From: Methylobacterium sp. Leaf91
GTDB lineage: Bacteria; Pseudomonadota; Alphaproteobacteria; Rhizobiales; Beijerinckiaceae
DNA length: 64,000 nt
Reading direction: 5' to 3'
Assembly: GCF_001422815.1 (NCBI RefSeq)
Contig: NZ_LMMP01000001.1
Location: 305,848 to 369,847, forward strand
Positions within the stretch are counted from its first letter, which is position 1. Each line of letters begins with the position of its first letter. Shown here piece after piece: positions 1 to 64,000 of this stretch. A program made the translations under genes and the position numbers. The notes under the pieces were generated by a model, which did not search any database, was not told where the DNA came from, and saw only the letters and a program-made list of their open reading frames with translations.

Positions 1-1
1 C

Positions 2-427
2 AAGCGCGGCATCGTCGATCCGGCCAGCGCCCTGATGATGCCGGCGGTGAGCCGCGGCGAGCTCACCGACCAGGCCAATTGCAACCGCACCATCCCGATC
101 TTCGACGGCGCGACGCGCTTCAACGTGGTGCTGAGCTACGGCGAGACGCGCAACGTCGAGAAGCCCGGCTATTCCGGGCCGGTCCTCGTCTGCAACGCCC
201 GCTACCAGGCCATTGCCGGGCATCGCCCCGACCGGCCGGGCGTGAAGTTCATGGAGGACAACCGCGACATGTCGGTATGGCTGGCGCCGGTCGAGGGCAC
301 CCGCGTGCTGCTGCCGGTGCGCATCGCCGTGCGGACGACACTCGGCACCAACATCATCGAGGCGACCCGGTGGAGCCGTGGCGGGGCGCCGAGCCAGGTG
401 GCGCAGGCGGCTTCGGTCGATCCATGA
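2..427 (+). CDS. DUF3108-like protein, 3' end only
   Basis: The frame is open from the left edge and ends with TGA at 425-427, so only about 141 C-terminal residues are present. The visible part has a beta-rich pattern with CNRTIPIFDG and RFNVVLSYGE segments and a later GPVLVCNARYQAIAGHR stretch. It resembles the C-terminal half of DUF3108 family proteins of alphaproteobacteria, which are secreted or periplasmic and of unknown function. Any signal peptide lies outside the window. The next gene starts 20 bases downstream, so co-transcription is plausible. The family call is from memory of the pattern and is moderately sure. Confidence 0.6.
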   Translation, partial: KRGIVDPASALMMPAVSRGELTDQANCNRTIPIFDGATRFNVVLSYGETRNVEKPGYSGPVLVCNARYQAIAGHRPDRPGVKFMEDNRDMSVWLAPVEGTRVLLPVRIAVRTTLGTNIIEATRWSRGGAPSQVAQAASVDP

Positions 428-447
428 CGGCGAATCGGGCCTGAACC

Positions 448-987
448 ATGGACCAGGCCATCGACATTCCGGTCTCGCGCCCTCGCTCGGTGGGCATGTT
501 CGTCATCGCCCTGTGTTTCACGGTCGGCTGTGCCTCGATCCTCTACGCCCGGCCCGGAATCCACGGTCACGCTTTCGAGCCCGGCAGCTTTCACACATTC
601 CTGATCTGGTTCGGATTGTTCTTCTTCGGCGCCGCCAGCGTCGTCAGCGCCCCCCGGATGTTCCGTTCGGGCACGCTGGTTTCCGTCGGGCGGCAGGGGA
701 TCTTCGACCGCCGCCTGTCGAGCGGCTGGATTCCCTGGGACGCGGTCGAGGATCTCAAACCGGTCATGCGGGGACGCCAGCGCTATTTCGTCCTTCGCGT
801 CGATCCCGAACGCTCGGGCGAATTGCCGATCTTCAAAGGGCGGCGCAGGATGGCCCCCTTCACGGGGCTCGGCGCCTATGGCTATGCCATCGGCGGCGCC
901 GATCTCCAGGGCGGGTTCGCGGCCCTCGGCGACGCCCTGTCCGGCACTGCCCTCTGGCGGGCCCCCTCGGGTACCGGGACTCGCTGA
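448..987 (+). CDS. Small membrane protein, STM3941/PH-like
   Basis: A 179-residue protein with two hydrophobic helices near the N-terminus (about residues 15-35 and 50-68). A predicted beta-sandwich follows (GIFDRRLSSGWIPWDAVEDL, then RYFVLRVDPE), of the kind seen in bacterial PH-like STM3941-type proteins. The 'W-x-x-V' turn and conserved basic residues fit that fold. The function is unknown; the protein probably sits in the inner membrane with a cytoplasmic domain. It lies between two other envelope-type genes, and its stop codon overlaps the next start by one base (TGATG), which suggests translational coupling. Confidence 0.6.
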   Translation: MDQAIDIPVSRPRSVGMFVIALCFTVGCASILYARPGIHGHAFEPGSFHTFLIWFGLFFFGAASVVSAPRMFRSGTLVSVGRQGIFDRRLSSGWIPWDAVEDLKPVMRGRQRYFVLRVDPERSGELPIFKGRRRMAPFTGLGAYGYAIGGADLQGGFAALGDALSGTALWRAPSGTGTR

Positions 988-1349
988 TGTCGCCTCTGCC
1001 CCGCTCTCTTCGCTTCCTCGCCCTCGCGGGCTGCCTCGTCGCGGTGGCGGGCCATGCCGGTCCCGGCCATGCGGGCGAGCTCAGCTCGGACATCTCGCCC
1101 TGCGGGGGCGACGCTTATTCCTCGGCGGAGGTGATCGAGGGCCGCCCGGCACGGCGCGGCCCCCTCGTGGCGATGCCGGACACGCTCTGCGCCGATCTCG
1201 CGCCGCAGCAGCCGGCGAACCCCGTGGAGATCTATGTCGATCCTTATGGCTACCGGGGCGGTGGCTATCGCGGGGGTGACGCCCCATATGGCGGGGAGAC
1301 GCAGCGTGGGGGCCGGCCGTCCGGACGGCCCCTGCGCAGCGGCGACTGA
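987..1349 (+). CDS. Secreted hypothetical protein, Gly/Tyr-rich C-terminus
   Basis: A 120-residue protein starting at the ATG that overlaps the upstream TGA at 985-987. The N-terminus is a clear signal peptide: MSPLPRSLR, a hydrophobic core, then cleavage after a GHAGPGHAG-type segment. The mature part is short, with two cysteines (one in SPCGGDAY, one in DTLCADL) and a low-complexity tail rich in Gly, Arg and Tyr (GYRGGGYRGG). No domain is recognised. The one-base overlap places it in an operon with the upstream membrane protein. Function unknown; likely periplasmic or surface. Confidence 0.6.
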   Translation: MSPLPRSLRFLALAGCLVAVAGHAGPGHAGELSSDISPCGGDAYSSAEVIEGRPARRGPLVAMPDTLCADLAPQQPANPVEIYVDPYGYRGGGYRGGDAPYGGETQRGGRPSGRPLRSGD

Positions 1350-1427
1350 CCCGAGGCGGCCATCTCGACGGGCCGTCATGAGACCCTGCCGCCGGCCGCT
1401 TTCGCCGAAGGGACCCGTCCCGCACAC

Positions 1428-4400
1428 ATGACGCGCCGCTCCCTCCCCCCGCAGGCCCGCTCACGCGGCGTCACGGCGGTGCTCGGGCCGACCAATACCG
1501 GCAAGACCCATCTCGCCATCGAGCGGATGCTCGCGCATCCGACGGGGATGATCGGGCTGCCCCTGCGCCTGCTGGCGCGGGAGGTCTACCTGCGCGTCGT
1601 CGCGCGGGTGGGGGTCGAGCAGGTCGCCCTCGTCACCGGCGAGGAGAAGATCAAGCCGGACCGGCCACGCTACTGGATCTCCACCATCGAGGCGATGCCG
1701 CGCGACCTCGACGTCGCCTTCGTGGCCATCGACGAAATCCAGCTCGCCGCCGACATGGACCGCGGCTACGTCTTCACCGACCGCCTGCTGCACCAGCGCG
1801 GGCGCGAGGAGACGCTGCTGATCGGCTCCTCCACTATGCTGCCCCTGGTGCAGTCGCTGATTCCCGGTGTACACACCACCACCCGCCCGCGCCTGTCGAA
1901 GCTCACCTTCGCGGGCGAGAAGAAGCTCGGGCGCCTGCCCCGGCGCACGGCCATCGTCGCCTTCTCGGCGGAGGAGGTCTACGCCATCGCCGAGCTGATC
2001 CGGCGCCAGCGAGGCGGGGCCGCCGTGGTGCTCGGTGCGCTGTCTCCGCGCACCCGCAACGCCCAGGTGGAGCTCTACCAATCGGGCGATGTCGATTACC
2101 TCATCGCCACCGACGCGGTGGGGATGGGCCTCAATCTCGATGTGGACCACGTCGCCTTCGCGGCGAACTGGAAATACGACGGCACGCGCTTCCGCAGGCT
2201 GACGCCCCCGGAGATGGGGCAGATCGCGGGACGGGCCGGACGCCACCTCTCGGACGGCACCTTCGGCTCCACGGGGCGCTGCGCCCCGTTCGAGCCCGAG
2301 ATGATCGAGGCCCTGGAGAACCACGATTTCGAGCCGGTGCGCGTGCTGCAATGGCGCAACCCCGATCTCGACTTCTCCTCGCTGAAGTCCCTTCAGGAGA
2401 GCCTGGACGAGCATCCGAACGAGAAGGGACTGACCCGCGCGCCCATGGGCGAGGACCAGTCCGCCCTCGAAATCCTGATGCGCGAGGACGACATCCGCGA
2501 CATCGCCACCAATCCGACGGTGGTGCGACGCCTGTGGGATACCTGCGGCGTGCCCGATTACCGCAAGGTCCACCCCCAGACCCATGCGGATCTCGTCGCC
2601 CAGCTGTTCCGATTCCTCATGCGGGGCATGGCCGGGCGCATCCCCAACGACTGGTTCGCCAAGCACGTGGCGATGATCGACCGCACCGACGGCGACATCG
2701 ACGCCCTGTCCCAGCGCATCGCCCAAGGGCGAACCTGGACCTTCGTCGCGAACCGTCCTGACTGGCTGATTGATCCGGTGCATTGGCAGGGCGAGACGCG
2801 TCGGGTAGAGGACAGGCTGTCTGACGCCCTGCACGAGCGCCTTGCGAGCCGTTTCGTCGATCGGCGCACTAGCGTCCTGATGCGGCGCCTGAGAGAGAAT
2901 ACGATGTTGGAAGCTGAGATCACCGCCGGCGGGGACGTTACCGTCGAGGGCCAGCATGTCGGCCATCTGCACGGGTTTCAGTTCGTCGCCGACCCGGGCG
3001 CGGAAGGCCACGAGGCCAAGACCCTGCGCAGCGCCGCCGAAAAGGCGCTGGGCGGCGAGATCGAGGCGCGCGCCGAGCGCTTCTCGGCCGCGGCGGATTC
3101 GTCCCTGGTCCTGTCCCATGACGGCATCATCCGCTGGACCGGAGACCCGGTCGCCAAGCTGACGCCGGGCGACAAGCTGTTCGAGCCGCATGTGCGGCTG
3201 CTCGCCGACGAGCAGCTGACCGGCCCGGCCCGCGACAAGGTCGAGGCCCGGCTGGTCGCCTGGCTGAAGGCCTATGTGGTCAGGCTCCTCGGTCCGCTGA
3301 TCGAGATCGAGACCGCCGCCGACCTCGTCGGCCTCTCGAAGGGCATCGGCTACCAGGTCGTGGAATCCCTCGGCGTGCTGGAGCGCGCCAAGGTGATGCA
3401 CGAGATGCGCACCCTCGATCAGGAGGGCCGTGGCGCGCTGCGCCGCCATGGGGTCCGCTTCGGCGCCTATCACATCTTCCTGCCGGCTCTGCTGAAGCCG
3501 GCGCCCCGTACCCTCGCCGCCCAGCTCTGGGCGCTGAAGAACGGTGGCCTCGACCAGCGCGGCCTCGACGAGATCGCGCATCTGGCCGGCTCCGGCCGGA
3601 CCTCGATCAAGGTCGATCCCGAGATCGCCAAGGGCCTCTACCGCGCCGCCGGCTTCCGGGTCTGTGGCGAGCGCGCCGTGCGCGTCGACATCCTGGAGCG
3701 TCTCGCCGACCTGATCCGCCCGGCCGTCACCTACCGCCCCGGCACCACGCCGGGCGAGGCGCCCGCCGGCACCGCCGATGGCGACGCCTTCGTCGCCACC
3801 GTGGGCATGACCTCGCTGGTCGGCTGTTCGGGGGAGGATTTCGGCTCGATCCTGAAATCCCTCGGCTATGCACCTGAAACGCGCCCCGGCCCGGCGATCA
3901 CCGTGCCGCTTCTTCCGGCCGCGTCGACCCGCCCCATCGCACCCGCAGCCGCATCGACCGACGACGCGGTGATGGCGTCCGAGGAGGCCGCACCCGCGAC
4001 CGAAGACGAGGCCAAGCCGGACGCCGAGACGCCTTCGGAAGGCGAGACGGCTTCTCGAGACGGGACGACCACCGAAGACGAGACCTCGCCCGACACGGCC
4101 CAGCCCGTGGCGGAAGGCGTGCCCGACCCCGAGACGGTGTCCTCCGAGGCCGCACCCGCGGAGGACGAGCCGGCACCGGCAGCCGAAGCTCCGGTCGATG
4201 CCGCAGAGGAACCCGAGGCGGCTCCCGTCCCCGTAGCGGAATCCGCAGCCCTCGCCGGCATCGAGCCGGAAACGGCCGAGACGGCCTCTCCTGATGCGGC
4301 CGAGGGCGAAACGCCCGTGGAATCCGCCCCGGCCGAGCCGGTGATGGTCGAGGTCTGGCGCCTGCAGCGGCATCAGCGCAGCTCCGCTCCGCGGCAGAAC

Positions 4401-4781
4401 CGCCCGCGCGGCGGTCGCGATAACGCTCAGGCGGGCGATCGTGGTCCGGGCGAGGGCCGCCAGGACCGTCGCCCCGCTCATGCCGGCGGCCCGGACGGCG
4501 CACAGCGCAACCGTGGTGGCCAGGGCGAGCGGAGCGGGCAAGGCGAGAGGCAGGATGGTGGGCGTCGCGATGGTGGCCGGCCGGATGGCGGGCGTCCGCC
4601 ACGTCGCGAGCGTTTCGAGCCCGGCCGGGTCCGGCCCGAGCGTCGGGACGAGAGTCGTTCCGCCGCACCGCAGGAACAGCGTCCGCAGCGGCGCGAACGG
4701 GCTCCGGATCCGGATTCGCCCTTCGCCAAGCTGGCCGCCCTCAAGGCCCAGCTCGAAGCCGGCGACGGCGGCAAGCGCTGA
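1428..4781 (+). CDS. SUV3-like superfamily II RNA helicase with disordered tail
   Basis: A 1117-residue DExH-type helicase. The Walker A motif GPTNTGKT is at residues 20-27, Walker B DEIQ at 102-105, then motif III GSSTM and motif VI QIAGRAGRHL. This is the arrangement of SUV3-type ATP-dependent RNA helicases used in RNA turnover. A conserved alphaproteobacterial C-terminal region follows to about residue 800. After that comes an acidic Ala/Glu/Pro-rich linker and a strongly basic Arg/Gly-rich segment from about residue 990, typical of RNA-binding or degradosome-docking tails. The ATG at 1428 is the first start giving a complete N-terminus before motif I. The next gene follows by 22 bases, so an RNA-metabolism operon with the S4 protein is likely. 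Confidence 0.85.
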   Translation: MTRRSLPPQARSRGVTAVLGPTNTGKTHLAIERMLAHPTGMIGLPLRLLAREVYLRVVARVGVEQVALVTGEEKIKPDRPRYWISTIEAMPRDLDVAFVAIDEIQLAADMDRGYVFTDRLLHQRGREETLLIGSSTMLPLVQSLIPGVHTTTRPRLSKLTFAGEKKLGRLPRRTAIVAFSAEEVYAIAELIRRQRGGAAVVLGALSPRTRNAQVELYQSGDVDYLIATDAVGMGLNLDVDHVAFAANWKYDGTRFRRLTPPEMGQIAGRAGRHLSDGTFGSTGRCAPFEPEMIEALENHDFEPVRVLQWRNPDLDFSSLKSLQESLDEHPNEKGLTRAPMGEDQSALEILMREDDIRDIATNPTVVRRLWDTCGVPDYRKVHPQTHADLVAQLFRFLMRGMAGRIPNDWFAKHVAMIDRTDGDIDALSQRIAQGRTWTFVANRPDWLIDPVHWQGETRRVEDRLSDALHERLASRFVDRRTSVLMRRLRENTMLEAEITAGGDVTVEGQHVGHLHGFQFVADPGAEGHEAKTLRSAAEKALGGEIEARAERFSAAADSSLVLSHDGIIRWTGDPVAKLTPGDKLFEPHVRLLADEQLTGPARDKVEARLVAWLKAYVVRLLGPLIEIETAADLVGLSKGIGYQVVESLGVLERAKVMHEMRTLDQEGRGALRRHGVRFGAYHIFLPALLKPAPRTLAAQLWALKNGGLDQRGLDEIAHLAGSGRTSIKVDPEIAKGLYRAAGFRVCGERAVRVDILERLADLIRPAVTYRPGTTPGEAPAGTADGDAFVATVGMTSLVGCSGEDFGSILKSLGYAPETRPGPAITVPLLPAASTRPIAPAAASTDDAVMASEEAAPATEDEAKPDAETPSEGETASRDGTTTEDETSPDTAQPVAEGVPDPETVSSEAAPAEDEPAPAAEAPVDAAEEPEAAPVPVAESAALAGIEPETAETASPDAAEGETPVESAPAEPVMVEVWRLQRHQRSSAPRQNRPRGGRDNAQAGDRGPGEGRQDRRPAHAGGPDGAQRNRGGQGERSGQGERQDGGRRDGGRPDGGRPPRRERFEPGRVRPERRDESRSAAPQEQRPQRRERAPDPDSPFAKLAALKAQLEAGDGGKR

Positions 4782-4803
4782 ACCGGGAATCTGAAGAGGG
4801 CGG

Positions 4804-5100
4804 ATGAAGCCGGGGCGTCAGCGTCTCGACAAATGGCTCTGGTTCACCCGCTTCGCGCGGAGCCGCTCTCTTGCCGCCGCCTTGGTGGAGGACGGCTTCG
4901 TGCGGGTGAATGGGACGCGCATCGACAACCCCGCCAAGGGGATCGCCATCGGTGACGTGGTGACGGTCGCCGCCGCCCATGGGACGGCGGCGGTGAGGGT
5001 GATCGATCTCGGGGAGCGGCGCGGTCCCGCGCCGGAGGCGCAACGGCTCTATGCCGACCTGTCGGCGGGCCGGAACGCAGTGCCCGACGATCAGGACTGA
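4804..5100 (+). CDS. S4-domain RNA-binding protein (Hsp15-like)
   Basis: A 98-residue protein made almost entirely of an S4 RNA-binding fold: RLDKWLWFTRFARSRSLA followed by VEDGFVRVNGTRI and a KGIAIGDVVTV strand. It matches the HslR/Hsp15 type, which in E. coli recycles stalled 50S subunits carrying nascent chains; the same role here is inference. A purine-rich GAAGAGGGCGG precedes the ATG at normal distance. It lies 22 bases after the RNA helicase gene and belongs to a block (helicase, S4, fdxA, carD, rpoH) common in Hyphomicrobiales. Confidence 0.85.
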   Translation: MKPGRQRLDKWLWFTRFARSRSLAAALVEDGFVRVNGTRIDNPAKGIAIGDVVTVAAAHGTAAVRVIDLGERRGPAPEAQRLYADLSAGRNAVPDDQD

Positions 5101-5336
5101 TCGTTGCCGCGAAGACCGAGTGGCGGGAGTGTGTCCCGGTAACATCGCCCGAGCGGCCATGATGCGGCCACTGCTTGTCAGTCCCGGTGGCAGGGGCTAG
5201 AGCCGTGCGGAAATAGTGAGGCCTCGCGCGACCCACGGGCGCGTTAACGAGGCCGTGCAAGGGCCGGGTCTAGGATCGCGCCCGAACGGGCCGAGGTGGT
5301 TGACTCGCCCGACCATGGATTGAGGCTGAAGGGCAC

Positions 5337-5675
5337 ATGACCTACGTCGTCACCGACAATTGCATCAAGTGCAAGTACATGGACTGCGTGGAAGTCTGCC
5401 CCGTGGATTGCTTCTACGAGGGCGAGAACATGCTCGTCATCCATCCCGACGAGTGCATCGATTGCGGCGTCTGCGAGCCGGAATGCCCCGCCGAGGCGAT
5501 CAAGCCCGACACAGAGCCGAGCCTGGAGACCTGGCTGAAGCTCAATGCCGATTACGCGCGGAGCTGGCCCAACATCACGCAGAAGAAGGACGCGCCTTCG
5601 GATGCGAAGGAATGGGACGGCGTCAGCGGCAAGTTCGAGGCTCATTTCTCCGCCTCGCCGGGCAAGGGCGACTAG
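5337..5675 (+). CDS. fdxA: 7Fe ferredoxin FdxA
   Basis: A 112-residue ferredoxin with the complete ligand set for one [3Fe-4S] and one [4Fe-4S] cluster. Cys9, Cys17 and Cys50 fit the 3Fe site; Cys21, Cys40, Cys43 and Cys46 fit the 4Fe site ([14 protein letters not shown] and [12 protein letters not shown]). The C-terminal extension of about 55 residues ([17 protein letters not shown]) is typical of the FdxA type of alphaproteobacteria. It is a cytoplasmic electron carrier; the partner is not shown. It is preceded by about 236 bases of non-coding DNA, which probably hold its promoter, and followed by a long gap before carD. Confidence 0.95.
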
Positions 5676-6297
5676 GCCAGTTCCCGAGCAGGCGATATCG
5701 AGCGAAGGCTCCACCCGGATGGCGTTTCGCAGGTTTTGGTCCGCGCGTTAGTGAATCGCGCGCCTGCCCGCGATGATGCGTCCGGCCCTGTCGGATTTCG
5801 GCGGATCGCGTGCGCCTCATGACGTCGCAGGCGGTCGTGCAACCCACCGCCCGAGGCCGTTGCGATTGCGCTCTCCGCACGGGACCGGCTCCCTGAGGAT
5901 ATCCCTCCGGCAGATGGCGCACGCATGCCCTGCGTCGGCAATCCTTTGATTCGGTGCCCGGTTTGTGGTACATCAAGGGTCTGCCGTCGTTCGTGCCTGA
6001 CGTGCTGCCTTTGGCCACCCAAGCGGTGGTTTCCAAACCTTTCGACAGAGTCGGCATCCCATTCCATTGGGACGCTACCTTTCCGAGACGAGGCGGCATG
6101 TGATCGACCGCTGGAGGCGCGTGCGCTTCCCGCGGCACCGGTCGCATGGTGTGGATGATCGGCTAGCCTGGGACCCGCCCGGCCGATGCATGTTGCATCG
6201 ATGGCCGGCGGACAAGAGGCTCAAGCCGGGTCACCCACCCCGGGAATGAAGGTTCGGCGCGATTCGACCCGCGCGATGTTCTGGAGGCGCTTCTCGC
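5676..6297. other. Non-coding gap upstream of carD
   Basis: About 620 bases without a convincing gene. The short open frames here have start sites without ribosome-binding sequences and no recognisable protein pattern. A GGAGGCG motif at about 6282-6288 is the likely ribosome-binding site of carD. No tRNA, terminator with a U-run, or repeat was seen. The length leaves room for a long carD leader or an unannotated small RNA, but nothing in the sequence proves one. Confidence 0.5.
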
Positions 6298-6900
6298 ATG
6301 ACCACAGCCAAGAAGACGACGGCAGGCCGCCAAGGCTTCAAGACCGGCGAAGCGGTGGTGTACCCAGCTCATGGCGTCGGCCGCATCACTGCGATCGAAG
6401 AGCAGGAAATCGCCGGCTACAAGCTCGAGCTTTTCGTCGTCTCTTTCGAGAAGGACAAGATGGTCCTGCGCGTTCCGACCGCGAAGGCCAACAGCGTCGG
6501 CATGCGTAAGCTCGCCGAGCCCGAGCTTGTCAAGAAGGCCCTCGACGTTCTGACCGGCCGCGCCCGGATCAAGCGCACCATGTGGTCGCGCCGCGCCCAG
6601 GAATACGAGGCCAAGATCAATTCCGGCGACCTGCTGTCGGTGACCGAAGTGGTCCGCGACCTCTACCGGTCGGAGGCTCAGCCGGAACAATCCTACAGCG
6701 AGCGCCAGCTCTACGAGGCCGCCCTCGACCGCGTGTTGCGCGAGATCTCGTCGGTGAACCGCATCACCGAGACCGAGGCACTCAAGCTGATCGAGCAGAG
6801 CCTCGCCAAGTCGCCCCGCCGCGCCAAGGGCGAGGCGGAAGCCGAAGGCGATGCCGAGACGGACGGCGACAGCGACGAGATCCGGGAAGAGGCCGCCTGA
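6298..6900 (+). CDS. carD: CarD-family transcriptional regulator
   Basis: A 200-residue protein. The CarD/TRCF RNA-polymerase-interacting domain is at about residues 14-70 (FKTGEAVVYPAHGVGRI, then LELFVVSFEKDKMVLRVP). A helical DNA-binding region follows (TMWSRRAQEYEAKINSGDL ... VVRDLYRSE), and then an acidic low-complexity tail. CarD/CdnL proteins bind the RNA polymerase beta subunit and stabilise open complexes at rRNA and housekeeping promoters. The start has a GGAGGCG ribosome-binding site. A strong intrinsic terminator lies just downstream, so carD is probably a single transcription unit. Confidence 0.95.
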   Translation: MTTAKKTTAGRQGFKTGEAVVYPAHGVGRITAIEEQEIAGYKLELFVVSFEKDKMVLRVPTAKANSVGMRKLAEPELVKKALDVLTGRARIKRTMWSRRAQEYEAKINSGDLLSVTEVVRDLYRSEAQPEQSYSERQLYEAALDRVLREISSVNRITETEALKLIEQSLAKSPRRAKGEAEAEGDAETDGDSDEIREEAA

Positions 6901-6938
6901 GCGGCCCGCCGATCCCAGACGGATCCGTTCGACGATCG

Positions 6939-6968
6939 GGCCCGGCGCACCAGCGCCGGGCCTTTTTC
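6939..6968 (+). terminator. Rho-independent terminator after carD
   Basis: A perfect 10-bp GC stem (6939-6948 with 6953-6962) closes a four-base ACCA loop and is followed by TTTTT. It lies 39 bases after the carD stop and separates carD from rpoH. Confidence 0.92.
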
Positions 6969-7040
6969 TTTGTCGGCACTGCGTCGGCCGGCTGCTCCGA
7001 TGCGCCGCAGGGTCACGGCCCCCTGTCAGCCCCGGCCTGC

Positions 7041-7066
7041 GGAACTATCCACGCAACGGCTCCGTT
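7041..7066 (+). promoter_or_regulatory. EcfG-type general-stress promoter of rpoH
   Basis: GGAAC at 7041-7045 and CGTT at 7063-7066 are separated by exactly 17 bases. This matches the GGAAC-N16/17-CGTT consensus recognised by the alphaproteobacterial general-stress sigma factor EcfG. It lies about 120 bases before the rpoH start, after the carD terminator and on the correct strand. Stress-controlled rpoH2 genes are known from other alphaproteobacteria; activity here is inferred. Confidence 0.75.
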
Positions 7067-7185
7067 GTTCGGTGCCTGGGCGATGCCCCCGGGCTGGTGC
7101 CCTCGCTTTCTGGACCATTGGGGTCGATCGACCCCGAACGTCCGTCGCGGCGCGCGCACGCAACGGACGAAAGGCGGAGGCGGGA

Positions 7186-8058
7186 ATGGCGGATATCGCG
7201 GGGATACGGCGACAGTTCATTCGTACGGCCATGGAGGCGCCCTTCCTGGCGCGGGACGAGGAACGTGGTCTCGCCGTCCGCTGGAAGGATGAGCGCGACG
7301 AACACGCTCTCCATCGCCTGATTTCGGCGCATATGCGTCTCGTCATCGCGATCGCGGGGCGGTTCCGGCATTACGGTCTACCCATGGCCGACCTCGTCCA
7401 GGAAGGGCATGTCGGCCTCATGGAAGCGGCGGCCCGGTTCGAGCCGGAGCGCGAGGTCCGTTTCTCCACCTATGCGACATGGTGGATCAGAGCCTCGATC
7501 CAGGATTATATCCTTCGCAATTGGTCCATCGTCCGCGGCGGCACGAGCTCCGCGCAGAAGGCGCTGTTCTTCAATTTGCGCCGCCTGCGCGCCCGGTTGA
7601 TGCAATCCACCGAGGAGCATGTGGGCGACGAGATCCATCGCCGCATCGCCACGGCCATCGGCGTCTCCCGCGAGGACGTGGCGCTGATGGACGCGCGACT
7701 GTCCGGGCCGGACATGTCCCTGAACGCTCCGGTCGGCGAGGAAAGCGAAGCCTCATCCGAAAGGATGGACTTCCTCGTGGACGGCTCCGACCTTCCCGAC
7801 GAGACGGTCTCCGCCTCGGTGGATGGCGAGCGCAGGCTCACCTGGCTCAACGAGGCGCTCACCGTCCTGTCCGAGCGCGAGTTGCGAATCCTCCGCGAGC
7901 GACGGCTGACGGAAGACCAGGCCACTCTTGAGGCCCTCGGCCGCCGGCTCGGGATTTCGAAGGAGCGCGTGCGCCAGATCGAGAACCGCGCCCTGGAGAA
8001 GCTGCGCCGTGCCCTGGCGGAGCGTTTTCCACAGAGTGCCGGGAACGTGTATGTCTGA
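7186..8058 (+). CDS. rpoH: RNA polymerase sigma factor RpoH (sigma-32 family)
   Basis: A 290-residue sigma factor. Region 2 reads SAHMRLVIAIAGRFRHYGLP, DLVQEGHVGLMEAAARF, then RFSTYATWWIRASIQDYIL. The RpoH box is QKALFFNLRR. Region 4 carries LGRRLGISKERVRQIENRAL. The ATG at 7186 is preferred over in-frame upstream codons because AGGCGGAGG lies just before it and family members begin near this point. RpoH directs heat-shock or oxidative-stress transcription. The EcfG-type promoter upstream suggests it is the RpoH2-type paralogue placed under general-stress control; that sub-assignment is inference. Confidence 0.9.
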   Translation: MADIAGIRRQFIRTAMEAPFLARDEERGLAVRWKDERDEHALHRLISAHMRLVIAIAGRFRHYGLPMADLVQEGHVGLMEAAARFEPEREVRFSTYATWWIRASIQDYILRNWSIVRGGTSSAQKALFFNLRRLRARLMQSTEEHVGDEIHRRIATAIGVSREDVALMDARLSGPDMSLNAPVGEESEASSERMDFLVDGSDLPDETVSASVDGERRLTWLNEALTVLSERELRILRERRLTEDQATLEALGRRLGISKERVRQIENRALEKLRRALAERFPQSAGNVYV

Positions 8059-8165
8059 CCGGATGTCGCTTGCCGCCTGACCCAGTGCGCTGCACATTAA
8101 CGCTTCGGCATCCCGTCTGTGGGAAGCCGGGGCGTGATGGCACGTGGACGGGCAGGTCGGCAGAG

Positions 8166-8405
8166 ATGGACGTCGCGACACAGAGGCCTCTCCTCACCCT
8201 CGCGATGATTCTCGCCTTGAGCGTCGCGCTCGTCGGAATCATCGCCGTCAGGCACAGCCTGTCCTGGCTGGCCGCCGCCGGGACATTCTACGGCATCGTC
8301 GCTCTCTGTCAGATCGTCTATCTCACCCTCGTCGTCGCCTTCACGCGGGATGGAGCGCCTGAGCGACCTATGCCGGGCGCGTCCAGGCCGCCCTCGATCC
8401 GATAG
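8166..8405 (+). CDS. Small two-helix membrane protein
   Basis: A predicted 79-residue protein with two hydrophobic segments (LLTLAMILALSVALVGIIA and AAAGTFYGIVALCQIVYLTL) separated by a short loop, ending in a basic Pro-rich tail. The frame is open further upstream to 8070, but the ATG at 8166 gives the expected membrane-protein N-terminus. No family is recognised. It lies downstream of rpoH and before the phosphopantetheinyl transferase. Function unknown. Confidence 0.5.
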   Translation: MDVATQRPLLTLAMILALSVALVGIIAVRHSLSWLAAAGTFYGIVALCQIVYLTLVVAFTRDGAPERPMPGASRPPSIR

Positions 8406-8461
8406 CCCCACGATGGCATCGGGAACGATGACATCGGGCAGCACGGCATCGAGCCGCTAAA

Positions 8462-9244
8462 GTGGCCGTCGACTTTCACCACACGCGTTCGGGGAACCGG
8501 GCATCGGATCGAGCCCGCTCCGACGAGTCTGTCACGGTCTGGGATGTCGATCTGACCCTCTCGGACGAGCATCGCGCACGCTGCCGGGATCTCCTCTCCG
8601 ATGACGAGAAGGCTCGCGCGGACCGATTCGTGCGCGATGCGGATCGATGGCGGTTCGAGGCCAGCCATGCGGCCCTGCGCCTCACCCTCGGCCATCGTCT
8701 CGGAGCGGACCCGCGCGGCATCGTCTTCAGCGTGGAGCCGTCGGAAAAGCCGTATCTGGCGGGGGCGGCAGCCGGAGCATGCCGTTTCAGCCTGTCGCAT
8801 TCCGGCAGCCGCGCCCTGATCGCCCTTTCCTCCTCCGCCGAGATCGGCGTCGATGTGGAAGAGGTGCGCCCGATGCCCGATCTCCTTCGCATCGCCCGCG
8901 CCCATTTCGCCGGATGCGAGATCGCAGCCCTGGAAGCGCTGGAGCCGGTCGAGCTGACGGCGGCGTTCTTCGCCTGCTGGACGCGCAAGGAGGCCGTGGC
9001 GAAAGCGACCGGCCAGGGCCTCTCCCTGCGCCTCGACAGCTTCGCCGTCTCCGTCACGCCGGACATAGCGGAGCTGCTGACCATGCCGGGCGGGACGAAG
9101 GAGTGGAGCCTGCACGCACTCCCCGCCGCGCCGGGCTATTCCACGGCCCTCGCCATCCGGGCGGCGGATATCGGTTGCCTGTACCAGGCCCTCCCGCCCG
9201 ACTGGCCCACCGGGCGGGCAGCCATATGGCAACAAGGTCGATGA
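8462..9244 (+). CDS. 4'-phosphopantetheinyl transferase (Sfp type)
   Basis: About 260 residues with the hallmarks of Sfp-type enzymes: FSLSHSG, the Mg-binding IGVDVEEV, and CWTRKEAVAKATGQGL. These enzymes move phosphopantetheine from CoA to carrier-protein serines in fatty acid, polyketide or non-ribosomal peptide synthesis. The length is normal for the family. The listed start is GTG at 8462 and lacks a strong ribosome-binding site; the true start could be slightly downstream, near the VTVWDVDL strand. No carrier protein or synthase is in this window, so its target is unknown. Confidence 0.88.
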   Translation: MAVDFHHTRSGNRASDRARSDESVTVWDVDLTLSDEHRARCRDLLSDDEKARADRFVRDADRWRFEASHAALRLTLGHRLGADPRGIVFSVEPSEKPYLAGAAAGACRFSLSHSGSRALIALSSSAEIGVDVEEVRPMPDLLRIARAHFAGCEIAALEALEPVELTAAFFACWTRKEAVAKATGQGLSLRLDSFAVSVTPDIAELLTMPGGTKEWSLHALPAAPGYSTALAIRAADIGCLYQALPPDWPTGRAAIWQQGR

Positions 9245-9307
9245 TGACGCTTGCGGCTCCGCGTCGGCCTCGCTATACGTCCGCTCGCCGGTGGTGACGC
9301 CGGCCGT

Positions 9308-9384
9308 CGGAGTGTAGCGCAGTCTGGTAGCGCACCACGTTCGGGACGTGGGGGTCGCAGGTTCAAATCCTGCCACTCCGACCA
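9308..9384 (+). tRNA. tRNA-Pro (CGG)
   Basis: The sequence folds into a complete cloverleaf. A 7-bp acceptor stem (CGGAGTG with CACTCCG) is followed by discriminator A and an encoded CCA. The anticodon loop TTCGGGA on a CCACG/CGTGG stem reads anticodon CGG, and the T arm contains GGTTCAAATCC. Total length is 77 bases including CCA. Confidence 0.97.
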
Positions 9385-10028
9385 ATTTTCCCGAGAGCTT
9401 GCAGTCTCTTACTGCTCCCCCAAAATCCAAGCCTTACATGGACCGCTTCGCGGACCGAATGATCCGCGTCGGGTTCCGCGTGACCTTGTCCGCCTTCGGA
9501 TGCCGCGAGGCTGCTCGATGGTCGGAGACGCCTCTTGGAAACCCGTATTCGGTGACCGGCCCAGATCGCCCCGGTGATTCAGGTATGGGGCGAGGCGTGG
9601 CGGGCGGGATCTCACCAGCCATGACGTGCTTTCCACCCTCGAGTCGTCGTCGATCGTCTGGGCCATTCGGGGGCGAGCGACGCGCCGGGATGAGCCTCGC
9701 TACCAACGCTAGGCAAAGAGACCCGTCGACGGCGGCCCCGCCCTCGACGCCTTCGCCGGCTGCGCCCTCCACCCTGATCCTGAACATGTCCACGTGGAGA
9801 AGGACGAGATCGAGCACGAGCTTCGACCGTTGCTGCATCGCTCCATGGTCAGGAAACAGCAGCCAGGACCGATACTTGGATAGCCCAACAAGGGACTGTC
9901 GGGCCTGAGTCTAGAGGAGCTTCAGGACAAGCAGAGGCAACTGAATGTTAAGGGCATCTGCGCTATGTCCCAGACGAGACACAGACCGGTCGAGACGTGT
10001 CTGTCGTTCGTATAAGCGAGATAGCGCC
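9385..10028. other. Non-coding stretch after tRNA-Pro
   Basis: About 640 bases with no convincing coding sequence, terminator or repeat. I looked for a direct repeat of the tRNA 3' end that would mark an integration site and did not find one within the window. Open frames here have no ribosome-binding site and poor codon pattern. The frame of the following gene is open back to 9945, but the Tat signal argues for a start at 10029. Confidence 0.45.
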
Positions 10029-11993
10029 TTGAAACGTCGGGATTTCCTCATCGGGGCGTCCGCCCTTGGCTTGGCCTCCTCGTCTGTCGCGAAGGCCGCC
10101 GTATCGCCGCTTCAGGCGCCAGTGGCGGCGCCCGCGGGAGCCCGGATCGCGCGGGTCGCCATACATCCGGCGATCGGCTTTTCCCGGGTCGGCAATTCCG
10201 ACGCCTGGTTTCCCGCACCCGAGGTGCCGGGCCTCCTCGACGAGCCGGAGGGCGGCTTCAAGGATTCCGAAGGCCGCATCAAGAAGCAGGTTCAGCGGTT
10301 CCGCCTCTATGGCTACGACGAGGAAGGCCGCGTGGTGCGCGAACTCGACGCTTCCAAGGGCGTCCGCTGGAGCGTCCACGTGGCCAACACCAAGGCGGCC
10401 TGGTACGGGTTCATCAATGCGCTCGATCAGGGGCCGGCGGCGCCCGGCATTCCCGGCACCCAGCGCAATCCCCTGGTCCTGGCCGACCGGCGCGACGATC
10501 TCCTGGTGATCGACCCCGGCATCGTCGAGATCGGCGGCATCTCCGCCAATGCCGCGGGCAAGGATCCGGCCTGCCGCATGCAGGGTCGGTTCTGGAACAC
10601 CCTCGATGTCGATCTCGGCCACCTGCGCACCGACGACAACGGCCGCCTGCTGGTCTTTGCCGCCAACGGCATCTCGCGCACGGCCCTGCCGCAGAACCCG
10701 GTGCGCGACTTCACCAACAACGACGGCTGGCACGACGATTGGTGCGACGGCTGGGTACAGGCCAGGGTCGAAATCGACGGCGCCTCCGTGCCATGCGAAC
10801 CGGCCTGGATCGTCTGCTGCGGTCCGAAATTCGCGCCCCAGCTCGAACCCATCGTCACGCTCTACGACGCCGCCCGCGAAGCGATGGTCGAGCTCGGCCA
10901 TCTGAAGGCCCCCTCCGATACCGTCTCGTTCCGGCGCGACGTGCTGCCGATCCTGCGCCGGGCCGGCACCATGCAATGGGTGGCCACCTCCTCGTTCCTC
11001 GGCGCGGCCTGGAACCAGATCGGCGACCTCTCCAGTCCGGCGCTCATCGCCAAGCTGGCGCGTCCCCATGAAGAGGGCCGCGCGATGCGGCAGAACGTTC
11101 TCCAGGCCTTCCGCCGTCCGGGCGGCGAGGACCAGCGGGCCGCCGCCATGCCGATCATGCTGGGCGACGGGGTGAATTATCCGGAGAGCCAGCGCACCTG
11201 GCTCACCCTCACGCCGACCCAGTACCGTCAGCTCGAACTCTGGGCGGACGGAAAATTCGCCGACGATTACGAAGACGCGGTCGCCGATTCCGTCACGCGC
11301 CTCGACGACCTGCCGCTCGCCCTCCGGCCGGAGGCCCTCACCCGTGCCGCGCTCGATGCCTGCTCGGGCGGAGCCTTCCACCCCGGGGTCGAGATCACGT
11401 GGCCGATCCGTCATGCCGCCCTCTATCGCGGCCGTGACGAGACGAAGCTGCCCTTCCGCATCAAGATCTCGGATCGACCGGGCCTGATCCAGGATCTCGG
11501 CCTGCAGCTCAATGCCACCAACGTGTTCGCGGGCAATCCCGCCAAGCCGCGCGAAGGGGCTCCCATCGGCCCGCAGGCCCCCGGCGACCTGACCCGCTGG
11601 ATGGGTGTGCCGTGGCAGGGCGACGCTTTCAGCTGTCAGGCGGTTCTGACCGCCTCGGGCTTCCCCACCCCGGTCTGGTGGCCCGCGCTGCTTCCGGTGG
11701 ATGTCCTACCGGAGACTTTCTACGAGCACGTCATGCGCACCGATCTCAGCGACGAGGAGCGTTTGCGCTTCTACCATGCGCGGGTGCCTTGGGCGCGGGG
11801 CGCGGCCGGTATCGGGCTTCACGTGGAGGCGGGCTACACCGATGGCCTGCGCCGTATGATCGAGCTGTGGACCCGCATGGGTGTCCTCGTCCGCCGCCCC
11901 GGCCCCAAGGGCCTGACCGGCGTTCCGGAGGTGATCTACGTGGAGACCCAGCGCGGCTCCATGGACATCGCAGCCCCGTTCCCCCGCCGCTGA
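10029..11993 (+). CDS. LodA/GoxA-like CTQ quinoprotein oxidase, Tat-exported
   Basis: About 654 residues. Starting at the TTG at 10029 gives a twin-arginine signal (KRRDFLIGASALG, then a hydrophobic stretch and a VAKAA cleavage region); the frame itself is open back to 9945. The mature protein begins ARIARVAIHPAIGFSRVGNS and contains ACSGGAFHPGVEITWPIRH, where Cys445 matches the cofactor cysteine. RWMGVPWQGDAF follows, with Trp524 or Trp529 as candidate cofactor tryptophan. This is the pattern of LodA/GoxA enzymes, which build cysteine tryptophylquinone and oxidise amino acids (lysine, glycine or others), releasing ammonia and H2O2. The substrate cannot be read from sequence. It is followed after 11 bases by its lodB partner. 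Confidence 0.85.
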   Translation: MKRRDFLIGASALGLASSSVAKAAVSPLQAPVAAPAGARIARVAIHPAIGFSRVGNSDAWFPAPEVPGLLDEPEGGFKDSEGRIKKQVQRFRLYGYDEEGRVVRELDASKGVRWSVHVANTKAAWYGFINALDQGPAAPGIPGTQRNPLVLADRRDDLLVIDPGIVEIGGISANAAGKDPACRMQGRFWNTLDVDLGHLRTDDNGRLLVFAANGISRTALPQNPVRDFTNNDGWHDDWCDGWVQARVEIDGASVPCEPAWIVCCGPKFAPQLEPIVTLYDAAREAMVELGHLKAPSDTVSFRRDVLPILRRAGTMQWVATSSFLGAAWNQIGDLSSPALIAKLARPHEEGRAMRQNVLQAFRRPGGEDQRAAAMPIMLGDGVNYPESQRTWLTLTPTQYRQLELWADGKFADDYEDAVADSVTRLDDLPLALRPEALTRAALDACSGGAFHPGVEITWPIRHAALYRGRDETKLPFRIKISDRPGLIQDLGLQLNATNVFAGNPAKPREGAPIGPQAPGDLTRWMGVPWQGDAFSCQAVLTASGFPTPVWWPALLPVDVLPETFYEHVMRTDLSDEERLRFYHARVPWARGAAGIGLHVEAGYTDGLRRMIELWTRMGVLVRRPGPKGLTGVPEVIYVETQRGSMDIAAPFPRR

Positions 11994-12004
11994 GCACGCG
12001 GCGC

Positions 12005-13075
12005 GTGGACCGTATCGTGGTCGTCGGGGCGGGAGTCGCCGGCCTGTCCGCAGTCCGGCGTCTCGTCCTCGCCGGACATTCTCCCGTTCTCGTCGCGCCG
12101 GATCGCGTCGTGCCGAGCCGGGGGGAAACGCTCTCCGCCACGGCAGCTTCGTTTCTGGACGGGCTCGGCTGGTCCGCCCTGATCGACGACGACACCGCCA
12201 TGGCCAGTCAAGGACGCTTCTCGATCTGGGGTGACAGCGCCCTGCGCAGAGCGGCCGGGCACGAGCACGGCGCCCATATCGACCGCTCCCTGCTCGAAGG
12301 ACGGATGGCGGCGTCTCTGGCTGAAAGCGGGATCGAGCGCCTGGCGGAGGCCGTGGTCGGCCTGGAGCATCTTCCCCGCGGCGTCCGCATCGGCTTGGCC
12401 GACGGGCAATGGCTGGATGCGGCGGCGGTGATCGATGCGAGCGGCCGGGCCGCGCTCTCGGGTGGACCGACCGCCCACCGGCGGCGCCTCGACCGGCTCG
12501 TCTGCGCCTATCAGGTGCACGACGTGCCCGATGACGCCGAGCTTGCCGCAGCGACCCTGGTGGAGGCGGTGGAGTTGGGCTGGTGGTACATGGCACCGAT
12601 GCCGGGCCGGCGCATGATGATCGGCCTGTTCACCGATTCCGATCTTTTGCCCGCAGGGGCGGCGAAGGATGGCAAGCTCTGGGCGGATGCGGCCAGGGAA
12701 ACCATCGCCATCGCCGCCCGTCTGGAGAGCCTGGACCTCGACACCGCCTGTGCCTCGCTGTCTCCCCGAGTTGCGCCGGCAGCCTCGATCGTGCCGACCC
12801 ACTTGATCGAGGGGCGTGTCCTGCGCTCGGGCGACGCGGCGGCCTCCCTCGATCCGCTCGGGGCGAACGGCCTCGCGACGGCGCTCTGGAGCGGCATCCA
12901 GGCCGCGGAGGCCGCGCTGGCCCTCATCGCCGACGATCCGGCTCCGGCACTCGCCTACGAGCGCGCCTTTCTCGAAGGCATCGCGCATCACCTCTCCGGG
13001 CAGCGGACCCTCTACGCCGCCGAGCGACGCTTTACCGACGCTCCCTTCTGGTCCCGCCGGCATGCTTTCCCCTGA
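12005..13075 (+). CDS. LodB-like flavoprotein for CTQ cofactor maturation
   Basis: A 356-residue FAD-dependent monooxygenase/halogenase-fold protein. The GTG at 12005 opens directly into a Rossmann motif (DRIVVVGAGVAGLSAVRRL). The second FAD motif appears late as GDAAASLDPLGANGLATAL. LodB proteins are cytoplasmic and are needed to hydroxylate or crosslink the tryptophan of the LodA partner before export. Placement 11 bases after the LodA-like gene strongly supports this role. No signal peptide is seen, consistent with maturation in the cytoplasm before Tat export of the folded oxidase. Confidence 0.85.
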   Translation: MDRIVVVGAGVAGLSAVRRLVLAGHSPVLVAPDRVVPSRGETLSATAASFLDGLGWSALIDDDTAMASQGRFSIWGDSALRRAAGHEHGAHIDRSLLEGRMAASLAESGIERLAEAVVGLEHLPRGVRIGLADGQWLDAAAVIDASGRAALSGGPTAHRRRLDRLVCAYQVHDVPDDAELAAATLVEAVELGWWYMAPMPGRRMMIGLFTDSDLLPAGAAKDGKLWADAARETIAIAARLESLDLDTACASLSPRVAPAASIVPTHLIEGRVLRSGDAAASLDPLGANGLATALWSGIQAAEAALALIADDPAPALAYERAFLEGIAHHLSGQRTLYAAERRFTDAPFWSRRHAFP

Positions 13076-13091
13076 ATCCGAGGATGATTCC

Positions 13092-13568
13092 ATGAGACCC
13101 GTTTTTCGCTCCCTGCTCACCGCGCTTCTCGCGGTGCTCGTTCCCGTCGCGGCTTGCGCCGACGAGACACGCCGCGTCGAGATCCTCGCTCCGAACGCAG
13201 AGACGATCACCCCCAGCGGCACCTGGAGCATCGGCGCACGGGCGGGAGATTTCGTGTTCATCGGCGGGATGCGCGGTGTCGACCGGACCACCGGCGAACT
13301 CATCGAGGGCGAGGAGGCTCGTATCCGTCGCATGTTCGACAACATGCTCGCCGCCGCCGCGGTGGCGGGTGCAACGAAGTCCGATGCCGTTCGCCTGACG
13401 GTGTTCGTCACGGACGTCGCCCGGCTGCGTCCGATCGTCAACAAAGTACAGAAAGACATCTGGGGCGACGGCCCATATCCACCCCGCACCGTGCTCGAGG
13501 TTCCCCGCCTCGACCAGAACGACATCGCCGAGATCGACGGCACCTTCTACCGACCCATCGCCAAATGA
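13092..13568 (+). CDS. Secreted RidA-family imine deaminase
   Basis: A 158-residue protein with an N-terminal signal peptide (RPVFRSLLTALLAVLVPVAACA) followed by a complete RidA/YjgF/UK114 domain. The strand WSIGARAGDFVFIGGMRGVD and the closing PPRTVLEV...DIAEIDGTF are visible. Arg132 in PPRT corresponds to the arginine that binds imine/enamine substrates in active RidA proteins. RidA hydrolyses reactive enamines and imines to keto acids and ammonia. The 16-base gap after the LodB-like gene, plus export, suggests it works in the periplasm on products of the LodA-like oxidase. That link is inference. Confidence 0.85.
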   Translation: MRPVFRSLLTALLAVLVPVAACADETRRVEILAPNAETITPSGTWSIGARAGDFVFIGGMRGVDRTTGELIEGEEARIRRMFDNMLAAAAVAGATKSDAVRLTVFVTDVARLRPIVNKVQKDIWGDGPYPPRTVLEVPRLDQNDIAEIDGTFYRPIAK

Positions 13569-13591
13569 CGACATTCCGGCGGTGGCCGTAA

Positions 13592-14034
13592 GGCGCGGTC
13601 GACCCTTTCGATCAAGCTCATGAGAACGCTGGAGCTGCGCCCGATCTCATCGACATCGTCATCGATGCCGGCGGCACCCAGACGGGCGGCGACGGCGATG
13701 ACACGCTGCGAGGCGGCATCGGTGGGGATACCCTCAATGGGGGGCCGGAAACGACACCATGATCGGTGGCGGCGACGTGGTCCAAGACTTTGATATTGCC
13801 GAAGGTGATAGACTTGACTTCAGTGTGACAGATGCAGAGCGCAACGTTGCAGGCAACCAGAGCTTTGACTTTATTGGAACCAACACCTTCTCGGGTGAGG
13901 CCGGCTGGCTGCGCTTCAGGTTCGGCGGCGGAAACACTTTGGTCCAGGGCGATACCAACGGCGACGGAGCGGCCGACTTCGCCGTCCTCCTCCAAGGCCA
14001 TCATGTGCTCGACAGCGGATCCTTCATCGTCTGA
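13592..14034 (+). pseudogene. RTX calcium-binding protein remnant, frameshifted
   Basis: Two overlapping frames make one RTX C-terminal module. The first part (13592 to about 13740) reads GGDGDDTLRGGIGGDTLNG; the second (from about 13745) continues GAGNDTMIGGGDVVQDFD and ends with the typical GDTNGDGAADFAVLLQG and DSGSFIV. The frames would join if the run of six G at 13739-13744 had seven. There is no start codon or ribosome-binding site before the first part, and the N-terminal bulk of a normal RTX protein is missing. The upstream frame begins after a TAA at 13589-13591. It is read as a decayed gene fragment. Confidence 0.75.
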
Positions 14035-14068
14035 CGGTCCGAGCCTCCGAGAATGACCAGAGAAGGGC

Positions 14069-14097
14069 GAGGGGCCGGTGGCTCCCCGTCCTTTTTC
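14069..14097 (+). terminator. Likely terminator after RTX remnant
   Basis: GGGGCC and GGCTCCCC arms around a three-base loop (one bulged T) are followed closely by CTTTTTC. It lies about 35 bases after the end of the RTX remnant. Confidence 0.5.
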
Positions 14098-14105
14098 AAC
14101 GATCT

Positions 14106-14125
14106 TGGAGCGTCATCACGCTCCA
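14106..14125. repeat. Perfect 8-bp inverted repeat
   Basis: TGGAGCGT and ACGCTCCA arms surround a four-base loop. No T-run follows, so it is not a standard terminator; it may be an operator or RNA hairpin. Confidence 0.4.
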
Positions 14126-14277
14126 GAGAACAGGTGTACGATTACAATCGTCGCCGGCATCGATGTCGATCATGAGATGTTCCTGCTTCATGCTCCCGAG
14201 ACACAGCGATATCGGATCCCTGTAATCTTTGGCATTCTGCGCTTGACGCTGGTATACCAGAAGGCACATGGTGTGAG

Positions 14278-14346
14278 TGCTCCTCGTGAGGAGCCTTCCT
14301 ATGAGCAAAACTTTACCCGCCCGGCGTGAGCCGAGGCGGGTTTTTT
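14278..14346 (+). ncRNA. Candidate small RNA ending in an intrinsic terminator
   Basis: A terminator (below) closes a stretch with no upstream gene to terminate. It contains a small hairpin (CTCCTCGTGAGGAG, about 14280-14293). Upstream there is a TTGACG element at 14243-14248 and a 12-base palindrome CTGGTATACCAG at 14249-14260. No good -10 hexamer is seen, so the promoter and 5' end are guesses. An alternative is that this is the 3' end of a transcript from further upstream. Confidence 0.3.
14316..14346 (+). terminator. Intrinsic terminator
   Basis: CCCGCC (14316-14321) pairs with GGCGGG (14335-14340) around a 13-base loop and is followed by six T. The stem is short but the T-run is clear. 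Confidence 0.6.
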
Positions 14347-14488
14347 CGTCGCTTCGCAACCCGCGACGCGCTCGGCCGTTGGCGAACCGGGAAAGGGCGC
14401 TGCCTGCGCACGGTGCCGTCGCCACCGGCGAGGAGGCGGGAATCCGGCCTCCGCGCGCCCTCCTCTCTCCCTGGAAGCGAGGCGTGCC

Positions 14489-14701
14489 GTGAACGACAAC
14501 GAACATGCCGTCTACGCCATCGCCCCGGAACTCGGCGGCTGGACGGTCTACGACACGAAGACCCTCGAGCCTGCCATGGTGGACGGCATTCGACAGGTCG
14601 GATTGTGCCGTGATGCCGCTCACGCCCTCGCCGGCAGCCTGAACGCCATGGAACGGACGGTGCCCGGATCGTCGATCCCCCTTCCCGATGAAGAACCATA
14701 G
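14489..14701 (+). CDS. Small hypothetical protein (70 aa)
   Basis: A 70-residue protein beginning at GTG with GGAAGCGAGG just upstream. The sequence (EHAVYAIAPELGGWTVYDTK ... DAAHALAGSLNAME) is soluble and has normal high-GC codon use. No family is recognised. It stands alone between the terminator at 14346 and the phosphatase gene. Confidence 0.5.
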   Translation: MNDNEHAVYAIAPELGGWTVYDTKTLEPAMVDGIRQVGLCRDAAHALAGSLNAMERTVPGSSIPLPDEEP

Positions 14702-14990
14702 GGTTTCCGAACCCGGGCTCTCGAGGGCAAGGCCCACACGTGGCTTGCCGCTTCGGAACCCGAGGCGATCACGGGCCCAAACAAGCTTCGACCATGTGCA
14801 GGCCGAGCGCCATGCGGCTTTTCTTGTCTCCGTTTCCGTCATGAAGCGTCATCGAGGCGGCGATCCCGACAAGTCGACGCAGTCTATTCCACCCGAATTC
14901 CTGGGGCCGCGTCACAGAGACAGAGCGAGCATTGCCGAACCCGGAGGATATCGCGGACGTTAGGCAACGACATCGGAATAGGATCCGCGA

Positions 14991-15755
14991 ATGGGACAAT
15001 GCTGGCCGAACCGTATCTGGATCGTTCGCCACGGTGAGAGCGCCGGCAACGTCGCGAGCGAGGCCGCGCATGGGGCCAATCGTGCGCGGATCGATATCGC
15101 CGAGCGCGACGTCGACGTCCCCTTGAGCCGACGGGGCGAGGAACAGGCCGACGCGCTGGGCCGATGGTTCGCGACGCTTCCCCCAGATGAGCGGCCGGAG
15201 ACGGTGCTGACTTCGCCCTATAGGCGGGCGCGGCAGACCGCTTCCCGCATCCGCGCCGCAGGCGGCTTGGCGCATGAGGCGCCGGAGGATCTCGTCGATG
15301 AGCGGCTGCGCGAGAAGGAGCTCGGCATCCTCGACCGCCTGACCCGCTCGGGCGTCGAACAGCTGCATCCCGAACAGGCCGAGATGCGCCGGCGCTTGGG
15401 TAAATTCTATCACCGGCCACCGTCCGGCGAGAGCTGGTGCGACGTCATCCTGCGTCTCAGGAGCGCGCTCGACACGGTGTCCCTGCATCACGGCGAGAAG
15501 CGCGTCCTCATCGTCGCGCATCAGGTCGTGGTTCTATGCCTGCGCTATCTGCTGGAGGAGATGACCGAGGCGGAGATTCTCGCCATCGATGCCGCTGGCG
15601 ACGTCGTGAACTGCTCCGTCACGGAATACAGCTTCCAGCCTGAGGAGAAGACGACGGGTAAGCTGAGGCTGGAACGCTACAATTTCGTGGCGCCCCTGTT
15701 CGAGGCGGGCGCACCCGTCACCTCCGAACCCGACGCGAACGTGGCGGCCCGGTGA
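14991..15755 (+). CDS. Histidine phosphatase family protein
   Basis: A 254-residue protein with the catalytic IWIVRHGESAGN motif near the N-terminus (the RHG histidine is phosphorylated). LTSPYRRARQTA follows, with a later catalytic His in VLIVAHQVVV. This is the phosphoglycerate-mutase-like phosphatase fold; the substrate is unknown. Its TGA overlaps the start of the NAD(P)HX dehydratase gene by one base, so the two are translationally coupled and may share a metabolic-repair role. The C-terminal 30 residues beyond the domain are not distinctive. Confidence 0.85.
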   Translation: MGQCWPNRIWIVRHGESAGNVASEAAHGANRARIDIAERDVDVPLSRRGEEQADALGRWFATLPPDERPETVLTSPYRRARQTASRIRAAGGLAHEAPEDLVDERLREKELGILDRLTRSGVEQLHPEQAEMRRRLGKFYHRPPSGESWCDVILRLRSALDTVSLHHGEKRVLIVAHQVVVLCLRYLLEEMTEAEILAIDAAGDVVNCSVTEYSFQPEEKTTGKLRLERYNFVAPLFEAGAPVTSEPDANVAAR

Positions 15756-16657
15756 TGGAAACGCAGAGCCTCACCCTCGCCCGGCTCCGGACGCTTCGGC
15801 TTCCCATCCCCCATGAGGGCAGCAAGGACGAACGCGGCAGCGCCTTCGTCCTCGGCGGCTCCACGGAAGTGCCCGGGGCCGCCCTCCTGGCAGGGGTCGC
15901 GGCTCTCAGGGCCGGCGCGGGCAAGCTGAAGATCGCCACCGTCCGCAGCGTGGCCATCCCCCTGGCCCTCGCGATTCCCGAAGCCATGGTCGTCGGCCTG
16001 CCGGAAACGCCATCGGGCGGCGTCGAGGCCCAGGGCGCCCTCGATCGGCTGCTGGCGGTGACGAAGGGCTGCGATGCCATCCTGATCGGACCCGGCATGG
16101 TCGAGGACCAGGAAACGACCGTTCTGACGATGGCTTTGCTGAAGCAGCACTCGTCCGCCGCCTTCATCCTCGATGCCGCTGCCCTCTGTGGGCTCGGTGC
16201 CCACGCGGCCGACATCCGCGCTTTCGGAAGCCGGGCCGTCATCACGCCCCATGCCGGTGAGATGGCCCAGTTGCTGGATCGCAGCCGGGATGAGATCGAG
16301 GCCGATCCGTTGCGCGCGGCCGTCGACGCAGCGGCTTCGCTGCAGGTCGTCGTGGTGATGAAGGGCGCCAAGACCTGGATCGTGGATCCGCAGGGGGCGC
16401 ACTGGTTCTACGAGGGCGGCGGCATCGGCTTGGCGACGTCCGGTTCCGGCGATGCCCTGGCGGGTCTCGTGGTCGGGCTCCTCGCCCGAGGAGCCGCTCC
16501 CCTCACCGCGGCCCTGTGGGGGGTCTATCTGCACGGCGAAGCGGGACATCGCCTTGCCGCCGATATCGGCCCGCTGGGTTTCCTCGCGCGGGAGATTTCC
16601 GGCCTCGCCCCCGGACTGCTTCAGGAGGCAACGGCCGATTCTGCCACGGTGCCTTGA
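15755..16657 (+). CDS. nnrD: ADP-dependent NAD(P)H-hydrate dehydratase
   Basis: About 300 residues of the CARKD/YjeF C-terminal type. An N-terminal glycine-rich FVLGGSTEVPGAALLAGVAALRAGAG segment is followed by ILIGPGM, VITPHAGEMAQLL, VVVVMKGAKTWI, and the nucleotide-binding LATSGSGDALAGLVVGLLARG. The enzyme dehydrates damaged NADHX and NADPHX back to NAD(P)H using ADP. The N-terminal epimerase domain of the fused Nnr form is absent, so the epimerase must be encoded elsewhere. The ATG at 15755 overlaps the upstream TGA; a GTG three bases earlier is a possible alternative start. Confidence 0.88.
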   Translation: METQSLTLARLRTLRLPIPHEGSKDERGSAFVLGGSTEVPGAALLAGVAALRAGAGKLKIATVRSVAIPLALAIPEAMVVGLPETPSGGVEAQGALDRLLAVTKGCDAILIGPGMVEDQETTVLTMALLKQHSSAAFILDAAALCGLGAHAADIRAFGSRAVITPHAGEMAQLLDRSRDEIEADPLRAAVDAAASLQVVVVMKGAKTWIVDPQGAHWFYEGGGIGLATSGSGDALAGLVVGLLARGAAPLTAALWGVYLHGEAGHRLAADIGPLGFLAREISGLAPGLLQEATADSATVP

Positions 16658-16775
16658 AGCCAACCACCGGCGTGGCTCGACCGGGCGTTGGCGGGGGAGC
16701 TAGGCTGGCGGCGAAAGGTTCCCCGCACGGCAGCGCTCTTCATAGTTTTCCCCGAAATCCCGACGTTTCTTTTTT

Positions 16776-16801
16776 GGGACCCGCAAGGCAACGCGAGCGT
16801 T
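16776..16801 (+). promoter_or_regulatory. Near-consensus EcfG-type promoter before DUF892 gene
   Basis: GGGAC at 16776-16780 and CGTT at 16798-16801 are separated by 17 bases. The -35 element differs from GGAAC at one position; spacing and -10 match. It lies 70 bases before the DUF892 start. Functional use is inferred. Confidence 0.5.
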
Positions 16802-16870
16802 CATAGGAGACGGACAGCGCTGCGACGCGTCGGTATCAAATAAGACATTCGATAAAGTGGGATGGTATCT

Positions 16871-17425
16871 ATGGCTGCCAAGCAGAAAACCTTGCACGAT
16901 GCGTTCTATGAGACTCTCAAGGACGTCTATTACGCTGAGAGACAATCCGTTCGCGCTCTGAAGAAGTCGGCCAAGGCCGCCGAGCATGACGAGTTGCGTC
17001 AGGCGTTCGAGACCCATGCCGAGGAGAGCGCCGTGCAGGTCGAGCGCCTCCAGCAGGTGTTCGAGATCATTGGCAAGTCCGCACGCTCGAAGACCTGTGA
17101 GGCGATGCAGGGCCTGACCGCCGAGATGGAAGAAGATCTCGAGGATTTCGGCGGCAGCCCGGCGGCGGATGCGGTCCTGATCGGCTGCGCCCAAGCGGTC
17201 GAGCACTACGAAATCGCGCGCTACGGCACCCTGAAGACCTGGGCGAGCCAGCTCGGCTACGAGGATGCCGCCAAGCTCCTCGACGAGACCCTTCAGGAGG
17301 AGAAGAAGACCGACGAGCTCCTGACGCAGATCGCACAGAGCATCAATGTCGAAGGGTCGGACGAGGCTCCGGCCGAGGACGAGGCGCCCCCCCGGAAGAA
17401 GGGCGCCAAGGCCAAGGCCGAATAA
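16871..17425 (+). CDS. DUF892 (YciE/YciF-type) ferritin-like stress protein
   Basis: About 184 residues. The core (DAFYETLKDVYYAERQSVRAL, then LRQAFETHAEESAVQVERLQQVF and later QAVEHYEIARYGTLKTWA and LLDETLQEEKKTDELL) is the four-helix ferritin-like fold of the DUF892 family with its Glu/His-rich helices. Members are induced by osmotic or general stress. A Lys/Glu-rich tail follows. Two ATG codons (16862 and 16871) are possible; 16871 matches the usual family N-terminus. It forms an operon with the DUF2171 gene 12 bases downstream. Confidence 0.85.
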   Translation: MAAKQKTLHDAFYETLKDVYYAERQSVRALKKSAKAAEHDELRQAFETHAEESAVQVERLQQVFEIIGKSARSKTCEAMQGLTAEMEEDLEDFGGSPAADAVLIGCAQAVEHYEIARYGTLKTWASQLGYEDAAKLLDETLQEEKKTDELLTQIAQSINVEGSDEAPAEDEAPPRKKGAKAKAE

Positions 17426-17437
17426 GGAGTTCCGATC

Positions 17438-17674
17438 ATGGTCGATCCCAGCAAGATCCAGGACCATATGCCGGTCATCGGTTCGGATGGCGGGCATGTG
17501 GGCACGGTGGATCATCTCGATGGGCAGCGCATCAAGCTCACCCGGACCGATCCCGAGGCCAAGGGTCAGCACCACTTCATCCATGTCGACTCCATCGACA
17601 CGGTGGAGGATGGCACGGTGAAGCTGAACCGAACCACCGCCCAAGCCAAGGACGAATGGGGCACGGCGGAATAA
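17438..17674 (+). CDS. DUF2171 family protein
   Basis: A 78-residue protein reading DHMPVIGSDGGHVGTVDHLDG, then KLTRTDPEA, HFIHVDSID and VKLNRTT. This is the PRC-barrel-like pattern of DUF2171. TAAGGAGTT lies just before the ATG as ribosome-binding site. It follows the DUF892 gene by 12 bases and is closed by a terminator, so the pair forms a small stress operon. Biochemical function unknown. Confidence 0.85.
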   Translation: MVDPSKIQDHMPVIGSDGGHVGTVDHLDGQRIKLTRTDPEAKGQHHFIHVDSIDTVEDGTVKLNRTTAQAKDEWGTAE

Positions 17675-17700
17675 GGCCGGGTCTCCGACAGACGTTCGAA

Positions 17701-17732
17701 GGGGTTGCCATCACGGCAGCCCCTTTTCGTTT
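17701..17732 (+). terminator. Terminator of the DUF892-DUF2171 operon
   Basis: GGGGTTGCC (17701-17709) pairs with GGCAGCCCC (17715-17723) with one G-T wobble and a five-base loop, followed by TTTTCGTTT. Confidence 0.85.
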
Positions 17733-18039
17733 CGATCAGGGAACATTTCGGGGCGGGAAGCCCACCGGTGAAGAGATCCGCGAGGGAGAGGGAGGCGCAG
17801 GGTTTCCTGCCCCTCGGTGGACAACCTCGGGACCAAGGTGCCGTTGCGGGCTCCGTGAACGCCGGGCTGGGTAATGGCCTCAGTGCCTCCGCCGTTTGGG
17901 AGGTGCTCACAACGCAAGGTCACCTTCGACGCGCATGGCCGTCGCGATAAGGAACTGTTCGCTGGCGAATTCTGCACACACGCCATTCAGGGTGGCGGGA
18001 TGATGCACCTCACCGTCCGGATTGCTGTCCTGGCCGTGC
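17733..18039. other. Non-coding gap before IS630 remnant
   Basis: About 300 bases with no supported gene. Open frames on either strand lack ribosome-binding sites and family patterns. It may be further decayed insertion-sequence DNA, but I could not recognise any. Confidence 0.4.
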
Positions 18040-18270
18040 GGTCCTTCGGTTCGGGCGATTAGGCCGGCAAGTAGAGCAGACGGGCGCTTGCCGCCCAATG
18101 GTCGCGCCACTGCCGCTGACCTTGTGGGCGGTCAGGTTGTCGAGCACGACCGTGTCACCGTGCTTCAAGGTCGGCACCAAGGTCTCTTCGACATAGCGGC
18201 GGAAGCAGATCCCGGTGATCGGTCCGTCTAGGAGCGGCGTATCGAGGATCAGGCTAATGAACGCGGACTC
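18040..18270 (-). pseudogene. IS630-family transposase remnant
   Basis: On the minus strand a fragment reads LLDGPITGICFRRYVEETLV, then PTLKHGDTVVLDNLTAHKVSG. This is the DDE-domain segment of IS630-type transposases around the second catalytic Asp. After HKVSG the frame shifts: a different frame reads ARLLYLPA, a stop, then SPEP, which corresponds to the usual LPAYSPDLNP segment with Tyr changed to a stop. The N-terminal half and the final catalytic Glu region are not found. This is a dead partial insertion sequence. The flanking 18271-18549 shows nothing recognisable. Confidence 0.75.
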
Positions 18271-18549
18271 GGTCGGCTGATCGGAGCAACCGGCAAATGG
18301 TTCGACCCTCCGCAACACACGGTATTCGCCTCCGCTCTCCAGCACGCAAGCAATGCGTGCCGAACGGGTTGCGTCACCTCGACCGTTTCCTTGCCTTCAA
18401 GCTCACCGTCGCGTGGCCTTTCAAGGCCGTGACCTGCTCGTAGATAGACACGGTTGCGTTGGCTCAACGCGACGAGCCGAGCCTCGGTGCCCGATGGAGA
18501 CAGCACGTGTCAGGGCTCGGGACACCAAAGGCAGACAGGCCAGACGATC

Positions 18550-18996
18550 CTACGGCTTGACCGCAGCCTTCTTCGACGGCTCCGCGGATTTGATGCTGCC
18601 TGTCTCCGATACCCGATCCCGAGCCTGCTCGACGCGCTTCCTGGAAGCGGCAGCTGCGCGCTGAGAGCTGGCAAGCTGGCCTTTGGCTGCGTCGCGAGCC
18701 GACACAGCTTGGCTGAGTTCCTCTCGAGCAGAGGCGAGCTTACCTTGCCACTCACGCAAGAGTTCGCCGTTTGCCTGCTCCAGCTCTTTTTGCCGGTCGA
18801 CCAACCCGTTTCGCTCTGTCTGCAAGAGGCTGACCTGATTCGTCAGATCGCGGTTGAGCGAAGCTTTGTTCGCGAATGCACCCCATCCTGCAAGAGCGTA
18901 AACTCCCAGGATCAAATTGAGCGCGACAGTCCGTGTCGGCGTCCAAGCAAAAAGCAGCTGGAGTTTCCAGCGTAGCAGTTCGAGCATGCGAGGCAT
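18550..18996 (-). CDS. Membrane-anchored coiled-coil protein
   Basis: A 148-residue protein. One transmembrane helix lies at about residues 24-43 (TVALNLILGVYALAGWGAFA). A long heptad-rich coiled coil follows (TNQVSLLQTERNGLVDRQKE ... LASAREELSQAVSARDAAKG) and then a basic tail. The topology suggests an inner-membrane protein with a periplasmic or cytoplasmic rod. No family is recognised and it lies alone among mobile-element debris and small orphan genes. The composition fits the genome less strictly than neighbouring core genes. Confidence 0.55.
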   Translation of the reverse strand: MPRMLELLRWKLQLLFAWTPTRTVALNLILGVYALAGWGAFANKASLNRDLTNQVSLLQTERNGLVDRQKELEQANGELLREWQGKLASAREELSQAVSARDAAKGQLASSQRAAAASRKRVEQARDRVSETGSIKSAEPSKKAAVKP

Positions 18997-19092
18997 GGCC
19001 GTTTGACTCCCATCTCAACTGGGCGGACCCCAATGGTCCGAACGGCTGATCGATTGAGTAAGAGAGAATGCCCGCTCAGCGTTAATGCTTGC

Positions 19093-19329
19093 TTACGAAG
19101 GGGCACCGGTCGGTCGTGGATGTACGACGAGGTCGCCGTCGATGAACGCCACGCTGAAAGAGGTTGAAGGTCCTGATCCCGATTGGCCGAAACGGGTTGG
19201 GGCGAAATCACTCACGCTTGCCGTCATGGTATCGGCGGAGCAGGCGAGTGCCGTTCCGCCGCTGTCGTGGAGCTTGGTCCGGATCAAATACGCCTGCGCG
19301 CCGTTTGATGGAGAGAGGAGCCGTGCCAT
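19093..19329 (-). CDS. Possible small orphan protein (78 aa)
   Basis: A 78-residue frame (ARLLSPSNGAQAYLIRTKLH ... SFSVAFIDGDLVVHPRP) whose codons have stronger third-position GC than the opposite strand, which is why I keep it. Its start lies within the same CATG as the start of the plus-strand gene at 19328, so the two would be divergently transcribed with overlapping starts. No homologous family is recognised. It could be a chance frame. Confidence 0.35.
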   Translation of the reverse strand: MARLLSPSNGAQAYLIRTKLHDSGGTALACSADTMTASVSDFAPTRFGQSGSGPSTSFSVAFIDGDLVVHPRPTGAPS

Positions 19330-19486
19330 GACCCTTTCCCCATTCATAAAGCTCGACCTCGTCCGACTGCCTGACGGTCGGGTCGGAGCCATCGTTGGCG
19401 TCTGGAACCTCGGCGAAGCCTACGAGGTCGATGTCGGCGGCGTTTGCGAGACGTGGTCGACCGACGACCTTACGCCGACGGCCTAA
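19328..19486 (+). CDS. Small DUF4926-like protein (52 aa)
   Basis: A 52-residue protein with a GAGAGAGGAG ribosome-binding site just before the ATG. The sequence LDLVRLPDGRVGAIVGVWN followed by AYEVDVGG resembles the SH3-like beta-barrel of short DUF4926-type proteins, which are often found near toxin-antitoxin or mobile loci. The frame is open upstream to 19085, but that part has poor codon use. No partner toxin is evident nearby. Confidence 0.5.
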   Translation: MTLSPFIKLDLVRLPDGRVGAIVGVWNLGEAYEVDVGGVCETWSTDDLTPTA

Positions 19487-19576
19487 CCCTCGACGGTTGG
19501 CACATCCGCAAACGCGGTGCCTCCGTACGGAGGCACAGGTAGATTTTTCGTGCCGAGACGTCAGCGTCGGCGCCGA

Positions 19577-20143
19577 TCATATTGTCCGAGCATCGTTCCG
19601 CCGCTGAAGCTCTTCCGGGACAGCGTGAGCCTGGTTCTGGCGGGTTATGAGTTCGGCGACACCGACGGGTCGGTAGCCCCATGCATCGACGCCGACATCG
19701 CATGAGAAGCGGGTGTCGAGTAGCGATCCATGTGTGTGGCCATACAGGTGCCGCGTCCCGCGCCACAGGCCGGGCCAGGCGCGATGCGCGTAATGCGCGA
19801 GAAACAGCCGCCATTCCGTGCCATCGGCATCGCTGACAGTGATCCGCGCAGTTTCCTGCGGCGGTTTCACCCACGGCAATTCAAGAACCCGATCGGTGTC
19901 GTGATTGCCGCGGATCAGTCGCTTTCGGCCTTTTAGGGCCGCGAAGATCTCCGCGCAGCGCCCCCGGCTCGCTCCGGCTGCGAAATCGCCGAGATGCCAG
20001 ACGTCGTCGTCCGTGCCGACAACGTCGTTCCAACCCTCGATCAGAGCCGCGTCGTGATCATCGAGTGATCCGAACGCCCCTCCACGCTGACGCAGGATGT
20101 GAGCATCCCCGAAATGGGTGTCTGAGGTGAAGAAAGTAGCCAT
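19577..20143 (-). CDS. Metallophosphoesterase family protein
   Basis: About 188 residues. The metal-binding motifs run in order: ATFFTSDTHFGD (motif DxH), WHLGDFA (GD), LIRGNHDTD (GNHD), LAHYAH and LYGHTHGS (GHxH). This is the calcineurin-like phosphoesterase fold; small members of this type are predicted phosphodiesterases or phosphatases of unknown substrate. The start at 20143 begins directly at the first strand; an upstream in-frame ATG at 20164 would add RRRRIR. It is a single gene next to tRNA-Lys on the same strand. Confidence 0.85.
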   Translation of the reverse strand: MATFFTSDTHFGDAHILRQRGGAFGSLDDHDAALIEGWNDVVGTDDDVWHLGDFAAGASRGRCAEIFAALKGRKRLIRGNHDTDRVLELPWVKPPQETARITVSDADGTEWRLFLAHYAHRAWPGLWRGTRHLYGHTHGSLLDTRFSCDVGVDAWGYRPVGVAELITRQNQAHAVPEELQRRNDARTI

Positions 20144-20384
20144 ACGGATCCGACGGCGCCGCATGCTTCAGGCAGCGACCTGCCATTCAAACTCATCCGA
20201 CTCAGCTTGGATCGACCCGACTCGAAAAATTGTAGGGTGGTACGAACTCACCGCGCTCACGCGTTTCCGTTCGCTCAACACAAGCTTCGAAACATAAGGA
20301 GGGGCGCTGCAACGAACCGGTAGCTACGTGGTCGCCAGGGCTTTTCAGGAAGCCAGCAATCAGCAGCTACGTCATTGAGATATT

Positions 20385-20460
<76 letters not shown>

Positions 20461-20518
20461 ATTGCCTTGCGGCAATCGCGGCGGCCACCAAAACCCGCTG
20501 CGACGAGGGGGCTGATAG

Positions 20519-20550
20519 CAAAGGCCCCGGAGGGTGTCCACCCCCGGGGC
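20519..20550 (-). terminator. Terminator after leuA
   Basis: On the minus strand GCCCCGG (20550-20544) pairs with CCGGGGC (20530-20524), with an inner GGG/CCC extension around a short loop, followed by CTTTGCT. The T-run is weak but the stem is strong and correctly placed 14 bases after the leuA stop. Confidence 0.65.
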
Positions 20551-20563
20551 TTCATTTTCCCGG

Positions 20564-22138
20564 CTAAACCGATGCGGCGTGCTGGGCGTGGAGGCGAACC
20601 GCCGTCGCCGAGAGCTTGTTCAGGGCCGAGAGATAGGCGCGGGCCGAGGCCACGAGCGTGTCGGGATCGGCGCCCCGCGCCGTCACGCTGCGGTCGCCGG
20701 CCTTGAGGCGGACGGAGACCTCGGCCTGGGCGTCGGTCCCCTCGGTCACGGCGTCGACCTTGTAGAGTTCGAGCTGCGCCTCATGCGGGACCAGGGCCTG
20801 GATCGCGTTGAACACCGCGTCCACAGGACCATTGCCGTCGGCCTCCTCGGTGACGATGCGGTCGTCGATGGCGAGCTTCATCGTCGCGCGCTGGGGGCCT
20901 CGCGTCCCGGCGATGACCGAGAGCGAGACCAGGCGGATGCGATCATGGGCCGTGGCGAGGTTCTGATCGACCAGGGCCTCGATATCCTCGTCGTAGACGT
21001 GCTTCTTGCGGTCGGCGAGCGCCTTGAACCGGTCGAACACGTCCTGCAGCTGATTGTCGGCGAGATGCAGGCCGAGCTCCTCCAGCTTCGAGCGGAAGGC
21101 CGCGCGGCCCGAATGCTTGCCCATCACCAGCGAAGTCTTGGCGACGCCGACCGAGGCCGGCGTCATGATCTCGTAGGTCTCGGTATGCTTGAGCATGCCG
21201 TCCTGGTGGATGCCGCTTTCATGCGCGAAGGCGTTCCGGCCGACGATGGCCTTGTTGTACTGCACGGGGAAGTTCGTCGCGTGGGAGACGAGCTTCGAGG
21301 CGCGGGTGAGCATCGTGGTCTCGATGCCGGTCTCGTAGGGCATCACGTCGCCACGGGTGCGGATCGCCATGACGATCTCCTCGAGCGCGGCGTTGCCCGC
21401 GCGCTCGCCGATCCCGTTCACCGTGCACTCCACCTGCCGGGCGCCGCCCTCGACACCGGCCAGCGAATTGGCGATGGCGAGGCCGAGATCGTCGTGGCAA
21501 TGGACCGAGAAGATCGCCTTGTCGGAATTCGGCACCCGCTCGCGCACCTGGCAGAACATGCTGCGGTATTCGTCCGGCGTGGCGTAGCCCACCGTGTCGG
21601 GCAGGTTGATCGTGGTCGCGCCCGAGCGGATCGCCGCCTCGACGCAACGGCACAGGTAGTCGATCGGCGTACGCGTCGCGTCCATGGCCGACCATTCCAC
21701 GTCCTCGACGAGGTCGCGGGCCTGCGCCACGGTCTTGAGGATGATCTCGATCACCTCGTCCTGGGATTTGCGCATCTGGTGGGCGAGGTGGATCGGCGAG
21801 GTCGAGACGAAGGTATGGATGCGGCCGCGCCGGGCGAGGCGGACGGCTTCGCCGGCCCGGGCGATATCGGCCGGAATGGCGCGGGCGAGGCCGGCGATGG
21901 TGGCGCGCTTCGCGCGGCGGGCGATCTCGGAGACGGCCTCGAAATCGCCGATCGAAGCGATGGGGAAGCCCGCCTCGATGATGTCGACCCCCATCGCGTC
22001 GAGGAGTTCGGCGACGGCGAGCTTCTCGTCCAGGGTCATGGTGGCGCCGGGGCATTGCTCGCCATCGCGCAGGGTGGTGTCGAAGATGAGGACCCTGTCC
22101 TTCGGAGAGGCCGCGGTTGGGGCGATGATGTCGGTCAT
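20564..22138 (-). CDS. leuA: 2-isopropylmalate synthase
   Basis: A 524-residue enzyme with FDTTLRDGEQCPGATM at the N-terminus of the TIM barrel, the metal-binding HCHDDLGLAIANSLAG, and NGIGERAGNAALEE. The C-terminal LeuA dimer/regulatory domain (residues about 390-510, SLSVIAGTRGPQRATM ... SARAYLSALNKL) gives leucine feedback inhibition in this family. It condenses acetyl-CoA with 2-ketoisovalerate in the first committed step of leucine synthesis. Length and motif order are those of bacterial LeuA type 1. It is transcribed alone; a 100-base hairpin-rich leader lies upstream. Confidence 0.96.
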   Translation of the reverse strand: MTDIIAPTAASPKDRVLIFDTTLRDGEQCPGATMTLDEKLAVAELLDAMGVDIIEAGFPIASIGDFEAVSEIARRAKRATIAGLARAIPADIARAGEAVRLARRGRIHTFVSTSPIHLAHQMRKSQDEVIEIILKTVAQARDLVEDVEWSAMDATRTPIDYLCRCVEAAIRSGATTINLPDTVGYATPDEYRSMFCQVRERVPNSDKAIFSVHCHDDLGLAIANSLAGVEGGARQVECTVNGIGERAGNAALEEIVMAIRTRGDVMPYETGIETTMLTRASKLVSHATNFPVQYNKAIVGRNAFAHESGIHQDGMLKHTETYEIMTPASVGVAKTSLVMGKHSGRAAFRSKLEELGLHLADNQLQDVFDRFKALADRKKHVYDEDIEALVDQNLATAHDRIRLVSLSVIAGTRGPQRATMKLAIDDRIVTEEADGNGPVDAVFNAIQALVPHEAQLELYKVDAVTEGTDAQAEVSVRLKAGDRSVTARGADPDTLVASARAYLSALNKLSATAVRLHAQHAASV

Positions 22139-22241
22139 GGCGTGTCGTCCTGTCGGAGGCGCGGTCGCTTCGGGACGCGGCGCCTTTTAAACCCATCGAT
22201 CGGCTCGACCGGACTTTTCGGAGTCACGGCCGCGAAACGAT

Positions 22242-22284
22242 CCCCTGAGTGCCCAGGCGCAGGCGCCCGGCCGGCCCTCAGGGG
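22242..22284 (-). promoter_or_regulatory. Hairpin in leuA leader, possible attenuator
   Basis: CCCCTGAG (22242-22249) and CTCAGGGG (22277-22284) form 8-bp arms with more GC pairing inside, about 100 bases before the leuA start. Upstream on the same strand a start-less frame contains Leu/Val-rich codons (VLRALVLF). A transcription attenuator or leader peptide is possible, but no start codon or U-run is present. Confidence 0.25.
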
Positions 22285-22649
22285 CGGATAAGGAGGAGAA
22301 GGCCGGCGGAAAGAGCACCAGGGCGCGCAGAACCGCGCGCGGCCGTGAAGGCAGCGTCGGCGATGTCCTGCGTGGAGCCGGCGGTGGCCAAGGCTCGTCT
22401 CTCCCGAATGGCGTGACAGGCGCGCGAAGCACGCGGTCAGGCGGCTACGTAAACCCCGGCGCTTCCGTTGACAAGGATCGCACTGCGACCGCCCCGACCG
22501 GTGTCAAATCTTCGTGGGCGTCACCCCGGGCCATTGCCCCGGTCCGGTTCGCGACCAGCCTTACCCCAATCCGCTCGCTGCTCTTTGCACGGCGGCAAGG
22601 CACGGACCCATCCGTGCTTATAAATCAACCGGAAGGAAACCCCTCTCTC

Positions 22650-23135
22650 ATGTCGCGCACCTTCATGCGTCGCCTCGCTCTGCCGGGCCTGGTCCTCATC
22701 GCCGGCACCGCTCCGGGCTTCGCCATCGACCTCACCAAGAGCATCGACATCGCGGCTCCGCCGGCCAAGGTCTGGTCGACGATCGGCGATTTCTGCGGCA
22801 TCGGCACCTGGCACCCGGCCATCGCCAAATGCGAGCCCTCCTCCAAGGGAAGCACGATGCTGCGCACCCTCAGCCTCAAGGGTGGCGGCGCCATCGTCGA
22901 ATCGCAGACGGCACGCGACGACACGGCGATGCGCTACACATACGCCATCGTCGAGAGCCCCCTGCCGGTCTCCGATTACTCCTCCACCCTCGCGGTGAGC
23001 CCGAAAGGGTCCGGCTCGACGGTGACGTGGACGGGAACCTTCAAGGCGAAGGGCGTCCCGGATACGGTCGCGGCCGATGCCATCACGGGAATCTACGAAT
23101 CCGGTCTCGCGGCGATCGCCGAGAAGGCAAAATGA
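22650..23135 (+). CDS. Secreted SRPBCC (START-like) protein
   Basis: A 161-residue protein. A signal peptide (SRTFMRRLALPGLVLIAGTA, cleavage near GFAIDL) precedes an SRPBCC/polyketide-cyclase-like domain beginning LTKSIDIAAPPAKVWSTIGDF and ending with SGLAAIAEKAK. The conserved 'ApPakVWstIgDF' opening is typical of the family, which binds hydrophobic ligands. The ATG at 22650 follows GGAAGGAAA and gives the correct signal; the frame is open further upstream but without coding character. Periplasmic; ligand unknown. Confidence 0.82.
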   Translation: MSRTFMRRLALPGLVLIAGTAPGFAIDLTKSIDIAAPPAKVWSTIGDFCGIGTWHPAIAKCEPSSKGSTMLRTLSLKGGGAIVESQTARDDTAMRYTYAIVESPLPVSDYSSTLAVSPKGSGSTVTWTGTFKAKGVPDTVAADAITGIYESGLAAIAEKAK

Positions 23136-23304
23136 CCCGCTGACACGAGACTGGAATATGACGACATGGGATCGTCGCCGGAGCCCAGGCCCGGCGATTG
23201 ACCAGCGGGTTGCGTGAGGGCAAGAACTTGCCCGAAGAGCGAGATTTCGGCGCAGCGGCTACGCTGCGCCGGCCCGTCGCGCCGGAACGTGAAGGAATAG
23301 CTCC

Positions 23305-23661
23305 GTGACCAAGAACCTGGTGCTACCACGACGCGCCGGCCTGACGCTGGTCACCTTCCTTGCCGCTGCGCTCGGCGCCTGCAGTGCATCCGGTCCTTCC
23401 CCCAAAGCGGCGGTGGCGCCCATTGCCGCCACGGTCGCTGCCGCCCCAGCCCCCTCGCCGACGGGCTCGGGCTGCGGTCCCAGCATCGCCCGCACCCAGG
23501 CCGTGGTCGACAGCGATGTCGCGACCGGCAACCTCAACCCGCCGGTGGGCGCGCGCTTCTCGGCCGACCTCGCGCGCGCTTCCGAGGCCTGCAATGCCGG
23601 GCGGGTCCGTGAGGCCATCGGACTGCTTGCCGCCGCCAAGGCGCGTTACGGCTACCCGTAG
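23305..23661 (+). CDS. Small putative lipoprotein
   Basis: A 118-residue protein starting at GTG with GAAGGAATAG upstream. The N-terminus is a lipoprotein signal with lipobox LGAC (cysteine at about residue 26). An Ala/Pro-rich linker follows, and then a short helical domain with two further cysteines (GSGCGPSIART and ASEACNAGR) ending AAKARYGYP. No family is recognised. It is probably an outer- or inner-membrane lipoprotein exposed to the periplasm. Confidence 0.65.
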   Translation: MTKNLVLPRRAGLTLVTFLAAALGACSASGPSPKAAVAPIAATVAAAPAPSPTGSGCGPSIARTQAVVDSDVATGNLNPPVGARFSADLARASEACNAGRVREAIGLLAAAKARYGYP

Positions 23662-24005
23662 ACCGAAGCGGGTCGTCGTTCGTTGCGCTTCGCCCTTCGG
23701 ATGCGCATGTCCTGATCTGACGTGACCGCTGGCCGCGGGGCGCCCGGACCTCATCACGAAGGCGTGACGGCGCCCCACCGGAAAATGGCGCGGCGCGATG
23801 GGAGACGTGCTCAGGACATGCGCCGGAGCCGCTCTATCCAGCAGAATACTGCTGGAAATACCTGCCTTTCCCGGCGATCACTTGCAAGCTCTCGTCCGGC
23901 GACTTGAAAGCAACACGGGCCACATCCCTGCTGCGCCGCCATAAAAGGGCCGGGAAATGACCTACTGTCAGGGACGACGAATTTTGGTGACAGGCCCCGC
24001 GACGC
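23662..24005. other. Intergenic region with an 18-base palindrome
   Basis: About 340 bases without a gene. It contains a perfect inverted repeat CCAGCAG-AATA-CTGCTGG at 23838-23855, which could be an operator for the downstream polysaccharide-export genes. No terminator with a T-run was seen. Confidence 0.45.
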
Positions 24006-25373
24006 ATGAGCTCAGCGCCCAACAACATCACGCGCTTGCCGACCGCGAACGTGACCGCGATCGAGACTAGAGACGCGCTGGCCAAGGAGGAGCGGGCCCG
24101 GGCCAACGAACTGGCGGTGAACGACGACCGCGAGATGCTCCCCCAGCGGGACGACGAAGCGCGGCGGGAACTGGCGCTCGAGGGCGCGGATGACGAGACG
24201 TTTTCCCTCGTTCCCATGCCACAGCCCGATCACAACTGGAGCTATATGCTGATCAGCTTCGGCATCGTCGTGCTCCTGCCCCTATGCCTGCTCGGAATGT
24301 ATTTCCTGTTCCTCGCCACGCCGCAATACTTTGCCGAGTTCCGGTTTTCGGTGACCGAGGTGACCCCCTCGGCCGGCCCTCTCGGCGGAGGGGCGAGCGG
24401 GGGTACGACTGCATCGGCAGTCGCCAGCGCCATGGGAGGTCACGGCGCTGCAGTCGGCGGCGGCAGCGCGCAGAACTTCGTCGTGATCGACTATCTCAAG
24501 AGCCGTCAGGTCGTCGACGAACTGTCACAGACCGTCGATGTCCGCGAGATCTACAGCCGCCCCGAGATCGATTGGCCGAATCGGTTCGACAGAAGCCGGT
24601 CGACAGAGCACTTGGTGCGATACTGGAACAAGATGGTCTGGGCGAATTACGATCCGCTCACCGGGCTCGCCTCCGTCGAGATCAAGGCGTTCCGTCCCGA
24701 CGATGCCCTGACCATCGCCAATCAGCTCGTCACCTTGTCTGAGACCCTCGTCAACAAGATCGCCAAGCGCGCCGAGGAAGATGCCGTCAAGTTCGCCGAG
24801 CAGGAGGTCGTCCGTGCCAAGGCCAGCCTCGACAAGGCCCGTGCCGCCATGGCCGAGTTCCGCGAGAAGGAGGGTGTGATCGATCCGATACCCAGCGTCG
24901 TCTCGGGCAACACCCAGCTCATCGGCACCCTGCGCGGATCGGTGTCACAGCTCGAGGCGGATTACGACACGATCCGCAGACAGAATCTCAGCGAGACGGC
25001 CCCTTCGGTCCTGGCTCTCAAGTCCCGCGTCCAGGCGGCGCGCGAGCAGCTGGCCTCCGTCGAGCGCGAAGTCTCCGGCAGCCGCTCCGGCCGCAATGTC
25101 CTGGCGGGCGTCGTCGCCCGGTTCGAGTCACTCGATATGGATCGGCAATATGCGCAGGCGATCCTGCTCACGTCGTTGCAATCCCTCGACCGTGCACGGG
25201 CCAACGCAGCCGCCCAGCATCTTTATCTCACGCCTTACGTTCGCCCAGCACTACCCGAAAGTGCAGGCGGCCCGCGCGTCCTCCTGTCGATGATGCTCGG
25301 AGGCTTCGTGCTCGCATCGATCTGGTTCATCGGCCTGCTCAGCGTGCGCTCGCTCTTGAACAGTCGCGCCTGA
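24006..25373 (+). CDS. Capsule polysaccharide export inner-membrane protein (KpsE/BexC-like)
   Basis: A 455-residue protein with an N-terminal cytoplasmic segment of about 80 residues. One transmembrane helix (LISFGIVVLLPLCLLGMYFL) and a large periplasmic region with coiled coil (VVRAKASLDKARAAMAEFRE and VSQLEADYDTI) follow. A second helix lies at the C-terminus (VLLSMMLGGFVLASIWFIGL). This is the KpsE/BexC/CtrB topology of polysaccharide co-polymerase-type proteins in group 2/3 capsule ABC exporters. The sequence YLTPYVRPALPESA before the last helix fits the family. A KpsM-like permease follows after 148 bases. Confidence 0.85.
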   Translation: MSSAPNNITRLPTANVTAIETRDALAKEERARANELAVNDDREMLPQRDDEARRELALEGADDETFSLVPMPQPDHNWSYMLISFGIVVLLPLCLLGMYFLFLATPQYFAEFRFSVTEVTPSAGPLGGGASGGTTASAVASAMGGHGAAVGGGSAQNFVVIDYLKSRQVVDELSQTVDVREIYSRPEIDWPNRFDRSRSTEHLVRYWNKMVWANYDPLTGLASVEIKAFRPDDALTIANQLVTLSETLVNKIAKRAEEDAVKFAEQEVVRAKASLDKARAAMAEFREKEGVIDPIPSVVSGNTQLIGTLRGSVSQLEADYDTIRRQNLSETAPSVLALKSRVQAAREQLASVEREVSGSRSGRNVLAGVVARFESLDMDRQYAQAILLTSLQSLDRARANAAAQHLYLTPYVRPALPESAGGPRVLLSMMLGGFVLASIWFIGLLSVRSLLNSRA

Positions 25374-25521
25374 GCGAATCCAACCTTCGGCATCGGACAA
25401 AGTTTCTGGCTCATGACGAGGCGACACCTGGCACGAGGCAACACTTGGCACGAGGCGCGTGAGGGGCGGTCTCACGACCGGCCCTCGCCTAATCTGGCAT
25501 CCTTGGACCTCGACTAAAACG

Positions 25522-26319
25522 ATGGCAAATTCTTCGATCGCGCTTCCGACCGCCTCTTCGAAGCCAAGAGTACGACCATGGCTGACGATCGTGGTCGCGT
25601 TGATTGTCCGTGATTTCGGACTCCGCTTCCGCAATTACCACCCAGCCATCGGCATCCTGCTCTTCATCGAACCGATCATCGTCATCGCGACCATGTCTGG
25701 ATTGAAGATCTTTCTCTTTGGAAAGGAGCCGCCTTTCGGACCGTCAGTTCTTCTCTTTATGGGAACCGGCATACTTCCATTCTATATCTTTCGGCGTTGT
25801 GCCACCGGTGTTCGCGGCCTCAAGTCGCGAGCATTAGAGTATTACTTGGTTAAACCATTTGATTTTCTTGTGTCTCGCTTCTTAATTAGCATTATACAAA
25901 ATATAATTCTCATGATCATCTTTTTTTCTGCGCTTTATATCTACGGAATCCGGGAGGCTGCGCCCGTGTTACCTGATATGTGCCTCATCAGCCTCTTTGC
26001 TATTGCTTGTTTCTCTATAGGAATATCACTCATCAATACAAGCATCCAGTCGTACTTCCCTGGATGGGCGCAAGTTTACGGATTCTTGAGCAGACCAGTC
26101 ATGATGTTCAGTGGGGCGTTCAGGACCGTTGATCTATCCCCTGAACCTCTTCGAACGATTTATTCATGGAATCCGCTCTCGCACATGATTGAGCTGTTCC
26201 GGCTGGGATTCTATCCGAATTATCCTCACGCGAGCTTCGATGGAATTTATCTGACCAAATGGTGCGCAGGCGTCATTTTCGTCGGGATCCTGTTCTACAA
26301 CAATAAAGCCAAAGACTGA
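25522..26319 (+). CDS. ABC-2 type polysaccharide export permease (KpsM-like)
   Basis: About 265 residues with six predicted transmembrane segments of the ABC-2 family, including PAIGILLFIEPIIVIATMSG and a conserved PLSHMIELFRLGFYP near the end. It pairs with the upstream KpsE-like protein for capsule or exopolysaccharide export. Its DNA is much richer in A+T than its surroundings, especially 25820-26060, with codons such as TTA, ATA and AAT that are rare in neighbours; this suggests acquisition by transfer. The ATPase subunit (KpsT) is not in the window. The stop lies 16 bases from the convergent gene at 26336. Confidence 0.82.
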   Translation: MANSSIALPTASSKPRVRPWLTIVVALIVRDFGLRFRNYHPAIGILLFIEPIIVIATMSGLKIFLFGKEPPFGPSVLLFMGTGILPFYIFRRCATGVRGLKSRALEYYLVKPFDFLVSRFLISIIQNIILMIIFFSALYIYGIREAAPVLPDMCLISLFAIACFSIGISLINTSIQSYFPGWAQVYGFLSRPVMMFSGAFRTVDLSPEPLRTIYSWNPLSHMIELFRLGFYPNYPHASFDGIYLTKWCAGVIFVGILFYNNKAKD

Positions 26320-26335
26320 TTCGATTGGTCTTTGT

Positions 26336-28948
26336 CTACGGCATATCGAGCGCTAGGCTCACCTTCATCACAGTGCCGTCATCCTTGTCCGGATGGGCCG
26401 AGAAGCCGAGGTTGCGGCACACGGCCAGCATGGGGCGGTTCTCCCGAAGGACCGTGCCCTCGATGCGCTTCAGGCCCTCCGCCCTCGCCCAGTCGATCAT
26501 CAACTGCATCAGCGCGAAGCCGAGGCCGGTACCCTTGCGATCGCTGCGGACCAGGATGGCGTACTCGCCGCTCTCATGGTTGGCATCCGCGTGCAGGCGG
26601 ACCGCGCCGAGCATCGACGCCGTCTCCGCGTCGATGGCGACGAAGGCGATGGCGCGGGCATAGTCGAGCTGCGTCAGCCGGGCCAGGAAGGCATGGTTGA
26701 AGTCGCGCACGGGCATGAAGAAGCGCAGGCGCAGGTCTTCGGCGCTGACCTGCTCGAAGAAGCTCTTGAACAGCCCCTCATCTTCTGGCCGCACCGGGCG
26801 CACGGTGACCCGCTCGCCCTTCAACACGAGATTGCGCTCCCATTCCACCGGATAGGGGCGGATGGCGAAGCGCGGGTTCCGGGTGCCGCCGCGCCGCTCC
26901 GGGGCGGGGCCGATCATCACGCGGGCATCCAGGGCCAGCACGCCGTTGGCATCGGCGAGCAGGGGATTGATGTCGAGTTCGCGCACCTCCGGCAGGTCGG
27001 CCGAGAGTTGGGCGAGCTTGACCAGGACGAGGCCGAGCGCCCTCCGGTCCACTGCGGGCACGTCGCGATAGGCGGCAAGCCGCCGCGCCACCCGCGTACG
27101 GTCGATGAGTTCGCTGGCGAGCCGGAGATCGAGGGGCGGCAGGCTGAGCGCCCGGTCGTCGATGACCTCCACGGCGACGCCGCCCCGCCCGAACACCACG
27201 ACGGGGCCGAAGACGGGATCCTCGGCGAGGCCGGCAATGAGCTCGCGGCGCTTACCCTTGCGCACCATGGGCTGGACCGCGAACCCCATGATCCGCGCAT
27301 CCGGCCGCTGCCGCCGGGCCCGGGTGAGGATGTCGGCGGCGGCGATGCGCACATCCGCCTCGCTGGTGAGATCCAGGCGCACCCCGCCGACATCGGATTT
27401 GTGGACGATGTCCGGTGAGACCACCTTCAACGCCACCGCGCCGCCCTCGGCGATGATGGGCCAGGCAGCCGCCGCGGCGGCATCGACATCGGGAGCGAGC
27501 GTGAGCGGCACGCTGTCGATCCGGTAGGCGGCCAGGAGGCCCGCCACGGCGAGGGGATCGAGCCAGATCTCCCCCGCTTCCAGGGCCGTCGCCACGATGG
27601 CGCGGGCGGCCTCGACATCGGGCGAGAATTCCCGCGGCAGAGAATCCGGCGTGCGCATCAGGTCGTCCTGCGCCTCGCGGTAGCGGACCAGATGCATGAA
27701 GCCTTCCACGGCATCGGCATCGGTGGCGAAACGCGGGATGCCGGCGGCGGCGAGCACCGCGCCGGCCTCTCCGTCATCGCCCACCGTCACCGCGAAGACG
27801 GGCTTGCGCCGCCCGCCCCTGCGCCGGGCCGCGCTCACCGTGTCGGCGATGGCCGCGGCGACCCCGGCGCTGTCGGAGCGGGCCGTCGGCACGTGGATCG
27901 CCAGCACGGCGTCGTTGGCCGGGTCGGCGAGAAGGGGCCCAAGGGCGTCGGCATAGGCCTGCGCATCCGCCTCGACGCCGAGATCGGCGGGATTGCCGCC
28001 GAGCCCCGCCGCGGCCAGGGTGCCGCCCCGGTCCGCGAGCCTGTCGGCGGCGAGCGCGCCGATGCCCTCGCCATTCCCCAGGATGGCGAGGCGCTGGCCG
28101 GGGAAGGGGCGCTGCCGGCCCAGCGTCTCCACCGCCGAGAACATGGCGTCCAGCCCGTCGACGCTGAGCAATCCCGCCCGCCGGAACGCCGCCTCGTAGA
28201 CGGCATCCGGCCGGGCGAGGGCGCCGGTATGGGTCACCGTGTGGCGCAGGGGCGCCTCGTGGCGCCCCGTGCGCAGCACCAGGACGGGTTTGGCGCGCGC
28301 CGCCGCGCGGGCGGCCGACATGAACTTGCGCGCATTGGGAATCACGTTCAGCGACAGCAGGATCGCGCGGGTGTGGATGTCCGCGGCGAAATGGTCGAGG
28401 CAATCGGCGATGTCGATGTCGCAGGCGGCGCCCAGGGACAGGACGGCCGAGAACCCGACATCGCGATGCGCGGCCCAGGCCACGATGCCGGCGGCCACCG
28501 TGCCCGATTGCGAGATGAGGGCGAGATCGCCGGCTTTCGGCGCCGCCGCGAACAGACTGGCATCCAGTTGGGCACGCGGCACGATCAGCCCCATGCTGTT
28601 GGGGCCGAGGAGGCGCATGCCCCATTGCCTCGCACGGTTGCGCACCGCCTCGCAGAGGTCCTGCGACAGGCCGGACGTGAGGATGGCGGCCACGGCGACA
28701 CCCCGCAGGCCCGCCTTCTCGACCCAGCCTTCCACCGACGCGGCCTCCGCGACGATCACGACGAGATCCGGCGTGTCATCCAGGTCGTCGAGGGTGGGAA
28801 GGCCCGCTTCGCCGACGAGATGAACCGGGCCGGCGAACCCGGCCTTCTCCAGATTGCCGACCACGGCTTGGCCGAGCGCGCCCCGGCCGAGGCCGACGAC
28901 CGCGATCGCCCGTGGCGCCAGCAACGCCTCGAAGCGATAGGTGCTCAT
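26336..28948 (-). CDS. Pat/YfiQ-like acyl-CoA synthetase-GNAT fusion
   Basis: An 870-residue protein with an NDP-forming acyl-CoA synthetase module (residues about 1-460; LLAPRAIAVVGLG, LLGPNSMGLIVPR, LALISQSGTVAAGIVAWA). An ATP-grasp module follows (about 480-690; VALKVVSPDIVHKSDVGGV, RELDINPLLAD), then a C-terminal GNAT domain (about 720-865; VRPVRPEDEGLFKSFFEQV, VRSDRKGTGLGFALMQLMI). This is the architecture of Pat-type protein lysine acetyltransferases that control acyl-CoA synthetases. A THTGALAR segment, where active NDP-forming synthetases carry their phosphorylated His, is retained. It is a single gene, convergent with the permease. Confidence 0.85.
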   Translation of the reverse strand: MSTYRFEALLAPRAIAVVGLGRGALGQAVVGNLEKAGFAGPVHLVGEAGLPTLDDLDDTPDLVVIVAEAASVEGWVEKAGLRGVAVAAILTSGLSQDLCEAVRNRARQWGMRLLGPNSMGLIVPRAQLDASLFAAAPKAGDLALISQSGTVAAGIVAWAAHRDVGFSAVLSLGAACDIDIADCLDHFAADIHTRAILLSLNVIPNARKFMSAARAAARAKPVLVLRTGRHEAPLRHTVTHTGALARPDAVYEAAFRRAGLLSVDGLDAMFSAVETLGRQRPFPGQRLAILGNGEGIGALAADRLADRGGTLAAAGLGGNPADLGVEADAQAYADALGPLLADPANDAVLAIHVPTARSDSAGVAAAIADTVSAARRRGGRRKPVFAVTVGDDGEAGAVLAAAGIPRFATDADAVEGFMHLVRYREAQDDLMRTPDSLPREFSPDVEAARAIVATALEAGEIWLDPLAVAGLLAAYRIDSVPLTLAPDVDAAAAAAWPIIAEGGAVALKVVSPDIVHKSDVGGVRLDLTSEADVRIAAADILTRARRQRPDARIMGFAVQPMVRKGKRRELIAGLAEDPVFGPVVVFGRGGVAVEVIDDRALSLPPLDLRLASELIDRTRVARRLAAYRDVPAVDRRALGLVLVKLAQLSADLPEVRELDINPLLADANGVLALDARVMIGPAPERRGGTRNPRFAIRPYPVEWERNLVLKGERVTVRPVRPEDEGLFKSFFEQVSAEDLRLRFFMPVRDFNHAFLARLTQLDYARAIAFVAIDAETASMLGAVRLHADANHESGEYAILVRSDRKGTGLGFALMQLMIDWARAEGLKRIEGTVLRENRPMLAVCRNLGFSAHPDKDDGTVMKVSLALDMP

Positions 28949-29047
28949 GAACTGGCGTGACCTTCGATCAGGCCGGCGCGGCGGAATGCGACATCACGCC
29001 GACCGGCACGGTATAGGGCATGGGTCTCTCGCGACTCGGGGAACCAC

Positions 29048-29710
29048 ATGTCAGAACCAGAAGCTTACGAGATTTCCTGCGCCATCGTCGAGGCGATGCG
29101 GTCCCTGATCTCACTGGGACTGAGCCAGGGCACCGCCGGAAACGTCTCCGTACGCTATCGCGACGGCTTTCTCATGACGCCCTCCGGCATCCCGGCCGAC
29201 GACTTGCGGCCGGAGGACATCGTGCCGATGACCATGGCGGGCGGTCATGACCATGCCCTCGCCCCTTCTTCCGAATGGCGCTTTCATCGCGATATCCTGC
29301 AGCGGCGACCCGAGATCGGCGCCGTCGTGCATGCCCACCCGACCTATTGCACCGCCTTTGCCATGTGCGGACAAGAGATTCCCGCCGTCCATTACATGAT
29401 CGCGGCGGCGGGCGGCCCGACTATACGCTGCGCACCCTACGCGCCCTACGGTACGGAAGAGCTCTCTGTCGCGGCCGTCGCGGCCCTGGAGGATCGCCTT
29501 GGTTGCCTGCTGGCCAACCATGGCATGATCGCCATCGGCAGCAACGTCACGAAAGCGTTGTGGCTGGCGGTAGAGATGGAAGCACTATGCCGACAATATG
29601 CAGCCGCGCTGCAGGTGGGCAAACCAATCATACTGTCGGATGCCGAGATCGCCCGAACCGTCAGGCGGTTCGAAAGCTATGGGCCGCGAAGCCGGGACGT
29701 AGCGCCGTGA
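29048..29710 (+). CDS. Class II aldolase/adducin family protein
   Basis: A 220-residue protein with the class II aldolase fold: LSQGTAGNVSVRY (phosphate-binding glycine loop), LMTPSGIPADDL, EWRFHRDILQRRPE (catalytic Glu) and the zinc-binding VVHAHPTYCTAFA, with a third His in LLANHGMIAIG. These match L-fuculose-phosphate aldolase-type enzymes and ribulose-5-phosphate epimerase relatives. The exact sugar phosphate cannot be assigned, since this family also includes methylthioribulose-phosphate dehydratases. It is a single gene. Confidence 0.85.
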   Translation: MSEPEAYEISCAIVEAMRSLISLGLSQGTAGNVSVRYRDGFLMTPSGIPADDLRPEDIVPMTMAGGHDHALAPSSEWRFHRDILQRRPEIGAVVHAHPTYCTAFAMCGQEIPAVHYMIAAAGGPTIRCAPYAPYGTEELSVAAVAALEDRLGCLLANHGMIAIGSNVTKALWLAVEMEALCRQYAAALQVGKPIILSDAEIARTVRRFESYGPRSRDVAP

Positions 29711-30268
29711 GAACATCCGACTCTGTCGGACGGAACGGGGTGCGATGATTACGTAGAACCGACTGCATCGCCCCTCATCTACGGCTTGAACGGTCTTTCG
29801 GCAGCAGATTCCCAGAAAAACTTTTCTTCTCCTGCGCAACGGAAGGCTGTTTCGGCAGCCGATTCGACGGACGCTTAGACATTCTTACAAAGCGTGTAGT
29901 TTATTTCGGAAGTCTACATTCAAAGTTGCGAAACTGACCTAAAATAGCTCAGACCTGGGCAGCAAGGTTCCAATTCAACAATTAAATTGCCGCTTCTATG
30001 GTCGCCTGCAATTTTTTTCAGAGCTGAGGGGATAAAAAAAATCCTCTCCCTCCCGGTAACATCAGCCAATTCTGCGGTGCTTGAAGCTCCCCCAACAGAC
30101 CCGAAGCTTCATTCCAGTTTTCATTAAGGATGTGGTCTTGCCATAGCCTCTTGCGCTTTGTTAATGGCTGCCCTACGAACTGCCTAGTCAACTCATGTTG
30201 ATGACAAGACCCTTCCGCCCGCATCGATCGGTGCCTTGGGCCGGTCTAAAACTGTCCTACTTCCGGGG
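29711..30268. other. A+T-rich region upstream of MucR gene
   Basis: About 560 bases without a gene, clearly richer in A+T than the rest of the window (about 29880-30160 includes CAATTAAATTG and runs of A). MucR proteins bind A/T-rich sites and autoregulate, so this is a likely control region. A hairpin-like GAGGGGAT-A7-ATCCTCTC occurs near 30030, with one mismatch in the arms. Confidence 0.5.
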
Positions 30269-30769
30269 GTGAGCGTGGAACTCGAGAACGACGTTGTAAC
30301 GGATTACATTGAGCTTACCGCCGACATCGTCTCGGCATTCGTGAGCAACAATTCCGTACCTGTTTCGGATATCGCAGCGCTGATCGCATCGATCCATGCG
30401 ACCCTGAGCAACCTGACGGCGGCCGCTTCGCCGGAGAAATTCGAGCCGTTGACGCCGGCCGTATCCATCAAGCGTTCGATCACGCCGGACTTCATCATCT
30501 GTCTCGAAGACGGCAAGAAGTTCAAATCGCTGAAGCGTCACCTTCGGACCCGCTATTCCATGACGCCTGACGAGTATCGGGCGAAATGGAGCCTTCCGAG
30601 CGACTATCCGATGGTTGCCCCGAACTACGCAGCCGCACGGTCGGAACTGGCGAAGAACATGGGTCTGGGCCAGCAGCGCCGGAAGACCCGCGTAAAGCCC
30701 CCCGCCGCCGAAGCCCCGACCTCTCCCGCACCGCGCGGCCGTCGCCCCCGCGCGGCTCTGGCCTCCTAA
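30269..30769 (+). CDS. MucR/Ros family transcriptional regulator
   Basis: About 166 residues. The N-terminal oligomerisation region reads YIELTADIVSAFVSNNSVPV followed by SDIAALIASIH. The DNA-binding domain reads TPDFIICLEDGKKFKSLKRH, then LRTRYSMTPDEYRAKW, followed by a basic Pro-rich tail. MucR regulates exopolysaccharide, motility and cell-cycle genes in Hyphomicrobiales. Of the four Ros zinc ligands the first Cys and first His are present, but the second Cys is Asp (CLED) and the last His position is Arg (LRTRY), so zinc may not be bound. The frame opens with TTG at 30236, but GTG at 30269 fits family N-termini better. Confidence 0.88.
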   Translation: MSVELENDVVTDYIELTADIVSAFVSNNSVPVSDIAALIASIHATLSNLTAAASPEKFEPLTPAVSIKRSITPDFIICLEDGKKFKSLKRHLRTRYSMTPDEYRAKWSLPSDYPMVAPNYAAARSELAKNMGLGQQRRKTRVKPPAAEAPTSPAPRGRRPRAALAS

Positions 30770-31571
30770 AGCCTCTCTGCCGAAGCGGATGCCGCTTTGG
30801 CTAGAAAGAGCGTGACACAACGAAGGCCTGGAGCTGAAGCAGGATGAGACGACGCGGACAATCGCCTCGTCTAAAGCATGCACGGTCGGACGAACACGGA
30901 GAACTGCATTCGATTTGACGCAGTCATGTCGGATGCAGCTCTACGCGTTTTTGATCTACCGTTTCAGGCTTGCGAACGCTTCATCGAGCTTCGTCGCGGA
31001 ATCAGAGGCTCTCTCGCTTGAGAAGGCGAGTGGTACCCCGCTCTCTCACGAGCGGACGAAGGTGTGCCGCATCGATGGGGCCGCCGTGAGCGGATTACTC
31101 GTCCGGACGCCAAACGGATGTGCTCGGCGCGGTCGGGGCCGGCACACGGCCCAATGGCATCCTCATCCACAAGAAAACTACACAGATATCATCGGTCGCG
31201 ATCACGGAGCGACCGAGCATATCTCCGATGGAACGCGTGCGCTTTCCTGTCCCGAGACTCTTTGGGGCCAATCTGCATGCAAAATAATAAATAATCCCCC
31301 AGTTCTAACGGCAACATCATCCACCTTGTGCGTTTCCTTCTCAAATACGCTTCAACGTGAATGAATTTGAACCAATCCAGGGGAATGAATCCAATCATTT
31401 TTGCCTGATGTCGATTGACGACATCCGATTTCGTCTCGCGCCGCACGGCACTATCGGAGCAGGCGGTTTTTCTGGAGCGAGCCGGCGTTAGGCCCGTCGC
31501 AAGACCCTCCCGGCATTCTGCGAAAGAAGGCGCGGCCGATGCGGGCGCGTTGGCAGCGGGAAAGGGTGCGC
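30770..31571. other. Non-coding gap after MucR gene
   Basis: About 800 bases without a supported gene. CCGAAGCGG (30780-30788) and CCGCTTTGG (30792-30800) form a hairpin just after the mucR stop but without a T-run. A 149-residue open frame at 30915-31364 has no ribosome-binding site and no protein-like pattern, so I do not call it. Confidence 0.45.
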
Positions 31572-32351
31572 ATGTCCGGTCGATCGAGCCTTGTCGCGCG
31601 CCTGTTCTGGACCACCCTCCTGGGTGGGGGCCTTGCCTTCTGGTTCGGACTCCCCGCCCTGGCGGCGACCGGCCTCTGTCTCTGCCTGATCCTGCTGCAT
31701 CGCCTCGACAGGCCCCGGCGCTTCAGGCGGACGGTGCGCCGGCTCGCGCGCGCCCATGCCGAGACCCTCGCCCTCCGCCGCCGCCAGGAATGTTTCGAGG
31801 ATGCCTACGGCAACCGGATCGACGATGGCTGGCTGCGCGAGCGGGATTACTTCGCCGAGCGGTCGATCCTGCCGCATCTCGACGCCAAGGGCTTCACCGA
31901 TCTCGCCGATACCCGCTGGCCGATCGTCCTCGACATCATCGACGACGTTGCCCTGTCCGTCGCTCTGCCGGACGAGGACGAGGCCCCGGAAGACGGCATC
32001 GCCTACGAGCGTTTCTGCGCCGAGGCGCTGCGCGAGGCGGGATGGTCGGCGCGCCCGACGAAGGCCAGCGGCGACCAGGGGGCCGACGTGGTCGCCGAGC
32101 GCTCAGGCATCCGCCTCGTCCTCCAGTGCAAGCGCTACACCAAGCCCGTGGGCAACGCGGCGGTGCAGGAGGCCTCGGCGGCAGCGCGCTATTGGCAGGC
32201 GGATATGGCGGCCGTCGTCTCCAATGCCGGCTTCACCCCCGCCGCGCGCAGGCTGTCGGGCGCCACCGGCGTTCTCCTCCTCCATCATGATGCCCTGCGC
32301 ACGCTCGCGCCCATCCGCAGATCCCGGCGGCTCGACGCCGAGCCGGCCTGA
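31572..32351 (+). CDS. Membrane-anchored Mrr-like restriction endonuclease domain protein
   Basis: A 259-residue protein. A hydrophobic hairpin at residues about 10-43 (VARLFWTTLLGGGLAFWFG, then ALAATGLCLCLILL) is followed by a basic linker and a C-terminal Mrr_cat-type nuclease domain: YERFCAEALREAGW, GDQGADVVAERSG and LVLQCKRYTKPVGNAAVQE. The D ... QxK catalytic core is complete. Such proteins are predicted to cut DNA, sometimes modified DNA, and have been linked to defence; a membrane anchor is less usual. GGGAAAGGG precedes the ATG at 31572. There is no methylase neighbour. Confidence 0.82.
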   Translation: MSGRSSLVARLFWTTLLGGGLAFWFGLPALAATGLCLCLILLHRLDRPRRFRRTVRRLARAHAETLALRRRQECFEDAYGNRIDDGWLRERDYFAERSILPHLDAKGFTDLADTRWPIVLDIIDDVALSVALPDEDEAPEDGIAYERFCAEALREAGWSARPTKASGDQGADVVAERSGIRLVLQCKRYTKPVGNAAVQEASAAARYWQADMAAVVSNAGFTPAARRLSGATGVLLLHHDALRTLAPIRRSRRLDAEPA

Positions 32352-32451
32352 CGCACAAGTCTCACCCCTCTGCGCTACGATATTCCTACATGTCGCGGGC
32401 ACCACGGGTCCCCTCTCCAGGAAAGAGAGGGCCATCGCATATGGTACCACG

Positions 32452-32594
32452 CCGTCATTCCGGGTCGCCAGAGGCGAGCCCGGACCCGGAGGGCCGCGCC
32501 AGAGGCGTGCAATCCAGATCCGCCGACGGTGCAAAGTCCTGCACCACCTATGCTTCTGGATCCCGGGCTCCGCTGCGCGGCCCCGGGATGACGG
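32452..32594. repeat. Intergenic palindromic repeat element (about 143 bp)
   Basis: CCGTCATTCCGGG at 32452-32464 and CCCCGGGATGACGG at 32581-32594 form inverted ends of an element in the gap 32352-32710, with further GC-rich self-complementary stretches inside (GGTCGCCAGAGGCGAGCC; GGGCTCCGCTGCGCGGCCC). It looks like a REP/BIME-type or small MITE-like repeat. A CCCCTCTCCAGGAAAGAGAGGG palindrome just upstream (about 32410-32431) resembles the one at 44866. Confidence 0.6.
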
Positions 32595-32710
32595 GGGGCT
32601 GCGATTCGATTCTCAACGAGCAAATCGGCATATGCGATAGCCCTGCCTTTCAGGAGAGGGAGTTCCGCTGCGCCTCATGTCGAAGCCGCCTGTATAAAGG
32701 GAACAGCCGT

Positions 32711-34255
32711 CTAGCGGATGGGTGAATCCACGATCCCCTCCGCGAGAGGCAGCCAGGCCCGCCCGTCGCGGGCGAGCAGAGCATCCGCCCCCGCCGGTCC
32801 ATCGCTGCCCGCCGCATAGGTCTCCACCGGGGCATCCCTCCAGGCCTGGATGAGGGGGTCGACGGCGGCCCAGCCCGCTTCGATGGCGTCGGCCCGCTGG
32901 AACAGGGTCGGGTCGCCGATCATGCAATCGTAGATCAGGGTCTCGTAGCCGACGCTCGGCGCTTCGGTGAAGAAATCGCCGAACCGCACGGAGGAGGTGA
33001 CCGCGCCGAGATGCATGTCCGGCCCCGGCCGCTTGGTGTTCCACCGGGTGCTCAAGCCCTGGTCCGGGTCGATATGCACGCGCATGACGTTCGGTGCGAG
33101 ATCGGTGCCGGCGAACAGGCCATGACTTGGCGGCTTGAAATGCACGGCGATCTCGGTGAGGCGCCCGGCCAGACGCTTGCCCGTGCGCAGGTAGAACGGC
33201 ACGCCGGACCAGCGTGGGTTATCGATGGAGAGCTTCAGGGCCGCGTAGGTCTCGGTGCGGGAATCGGCTGAGACATCGGCCTCCTCGCGGTAGCCCCGCA
33301 CGGCATGACCGTGCTCTTCGCCGGGCGCATACTGGCCGCGCACCGCCTGATCCGGCGTCACCGGCCGCACGGCTTCCTCGATCCGCGCCTTCTCGTTGCG
33401 GATCTCCTCAGCATCGAAACTGGCGGGCGGCTCCATCGCCACCATGGACAGAAGCTGGAAGAGGTGGTTCGGCACCATGTCGCGCAGCGCGCCGGTCGGC
33501 TCGTAGAAGCCGCCGCGCTGCTCGACGCCGATGGTCTCGGCGGCGGTGATCTGCACATGGTCGATGTGGTGGGCGTTCCAGATCGGCTCCAGCATGGCAT
33601 TGGCGAAGCGCAGCGCCAGGATGCTCTGCACCGTCTCCTTGCCGAGGAAGTGATCGATGCGGAACACCTGACTCTCGTCGGCCTGGTTCAGGATGCGGGC
33701 GTTGAGGGCGCGCGCCGAGGCGAGATCGGTGCCGAAGGGCTTCTCGATCACCACGCGCCGGAAGGCGCCCTCCCCCTCCTTCAGCAGGCCCGCGGCACCG
33801 AGATGGTCCACCACCGGGCCGAAGAAGCGCGCGGACACGGCCAAGTAGAAGATCGCGTTGCCGCCGATGTCCTGGGCGAGCCGCCGATAGGTCTCCGCCG
33901 CCTCGAAATCCCCTTTCGTGAAGGTCAGGCGCTCCCGGATGAAGCCCCAATGGGCGGGATCGATGGAGTCCGGGTGGAATTCGGAGGTTCGGTCCTGGGT
34001 GAAGGACTGCATCGTCTGCGAGAGGTCGTCGCGCCAACCCTCGCTCGTCCGGTCGTTATGGTCGATACCGACGATCTTCAGCCCCTCGGAGAGCAGCCCG
34101 CCGGCGGCGAGATTGTAGAGGGCCGGCATCAGCAGGCGCTTCGTCAGGTCGCCGGCCGCCCCGAAGATCACCAGGGTGCAGGGCGGGGCGGTCTCGACCT
34201 CGGAACTGGCGAGCTTCTGCTTGCCGTCGCTCGCTGGGACGTCGGATCGGCTCAT
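32711..34255 (-). CDS. zwf: Glucose-6-phosphate 1-dehydrogenase
   Basis: A 514-residue enzyme with the NADP-binding LVIFGAAGDLTKRLLMPALY near the N-terminus and the active-site RIDHFLGKETVQSI. VVIEKPFG and the FYLRTGKRLAGRLTEIAVHF segment are also present. It converts glucose-6-phosphate to 6-phosphogluconolactone, supplying NADPH and feeding the Entner-Doudoroff or pentose phosphate routes. The ATG at 34255 with CGGAG upstream is preferred over an in-frame codon at 34294. Unlike many relatives it is not followed by pgl or edd here; the stop is next to the intergenic repeat region. A possible stress promoter lies just upstream. Confidence 0.95.
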   Translation of the reverse strand: MSRSDVPASDGKQKLASSEVETAPPCTLVIFGAAGDLTKRLLMPALYNLAAGGLLSEGLKIVGIDHNDRTSEGWRDDLSQTMQSFTQDRTSEFHPDSIDPAHWGFIRERLTFTKGDFEAAETYRRLAQDIGGNAIFYLAVSARFFGPVVDHLGAAGLLKEGEGAFRRVVIEKPFGTDLASARALNARILNQADESQVFRIDHFLGKETVQSILALRFANAMLEPIWNAHHIDHVQITAAETIGVEQRGGFYEPTGALRDMVPNHLFQLLSMVAMEPPASFDAEEIRNEKARIEEAVRPVTPDQAVRGQYAPGEEHGHAVRGYREEADVSADSRTETYAALKLSIDNPRWSGVPFYLRTGKRLAGRLTEIAVHFKPPSHGLFAGTDLAPNVMRVHIDPDQGLSTRWNTKRPGPDMHLGAVTSSVRFGDFFTEAPSVGYETLIYDCMIGDPTLFQRADAIEAGWAAVDPLIQAWRDAPVETYAAGSDGPAGADALLARDGRAWLPLAEGIVDSPIR

Positions 34256-34293
34256 GGGACGGATACTCCGGGATGGATCGGCGACGCGGGTCA

Positions 34294-34318
34294 AACCGGA
34301 TTTGCGCCGTGCCGTTCC
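34294..34318 (-). promoter_or_regulatory. Possible EcfG-type promoter of zwf
   Basis: On the minus strand GGAAC (34318-34314) and GGTT (34297-34294) are separated by 16 bases, about 40 bases before the zwf start. The -10 has the core GTT but not the leading C, so this is a weak match. Confidence 0.35.
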
Positions 34319-34529
34319 GATCCATGGTGCATAGCAGCGATCACGCTGCCGTGGTGGCGGAACATGGCCCGCGCCCGGCGGCCGACATCGGACGCATCGC
34401 TTGCATCGAAAACGCCGGACCGATCGAAGCCTCCGTTAAGGGCTTGCGACCCCATAGAGAGGCCGAACGCCCGCCATGCCTGGCGGGACGCTCGCCGCGA
34501 CGAAGCCGGATGCGAGGACCGATCGACCC

Positions 34530-36026
34530 ATGGCCACCTTCAGGACCTCCACCGGGACCGTCGCGGTCGAGACCTGGGGATACGAACTGCAAGGACGCGA
34601 TGGCGCGCCCCTCGACCGGGACCTGCTCGCCTCGGCGACCCATGACCTCCTCGTCATCGATTCCTCCCGCGACGGCACCAACGCCCTCCGGTTCTCGGCC
34701 GATGACATCACGCGCATGAAGGACGGGATGGGCGGACGTTCCGTGGTCGTCTCGTACATCTCCATCGGCGAGGCGTCCGACTTTCGCGATTACTGGCAGC
34801 CCGGCTGGACAGAGACGGGACTCGCGGAGGGCGGCCTCGGCGCGCGGGCGCCCGATTGGCTCGGGCCGCTCAATCCCGACTGGCCGGAATCGCGCAAGGT
34901 GCGCTTCTGGGACGAGGAGTAGCAGGACATCCTCTTCAACGACGCGCGGACGGGCGATGTCGACGCCATCGTCGCGGCGGGTTTCGACGCCGCCTATCTC
35001 GACATCGTCGACGGCTATTATTTCTGGGGCACGGAAGTCGCCGCCAAGGACCGGCAGGTTGGCGACCCCGTCTCGGTGAAGCAGGCCGCGCAGCGCATGG
35101 TCGATTTCGTCGTCGCGCTCACGGAACATGCCCGCGAGACCAACCCCGACTTCTTCGTCATCCCGCAGAACGGCGCCTGGATCCTCAACGATCTCGGCAA
35201 CGACACCGCGCGCAGGGAAGCCTATCTCGACGTCATCGGCGGGATCGCGGTGGAAGACCTCTATTATCGCGGCGCCCGCGACGAGAACAATCCGCTCAGG
35301 CCCGATGCCGAGACGATCGAGATCCTGAAGCAGGATTTCCTCGGCAACGGAAAGCCGGTCTTCTCCGTCGATTACGTCAATGGTGCCGCGCGCGTGGCGG
35401 AGTTCGATGCCCTGGCCCTCGCCGACGGCTTCATCCCCTTCGCCGCGCCGACGCGCGGCCTCGACCGACTGGTCGGCACCCATGACGGCGACCCGGCCTA
35501 CATCCTGCCGACGGGCAAGGCCGACATCCTGCGGGGCAGCGTCCTCGCCGACCGGATCGACGGGCTCGCCGGCAACGACAGGATCGACGGGAGGGCGGGC
35601 GCGGACCGACTCCTCGGCGGGGCGGGAAACGACACGCTGTTCGGGGGCGACGGCAACGACACGCTTTTCGGTGGCGCCGGGAAGGATCGCCTGAAGGGCG
35701 GGGCGGGCGACGACGTCTTCGTGTTCGCCACCGCCCTCGATGCCCGGAGGAACGTCGGCCGGATCACCGACTTTTCGCGGGCCGACGACACCGTCAAGCT
35801 GGACGACGACGTCTTCCTCGGGCTCGCCACCGGGCGGCTCGCCAAGGGCGCCTTCGCCATCGGCACCCGAGCCTCGGATGCGGATGACCGCATCCTCTAC
35901 GACACGGCGACGGGCGATCTCTTCTTCGACCGGGACGGTTCGGGGGCGACCTACAAACCCGTCCTGTTCGCGCATCTCACCAAGGAGACGGCCCTCGCCG
36001 CCTCCGATTTCCTCATCATCGGCTGA
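34530..36026 (+). pseudogene. GH114-like glycosidase with RTX tail, interrupted by amber codon
   Basis: One continuous frame of 499 codons apart from TAG at 34920-34922. The first part (VVVSYISIGEASDFRDYWQ, then PDWLGPLNPDWPESRKVRFW) and the second (ILFNDARTGDVDAIVAAGFD, AYLDIVDGYYFWG, NPDFFVIPQNGAWIL) form the TIM-barrel of GH114/TM1410-type putative endo-alpha-1,4-polygalactosaminidases. The C-terminus carries RTX calcium-binding repeats (GGAGNDTLFGGDGNDTLFGG) and an RTX end module, which suggests type I secretion. The stop falls in WDEE-stop-QDILF, where TGG (Trp) would restore the expected sequence. The rest is intact with normal codon use, so the lesion is recent, or an error or read-through codon. 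Confidence 0.8.
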
Positions 36027-36083
36027 TCCGCGCGGCGCCGCGCACCGTCACCGCCCGTGCAATCCCTCGCCATCCGCCCGCAG

Positions 36084-36125
36084 CGGACGGCTCACTCGTC
36101 CGTGCGGACGGCTCACTCGTCCGTG
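36084..36125. repeat. Two tandem 21-bp repeats at the nodT-type gene stop
   Basis: CGGACGGCTCACTCGTCCGTG occurs twice head to tail, followed by the first nine bases of a third copy. The copy next to the gene encodes the last residues and TGA of the outer-membrane component. Confidence 0.8.
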
Positions 36126-37834
36126 CGGACGGCTTGGCCCCGGTCGATCGGCAGGCGGTCGCCCTTGAGTTCGTCGGGTGTCGGAAGGCTGCGCACGTCC
36201 CAGCCGCCGCCCAGCGCCCGGATGAGGCTCACCGCCGTGGTGAAGCGGTTGAGCCGCACCTGCAGGGCGGTCACTTCGTTGTTCAGTTCCAACGCCTGGG
36301 CGGTGATGACGGTGGTGAAGTTCTGGGTACCCGCCCGGTATTCGTTGAGGGTGATCTCCACGGCGCGGCGGGCGGAGGCTACGGCCTCCTCCTGCGCCGC
36401 CTGCTGCCGGGCGAGGATGCGCACCCCGGCCAAGCCGTTCTCCACCTCGGCGAAGGCGGTGAGCACGGTCTGGCGGTAGGTCGCCACCGTGGCGTCGTAG
36501 GCGGCTCTCGCGATCTGCACGGCGGCGGTGCGGGCGCCGCCATCGAGCAAGGTTTCGCTGCCGGCCGCGGCCACCGACCAGACCTGGTTGGCCGCCGAGA
36601 AGACGCCGTTGCTGGTCAGCCCCGAGACGCCGCCCGAGCCCGAGAGGACCAGGGTCGGGTAGAAGGCCGCCACGGCGACGCCGATCTGCTCGCTCTGGGA
36701 CTGGACGCTGCGCTCGGCCTGCGCGATGTCCGGGCGCCGCTCCAGCAGGGCGGAGGGGATGCCCACCGGAACCGCGGGCGGCGTCTTCGGCAGGCTCCCC
36801 TTCGGCAGGGACAATTCGGAGGGCGGCCGCCCGATCAGCGTCGCGATGGCGTGTTCGAAGGTCGCGCGCTGCAGGCCCACCGCGATGGCCTGGGCCTGGG
36901 TCGATTGCACCTGCGTCTGCGCCGTGATCACGTCGGAACGGGCCGCCACGCCGGCATTGTACTGGTTCTCGGTGATGGCGAGGCTCTTCTTGTAGGCCTC
37001 CACCGTCTCGTTCAGCAGGCGCTGCAGGGAATCCTGGTAGCGCAGGCTGAAATAGTTGGTGGCGACCTCGGACTGGATCGCCAGGCGCACCGCCGCCAGA
37101 TCCGCCGCGCTCGCCTGGGCATTGGCGACCTCGCTCTCGATGTTGCGCCGGATGCGGCCGAACAGGTCGAGCTCCCACGAGGCCTGGGCCTGGAGCGAGA
37201 CCGAGGTGCGCTCGGTGCCGAGCGTCCGCGAGCGCGTGATCGTCGGCGCGCCGATGACCGTGGGGTAGAGCGCCGAGCGCGCCTGGGCGACGAGGCCGCG
37301 CGCCTGGTCGTGGGAGGCCAGGGAGACGCGCAGGTTCTGGTTGTCCACGTCGACGAGGCGGATCAGCCGGTCGAGGGCGGGGTCGCGGAACACGCGCCAC
37401 CAATCGCCGCGCTCGGCCCCGTCATTGGGCTGCACCGCGCGCCACCCCTTCCGCGTGGCGACATGGGCCACACTGTCCTCACGCATTCCGCCCTGCTTGA
37501 ACGCCAGCGGCGTCTCCACGGAGGGGCGGGAGTAATCGGGCCCGACCATGCAGCCGGAGAGGGTTGCGGCGAGGGCGAGGACGGGCAGGCACCAACGCCC
37601 CTTCCCTCCCCCCTTTGCGGGGGAGGGTGGCCCTCGCGTGAGCGAGGGTCGGGAGAGGGGAGCGCCCTGACCGGAGAGGTCGGCCCCTCTCCCGCCTGCT
37701 CCGCAGGCACCCTCCCCCGCACCAAGTCGGGTCTGCCCGACTTGGCCAGCCAAAGACGGATCTCGGGCAAGCCCGAGGTCCGTGGGGGGAGGGTTGCTAC
37801 GCGCGGGTCGCATCGTCCGGTCACGCCCGCTCAT
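36113..37834 (-). CDS. RND efflux outer-membrane lipoprotein (NodT/OprM type)
   Basis: The frame is 573 residues. The recognisable protein starts at WCLPVLALAATLSGCMVGPD (lipobox LSGC, then GPDYSRP), followed by two OEP domains of the TolC-like fold (WWRVFRDPALDRLIRLVDV, SWELDLFGRIRRNIES, QYNAGVAARSDVITAQTQVQ, LLERRPDIAQAERSV). It is the outer-membrane exit duct for the MdtABC-like pump just upstream. The ATG at 37834 overlaps the mdtC stop (ATGA). The first 80 or so residues are encoded by two palindromic repeat elements and precede the lipoprotein signal, so the real start may be a non-standard codon just before the signal. A GGGGGGAGGGAAGGGG tract lies there. Confidence 0.85.
   Translation of the reverse strand: MSGRDRTMRPARSNPPPTDLGLARDPSLAGQVGQTRLGAGEGACGAGGRGADLSGQGAPLSRPSLTRGPPSPAKGGGKGRWCLPVLALAATLSGCMVGPDYSRPSVETPLAFKQGGMREDSVAHVATRKGWRAVQPNDGAERGDWWRVFRDPALDRLIRLVDVDNQNLRVSLASHDQARGLVAQARSALYPTVIGAPTITRSRTLGTERTSVSLQAQASWELDLFGRIRRNIESEVANAQASAADLAAVRLAIQSEVATNYFSLRYQDSLQRLLNETVEAYKKSLAITENQYNAGVAARSDVITAQTQVQSTQAQAIAVGLQRATFEHAIATLIGRPPSELSLPKGSLPKTPPAVPVGIPSALLERRPDIAQAERSVQSQSEQIGVAVAAFYPTLVLSGSGGVSGLTSNGVFSAANQVWSVAAAGSETLLDGGARTAAVQIARAAYDATVATYRQTVLTAFAEVENGLAGVRILARQQAAQEEAVASARRAVEITLNEYRAGTQNFTTVITAQALELNNEVTALQVRLNRFTTAVSLIRALGGGWDVRSLPTPDELKGDRLPIDRGQAVRTDE
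37601..37795. repeat. Two palindromic elements inside the nodT-type reading frame
   Basis: The first copy (about 37601-37664) reads CCCTCCCCCCTTTGCGGGGG, then AGGGTGG, a variable hairpin and CGGGAGAGGGGAGCG. A second copy in inverse orientation follows (from 37683: CCCCTCTCCCG, hairpin, CACCCTCCCCCGC), extended by AAGTCGGG/CCCGACTT and CTCGGGCAAGCCCGAG hairpins. On the minus strand they are translated as PLSRPSLTRGPPSPAKGGG and related residues. Confidence 0.75.
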
Positions 37835-40800
37835 TCGGCCGGGCTCACCGAAACGCCGGGCGTCGGCTTCCGCCGGCGGAGGCGGTCGAGATAGAGGTAG
37901 ACGACGGGTGTGGTGTAGAGGGTCAGGAGCTGGCTCACGATCAGGCCGCCGGCGATGGCGATGCCCAGGGGGCGGCGCATCTCCGACCCCTCGCCCCCGG
38001 CGAGGATGAGAGGCAGGGCGCCGAGCAGGGCCGCCAGCGTTGTCATCATGATCGGCCGGAAGCGCAAGAGGCAGGCCTCGAAGATCGCATCCTTCGGTGT
38101 GGCTCCGCGCGTGCGCTCGGCATCGAGCGCCACGTCGATCATCATGATCGCGTTCTTCTTGACGATCCCGATGAGCAGGAACACCGCGATCAGCGCGATG
38201 ATGGTGAATTCCGTGCCGGAGACGAGGAGCGCCAGCAGCGCGCCGATGCCGGCCGAGGGCAGCGTCGAGAGGATCGTCACCGGATGGACGAAGCTCTCAT
38301 AGAGGATCCCCAGGATGGTGTAGACGGCCAGCAGCGCGGCCAGGATCAGCAGCGGCTGGCGCGAGGACGAGGCCTGGAAGGTCTTGGCGGCGCCCGCGAA
38401 CTCGCCGTGGATCGTCGCCGGCAGGCGTAAGGCCGCCTCGGCCTCCTCGATGGCGGCGGTGGCGTCCGAGAGGCTCTTGCCCGGCGCCAGGTTGAACGAG
38501 AGCGTGGTCGCGACGAACAGGCCCTGGTGGCTCACCTGCACGGGCGCGTTCGCGGTCTCGACCCGGGCGAAGGCCGAGAGCGGGATCATCGTCTCCTTGG
38601 CGCTCGAGACCGGGGCGCTGGACGAGGCCCCCGCCCCGCCCGCGATGGCGTTGGAGGCGGCGTTGCGGGCGGAATCGGCGGCGATGGTGGAGGCCGTCGT
38701 CCCCGTCGTCGCGGCCCCCGCCACCGTCCCGGCCACCGCGTTGGTGATGGCCGAGCCGCGCGCCTTGCCGCCGGAGGTCGAGACGAAGACGGTCTTCAGG
38801 GTCTCAGGGCTCTGCAGGTAGCGCGGCGCGATCTCCATCACGACGTGGTACTGGTTGAGCGGATTGTAGATCGTCGAGACCTGCCGCTGGCCGAAGGCGT
38901 CGTAGAGCGTGTTGTCGATCTTGTCGGGCGTGATGCCGTAGCGATAGGCCGTGGCCCGGTCGATGACGAGGCGGCTTTCCAGCCCGCCCTCCTGCTGGTC
39001 GGAGGTGACATCGGCGAAGACCGGATTCTTCTGCAGCGCCTCCACGAGCCGGGGCGCCGCCGCATAGAGCTCGTCGGCCGTGTCACCCTGGAGGGTGTAC
39101 TGGTACTGCGCGAAGCTCTGGCGCCCGCCCATGCGGAGGTCCTGGCGCGGGAACAGGAACAGCCGGGCGCCCGCCACCTGCGCCAGCTTGGGGCGCAGCC
39201 GGGTCATCACCTCGGTGATCGAGGCGCGCTCGCCCCGCGGCTTGAGGCCGACGAAGACATTGGCCGAGTTGGTGGCGCGCCCGCCGGTGAAGCCGACGAC
39301 GCTGTCCACCGCCGGGTCGGCCTGCACGATGGCGGTCGCCTGTTCCAGCTTCTGCTTCATCGCCTGGAACGAGATGCGCTGGTCGGCCTGGATGCCGCCC
39401 ATCATCTGACCCGTATCCTGCTCGGGGAAGAATCCCTTGGGGACGATGATGTAGAGATAGACGTTGAGCCCGATCGTCGCGAACAGCGTGAGCAGCACCA
39501 GGCGGCGATGAGCGAGGGCGATCCGCAGGGTCCGCTCATAAGCGCGCAGCGTTCCCTCGAAGGCGCCTTCCAGCCCCCGGATCAGGAGGTTGGGGCGGCG
39601 CGGCGCCTCTCCCTCCGGCACGCTTTCACGCTTGAGCAGGAGCGCGCACATCATCGGCGTGGTGGTGAGCGAGAGGACCAGCGAGATCAGGATCGCCAGG
39701 GACAGGGTGACGGCGAATTCCTCGAACAGCCGCCCGACGATGCCGCCCATCAGCAGGATCGGGATGAACACCGCGATCAACGACAGGGTCATGGAGATGA
39801 CGGTGAAGCCGACCTCCTTCGACCCGGTGAGGGCGGCCTCCACCCTCGGCTTGCCGAGCTCGATATGGCGCTGGATGTTCTCCAGGACGACGATGGCGTC
39901 GTCCACCACGAAGCCCGTCGCGATGATGAGGGCCATCAGCGACAGGATGTCGAGGCTGTAATCCAGCAGGTACATGGCCGAGAAGGTGCCGATGATCGAG
40001 ATCGGCACGGCCACGGCCGGGATCAGGGTCGCCCGGCCGGAGCGCAGGAAGGCGAAGACCACGCCGATGACGAGGACGACCGCGATGATCAGGGTCTCCT
40101 CGGTCTCGGCGAGGGAGGCACGGATCGTGGCGCTGCGGTCGCCCGTGACGGTGAGGTCGATGTCTCCCGGCAGCGCTGCCTGGACCTGCGGCAGCGCCGC
40201 CTTCACCGCCTTGATGGTGTCGACCACGTTGGAGCCGGGCTGCTTGTAGATGAACAGGATCACGCCCGGCCGGCCGTTCACGAGGCCGAGATTACGCTTG
40301 TCCTCCACCGAATCCTCGACCTTGCCCACATCGGTGAGACGCACGCCCGCCCCGTTGCGGTAGGCCACGACGATGTCACGGTAATCCGCCGCCACCCGGC
40401 CCTGGTCGTTGGCGTAGAGCTGGTAATGGCGGGTGTCGGTCTCGATTGCGCCTTTCGGGGAATTGGCGTTGGCCGAGGCGATCGCGGCGCGCACCCCTTC
40501 GAGCCCGATCCCGTAATTGTAGAGGGCGGTGGGATCGAGTTCGACCCGCACCGCCGGGAGCGACGAGCCGCCGATATCGACATTCCCCACCCCGGGGAGC
40601 TGGGACATCTTCTGCTGCACCACCGTGGCGGCGGAATCGTAGAGCTGGCCCGGCGACAGGGTGTTCGAGGTCAGGCCGAGGATCAGGATCGGCGCATCGG
40701 CTGGGTTGAACTTGCGATAGGTCGGGTTCGAGCGCAGGGCGGTGGGCAGGTCGGCCCGCGCGGCGTTGATCGCCGCCTGCACGTCGCGGGCGGCCCCGTC

Positions 40801-41103
40801 GATGTCGCGGTTGAGATTGAACATCAGGACGATCCGCACCGTCCCGACGGAACTGGTGGAGGTCATCTCGCCCACATCGGCGATGATGCCGAGCCGCCGC
40901 TCCAAGGGGGCCGCCACCGTCGTCGCCATGGTCTCGGGCGAGGCCCCGGCCATCTGCGCCTGGACCAGGATGACGGGGAAATCCACCTGCGGCAGCGGCG
41001 CCACCGGCAGCTTGAAGAACGCAAAGATCCCCGCCAGCAGTACCCCGATGGTGAGCAGCGTCGTGGCGACCGGACGGCGGATGAACGGTTCGGAGACGTT
41101 CAT
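37831..41103 (-). CDS. mdtC: RND multidrug efflux transporter, MdtC-like
   Basis: A 1090-residue RND pump subunit with the typical N-terminus (IRRPVATTLLTIGVLLAGIF, PVAPLPQVDFPVI, GASPETMATTVAAPLERRLG). Transmembrane relay residues lie in [19 protein letters not shown], and [13 protein letters not shown] is near the end. Motif details (APLPQVDFPVI and GRATLIPAVAVPISIIGTFS) fit MdtC rather than MdtB. It should form a heterotrimer with the MdtB-like subunit. Its start overlaps the DUF559 frame stop (ATGA). A low-complexity Ala/Ser/Thr insertion of about 55-60 residues (about 777-834) makes it longer than usual. Confidence 0.92.
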   Translation of the reverse strand: MNVSEPFIRRPVATTLLTIGVLLAGIFAFFKLPVAPLPQVDFPVILVQAQMAGASPETMATTVAAPLERRLGIIADVGEMTSTSSVGTVRIVLMFNLNRDIDGAARDVQAAINAARADLPTALRSNPTYRKFNPADAPILILGLTSNTLSPGQLYDSAATVVQQKMSQLPGVGNVDIGGSSLPAVRVELDPTALYNYGIGLEGVRAAIASANANSPKGAIETDTRHYQLYANDQGRVAADYRDIVVAYRNGAGVRLTDVGKVEDSVEDKRNLGLVNGRPGVILFIYKQPGSNVVDTIKAVKAALPQVQAALPGDIDLTVTGDRSATIRASLAETEETLIIAVVLVIGVVFAFLRSGRATLIPAVAVPISIIGTFSAMYLLDYSLDILSLMALIIATGFVVDDAIVVLENIQRHIELGKPRVEAALTGSKEVGFTVISMTLSLIAVFIPILLMGGIVGRLFEEFAVTLSLAILISLVLSLTTTPMMCALLLKRESVPEGEAPRRPNLLIRGLEGAFEGTLRAYERTLRIALAHRRLVLLTLFATIGLNVYLYIIVPKGFFPEQDTGQMMGGIQADQRISFQAMKQKLEQATAIVQADPAVDSVVGFTGGRATNSANVFVGLKPRGERASITEVMTRLRPKLAQVAGARLFLFPRQDLRMGGRQSFAQYQYTLQGDTADELYAAAPRLVEALQKNPVFADVTSDQQEGGLESRLVIDRATAYRYGITPDKIDNTLYDAFGQRQVSTIYNPLNQYHVVMEIAPRYLQSPETLKTVFVSTSGGKARGSAITNAVAGTVAGAATTGTTASTIAADSARNAASNAIAGGAGASSSAPVSSAKETMIPLSAFARVETANAPVQVSHQGLFVATTLSFNLAPGKSLSDATAAIEEAEAALRLPATIHGEFAGAAKTFQASSSRQPLLILAALLAVYTILGILYESFVHPVTILSTLPSAGIGALLALLVSGTEFTIIALIAVFLLIGIVKKNAIMMIDVALDAERTRGATPKDAIFEACLLRFRPIMMTTLAALLGALPLILAGGEGSEMRRPLGIAIAGGLIVSQLLTLYTTPVVYLYLDRLRRRKPTPGVSVSPAE

Positions 41104-41686
41104 GGGCGGGGAGCCGGGCGCATACTCCCTCCCCCCTCTGCGGGGGAGGGTGGCCCGGCCGTCAGGCCGGGTCGGGAGAGGGGAGCGACGCGGCCGGACG
41201 CGGCGCGAGCCAGCCGCGCCTCGACGGTCGCGCCGACCGTGTCGAGGACCGAGGCGAGATCGCTCAGGACACGGTCATTCGGGAAGCGCAGAATCTCGAA
41301 TCCCTGCTCCCGCAGCCAGACATCGCGCGCGGCGTCGCGATCACTGCGTTCGGCCTCGTCATGCGGGGCTCCGTCGAGTTCGACGATCAGTCGGGCGGAG
41401 GCGCAGAGGAAATCGGCGATGTAGGGCGGCAGGGGAACCTGGCGTCTGAATTTGAGCCCACGGAAGCGGCTACCGCGCACCTGCTGCCAGAACGCATCCT
41501 CGGCAAGGGTACGGAGCCGACGTTGCTCGCGAGCGAACGCACGCAGATGTGGAGTGGGTCTGACGAGGGTCCGCCCATCGTCGCTCTGCGCGTCCGATCC
41601 GGAAACCGGGTTCCCCTCTCCCGACCCCCTTCGGGGGCCACCCTCCCCCGCAGAGGGGGGAGGGAGAGTGACGGCAAGGTCCCGGA

Positions 41687-41690
<4 letters not shown>
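41100..41690 (-). CDS. DUF559 endonuclease-like protein between palindromic elements
   Basis: The frame is 196 residues. The core (about residues 45-160) is a DUF559 domain related to Vsr/PD-(D/E)XK nucleases: [72 protein letters not shown]. The N-terminus ([18 protein letters not shown]) and C-terminus ([20 protein letters not shown]) are encoded by two inverted copies of the palindromic element. GTG at 41690 overlaps the mdtB TGA, and its own TGA overlaps the mdtC ATG. It splits an operon in which mdtB and mdtC are normally adjacent, so it looks inserted. Whether the whole frame or only the core is translated is unknown. Confidence 0.75.
41125..41185. repeat. Palindromic element, copy at 3' end of DUF559 gene
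   Basis: CTCCCTCCCCCCTCTGCGGG, then GGAGGGTGG, a CCCGGCC-GTCA-GGCCGGG hairpin, then TCGGGAGAGGGGAG. Same design as the element at 37601 and inverse to the one at 41611. Confidence 0.8.
41611..41668. repeat. Palindromic element, copy at 5' end of DUF559 gene
   Basis: TTCCCCTCTCCCGA, a CCCCC-TTC-GGGGG hairpin, CCACCCTCCCCCGC, then AGAGGGGGGAGGGAGAG. Inverted relative to the copy at 41125; together they bracket the DUF559 core. Confidence 0.8.
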
Positions 41691-44800
<3,110 letters not shown>

Positions 44801-44865
44801 GGGGCGAGCCCTTCCCCCACCGGGTCTCGGACTTGCCCGACCGTCGGCGTGAAGCGCCACGCGCT

Positions 44866-44957
44866 CCCTCTCCTGGAAGGAGAGGGTTGGGGTGAGGTGT
44901 AGTCGATCTCCGGAAAGGTCACACACCTCACCCTGTCCCTCTCCTTCCAGGAGAGGG
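44866..44957. repeat. Large inverted repeat between mdtA and mdtB
   Basis: CCCTCTCCTGGAAGGAGAGG (from 44866) continuing GTTGGGGTGAGGTGT, and ACACCTCACCC, then TGTCCCTCTCCTTCCAGGAG ending at 44957, are near-perfect inverted arms. It belongs to a different sequence family from the 41125/41611 elements. It could form a strong mRNA hairpin between the two cistrons. Confidence 0.8.
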
Positions 44958-45071
44958 AACCCGCGCTACCCGTGCGATCCGCCCAAGCCTTCGCCAGGAA
45001 ACGGATCACTGTGACATCCGGTGCGGCCATGGATGCGGCGAACAGCGCGCCATTCATAGGCAACAAGGCGC

Positions 45072-46490
45072 TCATTGCGCCGCCGGCCGCTCTCTGCGGC
45101 GCTCGCGCTTCTGCGGCGGGTTTTCGGGAGGCGTCCCGGCGGCGGGGGTCGATGTCGTGGCCGGGGCGTCGGTTGCAGGTGCGGCTTGGCCAGGTGCGGC
45201 TTGGCCGGGCGCCGCAGGTTCGCCGGGTGCCGCCGGCTGGCCCTTGCCGCCCTCGGTGACGCGGACCTTGGCGCCGTCGCGCAGGCGGTCGGTCCCATCG
45301 ACCACAACCCGGTCGCCGACCGCCACCCCCTTGGTAACGGCACTGCGCGTGCCATCGGCCTCGCCGACGGTGATCGGCCGGACCACGACCTTGTCGTCGC
45401 TGTCGAGCAGGTAGACATAGGCGCCGGGCGTGCCGCGCAGGATCGCGGCGGTGGGGACGATGGGCGTGTCCCGCACCGTATCCACGGTGAGCTTGGCGTT
45501 CACGAACTGGTTCGGGAACAGGCTCTCGTCCTTGTTGTCGAACAGCGCGCGCAACTTCACCGTGCCGGTGGTGGTGTCGATCTGGTTGTCCACCGTGTCG
45601 AGGGTGCCGGTGGCGAGCACGTTGGCATCGCCCCGGTCATAGGCGGTCACCGTGAGCTTCGCCCCCGAGCGCAGGCGGCGCATGACGCGCGCCACGTCGT
45701 CCTCGGGCAGGGTGAACACCACCGAGATCGGGTGCAGCTGCGTCACCACCACGATGTTGGTGGAGGCGGCGGTGACGTAATTGCCCTGGTCGATCTGGCG
45801 CAGGCCGACGCGGCCCTCGACGGGCGAGACGATGCGCGTATAGGCGATGTTGAGCTTCTGCTGGTCGACCTGGGCCTGATCGATGGCGACCGTGCCCTCG
45901 TTCTGCTTCACCAGGGCCGCTTGCGTGTCCACGTTCTGCTTCGAGATCGAATCCTGCAGGCTGAGGCGCTGGAAACGGGCGAGGTCGAGCTTCGAATTCT
46001 GCAGCAGGGCCTGATCGCGGGCGAGCTGGCCCTGGTACTGGGCGAGTTGCGCCTCGTAGATGCGCGGATCGATCTGGGCGAGGAAATCGCCCTTCTTCAC
46101 GGTCTGCCCCTCGCGGAAGCCGATCTCCGTGAGATAGCCGCTGATCTGCGACTGGATCGTCACGGTGGCGAGCGGCGTCACCGTGCCGAGGCCCGACAGC
46201 ACCACCGGGATCTCGCCGGTGGAGACCGTGGCGACCCCGACCGCCTGTGGCATGTCGCCCGGACGTCCACGGGCGCCCTTGCCGCGGGCGGGCGCGCCGT
46301 CGGCCGTGCTCTCCGTCTTGGGAGCGAGCTTGGGCGCGAGATAGAATCTGTAGCCGGCCGCTCCCGCCCCGGCGAGGAGGAGGAGCAGGATCAACCATGT
46401 TCCCACACGGCTTCGCCGGCGCGTCGGCGCCGGGGTGTCCGGTCTGAATTCCCGGGCCGTTTCGGTCCGGATGGGCGATTGTTCGTTCAT
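45072..46490 (-). CDS. mdtA: RND efflux periplasmic adaptor, MdtA-like
   Basis: About 472 residues. An N-terminal membrane anchor (VGTWLILLLLLAGAGAAGYR) is followed by the membrane-fusion-protein fold: VPVVLSGLGTVTPLATVTIQ-type lipoyl half, GYLTEIGFREGQTVKKGDFL, a helical hairpin, and RIVSPVEGRVGLRQIDQGNY. The C-terminus is a Pro/Ala-rich tail ending in a basic cluster. It links MdtB/MdtC to the outer-membrane duct and is the first gene of the operon. The ATG at 46490 is chosen as the conserved start, although its ribosome-binding site is weak; the frame extends to a GTG at 46583. Confidence 0.92.
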   Translation of the reverse strand: MNEQSPIRTETAREFRPDTPAPTRRRSRVGTWLILLLLLAGAGAAGYRFYLAPKLAPKTESTADGAPARGKGARGRPGDMPQAVGVATVSTGEIPVVLSGLGTVTPLATVTIQSQISGYLTEIGFREGQTVKKGDFLAQIDPRIYEAQLAQYQGQLARDQALLQNSKLDLARFQRLSLQDSISKQNVDTQAALVKQNEGTVAIDQAQVDQQKLNIAYTRIVSPVEGRVGLRQIDQGNYVTAASTNIVVVTQLHPISVVFTLPEDDVARVMRRLRSGAKLTVTAYDRGDANVLATGTLDTVDNQIDTTTGTVKLRALFDNKDESLFPNQFVNAKLTVDTVRDTPIVPTAAILRGTPGAYVYLLDSDDKVVVRPITVGEADGTRSAVTKGVAVGDRVVVDGTDRLRDGAKVRVTEGGKGQPAAPGEPAAPGQAAPGQAAPATDAPATTSTPAAGTPPENPPQKRERRRERPAAQ

Positions 46491-46762
46491 GCCTCGACAA
46501 TCCAGCCGATCGCTCCCGAACGGCACCGCGCAGTCTGGACGAAATGGCGACGTGAGTCCCGAGGGAACAGGGGGCGCGACCACCGCGCAGCGGGGCGCCG
46601 ATCCGGGACAGTGCCGGGAGCCGCGCTGGGTTGCCGGTGGGTCTTACCCGTCGATCGATCGCTCAGCATCGCGGCCGGGCATGCCGGATTATTGCGACGC
46701 CAGTGCGGCGCGGAAGTTTCCGGGTTGTTTCCGACGTTCCGGCGGCGGATCGGCGGAAGCCT

Positions 46763-46903
46763 TCAGGGGAGTGGCTTCGACGGGTAGGCCTCGACCACCG
46801 CGTGGTAGGCCGCGTCCGGCGGCGTCACCGGCATGGCGAGGCGCAATCCCGCTCCCGCCAAAGCGATGAGGAAGGCAAGGGCGCAGCAGGCGCGGGTACT
46901 CAA
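46763..46903 (-). CDS. Possible small membrane protein (46 aa)
   Basis: A 46-codon frame starting at TTG (46903) with ACGAGGA at good spacing. It encodes STRACCALAFLIALAGAGLR as one hydrophobic helix, followed by a short hydrophilic tail. It resembles the tiny single-helix proteins often left unannotated. No family assigned. It is transcribed divergently from the aminotransferase gene and lies upstream of mdtA. Confidence 0.35.
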   Translation of the reverse strand: MSTRACCALAFLIALAGAGLRLAMPVTPPDAAYHAVVEAYPSKPLP

Positions 46904-47291
46904 CGCGGTCGTCCTCGTGATCCGATACGAGGTCGCTAACCCGGAGGACCATCGAAGCACAAGCGGAACGCGGAAAAAGCCGCCGCCCCGAGCCGGAGCG
47001 ACGACTTCAATCCTTGGGGGGATCGGCTTCTTGGGAAGGACCGGAGCGGTACGTCGCCCAACCGAAACGAGGGGGCGGTGTTCCTGTTGAGCGGCGACCG
47101 CTCCGGCCATGGCCAGAACCTACGTTACGCCTGATGAATGTCAACAATCGTCAGGCGCGGTCCGGGATTACGGGCGGAGGGGCGTGCGATCGCGCACGTT
47201 CCCAAAGGCACGATTTCCGGCCCGAAACGCCCATGCTACCGAGGGGGCGGACGACGTCAGCTTCAGTTTTTCGCCCACGAGCGTTTCCCGG
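46904..47291. other. Intergenic region before aminotransferase gene
   Basis: About 390 bases without a supported gene. It contains a perfect 6-bp-arm hairpin CGTGCG-ATCG-CGCACG at 47183-47198. The aminotransferase frame stays open upstream here, but there is no domain-like sequence before 47292. Confidence 0.4.
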
Positions 47292-48458
47292 ATGAACCCT
47301 GTTTTCGCCGACCTCCCCAATACCGTGTTCGACGTGATGTCGGTGCTGGCGCGCGAGCTCGGGGCGATCAATCTCGGACAGGGTTTCCCGGACGATCCCG
47401 GGCCGGCGGATGTGCGCGAGAAGGCCGCCGATGCCCTGCGCGACGGCTACAACCAATACCCGCCGATGATGGGTTTGCCGGTGCTTCGCCGCGCCATCGC
47501 CGCCCATTACGAGCGCCATCAGGCCCTCGCTCTCGATCCCGACACCGAGGTGATGGTGACGTCGGGCGCCACCGAGGCCCTGGCCGCGAGCCTGCTCGCC
47601 CTGGTCTCGCCCGGCGACGAGGTCGTGCTGTTCGAGCCGATGTACGACGCCTACCTGCCGATCATCCGGCAGGCCGGCGGCATCCCGCGCTTCGTCACCC
47701 TGCGGCCCCCGCATTTCCGCCTCGACGAAGGGGCGCTGGAGCAGGCCTTCTCGGAGCGCACCCGCGTCGTCGTTCTCAACAACCCGCTCAACCCGACCGC
47801 GACGATGTTCGGGGAACAGGATCTCGCGTTGCTGGCGAGGTTCTGCGAGCGATTCGACGTGACCGCCATCTGCGACGAGGTGTGGGAGCACGTGACCTTC
47901 GATGGACGGCCCCATCGCCCGCTGATCGGGTTCGACGGCATGCGGGACCGAACCGTGAAGATCGGCTCGGCCGGCAAGATCTTCAGCCTGACCGGCTGGA
48001 AGGTCGGGTTCGTCATGGCGGCACCGGCTCTGCTCAAGGTGGTCTCGAAGGCGCACCAGTTCCTCACCTTCACCACGCCGCCGAACCTGCAGGAGGCGGT
48101 GGCGTACGGGCTTTCCAAGGACGAGGCCTATTTCATCGAGATGCGCGCCCGGTTCGCCCGCTCGCGCGACCGGCTGAGCGCCGGACTCACCGGCCTCGGC
48201 TTCTCCGTGTTGCCGTCCCAGGCGACCTACTTCCTCACTGTCGATATCGCCGAGTTGGGGCCGCGCCTCGGCTGCGCGGACGACGTCGCCTTCTGCCAGC
48301 ATCTCGTGCGGGAGCACGGGGTGGCGGCGATTCCCATCAGCGCCTTCTATGCGCAGGGGGCCGTGCGCAACCTCGTCAGGCTGTGTTTCGCCAAGCAGGA
48401 TGCGACCCTCGACGCGGCCCTGGAGCGGCTCTCCGGCCTGATGCGGAGCACCTTTTGA
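47292..48458 (+). CDS. PLP-dependent aminotransferase, class I/II
   Basis: A 388-residue fold-type I aminotransferase: INLGQGFPDDPGPADVREKA, VTSGATEALAASLLALVSPG (cofactor phosphate/ring region), VVLNNPLNPTATMF, AICDEVWEHVTFD (Asp contacting the pyridine nitrogen) and the PLP lysine in IGSAGKIFSLTGWKVGF. It resembles YbdL/kynurenine aminotransferase-type enzymes that use methionine or aromatic amino acids. The substrate is not certain. The ATG at 47292 gives the normal family N-terminus. It stands as a single gene or heads a loose unit with the DUF4112 gene 99 bases downstream. Confidence 0.9.
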   Translation: MNPVFADLPNTVFDVMSVLARELGAINLGQGFPDDPGPADVREKAADALRDGYNQYPPMMGLPVLRRAIAAHYERHQALALDPDTEVMVTSGATEALAASLLALVSPGDEVVLFEPMYDAYLPIIRQAGGIPRFVTLRPPHFRLDEGALEQAFSERTRVVVLNNPLNPTATMFGEQDLALLARFCERFDVTAICDEVWEHVTFDGRPHRPLIGFDGMRDRTVKIGSAGKIFSLTGWKVGFVMAAPALLKVVSKAHQFLTFTTPPNLQEAVAYGLSKDEAYFIEMRARFARSRDRLSAGLTGLGFSVLPSQATYFLTVDIAELGPRLGCADDVAFCQHLVREHGVAAIPISAFYAQGAVRNLVRLCFAKQDATLDAALERLSGLMRSTF

Positions 48459-48557
48459 TGAAGCGGCACGGCCGTGTGGGCCCGGTGCTTGCAGCTTGCC
48501 CCGGGCAGGGCCACATCCTGCATCATGACCACGACGCGCATCCCCCGGAGCCCCGCC

Positions 48558-49043
48558 ATGGCCTTCAACGACGCCGTCTTCGCCACTCGCGAATTGCCCA
48601 ACGGCGCCTTCGGCCGGCGCGATGGGACCGCCACACGCTTCCGCGCCGAGCCCGACAGCCGGGAGGCCGCGCTGCTGCGGCTGGAGCAGTTCGCCCACAT
48701 CATGGACTCGGCGTTCGTGATCCCCGGCATCAACCGGCGGGTTGGGCTGGACGCCGTCGTCGGCCTCGTTCCGATCATCGGCGATGCGGCGGGCATGCTG
48801 CTCGCCTCCTACATCGTCTACGAGGCACGCCGCCTCGGCGCGCCGAAATGGCTGCTCGCCCGCATGGCCATGAACGTGGCCTTCGACGGGGTGATCGGTG
48901 CCGTCCCACTGGCCGGCGACATCTTCGATGCCGCGTTCAAGGCCAATCGTCGCAACGTGCGCCTGCTGCGCCGCCACCTCGAGAAGACCGGCGGCCTGCG
49001 CCCCAACGAGATCGAGGGAACGGCCGTCCGTCTCGACGGCTGA
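48558..49043 (+). CDS. DUF4112 membrane protein
   Basis: A 161-residue protein with the DUF4112 core: LEQFAHIMDSAFVIPGINRR followed by VGLDAVVGLVPIIGDAAGML, then a second hydrophobic segment AFDGVIGAVPLAGDIFDAAF and FKANRRNVRLLRRHL. The 'G-L-V-P-I-I-G-D' and 'G-A-V-P-L-A-G-D-I-F-D' repeats are diagnostic. Inner-membrane protein of unknown function. The ATG at 48558 with CCGGAG upstream is chosen over earlier in-frame ATGs. A YejE-type gene follows after 25 bases. Confidence 0.88.
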   Translation: MAFNDAVFATRELPNGAFGRRDGTATRFRAEPDSREAALLRLEQFAHIMDSAFVIPGINRRVGLDAVVGLVPIIGDAAGMLLASYIVYEARRLGAPKWLLARMAMNVAFDGVIGAVPLAGDIFDAAFKANRRNVRLLRRHLEKTGGLRPNEIEGTAVRLDG

Positions 49044-49068
49044 CGCACAATCCAATAGGGGCGGTCTC

Positions 49069-50244
49069 ATGAACGAGATCGCCCGCCCCGCGGAAGCCGT
49101 CCCCGTCCCCGCCCCGCCTCCCCTCGCGCCGGTGGTGCGGGGGCTGTCGCCGCTGAACCGGCGGCGGCTCTCGAATTTCCGGCGCAACCGGCTCGGCTTC
49201 TGGTCCTTCGTGGTCTTCGTCGGCCTGTTCGGCTTGAGCCTGTTCGCCGAGTCCATCGCCAACGACCGGCCCCTGGTGGTCTCGTACAAGGGCGAGATCC
49301 TGTTTCCCGTCCTGATCGACTACCCGGACGAGAAGTTCGGCGGTTTCTACGCGCGGCCGAACTACCGATCGGCGGAGACGCGGAAAGAGATCGCCGATCA
49401 CGGCTGGGCGGTCTGGCCGCCGATCCCCTATTCCTACGACACGATCATCGATGGGCTGCCGACCCCCTCGCCCTCGCCGCCCACCTGGATGCTCACGGAC
49501 GAGCAATGCCAGGCGGCGGCCAAGCAGAATGGCGCGGCGACCACGGGCCGGGAGGGGTGCGAGGGCCTGGAGATGCACTGGCTCGGCACCGACAACACCA
49601 CCCGCGACGTGCTGGCCCGCGTGATCTACGGCTTTCGCATCTCGGTGCTGTTCGGGCTGATCCTGGCCCTGGTCTCCTCGGTGATCGGCGTCATCGCCGG
49701 CGCGGTGCAGGGCTATTTCGGCGGCTGGGTCGATCTGTCCCTGCAACGCTTCATCGAGGTCTGGAGCGGCATCCCGACCCTCTACCTCATCATCATCATC
49801 TCGGCCTTCATCGCGCCGGGCTTCTTCGTGCTGCTGGGCATCCTGCTGCTGTTCTCCTGGGTGGCCCTGGTCGGCGTGGTGCGGGCCGAGTTCCTGCGGG
49901 CGCGCAACTTCGAATATGTCCGCGCCGCCCGCGCGCTCGGCCTCTCCAACATCCGCATCATGAGCCGGCATCTCCTGCCCAACGCCATGGTGGCGACGCT
50001 GACCTTCATGCCGTTCATCCTCAACGGCTCGATCGGCACGCTGACCTCCCTCGACTTCCTCGGCTTCGGCCTGCCTCCCGGCTCGGCCTCCCTCGGTGAG
50101 TTGCTGGCGCAGGGCAAGGACAACATCCAGGCCCCCTGGCTCGGGCTGACTGGGTTCTTCGTGGTGGCGGTGATGCTGAGCCTGCTCATCTTCGCCGGCG
50201 AAGCCGTGCGTGACGCTTTCGACCCCCGCAAGACGTTCAAGTAA
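49069..50244 (+). CDS. yejE: Oligopeptide ABC transporter permease, YejE-like
   Basis: A 391-residue permease. The N-terminal membrane-entry region reads LSNFRRNRLGFWSFVVFVGL. A large periplasmic loop typical of YejE follows (FPVLIDYPDEKFGGFYARPN and HWLGTDNTTRDVLARVIYGF), then five transmembrane helices with the EAA-like loop ARALGLSNIRIMSRHLLPNA. YejE normally works with YejA, YejB and YejF in uptake of peptides such as microcin C. None of these partners is in the neighbourhood, so this gene is an orphan. The stop is embedded in three 17-bp tandem repeats, and a terminator follows. Confidence 0.9.
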   Translation: MNEIARPAEAVPVPAPPPLAPVVRGLSPLNRRRLSNFRRNRLGFWSFVVFVGLFGLSLFAESIANDRPLVVSYKGEILFPVLIDYPDEKFGGFYARPNYRSAETRKEIADHGWAVWPPIPYSYDTIIDGLPTPSPSPPTWMLTDEQCQAAAKQNGAATTGREGCEGLEMHWLGTDNTTRDVLARVIYGFRISVLFGLILALVSSVIGVIAGAVQGYFGGWVDLSLQRFIEVWSGIPTLYLIIIISAFIAPGFFVLLGILLLFSWVALVGVVRAEFLRARNFEYVRAARALGLSNIRIMSRHLLPNAMVATLTFMPFILNGSIGTLTSLDFLGFGLPPGSASLGELLAQGKDNIQAPWLGLTGFFVVAVMLSLLIFAGEAVRDAFDPRKTFK

Positions 50245-50283
50245 CAACCGCGTTCAAGTAACAACCACGTCCCAGTAAAAACC
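50233..50283. repeat. Three tandem 17-bp repeats over the yejE stop
   Basis: ACGTTCAAGTAACAACC, GCGTTCAAGTAACAACC and ACGTCCCAGTAAAAACC lie head to tail. The first contains the final codons and TAA of the permease gene; the later copies each repeat a TAA. Confidence 0.75.
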
Positions 50284-50291
50284 GCCTGTCG

Positions 50292-50323
50292 CGCGAGACC
50301 CGCCGAGATGGGTCTCGCGTTTT
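50292..50323 (+). terminator. Rho-independent terminator after yejE
   Basis: CGCGAGACCC (50292-50301) pairs perfectly with GGGTCTCGCG (50310-50319) around an eight-base loop, followed by TTTT. Confidence 0.88.
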
Positions 50324-50445
50324 AATCCGCCCCGCGCGCCTCCACCGCAGGTTCCGATGGAATCCGATTGGAGCGTCATGCGTTGTCAGGGGGCGGCATC
50401 CTCGATCCGGCCGCGAGATTTAACCCTCCTGGATCCGGAGATACG

Positions 50446-51666
50446 ATGTCCGACGCCTCGCATACGACGCCGTCCCGCCGCCTCTTCATGGCCGGCAGCC
50501 TCGCCGGAATCGGCGGTGTGCTGGCTTCCGAGCGCGCCGCCTCGCAGGCGATCCCCACCACCCCCACCGGCCGGCCCGAGCCCAAGCTCGACCAGCCCCC
50601 GCCCCTGCCGCGCGACAAGCATCTCGGCTGGGCCGTTGTCGGCCTCGGCGATTTCACGCAGGCGCAAGTTCTGCCCGCTCTGGAACGGGCCCGTCGCTCG
50701 AGGACCGTGGCCCTCGTCTCGGGCAATCCCGACAAGGCCAAGGCCGTCGCGGCCCGCTACGGCGTCGAGGCCGGGGGGATCTACGATTACGGCACGATGG
50801 GAAAGATCGCCGACAACAAGGACATTGCGGCCGTCTACATCGTGACGCCGAACTCTACCCATGCCGACCTGACCATCAAGGCGCTGGAGGCGGGCAAGCA
50901 CGTTCTCTGCGAGAAGCCGATGGCCACCAATTCCGCCGATTGCCAGCGGATGATCGACGCCGCCAAGGCCGCCGACCGCCGCCTGATGATCGCCTACAGG
51001 GTCCATTGGGAGCCGCATAACCTGCGCGCCAAGGCAATGATGGACAAGGGCGAGTTCGGCGACGTCCGCTTCGCCTCCTCCGACCACCACCGCCCCTTGG
51101 AGCCGTCGCGGCCGCGCGACCAGTGGCGCATGCTGAAGGCCGTGGCCGGCGGCGGCTCCCTCGTCGATATCGGCATCTACGGCCTCAACGGCCTGCAATG
51201 GTTCTTCGGCGAGAGCCCGTCCTCGGTCTCCGCCACGATGCACTCGCCGGAAGGCGATCCGCGTTTCGGGCAGGTCGAGGACGTGTTCACGGCGCAGCTG
51301 GTCTTTCCCTCGGGCCGGCGCGCCACGGTCTCGTCGGGCTACAGCTCCGACAAGAAACGGATCGACATCTGGGGCGAGAAGGGCGTGGCAACCCTCGATC
51401 CCGGTACCGCCTACCAGGGCAACCGGCTCGTCGTCAGCGACGCCAAGCGGGCCGACGAGGTCCTGACGGCCGAAGGCGATGCTGTGCAGTTCACCGGCGA
51501 GATCGACCACCTCTCGCAGATCATCGCCGAGGGCGGAGAGCTGCGGACGCCGGGCGAGATGGGCCTGCGCGACGTCCGCCTGATCGAGGCGCTCTACCGG
51601 GCGGCGGAGACGCGCCAATGGGTCGATCTCAACCCCGACATGACGATGCGGTCGGGCACGCGCTGA
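50446..51666 (+). CDS. Tat-exported Gfo/Idh/MocA oxidoreductase (GFOR-like)
   Basis: A 406-residue protein. A twin-arginine signal (SRRLFMAGSLAGIGG) is followed by a Pro-rich linker and an NADP-binding Rossmann domain (LGWAVVGLGDFTQAQVLPAL). The catalytic EKP motif appears in GKHVLCEKPMATNSADC, and the C-terminal Gfo/Idh/MocA domain carries GGGSLVDIGIYGLNG. The layout matches glucose-fructose oxidoreductases, which keep bound NADP and act in the periplasm, making sugar acids and polyols from sugars. The exact substrate is unknown. The start at 50446 has GGATCCGGAG upstream. Single gene. Confidence 0.88.
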   Translation: MSDASHTTPSRRLFMAGSLAGIGGVLASERAASQAIPTTPTGRPEPKLDQPPPLPRDKHLGWAVVGLGDFTQAQVLPALERARRSRTVALVSGNPDKAKAVAARYGVEAGGIYDYGTMGKIADNKDIAAVYIVTPNSTHADLTIKALEAGKHVLCEKPMATNSADCQRMIDAAKAADRRLMIAYRVHWEPHNLRAKAMMDKGEFGDVRFASSDHHRPLEPSRPRDQWRMLKAVAGGGSLVDIGIYGLNGLQWFFGESPSSVSATMHSPEGDPRFGQVEDVFTAQLVFPSGRRATVSSGYSSDKKRIDIWGEKGVATLDPGTAYQGNRLVVSDAKRADEVLTAEGDAVQFTGEIDHLSQIIAEGGELRTPGEMGLRDVRLIEALYRAAETRQWVDLNPDMTMRSGTR

Positions 51667-51789
51667 GGATGGATCGGGAGCGGCCCGCAACGGCGTCGCT
51701 CCCATACGACATGCTGACGGTGAACAATCGGTCTTGCGTATGGGTCGTGGTGATTCCGGCGAAGAGCGTACAGGGACGAATCGCGGGTT

Positions 51790-53073
51790 ATGGACGCCTA
51801 TGTCATCATGCTCGGGGGCTTTGGCGCCCTCGTGCTCCTCACCGCCTGGCTGCCGATGGTGCTTCGGCAGCTGCCGCTGTCGCTGCCGATCTGCTGCGTC
51901 GCGATCGGGGCCGGCCTCTCGCTGATCCCCGGAATCGCCGACTTCTCCCCCCGGCCCCAGCAGCATCTGCGCCTGATCGAGAAGGTCAGTGAATTCGTCG
52001 TCATCATCTCGCTGATGGGGGCCGGGCTGAAGCTCGACCGCAGGGTCGGCTGGAAAAGCTGGATGGTGACATGGCGCCTCCTCGCCTTCGCCATGCCGCT
52101 GACGATCCTGATCCTCGGGTTCCTGGCCTCGCATCTCCTCGCCCTCGGCCTCGCCTCGTCCCTCCTGATCGCCGCCGCCCTCGCGCCGACCGATCCGGTC
52201 CTCGCCTCCGAGGTCCAGGTCGGCCCGCCGTCACAGGGCGTCGAGGACGATATGCGGTTCGGCCTCACCTCGGAGGCCGGGCTCAATGACGGGCTCGCCT
52301 TCCCCTTCGTTCACCTCGCCATCGCCCTCGTGGCCGCGAACGGCCTGAGCGCCGCCGGGTGGACCGAATGGGTCGGCGTCTCGCTGGTGTGGAAGATCCT
52401 GGCCGGCGTCGCGCTGGGTGCCGCGATCGGACGGGGCTTCGGCTGGCTGACCTTCCACCTGCCGAACCGGGCACGGCTCTCGCGGACGGGCGACGGTTTC
52501 GTCGCTCTCGGCATCACCTGCCTGACCTATGCGGCCGTGGAGGCCGTGCATGGCTACGGCTTCATCGGCGTCTTCGTCGCGGCGCTGGCCATGCGCTGGT
52601 CCGACCACGGCCACGATTACCATCACGCGCTGCACGGGTCGGCCGAAGCGTTCGAGCGCCTGACGATGATGATCCTTCTCGTCGGCTTCGGACTTGCCAT
52701 CGGCGGCGGACTCCTGCGCGACCTCACCTGGGCCGGCGTCGCCTTCGCGCTTCTGGTCATCTTCGTGGTCCGGCCGCTCTGCGGCTGGATCAGCCTCCTC
52801 GGGCACGATCAGCCCGCCGCCGAACGCGCGGTGATCAGCATCTTCGGGATCAGGGGGCTCGGCACGATCTATTATCTCGCCTACGCCTCCGGCCATGCGG
52901 CCTTCGAGGGGGCGAGCCTGCTCTGGAGCACGGCGGGATTGACCATCCTGCTCTCCATCGTCCTGCACGGGATAAGCGTCTCGCCGATCCTCGGCTTTCT
53001 CGACCGCCGCAGCGGGCGCGATACCGAGAGCGCCCAGATGGACCTGCCGCTGGGCTCCTCCCCGGCCGAATGA
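51790..53073 (+). CDS. Cation:proton antiporter (CPA1 family)
   Basis: A 427-residue membrane protein with about 12 hydrophobic helices. LIAAALAPTDPVLASEVQVG and LTSEAGLNDGLAFPFVHLAI hold the TDP and ND motifs that form the ion site of CPA1/NhaP-type exchangers. GIRGLGTIYYLAYA occurs near the end. It exchanges Na+ or K+ for protons across the inner membrane in pH or salt homeostasis. A stretch of about 120 bases with no gene lies before it. The C-terminal cytoplasmic tail is short. Confidence 0.9.
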   Translation: MDAYVIMLGGFGALVLLTAWLPMVLRQLPLSLPICCVAIGAGLSLIPGIADFSPRPQQHLRLIEKVSEFVVIISLMGAGLKLDRRVGWKSWMVTWRLLAFAMPLTILILGFLASHLLALGLASSLLIAAALAPTDPVLASEVQVGPPSQGVEDDMRFGLTSEAGLNDGLAFPFVHLAIALVAANGLSAAGWTEWVGVSLVWKILAGVALGAAIGRGFGWLTFHLPNRARLSRTGDGFVALGITCLTYAAVEAVHGYGFIGVFVAALAMRWSDHGHDYHHALHGSAEAFERLTMMILLVGFGLAIGGGLLRDLTWAGVAFALLVIFVVRPLCGWISLLGHDQPAAERAVISIFGIRGLGTIYYLAYASGHAAFEGASLLWSTAGLTILLSIVLHGISVSPILGFLDRRSGRDTESAQMDLPLGSSPAE

Positions 53074-53346
53074 GGCCTCTCGGCAGAGCGAAATCAGCGC
53101 CCGTATTGACTGGCCGCCGGCGGAAATTTCCCTCCGTGCTCGAAAATAAAACCCAAGTTTTTCATGGCATTTGCTAAATCCCGCCATTGAGAGTACATAA
53201 CAGAGATCGAAGCGTGATCAGATTTTCATCTGTGTGAGCCAAAGAGCTTTCGCAGAGCGGAAGTCGGGTGCGAATCGAGACAACGGAGAAGGCCGTACAT
53301 CTTCGTGCGGACCTCCGAACTATGATGCCCGCAAGGGCGAAGGATT

Positions 53347-53559
53347 ATGATGGCTGTCGGTACTGTTAAGTGGTTCAACGAGCAAAAGGGCTTCGGCTTC
53401 ATCCAGCCGGATAACGGCGGAAACGATGTGTTCGTGCACATCTCCGCTGTCGAGCGCGCAGGAATGCGTGGTCTCGCCGAAGGCCAGAAGGTCTCCTACG
53501 AAATGGAAACCGACAAGCGCAGCGGCAAGCAGTCCGCCGGCAATCTCCAGGCCGCCTGA
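53347..53559 (+). CDS. Cold-shock protein (CspA family)
   Basis: A 70-residue cold-shock domain protein: [20 protein letters not shown] contains RNP-1 and [14 protein letters not shown] contains RNP-2. It acts as an RNA chaperone that melts mRNA structure. The protein starts with two ATG codons at 53347 and 53350; GAAGGA lies just upstream. About 270 bases of relatively A/T-rich non-coding DNA precede it, which fits the long 5' leader usual for csp mRNAs, although no cold box was identified. A terminator follows. Confidence 0.95.
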
Positions 53560-53615
53560 ACCATATCGCATATGGGCCATGTGAGGCTCCTACGAGAGCC
53601 TGACATTGGACAAGG

Positions 53616-53653
53616 AGCCGCTCTCCATTGGAGAGCGGCTTCCTGCGTTTTTA
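53616..53653 (+). terminator. Terminator after cold-shock gene
   Basis: AGCCGCTCTCC (53616-53626) pairs with GGAGAGCGGCT (53630-53640) around a three-base loop, followed by TCCTGCGTTTTTA. Confidence 0.8.
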
Positions 53654-53735
53654 TCCATCTCCCGACCGGTTCGGTTCGGAGCCTCGTCCACTGTCCCGCG
53701 GTCGTTCCCGGCCGCTTCCCAGACCAGGATTCTGT

Positions 53736-54098
53736 GTGAGCCAATTCAACGAAAACTCCATGACCGACCGCCTCAAGGCTTCGCAAGAAGCCCGTCAGGC
53801 CGCCCTGGCGCGTTTCCGCGACCGGCCGGCCGCTGACGATCCGACGGTTCTCGCCCGCAAGGCCGAGCGTGAGGCCATTGCCCGTGAGCGCGAGATCCGC
53901 GTCGCCGCCCGTGAGGCCGAGCGCGCCGCCGCCGCCGCCCAGGCCGTCGCCGAGGCCGAGGCCGAGCGTGAGCGCCAGGCCATCGAAGCGGCCCGCGTCG
54001 CCGAAGAGAAGATCGCCCTCGCCGCCGCCGCTCGCATCGAGCAGAAGCAGCAGCGCGATGCCCGCTACGCCGCCCGCAAGGCGAAGGCGCGCAAGTAA
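53736..54098 (+). CDS. DUF6481 helical protein
   Basis: About 120 residues, almost entirely one long charged helix rich in Ala, Glu and Arg (ARKAEREAIAREREIRVAAR and EAERERQAIEAARVAEEKIA), ending in a Lys/Arg cluster. This matches the short DUF6481 family of Hyphomicrobiales. The GTG at 53736 (SQFNENSMTDRLKASQEARQ) fits the family's N-terminus; an ATG at 53760 is an alternative. It lies just downstream of the csp gene; family members often neighbour cold-shock genes. Function unknown. Confidence 0.78.
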   Translation: MSQFNENSMTDRLKASQEARQAALARFRDRPAADDPTVLARKAEREAIAREREIRVAAREAERAAAAAQAVAEAEAERERQAIEAARVAEEKIALAAAARIEQKQQRDARYAARKAKARK

Positions 54099-54455
54099 GG
54101 CATTCGCCTCCGAAGTCTCCGGCCTCGCGGCGGATTCCGCCCTGCGAGAGCCGATGTTTCGGAACGAACTACCGGACGGCTTTACCGAACACGACGTTCG
54201 ATGATGGCGCTGTCCGGCTGCGATGTCGTGGCCGCTCCGGCATGATCGGGGCAGCGACGGTCAATGGGTTGGCTCGGTCCTTCGTGTGGGTTCGAGCGCA
54301 GGGTGGCATCTCCGGACGGGGTTGCCGCCCATCTCGTCCTTTTCCGCAAGGCAGGCCGATGTTCGGTCCTGTGCCTTCCGGCAAGGCGACGCGCGACCAC
54401 GAATACCCGTCCGAGGACGCAGAACCGTTTGCGTCCGCTCAGAAAGGCATATCTC
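54099..54455. other. Non-coding gap
   Basis: About 355 bases with no supported gene, terminator or repeat. AGAAAGGCAT near 54441-54450 serves as the ribosome-binding region of the next gene. Confidence 0.4.
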
Positions 54456-54653
54456 ATGGCCCATAAATTCAAGCTCGGGCAGCGCGTGCGCCGCGAGCGC
54501 ATCGGCTATGCCGACCTCAAGGCCGATCCGACCGACGTCTTCGAGATCGTCCGCCTCGTTCCCGAGGACCAGACCGGCGAGCCGTTCTACCGGATCAAGG
54601 CCGGCGGAGCCGAGCGCGCCGTCCGCGAAGGCGAGATCACCCTCGCCTTGTGA
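54456..54653 (+). CDS. Small conserved-looking hypothetical protein (65 aa)
   Basis: A 65-residue basic protein (HKFKLGQRVRRERIGYADLK ... VFEIVRLVPEDQTGEPFYRI) with alternating strands suggesting an SH3-like barrel. Codon use is normal for the genome and AGAAAGG precedes the ATG. A strong bidirectional terminator follows 40 bases later. No named family is recognised; similar short proteins seem common in Methylobacterium (recollection only). Confidence 0.6.
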   Translation: MAHKFKLGQRVRRERIGYADLKADPTDVFEIVRLVPEDQTGEPFYRIKAGGAERAVREGEITLAL

Positions 54654-54696
54654 GGCTGTCGCCGCTCCGGCCACCTGCTGGAGACAATCGGAAAAA

Positions 54697-54722
54697 GGCC
54701 CCGCATCCTTCGATGCGGGGCC
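54697..54722. terminator. Bidirectional terminator between convergent genes
   Basis: GGCCCCGCATC (54697-54707) pairs perfectly with GATGCGGGGCC (54712-54722) around CTTC, with AAAAA before and TTTTT after. It can therefore end transcription from both sides: the 65-aa gene and dps. Confidence 0.93.
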
Positions 54723-54754
54723 TTTTTCATGTCTCGATACGGAGAAATTAGGGC

Positions 54755-55291
54755 TTAGTGGCCGCCCTCGGTGGCATTGCGGGTCGCCTCGTAGAGGAAC
54801 CATGTCCGCTCTTCGGACTGGTTGATCCACTCTTCCAGCAGGCTGGTGGTGGAGACGTCCTTGGCCTCGTCCGTCACCTCGTGGAGCTCACGCATGTTGG
54901 CGGTGAGAGTCTTGTTGTCGTCGCGCAGCTCGGCCAGCATTTCGAGCGGGCTGACATACTCGGCGTCGTTGTCCTCGACGCGGGACAGCCGCGAGGCCTG
55001 ACCCAGCGACCGCAGGGTCGTGCCGCCGATCTTGCGGGCGCGCTCGCCGACATCGTCGATGATGGCGAAGATCTGCTGCGACTGCTCGTCGAGCATCAGG
55101 TGATAGTCGCGAAAGTTAGGGCCGCTCACGTGCCAGTGGAAGTTCTTCGTCTTCACGTACAAGGCGAAGAGGTCCGACAGCAGCACGGTCAGGCCCTCGG
55201 CGATCTTCTTCGTCGCCTCGGGGGCGAGATCGGTCGGGGTGTTCAGGCGATCCCCATCGACGCGCGTGCGCCCGCTCAAACTCTTTGCCAT
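54755..55291 (-). CDS. dps: DNA-protection protein Dps
   Basis: A 178-residue ferritin-like protein: LTVLLSDLFALYVKTKNFHW, then HVSGPNFRDYHLMLDEQSQQ. His51-type and Asp/Glu ligands of the inter-subunit ferroxidase site are in NFHWHVSG and HLMLDEQ, with IGGTTLRSLGQASRLSRVED after. A basic N-terminal tail (AKSLSGRTRVDG) fits DNA binding. Dps oxidises and stores iron with H2O2 and shields DNA in stress. The ATG at 55291 has GGAG upstream. No EcfG-type element was seen in its upstream region. Confidence 0.93.
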   Translation of the reverse strand: MAKSLSGRTRVDGDRLNTPTDLAPEATKKIAEGLTVLLSDLFALYVKTKNFHWHVSGPNFRDYHLMLDEQSQQIFAIIDDVGERARKIGGTTLRSLGQASRLSRVEDNDAEYVSPLEMLAELRDDNKTLTANMRELHEVTDEAKDVSTTSLLEEWINQSEERTWFLYEATRNATEGGH

Positions 55292-55492
55292 GACGTCATA
55301 ACTCCGGTTGAATTCCGATCGTGGGCGGCGCTCAGCGCACACCCTGTGACGGGAAGAAGCCAGAGAGGCGAGGGAAGTTCCGATTCCCGAGCCCGGCACG
55401 GTGACGCTCGCGCTGTCGTGACACTCACACGGCCCCGAATGCCGGCGCCGCGGTGGAATCCGGCGGGCCATGCCCGCCGGGGCCAAGCGACC

Positions 55493-56428
55493 TCAGGTCA
55501 GCACGACGACCCGCGTGCCGATCTCAACGCGGCCGTAGAGGTCGATCACGTCCTGGTTGATCATGCGGATGCAGCCGGACGAGACGCTGAGACCGATGGA
55601 TTCGGGCTCCAGGGTGCCGTGGATGCGGTAGAGCGTGTCCTTGTTGTCCTGCCAGAGGTAATGCGCCCGTGCGCCGAGGGGATTGCGGGAGCCGCCGGGC
55701 ACGCCGAGGCCGCTCTGGAGCTGGGTCACCGACCGGGCGAGCTTGGGCGTCCGCGCGATCATCTCCTTGGGCGGATACCAATCCGGCCACATCTGCTTGG
55801 AATTCACCGTCGAGACGCCGGACCAGGAGAAGCCCTGCTTGCCGACGCCGACGCCGTAGCGGCGCGCCCGCCCGTTGGGCTGGACCAGGGTGAGGTGGTG
55901 CGCGCGCGGATCGACCACGATGGTGCCCGGAGGCTCCGCGCCCGTATAGGCGATCTCCTGGCGAAGGAAGTTCGGGTTCGCTTTGCGCCAGTTGAAGGCA
56001 TGGACCGGGAAAGGCTCGTCGGTGATCGCCGCATAGGCCCGGGCGTAGTCGATCGGCCCATTGTCCACCGGACGCGAGACGGGGTTGCCCTGGTTCGCCG
56101 GCGGCTGCTCGGCACGGCGGCGGGCGTTCGGATCGGCATAGGGATCCGAATCGGGGTCGTCCTCGAAACGCGGTGCGGTGGCGCGCTCGCGATAGGGCTC
56201 GTAGCGACCGCCACGGCGGCGATAGAGCCGTCCGGCCTCGTCCCGGTAGAGACGGTCGTCGTCATAGGGGCCGTATCCGTCGTCGGATTCGATGGCGAGG
56301 CGGCCACGGACCTGGGCCAGAGCGGCGAGCGGTGAACCGGCCAGGACCAGGGTCGCGCCGGCGCCGCTCAGCAGGGTCCGCCGGCTGAAGGGAAGAGTGG
56401 GACGCTCGATGAGGGGGCGTTCGGACAT
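55493..56428 (-). CDS. L,D-transpeptidase (YkuD), exported
   Basis: A 311-residue protein. A twin-arginine-like signal (SRRTLLSGAGATLVLAGSPL) is followed by an Arg/Tyr/Asp-rich linker with variable repeats (YEPYRERATAPRFEDDPDSD). The YkuD domain runs from about residue 160 (GTIVVDPRAHHLTLVQPNGR) to the catalytic YRIHGTLEPESIGL and SVSSGCIRMINQDVIDLYGR, holding His and Cys. It makes 3-3 crosslinks in peptidoglycan or attaches proteins to it. Alphaproteobacteria of this group carry many such paralogues. Single gene. Confidence 0.92.
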   Translation of the reverse strand: MSERPLIERPTLPFSRRTLLSGAGATLVLAGSPLAALAQVRGRLAIESDDGYGPYDDDRLYRDEAGRLYRRRGGRYEPYRERATAPRFEDDPDSDPYADPNARRRAEQPPANQGNPVSRPVDNGPIDYARAYAAITDEPFPVHAFNWRKANPNFLRQEIAYTGAEPPGTIVVDPRAHHLTLVQPNGRARRYGVGVGKQGFSWSGVSTVNSKQMWPDWYPPKEMIARTPKLARSVTQLQSGLGVPGGSRNPLGARAHYLWQDNKDTLYRIHGTLEPESIGLSVSSGCIRMINQDVIDLYGRVEIGTRVVVLT

Positions 56429-56725
56429 GAGGTACTCAAAGATGGGCCGCTCGCCAGGGCGCGAGGACTAAAGCCAAGATTGGGCGGTGACTTAGCAAGA
56501 CCAGGGGCCGCCGTCACGCCGGGCCGTCGCTCATCAGCATTGCGGTCCGGTCGGACCGGCGGCACGGTCCGGGAAAGGAGAATCCACCGACCTTTCATCA
56601 TGCCGCGAGAATATGCGGGAGATGTCCGATTTCATCGATCCTTGCGATTGCAAAAATATCCGTCCGCATCGACATAAGGCGCTGCATTTCAACACCATCA
56701 CATCTTTGGAAGACGGACGAATCCT

Positions 56726-57118
56726 GTGCCGATCTCTTCTTTCGCACGCCTCGGCGCGTCGGTCCTGACGCTCGCCTTCGGGCTGACACTCGCGGGGGAG
56801 AACCCCGCTTTCGCGGGTCCGAAGCCCGCCCAATCGTCGACAGCGCTCAAGGCCGTCGACTCCGCCAAGACCGGAGCCTCCCGGACGAAGATCGCCAAAA
56901 GGTCGCGGACGGTGAAGGCCAACACGGTGAAGACGAAGCCTGCGCCCGTCGCCACCGGTTCCCTCGCCAAGGAGGCCGCCGAGACCACCTCGACGGAGGC
57001 ACCCGGCGTCACCTGGACCTCGGCCGAGCCGGACGAACTCCGCTGCGGTCGCAGCCGCCGCAAGCTGTGGCAGGCGGGCGAAGGCTGGGTGGTCAAGAAC
57101 GTGACGGTCTGCCGTTAA
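56726..57118 (+). CDS. Secreted basic hypothetical protein
   Basis: A 130-residue protein starting at GTG. A signal peptide (SSFARLGASVLTLAFGLTLA, cleavage near AFA) precedes a Lys/Thr/Ala-rich linker. A short C-terminal module with two cysteines follows (DELRCGRSRRKLWQAGEGWV and VTVCR), probably one disulfide. No family recognised, but the C-terminal Cys module with W-x-x-x-x-G-W recurs in small secreted proteins of this order (recollection only). It is preceded by about 300 bases with nothing recognised. Confidence 0.55.
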   Translation: MPISSFARLGASVLTLAFGLTLAGENPAFAGPKPAQSSTALKAVDSAKTGASRTKIAKRSRTVKANTVKTKPAPVATGSLAKEAAETTSTEAPGVTWTSAEPDELRCGRSRRKLWQAGEGWVVKNVTVCR

Positions 57119-57227
57119 GCGTCTATCCGACAAGCGGTTGCGGGCCGCCGGGTAGGACCGGTGGCGGCGGCGCGCTACAAGCCTCCTCGCCGCACAGACG
57201 ATGTCCGGGCGAGTTGGAGGCGATGAC

Positions 57228-58454
57228 GTGATCCGCGTGCTGCATACGGGCGACTGGCATATCGGGCAGTCACTGCGCGGCTATTCGCGCACCCACGAGC
57301 ATGCGAGGGCGCTGGCCCATCTCGAAGCCATCGTCGTCGGCCACGAGGTCGACGCCCTCGTGGTGGCGGGCGACGTCTACGACAGTCAGAACCCGTCGGG
57401 CGAGGCGCAGGCGCTGCTCTACGAGGTGCTGGTGCGCCTGCACCGGGCGCGCCCTTCCATGACCATCGTCCTCACCGCCGGCAATCACGATGCGGCCGGG
57501 CGCCTCGAAGCGCCGAGCCCGATCCTCGAGGCCATCGGGGTTCGGGTCATCGGCAATGTCCGCCGCCGCGACGGCGCCCTGTCCATCGAGCGTCATCTGG
57601 TACCGATCCTCAGGAACGGCGATGTGGCGGCCCAGATCCTGGCCGTGTCCTATCCCACCGCCGCCTGCCTGCCGCCCCTACGCCGGGAGGAAGGGTCGCC
57701 CATCGTCAGGGCCGTGCGAGCCCTCTACGCCCAGGTGATGGAGGCGGCGACGCCGCATCTCTCCGGCCTGCCGCTTCTCCTCACCGGGCATCTGCACGTG
57801 GCCGGGGGAACCGAATCGGAGGGGGCCGAGCGCCGCATCCTGGTCGGCGGCGAACATGCCGTGCCGCCCGACGTGTTCCCGGTGGAGGCCGATTACGTGG
57901 CGCTGGGCCATCTCCACAAGGCCCAGACCATCGGCGGCGGAATGGTGCGGTATTCCGGCTCGCTGATCCCGCTCTCGGCCACCGAGCAGCCCTACGCGCA
58001 TGGGGTGAGCCTCGTGACCCTCGGCGACGGACCGGCGCGGGTGGAACACATCCCGATCCCGCGCCCGGTTCCGTTCCTGCGCCTGCCGCCGCGCGGCGAC
58101 ATGCGGCTCTCCGAACTCGGCGACCATCTCAAGGCGCTGGGCCTCGACCCGGCCCTGCCGATGGAGGAGCGGCCCTATATCCAGGTCCGGCTGGCCCGCG
58201 AGGGGCTGGGGCCGGGCCACCGCGCGGAGGTGGACCGGATCGCCGAAGGCTTCCCCGTCCGCATCGTCGATACCCGCGTGACGGCGGCGGCCGATCCGGT
58301 CGCGGAGGCCGTCGACGCGGCGCCGCTCGTGCGCCTGTCCGAGCGCGACCCGGAAGACCTCTTCCGCCTCGCCTTCGCGCGCGTTCGGGGCACCCCGCCG
58401 GAGCCGGCGCATCTGGAGGTGTTCCACCGGGTCCGGGCCGAGGCCGAGGCCTGA
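57228..58454 (+). CDS. sbcD: DNA repair exonuclease, SbcD-like metallophosphoesterase
   Basis: A 408-residue protein with the Mre11/SbcD motifs in order: LHTGDWHIGQSLRG, VVAGDVYDSQNPSG, VLTAGNHDAAGRLE, LLTGHLHVAGG and YVALGHLHKAQTI, with a C-terminal capping region. SbcD forms a nuclease with the ATPase SbcC that opens hairpins and processes double-strand ends. No sbcC lies next to it in the window: the next gene is a catalase-like protein. The GTG at 57228 with GGAGGCG upstream is preferred over the ATG at 57201. Confidence 0.88.
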   Translation: MIRVLHTGDWHIGQSLRGYSRTHEHARALAHLEAIVVGHEVDALVVAGDVYDSQNPSGEAQALLYEVLVRLHRARPSMTIVLTAGNHDAAGRLEAPSPILEAIGVRVIGNVRRRDGALSIERHLVPILRNGDVAAQILAVSYPTAACLPPLRREEGSPIVRAVRALYAQVMEAATPHLSGLPLLLTGHLHVAGGTESEGAERRILVGGEHAVPPDVFPVEADYVALGHLHKAQTIGGGMVRYSGSLIPLSATEQPYAHGVSLVTLGDGPARVEHIPIPRPVPFLRLPPRGDMRLSELGDHLKALGLDPALPMEERPYIQVRLAREGLGPGHRAEVDRIAEGFPVRIVDTRVTAAADPVAEAVDAAPLVRLSERDPEDLFRLAFARVRGTPPEPAHLEVFHRVRAEAEA

Positions 58455-58575
58455 AATCCGCCACGCTGGCGCTTGTCACGCCGCCGTTACCCTGTACATA
58501 TTATAATTCGATTGTGCGCCATCGAGTTTTGCCGGCCCATGCCGATGCGAGCCGGGCGACGGGGGAAACAGCGCC

Positions 58576-59556
58576 ATGAAATCTACGATCGTCGCCACCG
58601 GCTGCGCCATGGCGCTCGCCCTCGCCTCTCCGGTCCAGGCCGAGGAGGCGGATGCCGCCGCCATCGTCAACGGCCAGTTCGTGGCCGGCGGCAACAAGCC
58701 TGGCGTGCGGGCCAGCGGCGCCAAGGGCGTTTGCCTCACTGGGCAGTTCACGCCCTCGGCCGAGGCGGCGGGGCTGTCGAAGGCACCGCATTTCGCCAAG
58801 CCCGTGCCGGTGACCGCGCGATTCTCCATGGGCGGCAGCAACCCGGGCATCTCGGACAAGGCCAAACCGGTGACGCGGGGCTTCGCCATGCGCCTGCGCG
58901 ACCCGGCGGGCGACCTTGTCCTCGTCATCATTTCCGCGCCGGTCTTCTCGGCGCGCACGCCCCAGCAGCTGTTCGATTTCGTCTCCGTCCGCGCGCCCGG
59001 GCCCGACGGCAAACCCGATGCCGAGAAGGTCAAGGCCTTCGCCGCCGCCAATCCGGAGACCACGAAACAGGCGGCCTGGCTCAACGCCCGCCCGGTCCCG
59101 GCGAGCTATGCCGGCGTCGATTACTGGGGCGTCCATGCCTATACGCTGACGAACGCCAAGGGCGAGGCGCAGGTGGTGAAGCTGAAGACCGTCGCGGATG
59201 CGGGACAGCTCGGCCTGAGCGAAGACGACCTCAAGGCCAAGCCCGACAGCTTCTATGCCGATGAGTTGAAAGACCGCCTCGCCAAGGGGCCGGCCACCTT
59301 CTCCCTGGTGGCGATCCACGGCGAGGCCGGCGACCCCACCGCCGACCCGACCGCCCTGTGGCCCGAAGACAGCCGCAAGAGCACGAAGCTCGGCACCCTC
59401 GCCATCACGGCTCTTGAGCCCGCCGCCACTTGCGACGCGGCCACGTTCGATCCGGTGGTGGACCTCCCCGCCGGCATCGCCGGCCCGGCCGACGACCCGA
59501 TGTTCGCGATCCGCTCGCCGGCCTATGCCGTGTCGCTGTCGCGCCGCGCCCAATAG
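58576..59556 (+). CDS. Secreted catalase-family peroxidase-like protein, distal His absent
   Basis: A 326-residue protein with a signal peptide (MKSTIVATGCAMALALASPV, cleavage near VQA) and a mini-catalase fold: GVCLTGQFTPSAEAAGLSKA, VTARFSMGGSNPG, RGFAMRLRDPAGD, PVFSARTPQQLFDF and a C-terminal IRSPAYAVSLSRR holding the proximal Tyr region. Family enzymes usually have Arg-x-x-His-Ala-Lys-Gly before this; here it is RASGAKG, so the catalytic distal His is Gly. It may bind haem without normal peroxidase activity, or act in another way. Periplasmic. Single gene. Confidence 0.85.
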   Translation: MKSTIVATGCAMALALASPVQAEEADAAAIVNGQFVAGGNKPGVRASGAKGVCLTGQFTPSAEAAGLSKAPHFAKPVPVTARFSMGGSNPGISDKAKPVTRGFAMRLRDPAGDLVLVIISAPVFSARTPQQLFDFVSVRAPGPDGKPDAEKVKAFAAANPETTKQAAWLNARPVPASYAGVDYWGVHAYTLTNAKGEAQVVKLKTVADAGQLGLSEDDLKAKPDSFYADELKDRLAKGPATFSLVAIHGEAGDPTADPTALWPEDSRKSTKLGTLAITALEPAATCDAATFDPVVDLPAGIAGPADDPMFAIRSPAYAVSLSRRAQ

Positions 59557-59572
59557 AGAGACGCTCGACCCG

Positions 59573-59609
59573 CCTGCCCGATCGCGAGGGGATCACGCGA
59601 CCGGGCAGG
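59573..59609. terminator. Hairpin between convergent catalase-like and RTX genes
   Basis: CCTGCCCGATCGCG (59573-59586) and CGCGACCGGGCAGG (59596-59609) pair with one mismatch. There is no T-run on either strand, so termination is only possible, not shown. Confidence 0.4.
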
Positions 59610-59628
59610 CCGGAGGACGGCGCGGACG

Positions 59629-60417
59629 TCAGAAGATGAAGCTGCCTTCCGTCACGGAATCGGCCGTGACGCCGAGCAGGATGATCTTGTTCGAGGCTCC
59701 GGTGTCACCCGTGAAGGTGATGATCGTGTTGGCCTCGCCGTGGAACGATCCGATCTTCACGTCATCCATGCTGCCCGTGATGACACCGATGTGAAGCACA
59801 TCCTCGGTCACATCGAACTTGCGGATGACATCGCGGCCATCGCCCGAGACGAACTCGAAGGTGTCGGCACCCGCGCCGCCGAAGAGGGAATCGCCGCCCT
59901 TGCCGCCGGTGATGTAGTCGCTGCCCTTTCCAGCCACGATGCGGTCGGCGCCGTCCGTGCCGGTGATCGTGGAGCCGCCAACGGCCAAGCTCTGCGAATA
60001 GATCTTCGCACCGATATCGACGCCCGTCATGCTGAGGGCCGCCCCATCGCGGACATAGACCCTCTCTATGCTGGCCAAGCCGGTGAACGAAGCGTCGGTC
60101 AGGGCGACGGCACTGCCTTTGTTTACGAAGAGCAGGTCCGTCCCCTCGCCACCATCCACCATCACGGTCGAACTGCTGATGACGAGGCGATCGTTGCCAT
60201 CCCGACCGTACAATTCGTCGGAACCACCATTGCCGCTCAGTGTATTGGCGCCGCCGGTTCCGTAAAGGACATCGTCGGACGCACTGCCGAGGATGTTCCC
60301 AAACTCTTCATATCCATCAATCAGCGCGCCAGGGCCGAAATCGAGCGTCCTGGCTTCCGTATTGACGGATTGCTGATACCCAGACGTAGAATCATTAGGA
60401 TCGAAGTCGCAATCCAA
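59629..60417 (-). CDS. RTX-type calcium-binding protein, 5' end unclear
   Basis: The frame is 262 residues from a TTG at 60417. RTX repeats read GSASDDVLYGTGGANTLSGN, then GGSDELYGRDGNDRLV, TGTDGADRIVAGKGSDYITG and GGKGGDSLFGGAGADTFEFV, with the C-terminal secretion-type module (FDVTEDVLHIG ... NKIILLGVTADSVTEGSF). No ribosome-binding site precedes the TTG. The frame stays open to 60459 and reads protein-like (SSDIEIAELHYTLD) without a standard start codon, so the 5' end may be truncated or use a rare start. The upstream DNA is A/T-rich. Confidence 0.65.
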   Translation of the reverse strand: MDCDFDPNDSTSGYQQSVNTEARTLDFGPGALIDGYEEFGNILGSASDDVLYGTGGANTLSGNGGSDELYGRDGNDRLVISSSTVMVDGGEGTDLLFVNKGSAVALTDASFTGLASIERVYVRDGAALSMTGVDIGAKIYSQSLAVGGSTITGTDGADRIVAGKGSDYITGGKGGDSLFGGAGADTFEFVSGDGRDVIRKFDVTEDVLHIGVITGSMDDVKIGSFHGEANTIITFTGDTGASNKIILLGVTADSVTEGSFIF

Positions 60418-60643
60418 CGTATAATGAAGTTCTGCTATCTCAATATCCGAAGAACAGATTCAATCTGAAAATTTTATAGATTGATATGATTTGCATAATT
60501 TATAATACAGTTATAGCTCGGTCCGGATTCCTCTGGATAAACCGCTCCCGAGCGAGAAGCTGGTCTCCCGCGGGCGGGTGAAGAACGCCGCCCCCGCCGG
60601 GCCGCCCCGAAGGGAGACGAGGGTTCGGGTGCCGGATTCAGCC

Positions 60644-64000
<3,357 letters not shown>

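Follow-up and report, generated by a model that had tools for sequence, protein, structure and literature searches.

The window analysed here, a stretch of 64,000 nucleotides from a Methylobacterium genome (the source genome, G000), raises the question of what a nuclease-like gene is doing between two genes of an efflux operon, enclosed by inverted copies of a palindrome, and whether its protein acts on the palindromes that surround it. The original prediction saw in this arrangement a REP/RAYT- or MITE-like mobile unit in which a nuclease possibly replaces the Y1 transposase.

A DUF559 gene and its palindromes in an efflux operon

The RND efflux operon lies on the minus strand of the window, where a DUF559 (PF04480) open reading frame of 196 aa with a GTG start (41100–41690, minus strand) is located between two genes that we identify as AcrB-type RND pumps and for which we keep the predicted names, mdtB and mdtC. 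The upstream, mdtB-like frame is listed at 41687–44926 and the downstream, mdtC-like frame at 37831–41103, both on the minus strand; on our reading, the real start of the former probably lies downstream of the listed start. The PF04480 match (E = 2.4e-34; 117.9 bits against a curated cut-off of 20.6), together with the AcrB-type genes on both sides, bears out the placement of a DUF559 gene between mdtB- and mdtC-like genes. In the Pfam scan at E 0.001, the other match of this frame was the sub-threshold PF18741, and PF03852 (Vsr) gave none. The overlaps with both neighbours are also as predicted: the GTG start (41690–41688) overlaps the TGA of the upstream gene (GTGA), and the TGA stop (41102–41100) overlaps the ATG of the downstream gene (ATGA). 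The palindromes lie inside the reading frame at both ends, and because the GTG is the sole in-frame ATG, GTG or TTG ahead of the DUF559 domain (41229–41546, minus strand), the palindrome there is probably translated.

The predicted structure of the protein (mean pLDDT 88.9) best matches a solved DUF559-type protein (3hrl, E = 9e-9), followed by the homing endonuclease I-Bth0305I (3r3p, E = 3e-4, TM 0.67) and, weakly, by Vsr (1vsr, E = 0.03, TM 0.62; 1cw0, E = 0.07, TM 0.63). All PDB sequence matches beyond 3hrl and 3r3p had E values of at least 0.1. I-Bth0305I resembles the present protein in fold and in its tie to mobile DNA; it was deposited as a mobile-intron protein, whereas here the palindromes are scattered without the gene and no intron was noticed. 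Ten columns (R, E, Q, D, E, G, H, D, R and R in alignment A1) do not vary across 44 diverse DUF559 sequences; those of an EDxHD-type active site (E, D, H and D) are presumably among them. Annotation of DUF559 proteins as Vsr-like is frequent, and the present protein is a predicted PD-(D/E)XK nuclease of this type. In the accessible portion of a 2005 report, YcjD was tied to Vsr through profile comparison (PMC1189080). For VsrA, a DUF559 protein of Caulobacter, the available text shows that it sets off the SOS response where a cytosine methyltransferase is missing, and proposes a mismatch-repair role, with TG-mismatch activity as a hypothesis (PMC12907096).

Inverted palindromes frame the gene, as had been noticed: a 32-nt repeat (41125–41156 and 41635–41666) is 100% complementary, and a second pair of arms (41169–41207 and 41589–41627) reaches 72%. 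At one end, the outer part, a hairpin of the type termed class A (41127–41150, plus strand), reads CCCTCCCCC-CTCTGC-GGGGGAGGG, and the inner part (41154–41198, plus strand) comprises a second small hairpin, the purine tail GGGAGAGGGG at 41174–41183 and CCGGA at 41194–41198, 10 nt past the tail. The other end is inverted, with its outer part at 41641–41664 and its inner part at 41598–41637 (both minus strand); the second hairpin occupies 41625–41637, and the minus-strand purine tail (41613–41622) and TCCGGA (41598–41603) keep the 10-nt offset of the first end. No GTAG stands at the hairpin foot in the window unit or its genomic copies, and no Rfam family matched window positions 37000–46000. 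A relaxed hairpin pattern gave six matches in the window against 0.22 expected from shuffling, the six representing three palindromes (at 37604, 41127 and 41641) in two registers each. When a 320-bp pseudo-gene was slid across the window, the inverted-repeat threshold defined below was reached at 3 of 788 positions, all at the DUF559 gene.

Two further palindrome units in the window contain no gene. A REPIN-like class A double palindrome (37604–37793, plus strand) has ends as in the gene unit, and its right hairpin is interrupted by a 62-bp palindromic insert (37722–37783). A class C double palindrome with a central TCCGGA (44866–44958, plus strand) lies upstream of mdtB. The operon carries palindrome units at three gene junctions, with class C before mdtB, the DUF559 unit between the pump genes and class A past mdtC. 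Different palindromic sequence held inside class A hairpins, as at 37722–37783, was also observed at loci L262, L253 and L075, and such inserts may represent a separate element with these hairpins as its target.

DUF559 genes are linked to palindromes, and clades to palindrome classes

Three surveys of DUF559 loci were compared: the best 132 of the loci listed for the genus of the source genome (DUF559 match in 97 of 111 genomes), 88 other Pseudomonadota loci (match in 108 of 299 genomes of the phylum) and the best 80 of a larger set from named records, with 5, 2 and 6 loci, respectively, omitted at contig ends. Two loci, L312 and L156, apparently come from one genome. For each locus, we scored the best inverted repeat between the 350-bp windows flanking the domain, with a threshold of at least 40, and took as controls pairs of windows further out at the same loci, which are mostly coding DNA. 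The threshold was reached at 150 of 287 DUF559 genes and in 0 of 564 control pairs; the respective counts were 45 of 127 against 0 of 254 in the genus, 58 of 86 against 0 of 172 in other Pseudomonadota and 47 of 74 against 0 of 138 in the named records, where the controls and the hairpin count cover 69 of the 74 usable loci. A perfect 8-bp hairpin with a pyrimidine 5' arm occurs within 350 bp of 260 of 282 DUF559 loci (123 of 127 in the genus, 79 of 86 in Pseudomonadota and 58 of 69 named-record loci) as compared with 31 of 564 control pairs, and was not found at the other 22. The polarity is pronounced: 574 hairpins at DUF559 are pyrimidine-first, 3 are opposite and 107 are mixed.

Phylum-matched control genes in the same windows gave 0 of 27 for Vsr (3 loci omitted) and 0 of 26 for ParE (4 omitted) on both measures, and pseudo-genes slid over the outer parts of the loci reached the threshold at 55 of 6,754 positions, in 18 loci. 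Vsr differs from DUF559 in lacking flanking palindromes at these 27 loci as well as in belonging to a separate Pfam family. A true Vsr gene is present in G000 itself (contig C12, 204898–205107, L367), also without flanking palindromes. The linkage extends to several phyla, and the preferential flanking of DUF559 genes by palindromes in relatives, on which the original prediction depended, is seen. Positive named loci include, by record title, one to three each from Myxococcota, Planctomycetota, Nitrospirota, Thermodesulfobacteriota, Rokuibacteriota, Binatota and Melainabacteria, mostly metagenome assemblies. Scores below 30 were found among the named records at Cupriavidus and Bordetella loci and at some Legionella, Neisseria and Pseudomonas loci. 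Records from a plasmid collection, kept outside the survey totals, reached the threshold at 3 of 6 loci (98, 52 and 208, the 98 being a Deinococcus plasmid), and the low-scoring ones were Neisseria (33), Synechocystis (21) and E. coli (20). A Sphingomonas plasmid (L269) provides a further operon-junction insertion: its DUF559 gene, flanked by inverted palindromes, stands between genes for NAD(P) transhydrogenase subunits. TCCGGA was rejected as a universal centre of these units: its counts are 84 versus 8 in the genus, but 6 versus 10 and 6 versus 13 elsewhere, and this centre is genus-specific.

Within the genus, the palindromes were assigned to classes A–E by patterns composed after viewing the sequences; no pattern fitted 12 of the 132 loci, and 2 loci fitted two classes each. 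Inspection by eye showed a palindrome at most 400 bp away at every one of the 12 unclassed loci (one locus being partly masked). We placed the labels on a tree of the 132 genus proteins, built from 108 columns and with many forks open. When C and D were treated as one class, the 118 rows with a label, in four classes, required 3 changes, the minimum possible, as compared with at least 54 in 100 shuffles of the labels; a first count, with C and D apart and the two-class loci kept, gave 11. Four DUF559 clades pair with these four palindrome classes, and a fifth clade of six rows falls outside all patterns and has palindromes by eye. The double unit of clade E stands to one side of the gene, which explains the low scores of this clade in the inverted-pair test. 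Many tree rows are orthologues at one site, so orthologous loci are not independent: grouped by their flanking DNA, all 132 fall into 17 to 23 sites, and therefore common descent accounts for part of the clade–class match. The match itself is observed across sites, with clade CD spread over 11 and clade A over 4 to 7, and the class is kept in every labelled row.

Copy number also follows the cognate clade, for the two genus classes counted (A and B) and for one class in a second genus, with exceptions. The 35 genomes with a fetched clade-A gene hold a median of 30 class A matches and none lacks them, as compared with a median of 3 in 76 other genomes, 24 of them lacking (p = 1e-7). For class B, the median is 24 (lowest 6) in 24 genomes with a fetched clade-B gene and 0 in 87 others, 49 of them lacking (p = 4e-10). 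Reversed-pattern controls for both counts gave 0. In the second genus, one DUF559 has a close relative in 16 genomes (a match of at least 76% identity, one partial, with the cut-off chosen after viewing the list), and these have a median of 4.5 cognate palindromes, 1 lacking, as compared with 0 in 65 others, 41 lacking (p = 8e-8). The exceptions run in both directions. At least 20 class A matches occur in 19 of the 76 genomes without a fetched clade-A gene, and at least 15 class B matches in 11 of the 87 without a fetched clade-B gene; two genomes (G046 and G061) have 45 and 47 class A matches, yet no DUF559, and three clade-A genomes have only 1, 6 and 6. Clades E (p = 7e-5) and B (p = 0.014) are likewise associated with class A matches, the remaining cross pairs giving p values of 0.07–0.84. 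In one genome (G015, contig C1), class B palindromes stand in tandem with a period of about 250 bp at 549986–550770 and near 30374, 888304 and 897160, and one of these arrays stops about 300 bp from the clade B gene L128.

Units with and without the gene

G000 contains 15 exact copies of the half-palindrome found in the window unit, two of them at the DUF559 gene, and a looser class A pattern gives 37 matches. The other 13 exact copies belong to units of about 135 bp with identical ends and a short centre replacing the gene, the unit inside the window being longer owing to its insert. In 12 of these 13 solo units, CCGGA lies 10 nt inside the purine tail, as it does at either end of the gene unit, and the two kinds of unit have their terminal inverted repeats in common; judged from these shared ends, the gene-less units therefore resemble a gene unit from which the gene is missing. 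Besides the window gene, G000 has one further DUF559 match, L002, which on our reading sits between the pyruvate dehydrogenase E2 and E3 genes and is flanked by inverted palindromes of another type. The RAYT-family Y1 transposase (PF01797) gave no match in G000; among the 19 genus genomes searched, it is present in 2 and absent from 17, G000 included.

Head-to-head palindromes are of two kinds among the places listed: all 9 pairs that stand 200–3,000 bp apart enclose DUF559, and the other 36 stand at most 183 bp apart. In the genus, the first 150 listed class A places, from 8 genomes, contain 34 pairs at 99–183 bp and a sole wider one of 512 bp, around DUF559. In the second genus, 126 listed places from 39 genomes contain 2 short pairs and 8 of 514–520 bp, each of the eight enclosing DUF559 and all probably representing one orthologous site. 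Other passenger genes were sought between the palindromes, and none was found among these 150 and 126 places. Gene-bearing units in the genus are mostly at a few shared sites, and the gene-less double palindrome is the dispersed form.

The mdtB–mdtC junction is changeable among relatives. In 14 genomes, assigned by both flanks, the gene at this site is of clade A and its palindromes are of class A; in three others (L044, L084 and L102), the gene is of clade CD and the palindromes are of class C. When 30 such junctions were read, the pump genes were overlapping or at most 7 bp apart in eight. The site is empty in many relatives, and neither of the two results named as refuting in the original prediction came up in the comparison. 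One junction has a 49-bp spacer with no palindrome by eye, three have a single palindrome (L248, L250 and L255), and three have a gene-less double unit (class A in L262, class E in L264, and a part-A plus D unit in L254). DUF559 itself is present in thirteen, belonging to clade A in twelve and to clade C in one (L246); two junctions are unmeasurable, with one flank missing (L244 and L249). Among the matches listed, both flanks could be paired in 50 genomes; at most 57 bp separate the conserved flanks in 31 of them, and these 31 short junctions gave no match to the palindrome portion. No target-site duplication is readable at mdtB–mdtC, where the spacers are too divergent to place the unit ends, and no mobilisation event was seen in the genomes compared.

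Triplex-type repeats and a proposed role of the nuclease

Each palindrome is a pyrimidine–purine hairpin, which in most cases adjoins a purine block. In class B, the last two arm bases mirror the first two block bases in 42 of 43 cases, and in 22 of the 23 that are other than plain GG. Across 366 asymmetric hairpins at DUF559 (A set equal to T), a perfect mirror was found in 235, as compared with 157 for the direct and 54 for the shuffled order. In their letters, the repeats fit the intrastrand-triplex motif BoxC/PIT/TM, for which the accessible part of a 2015 survey gives the rule of a pyrimidine–purine hairpin followed by a mirrored purine block (PMC4666352). According to the same excerpts, the E. 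coli motif forms a triplex in solution and has 23 copies, which the survey links to no transposons, phages or plasmids and around which its authors never found transposase or integrase remnants (PMC4666352).

We favour, with moderate confidence, the reading that DUF559 is the dedicated nuclease of its own palindrome class, whose cut or nick would spread gene-less double palindromes in trans in a RAYT-like manner, because the anatomy is RAYT/REPIN-like, the pairing is cognate and the Y1 family has no match in G000. The predicted nuclease, we infer, would bind its own palindrome class, perhaps where single-stranded or supercoiled DNA exposes it as a hairpin or triplex, and would then nick or cut there. 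Repair or replication after the cut would copy the double palindrome to new sites, so that gene-less units would spread in trans, as RAYT transposases are thought to spread REPINs.

The main rival is a caretaker role, in which the nuclease recognises replication-stalling triplex or hairpin palindromes and cuts or repairs them, maintaining rather than spreading them, and the repeats beside the gene are binding or control sites. The weak fold likeness to a repair nicking enzyme, the concentration of genus genes at shared sites and the link of Caulobacter VsrA to DNA damage in the available text (PMC12907096) are consistent with such a role, as is the report, in the survey portions at hand, that triplex motifs stop DNA polymerase in vitro, an effect not found in vivo, and that the loci carrying them show more rearrangement (PMC4666352). 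Taken alone, however, a caretaker leaves unexplained both the exact ends and centre shared by gene-less and gene units and the tracking of copy number with the cognate clade, and we consider it unlikely. That the DUF559 enzyme either spreads or maintains palindromes of this kind is likely. Less probable still is a selfish passenger or homing-type DUF559 that lands in pre-existing palindromes spread by something else. The fold match to a homing endonuclease, the two different DUF559 clades hosted at the mdtB–mdtC site and the other palindromic sequence found within these hairpins speak for it; yet landing in existing palindromes would not yield clade-specific classes, G000 has no match to a Y1 transposase, and DUF559 is the sole gene inside the head-to-head pairs listed. 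That DUF559 is a mismatch-repair (VSP) enzyme partnered by a cytosine methyltransferase and that the repeats are incidental is very unlikely: the published Caulobacter data point that way, but TG-mismatch activity of VsrA is a hypothesis in the accessible text (PMC12907096), the 27 true Vsr loci lack the repeats and the repeat association spans several phyla. GC-rich intergenic hairpins are common and the Vsr-like annotation is frequent, but palindromes as ordinary terminators or stabilising operon hairpins beside an unrelated repair gene are highly improbable and are rejected as a full account by the hairpin linkage, the Vsr and ParE controls, the sliding pseudo-genes, the Rfam result and the clade–class match, provided that the controls are sound.

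RAYTs are Y1 HuH tyrosine transposases that act on GTAG-tagged REPs. The dedicated-nuclease reading shares with the REPtron/REPIN system, as described in the accessible part of PMC3733652, a nuclease gene between inverted palindromes, scattered gene-less inverted dimers of the same palindrome and repeat-specific matching of palindrome and protein, the palindromes here being cognate to the gene lineage with exceptions. It differs in that the protein belongs to PF04480, a family of predicted Vsr-like PD-(D/E)XK nucleases, and in that GTAG is missing from the foot of the palindrome. As in MITEs, short units carry the terminal inverted repeats of a longer gene-bearing unit, whereas no target-site duplication was seen here. 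MITE enzymes are DDE transposases, which the DUF559 protein is not. The predicted REP/RAYT- or MITE-like unit with a nuclease in place of Y1 stands in its linkage and anatomy, but the palindromes are of the BoxC/intrastrand-triplex type and not GTAG REPs; likewise, scattering holds for the gene-less double palindrome, whereas the gene unit is mostly at few sites shared in the genus. BoxC/TM elements have the same hairpin and mirrored purine block, are intergenic and are sometimes in inverted pairs (PMC4666352, in its available portions); by comparison, a nuclease gene is linked here, whereas those portions of the E. coli survey report no mobility gene, and class A bears an extra small hairpin between the blocks.

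In the open-access full-text literature, as far as the retrieved portions go, we found no report joining DUF559, YcjD or Vsr with these repeats, and we rate as new the proposed use of REP/RAYT logic by an unrelated enzyme on a different DNA structure. A dedicated, clade-matched nuclease would, if true, explain the origin of triplex repeats, a type found dispersed in many bacterial genomes, E. coli among them, whose source has so far been unexplained, and would assign a function to a large family hitherto without one. It would also imply that unrelated enzymes came to this lifestyle, a single nuclease gene plus scattered palindromes, on more than one occasion, and the question would become testable in E. 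coli K-12 via ycjD. A broader proposal, that DUF559/YcjD proteins are the dedicated mobilising enzymes of BoxC/intrastrand-triplex repeats across bacteria, including E. coli, forming a spreading system whose PD-(D/E)XK nuclease reads triplex-forming DNA and which arose separately from RAYT/REPIN, is put forward tentatively, at slightly less than even confidence.

The ycjD gene of E. coli K-12 is a DUF559 gene, with a BoxC-type copy about 160 bp 3' of it; the identification of this copy as BoxC rests on its form and on the TTA loop described in the accessible literature. At a loose E-value limit, this copy as a query matched in 5,376 of 5,426 E. coli genomes, with a median of 19 places per genome, and ycjD is present in only 3,365 of the 5,426. 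Two strains lacking ycjD (L413 and L414) were considered as clean empty sites and rejected, with other genes at that place: TetR-type and RND-adaptor genes stand beside fabI, as compared with ycjD and sapF in K-12 (L412). In K-12, a long, near-perfect AT-rich palindrome (L412, about 1962–2010) lies directly upstream of the ycjD start.
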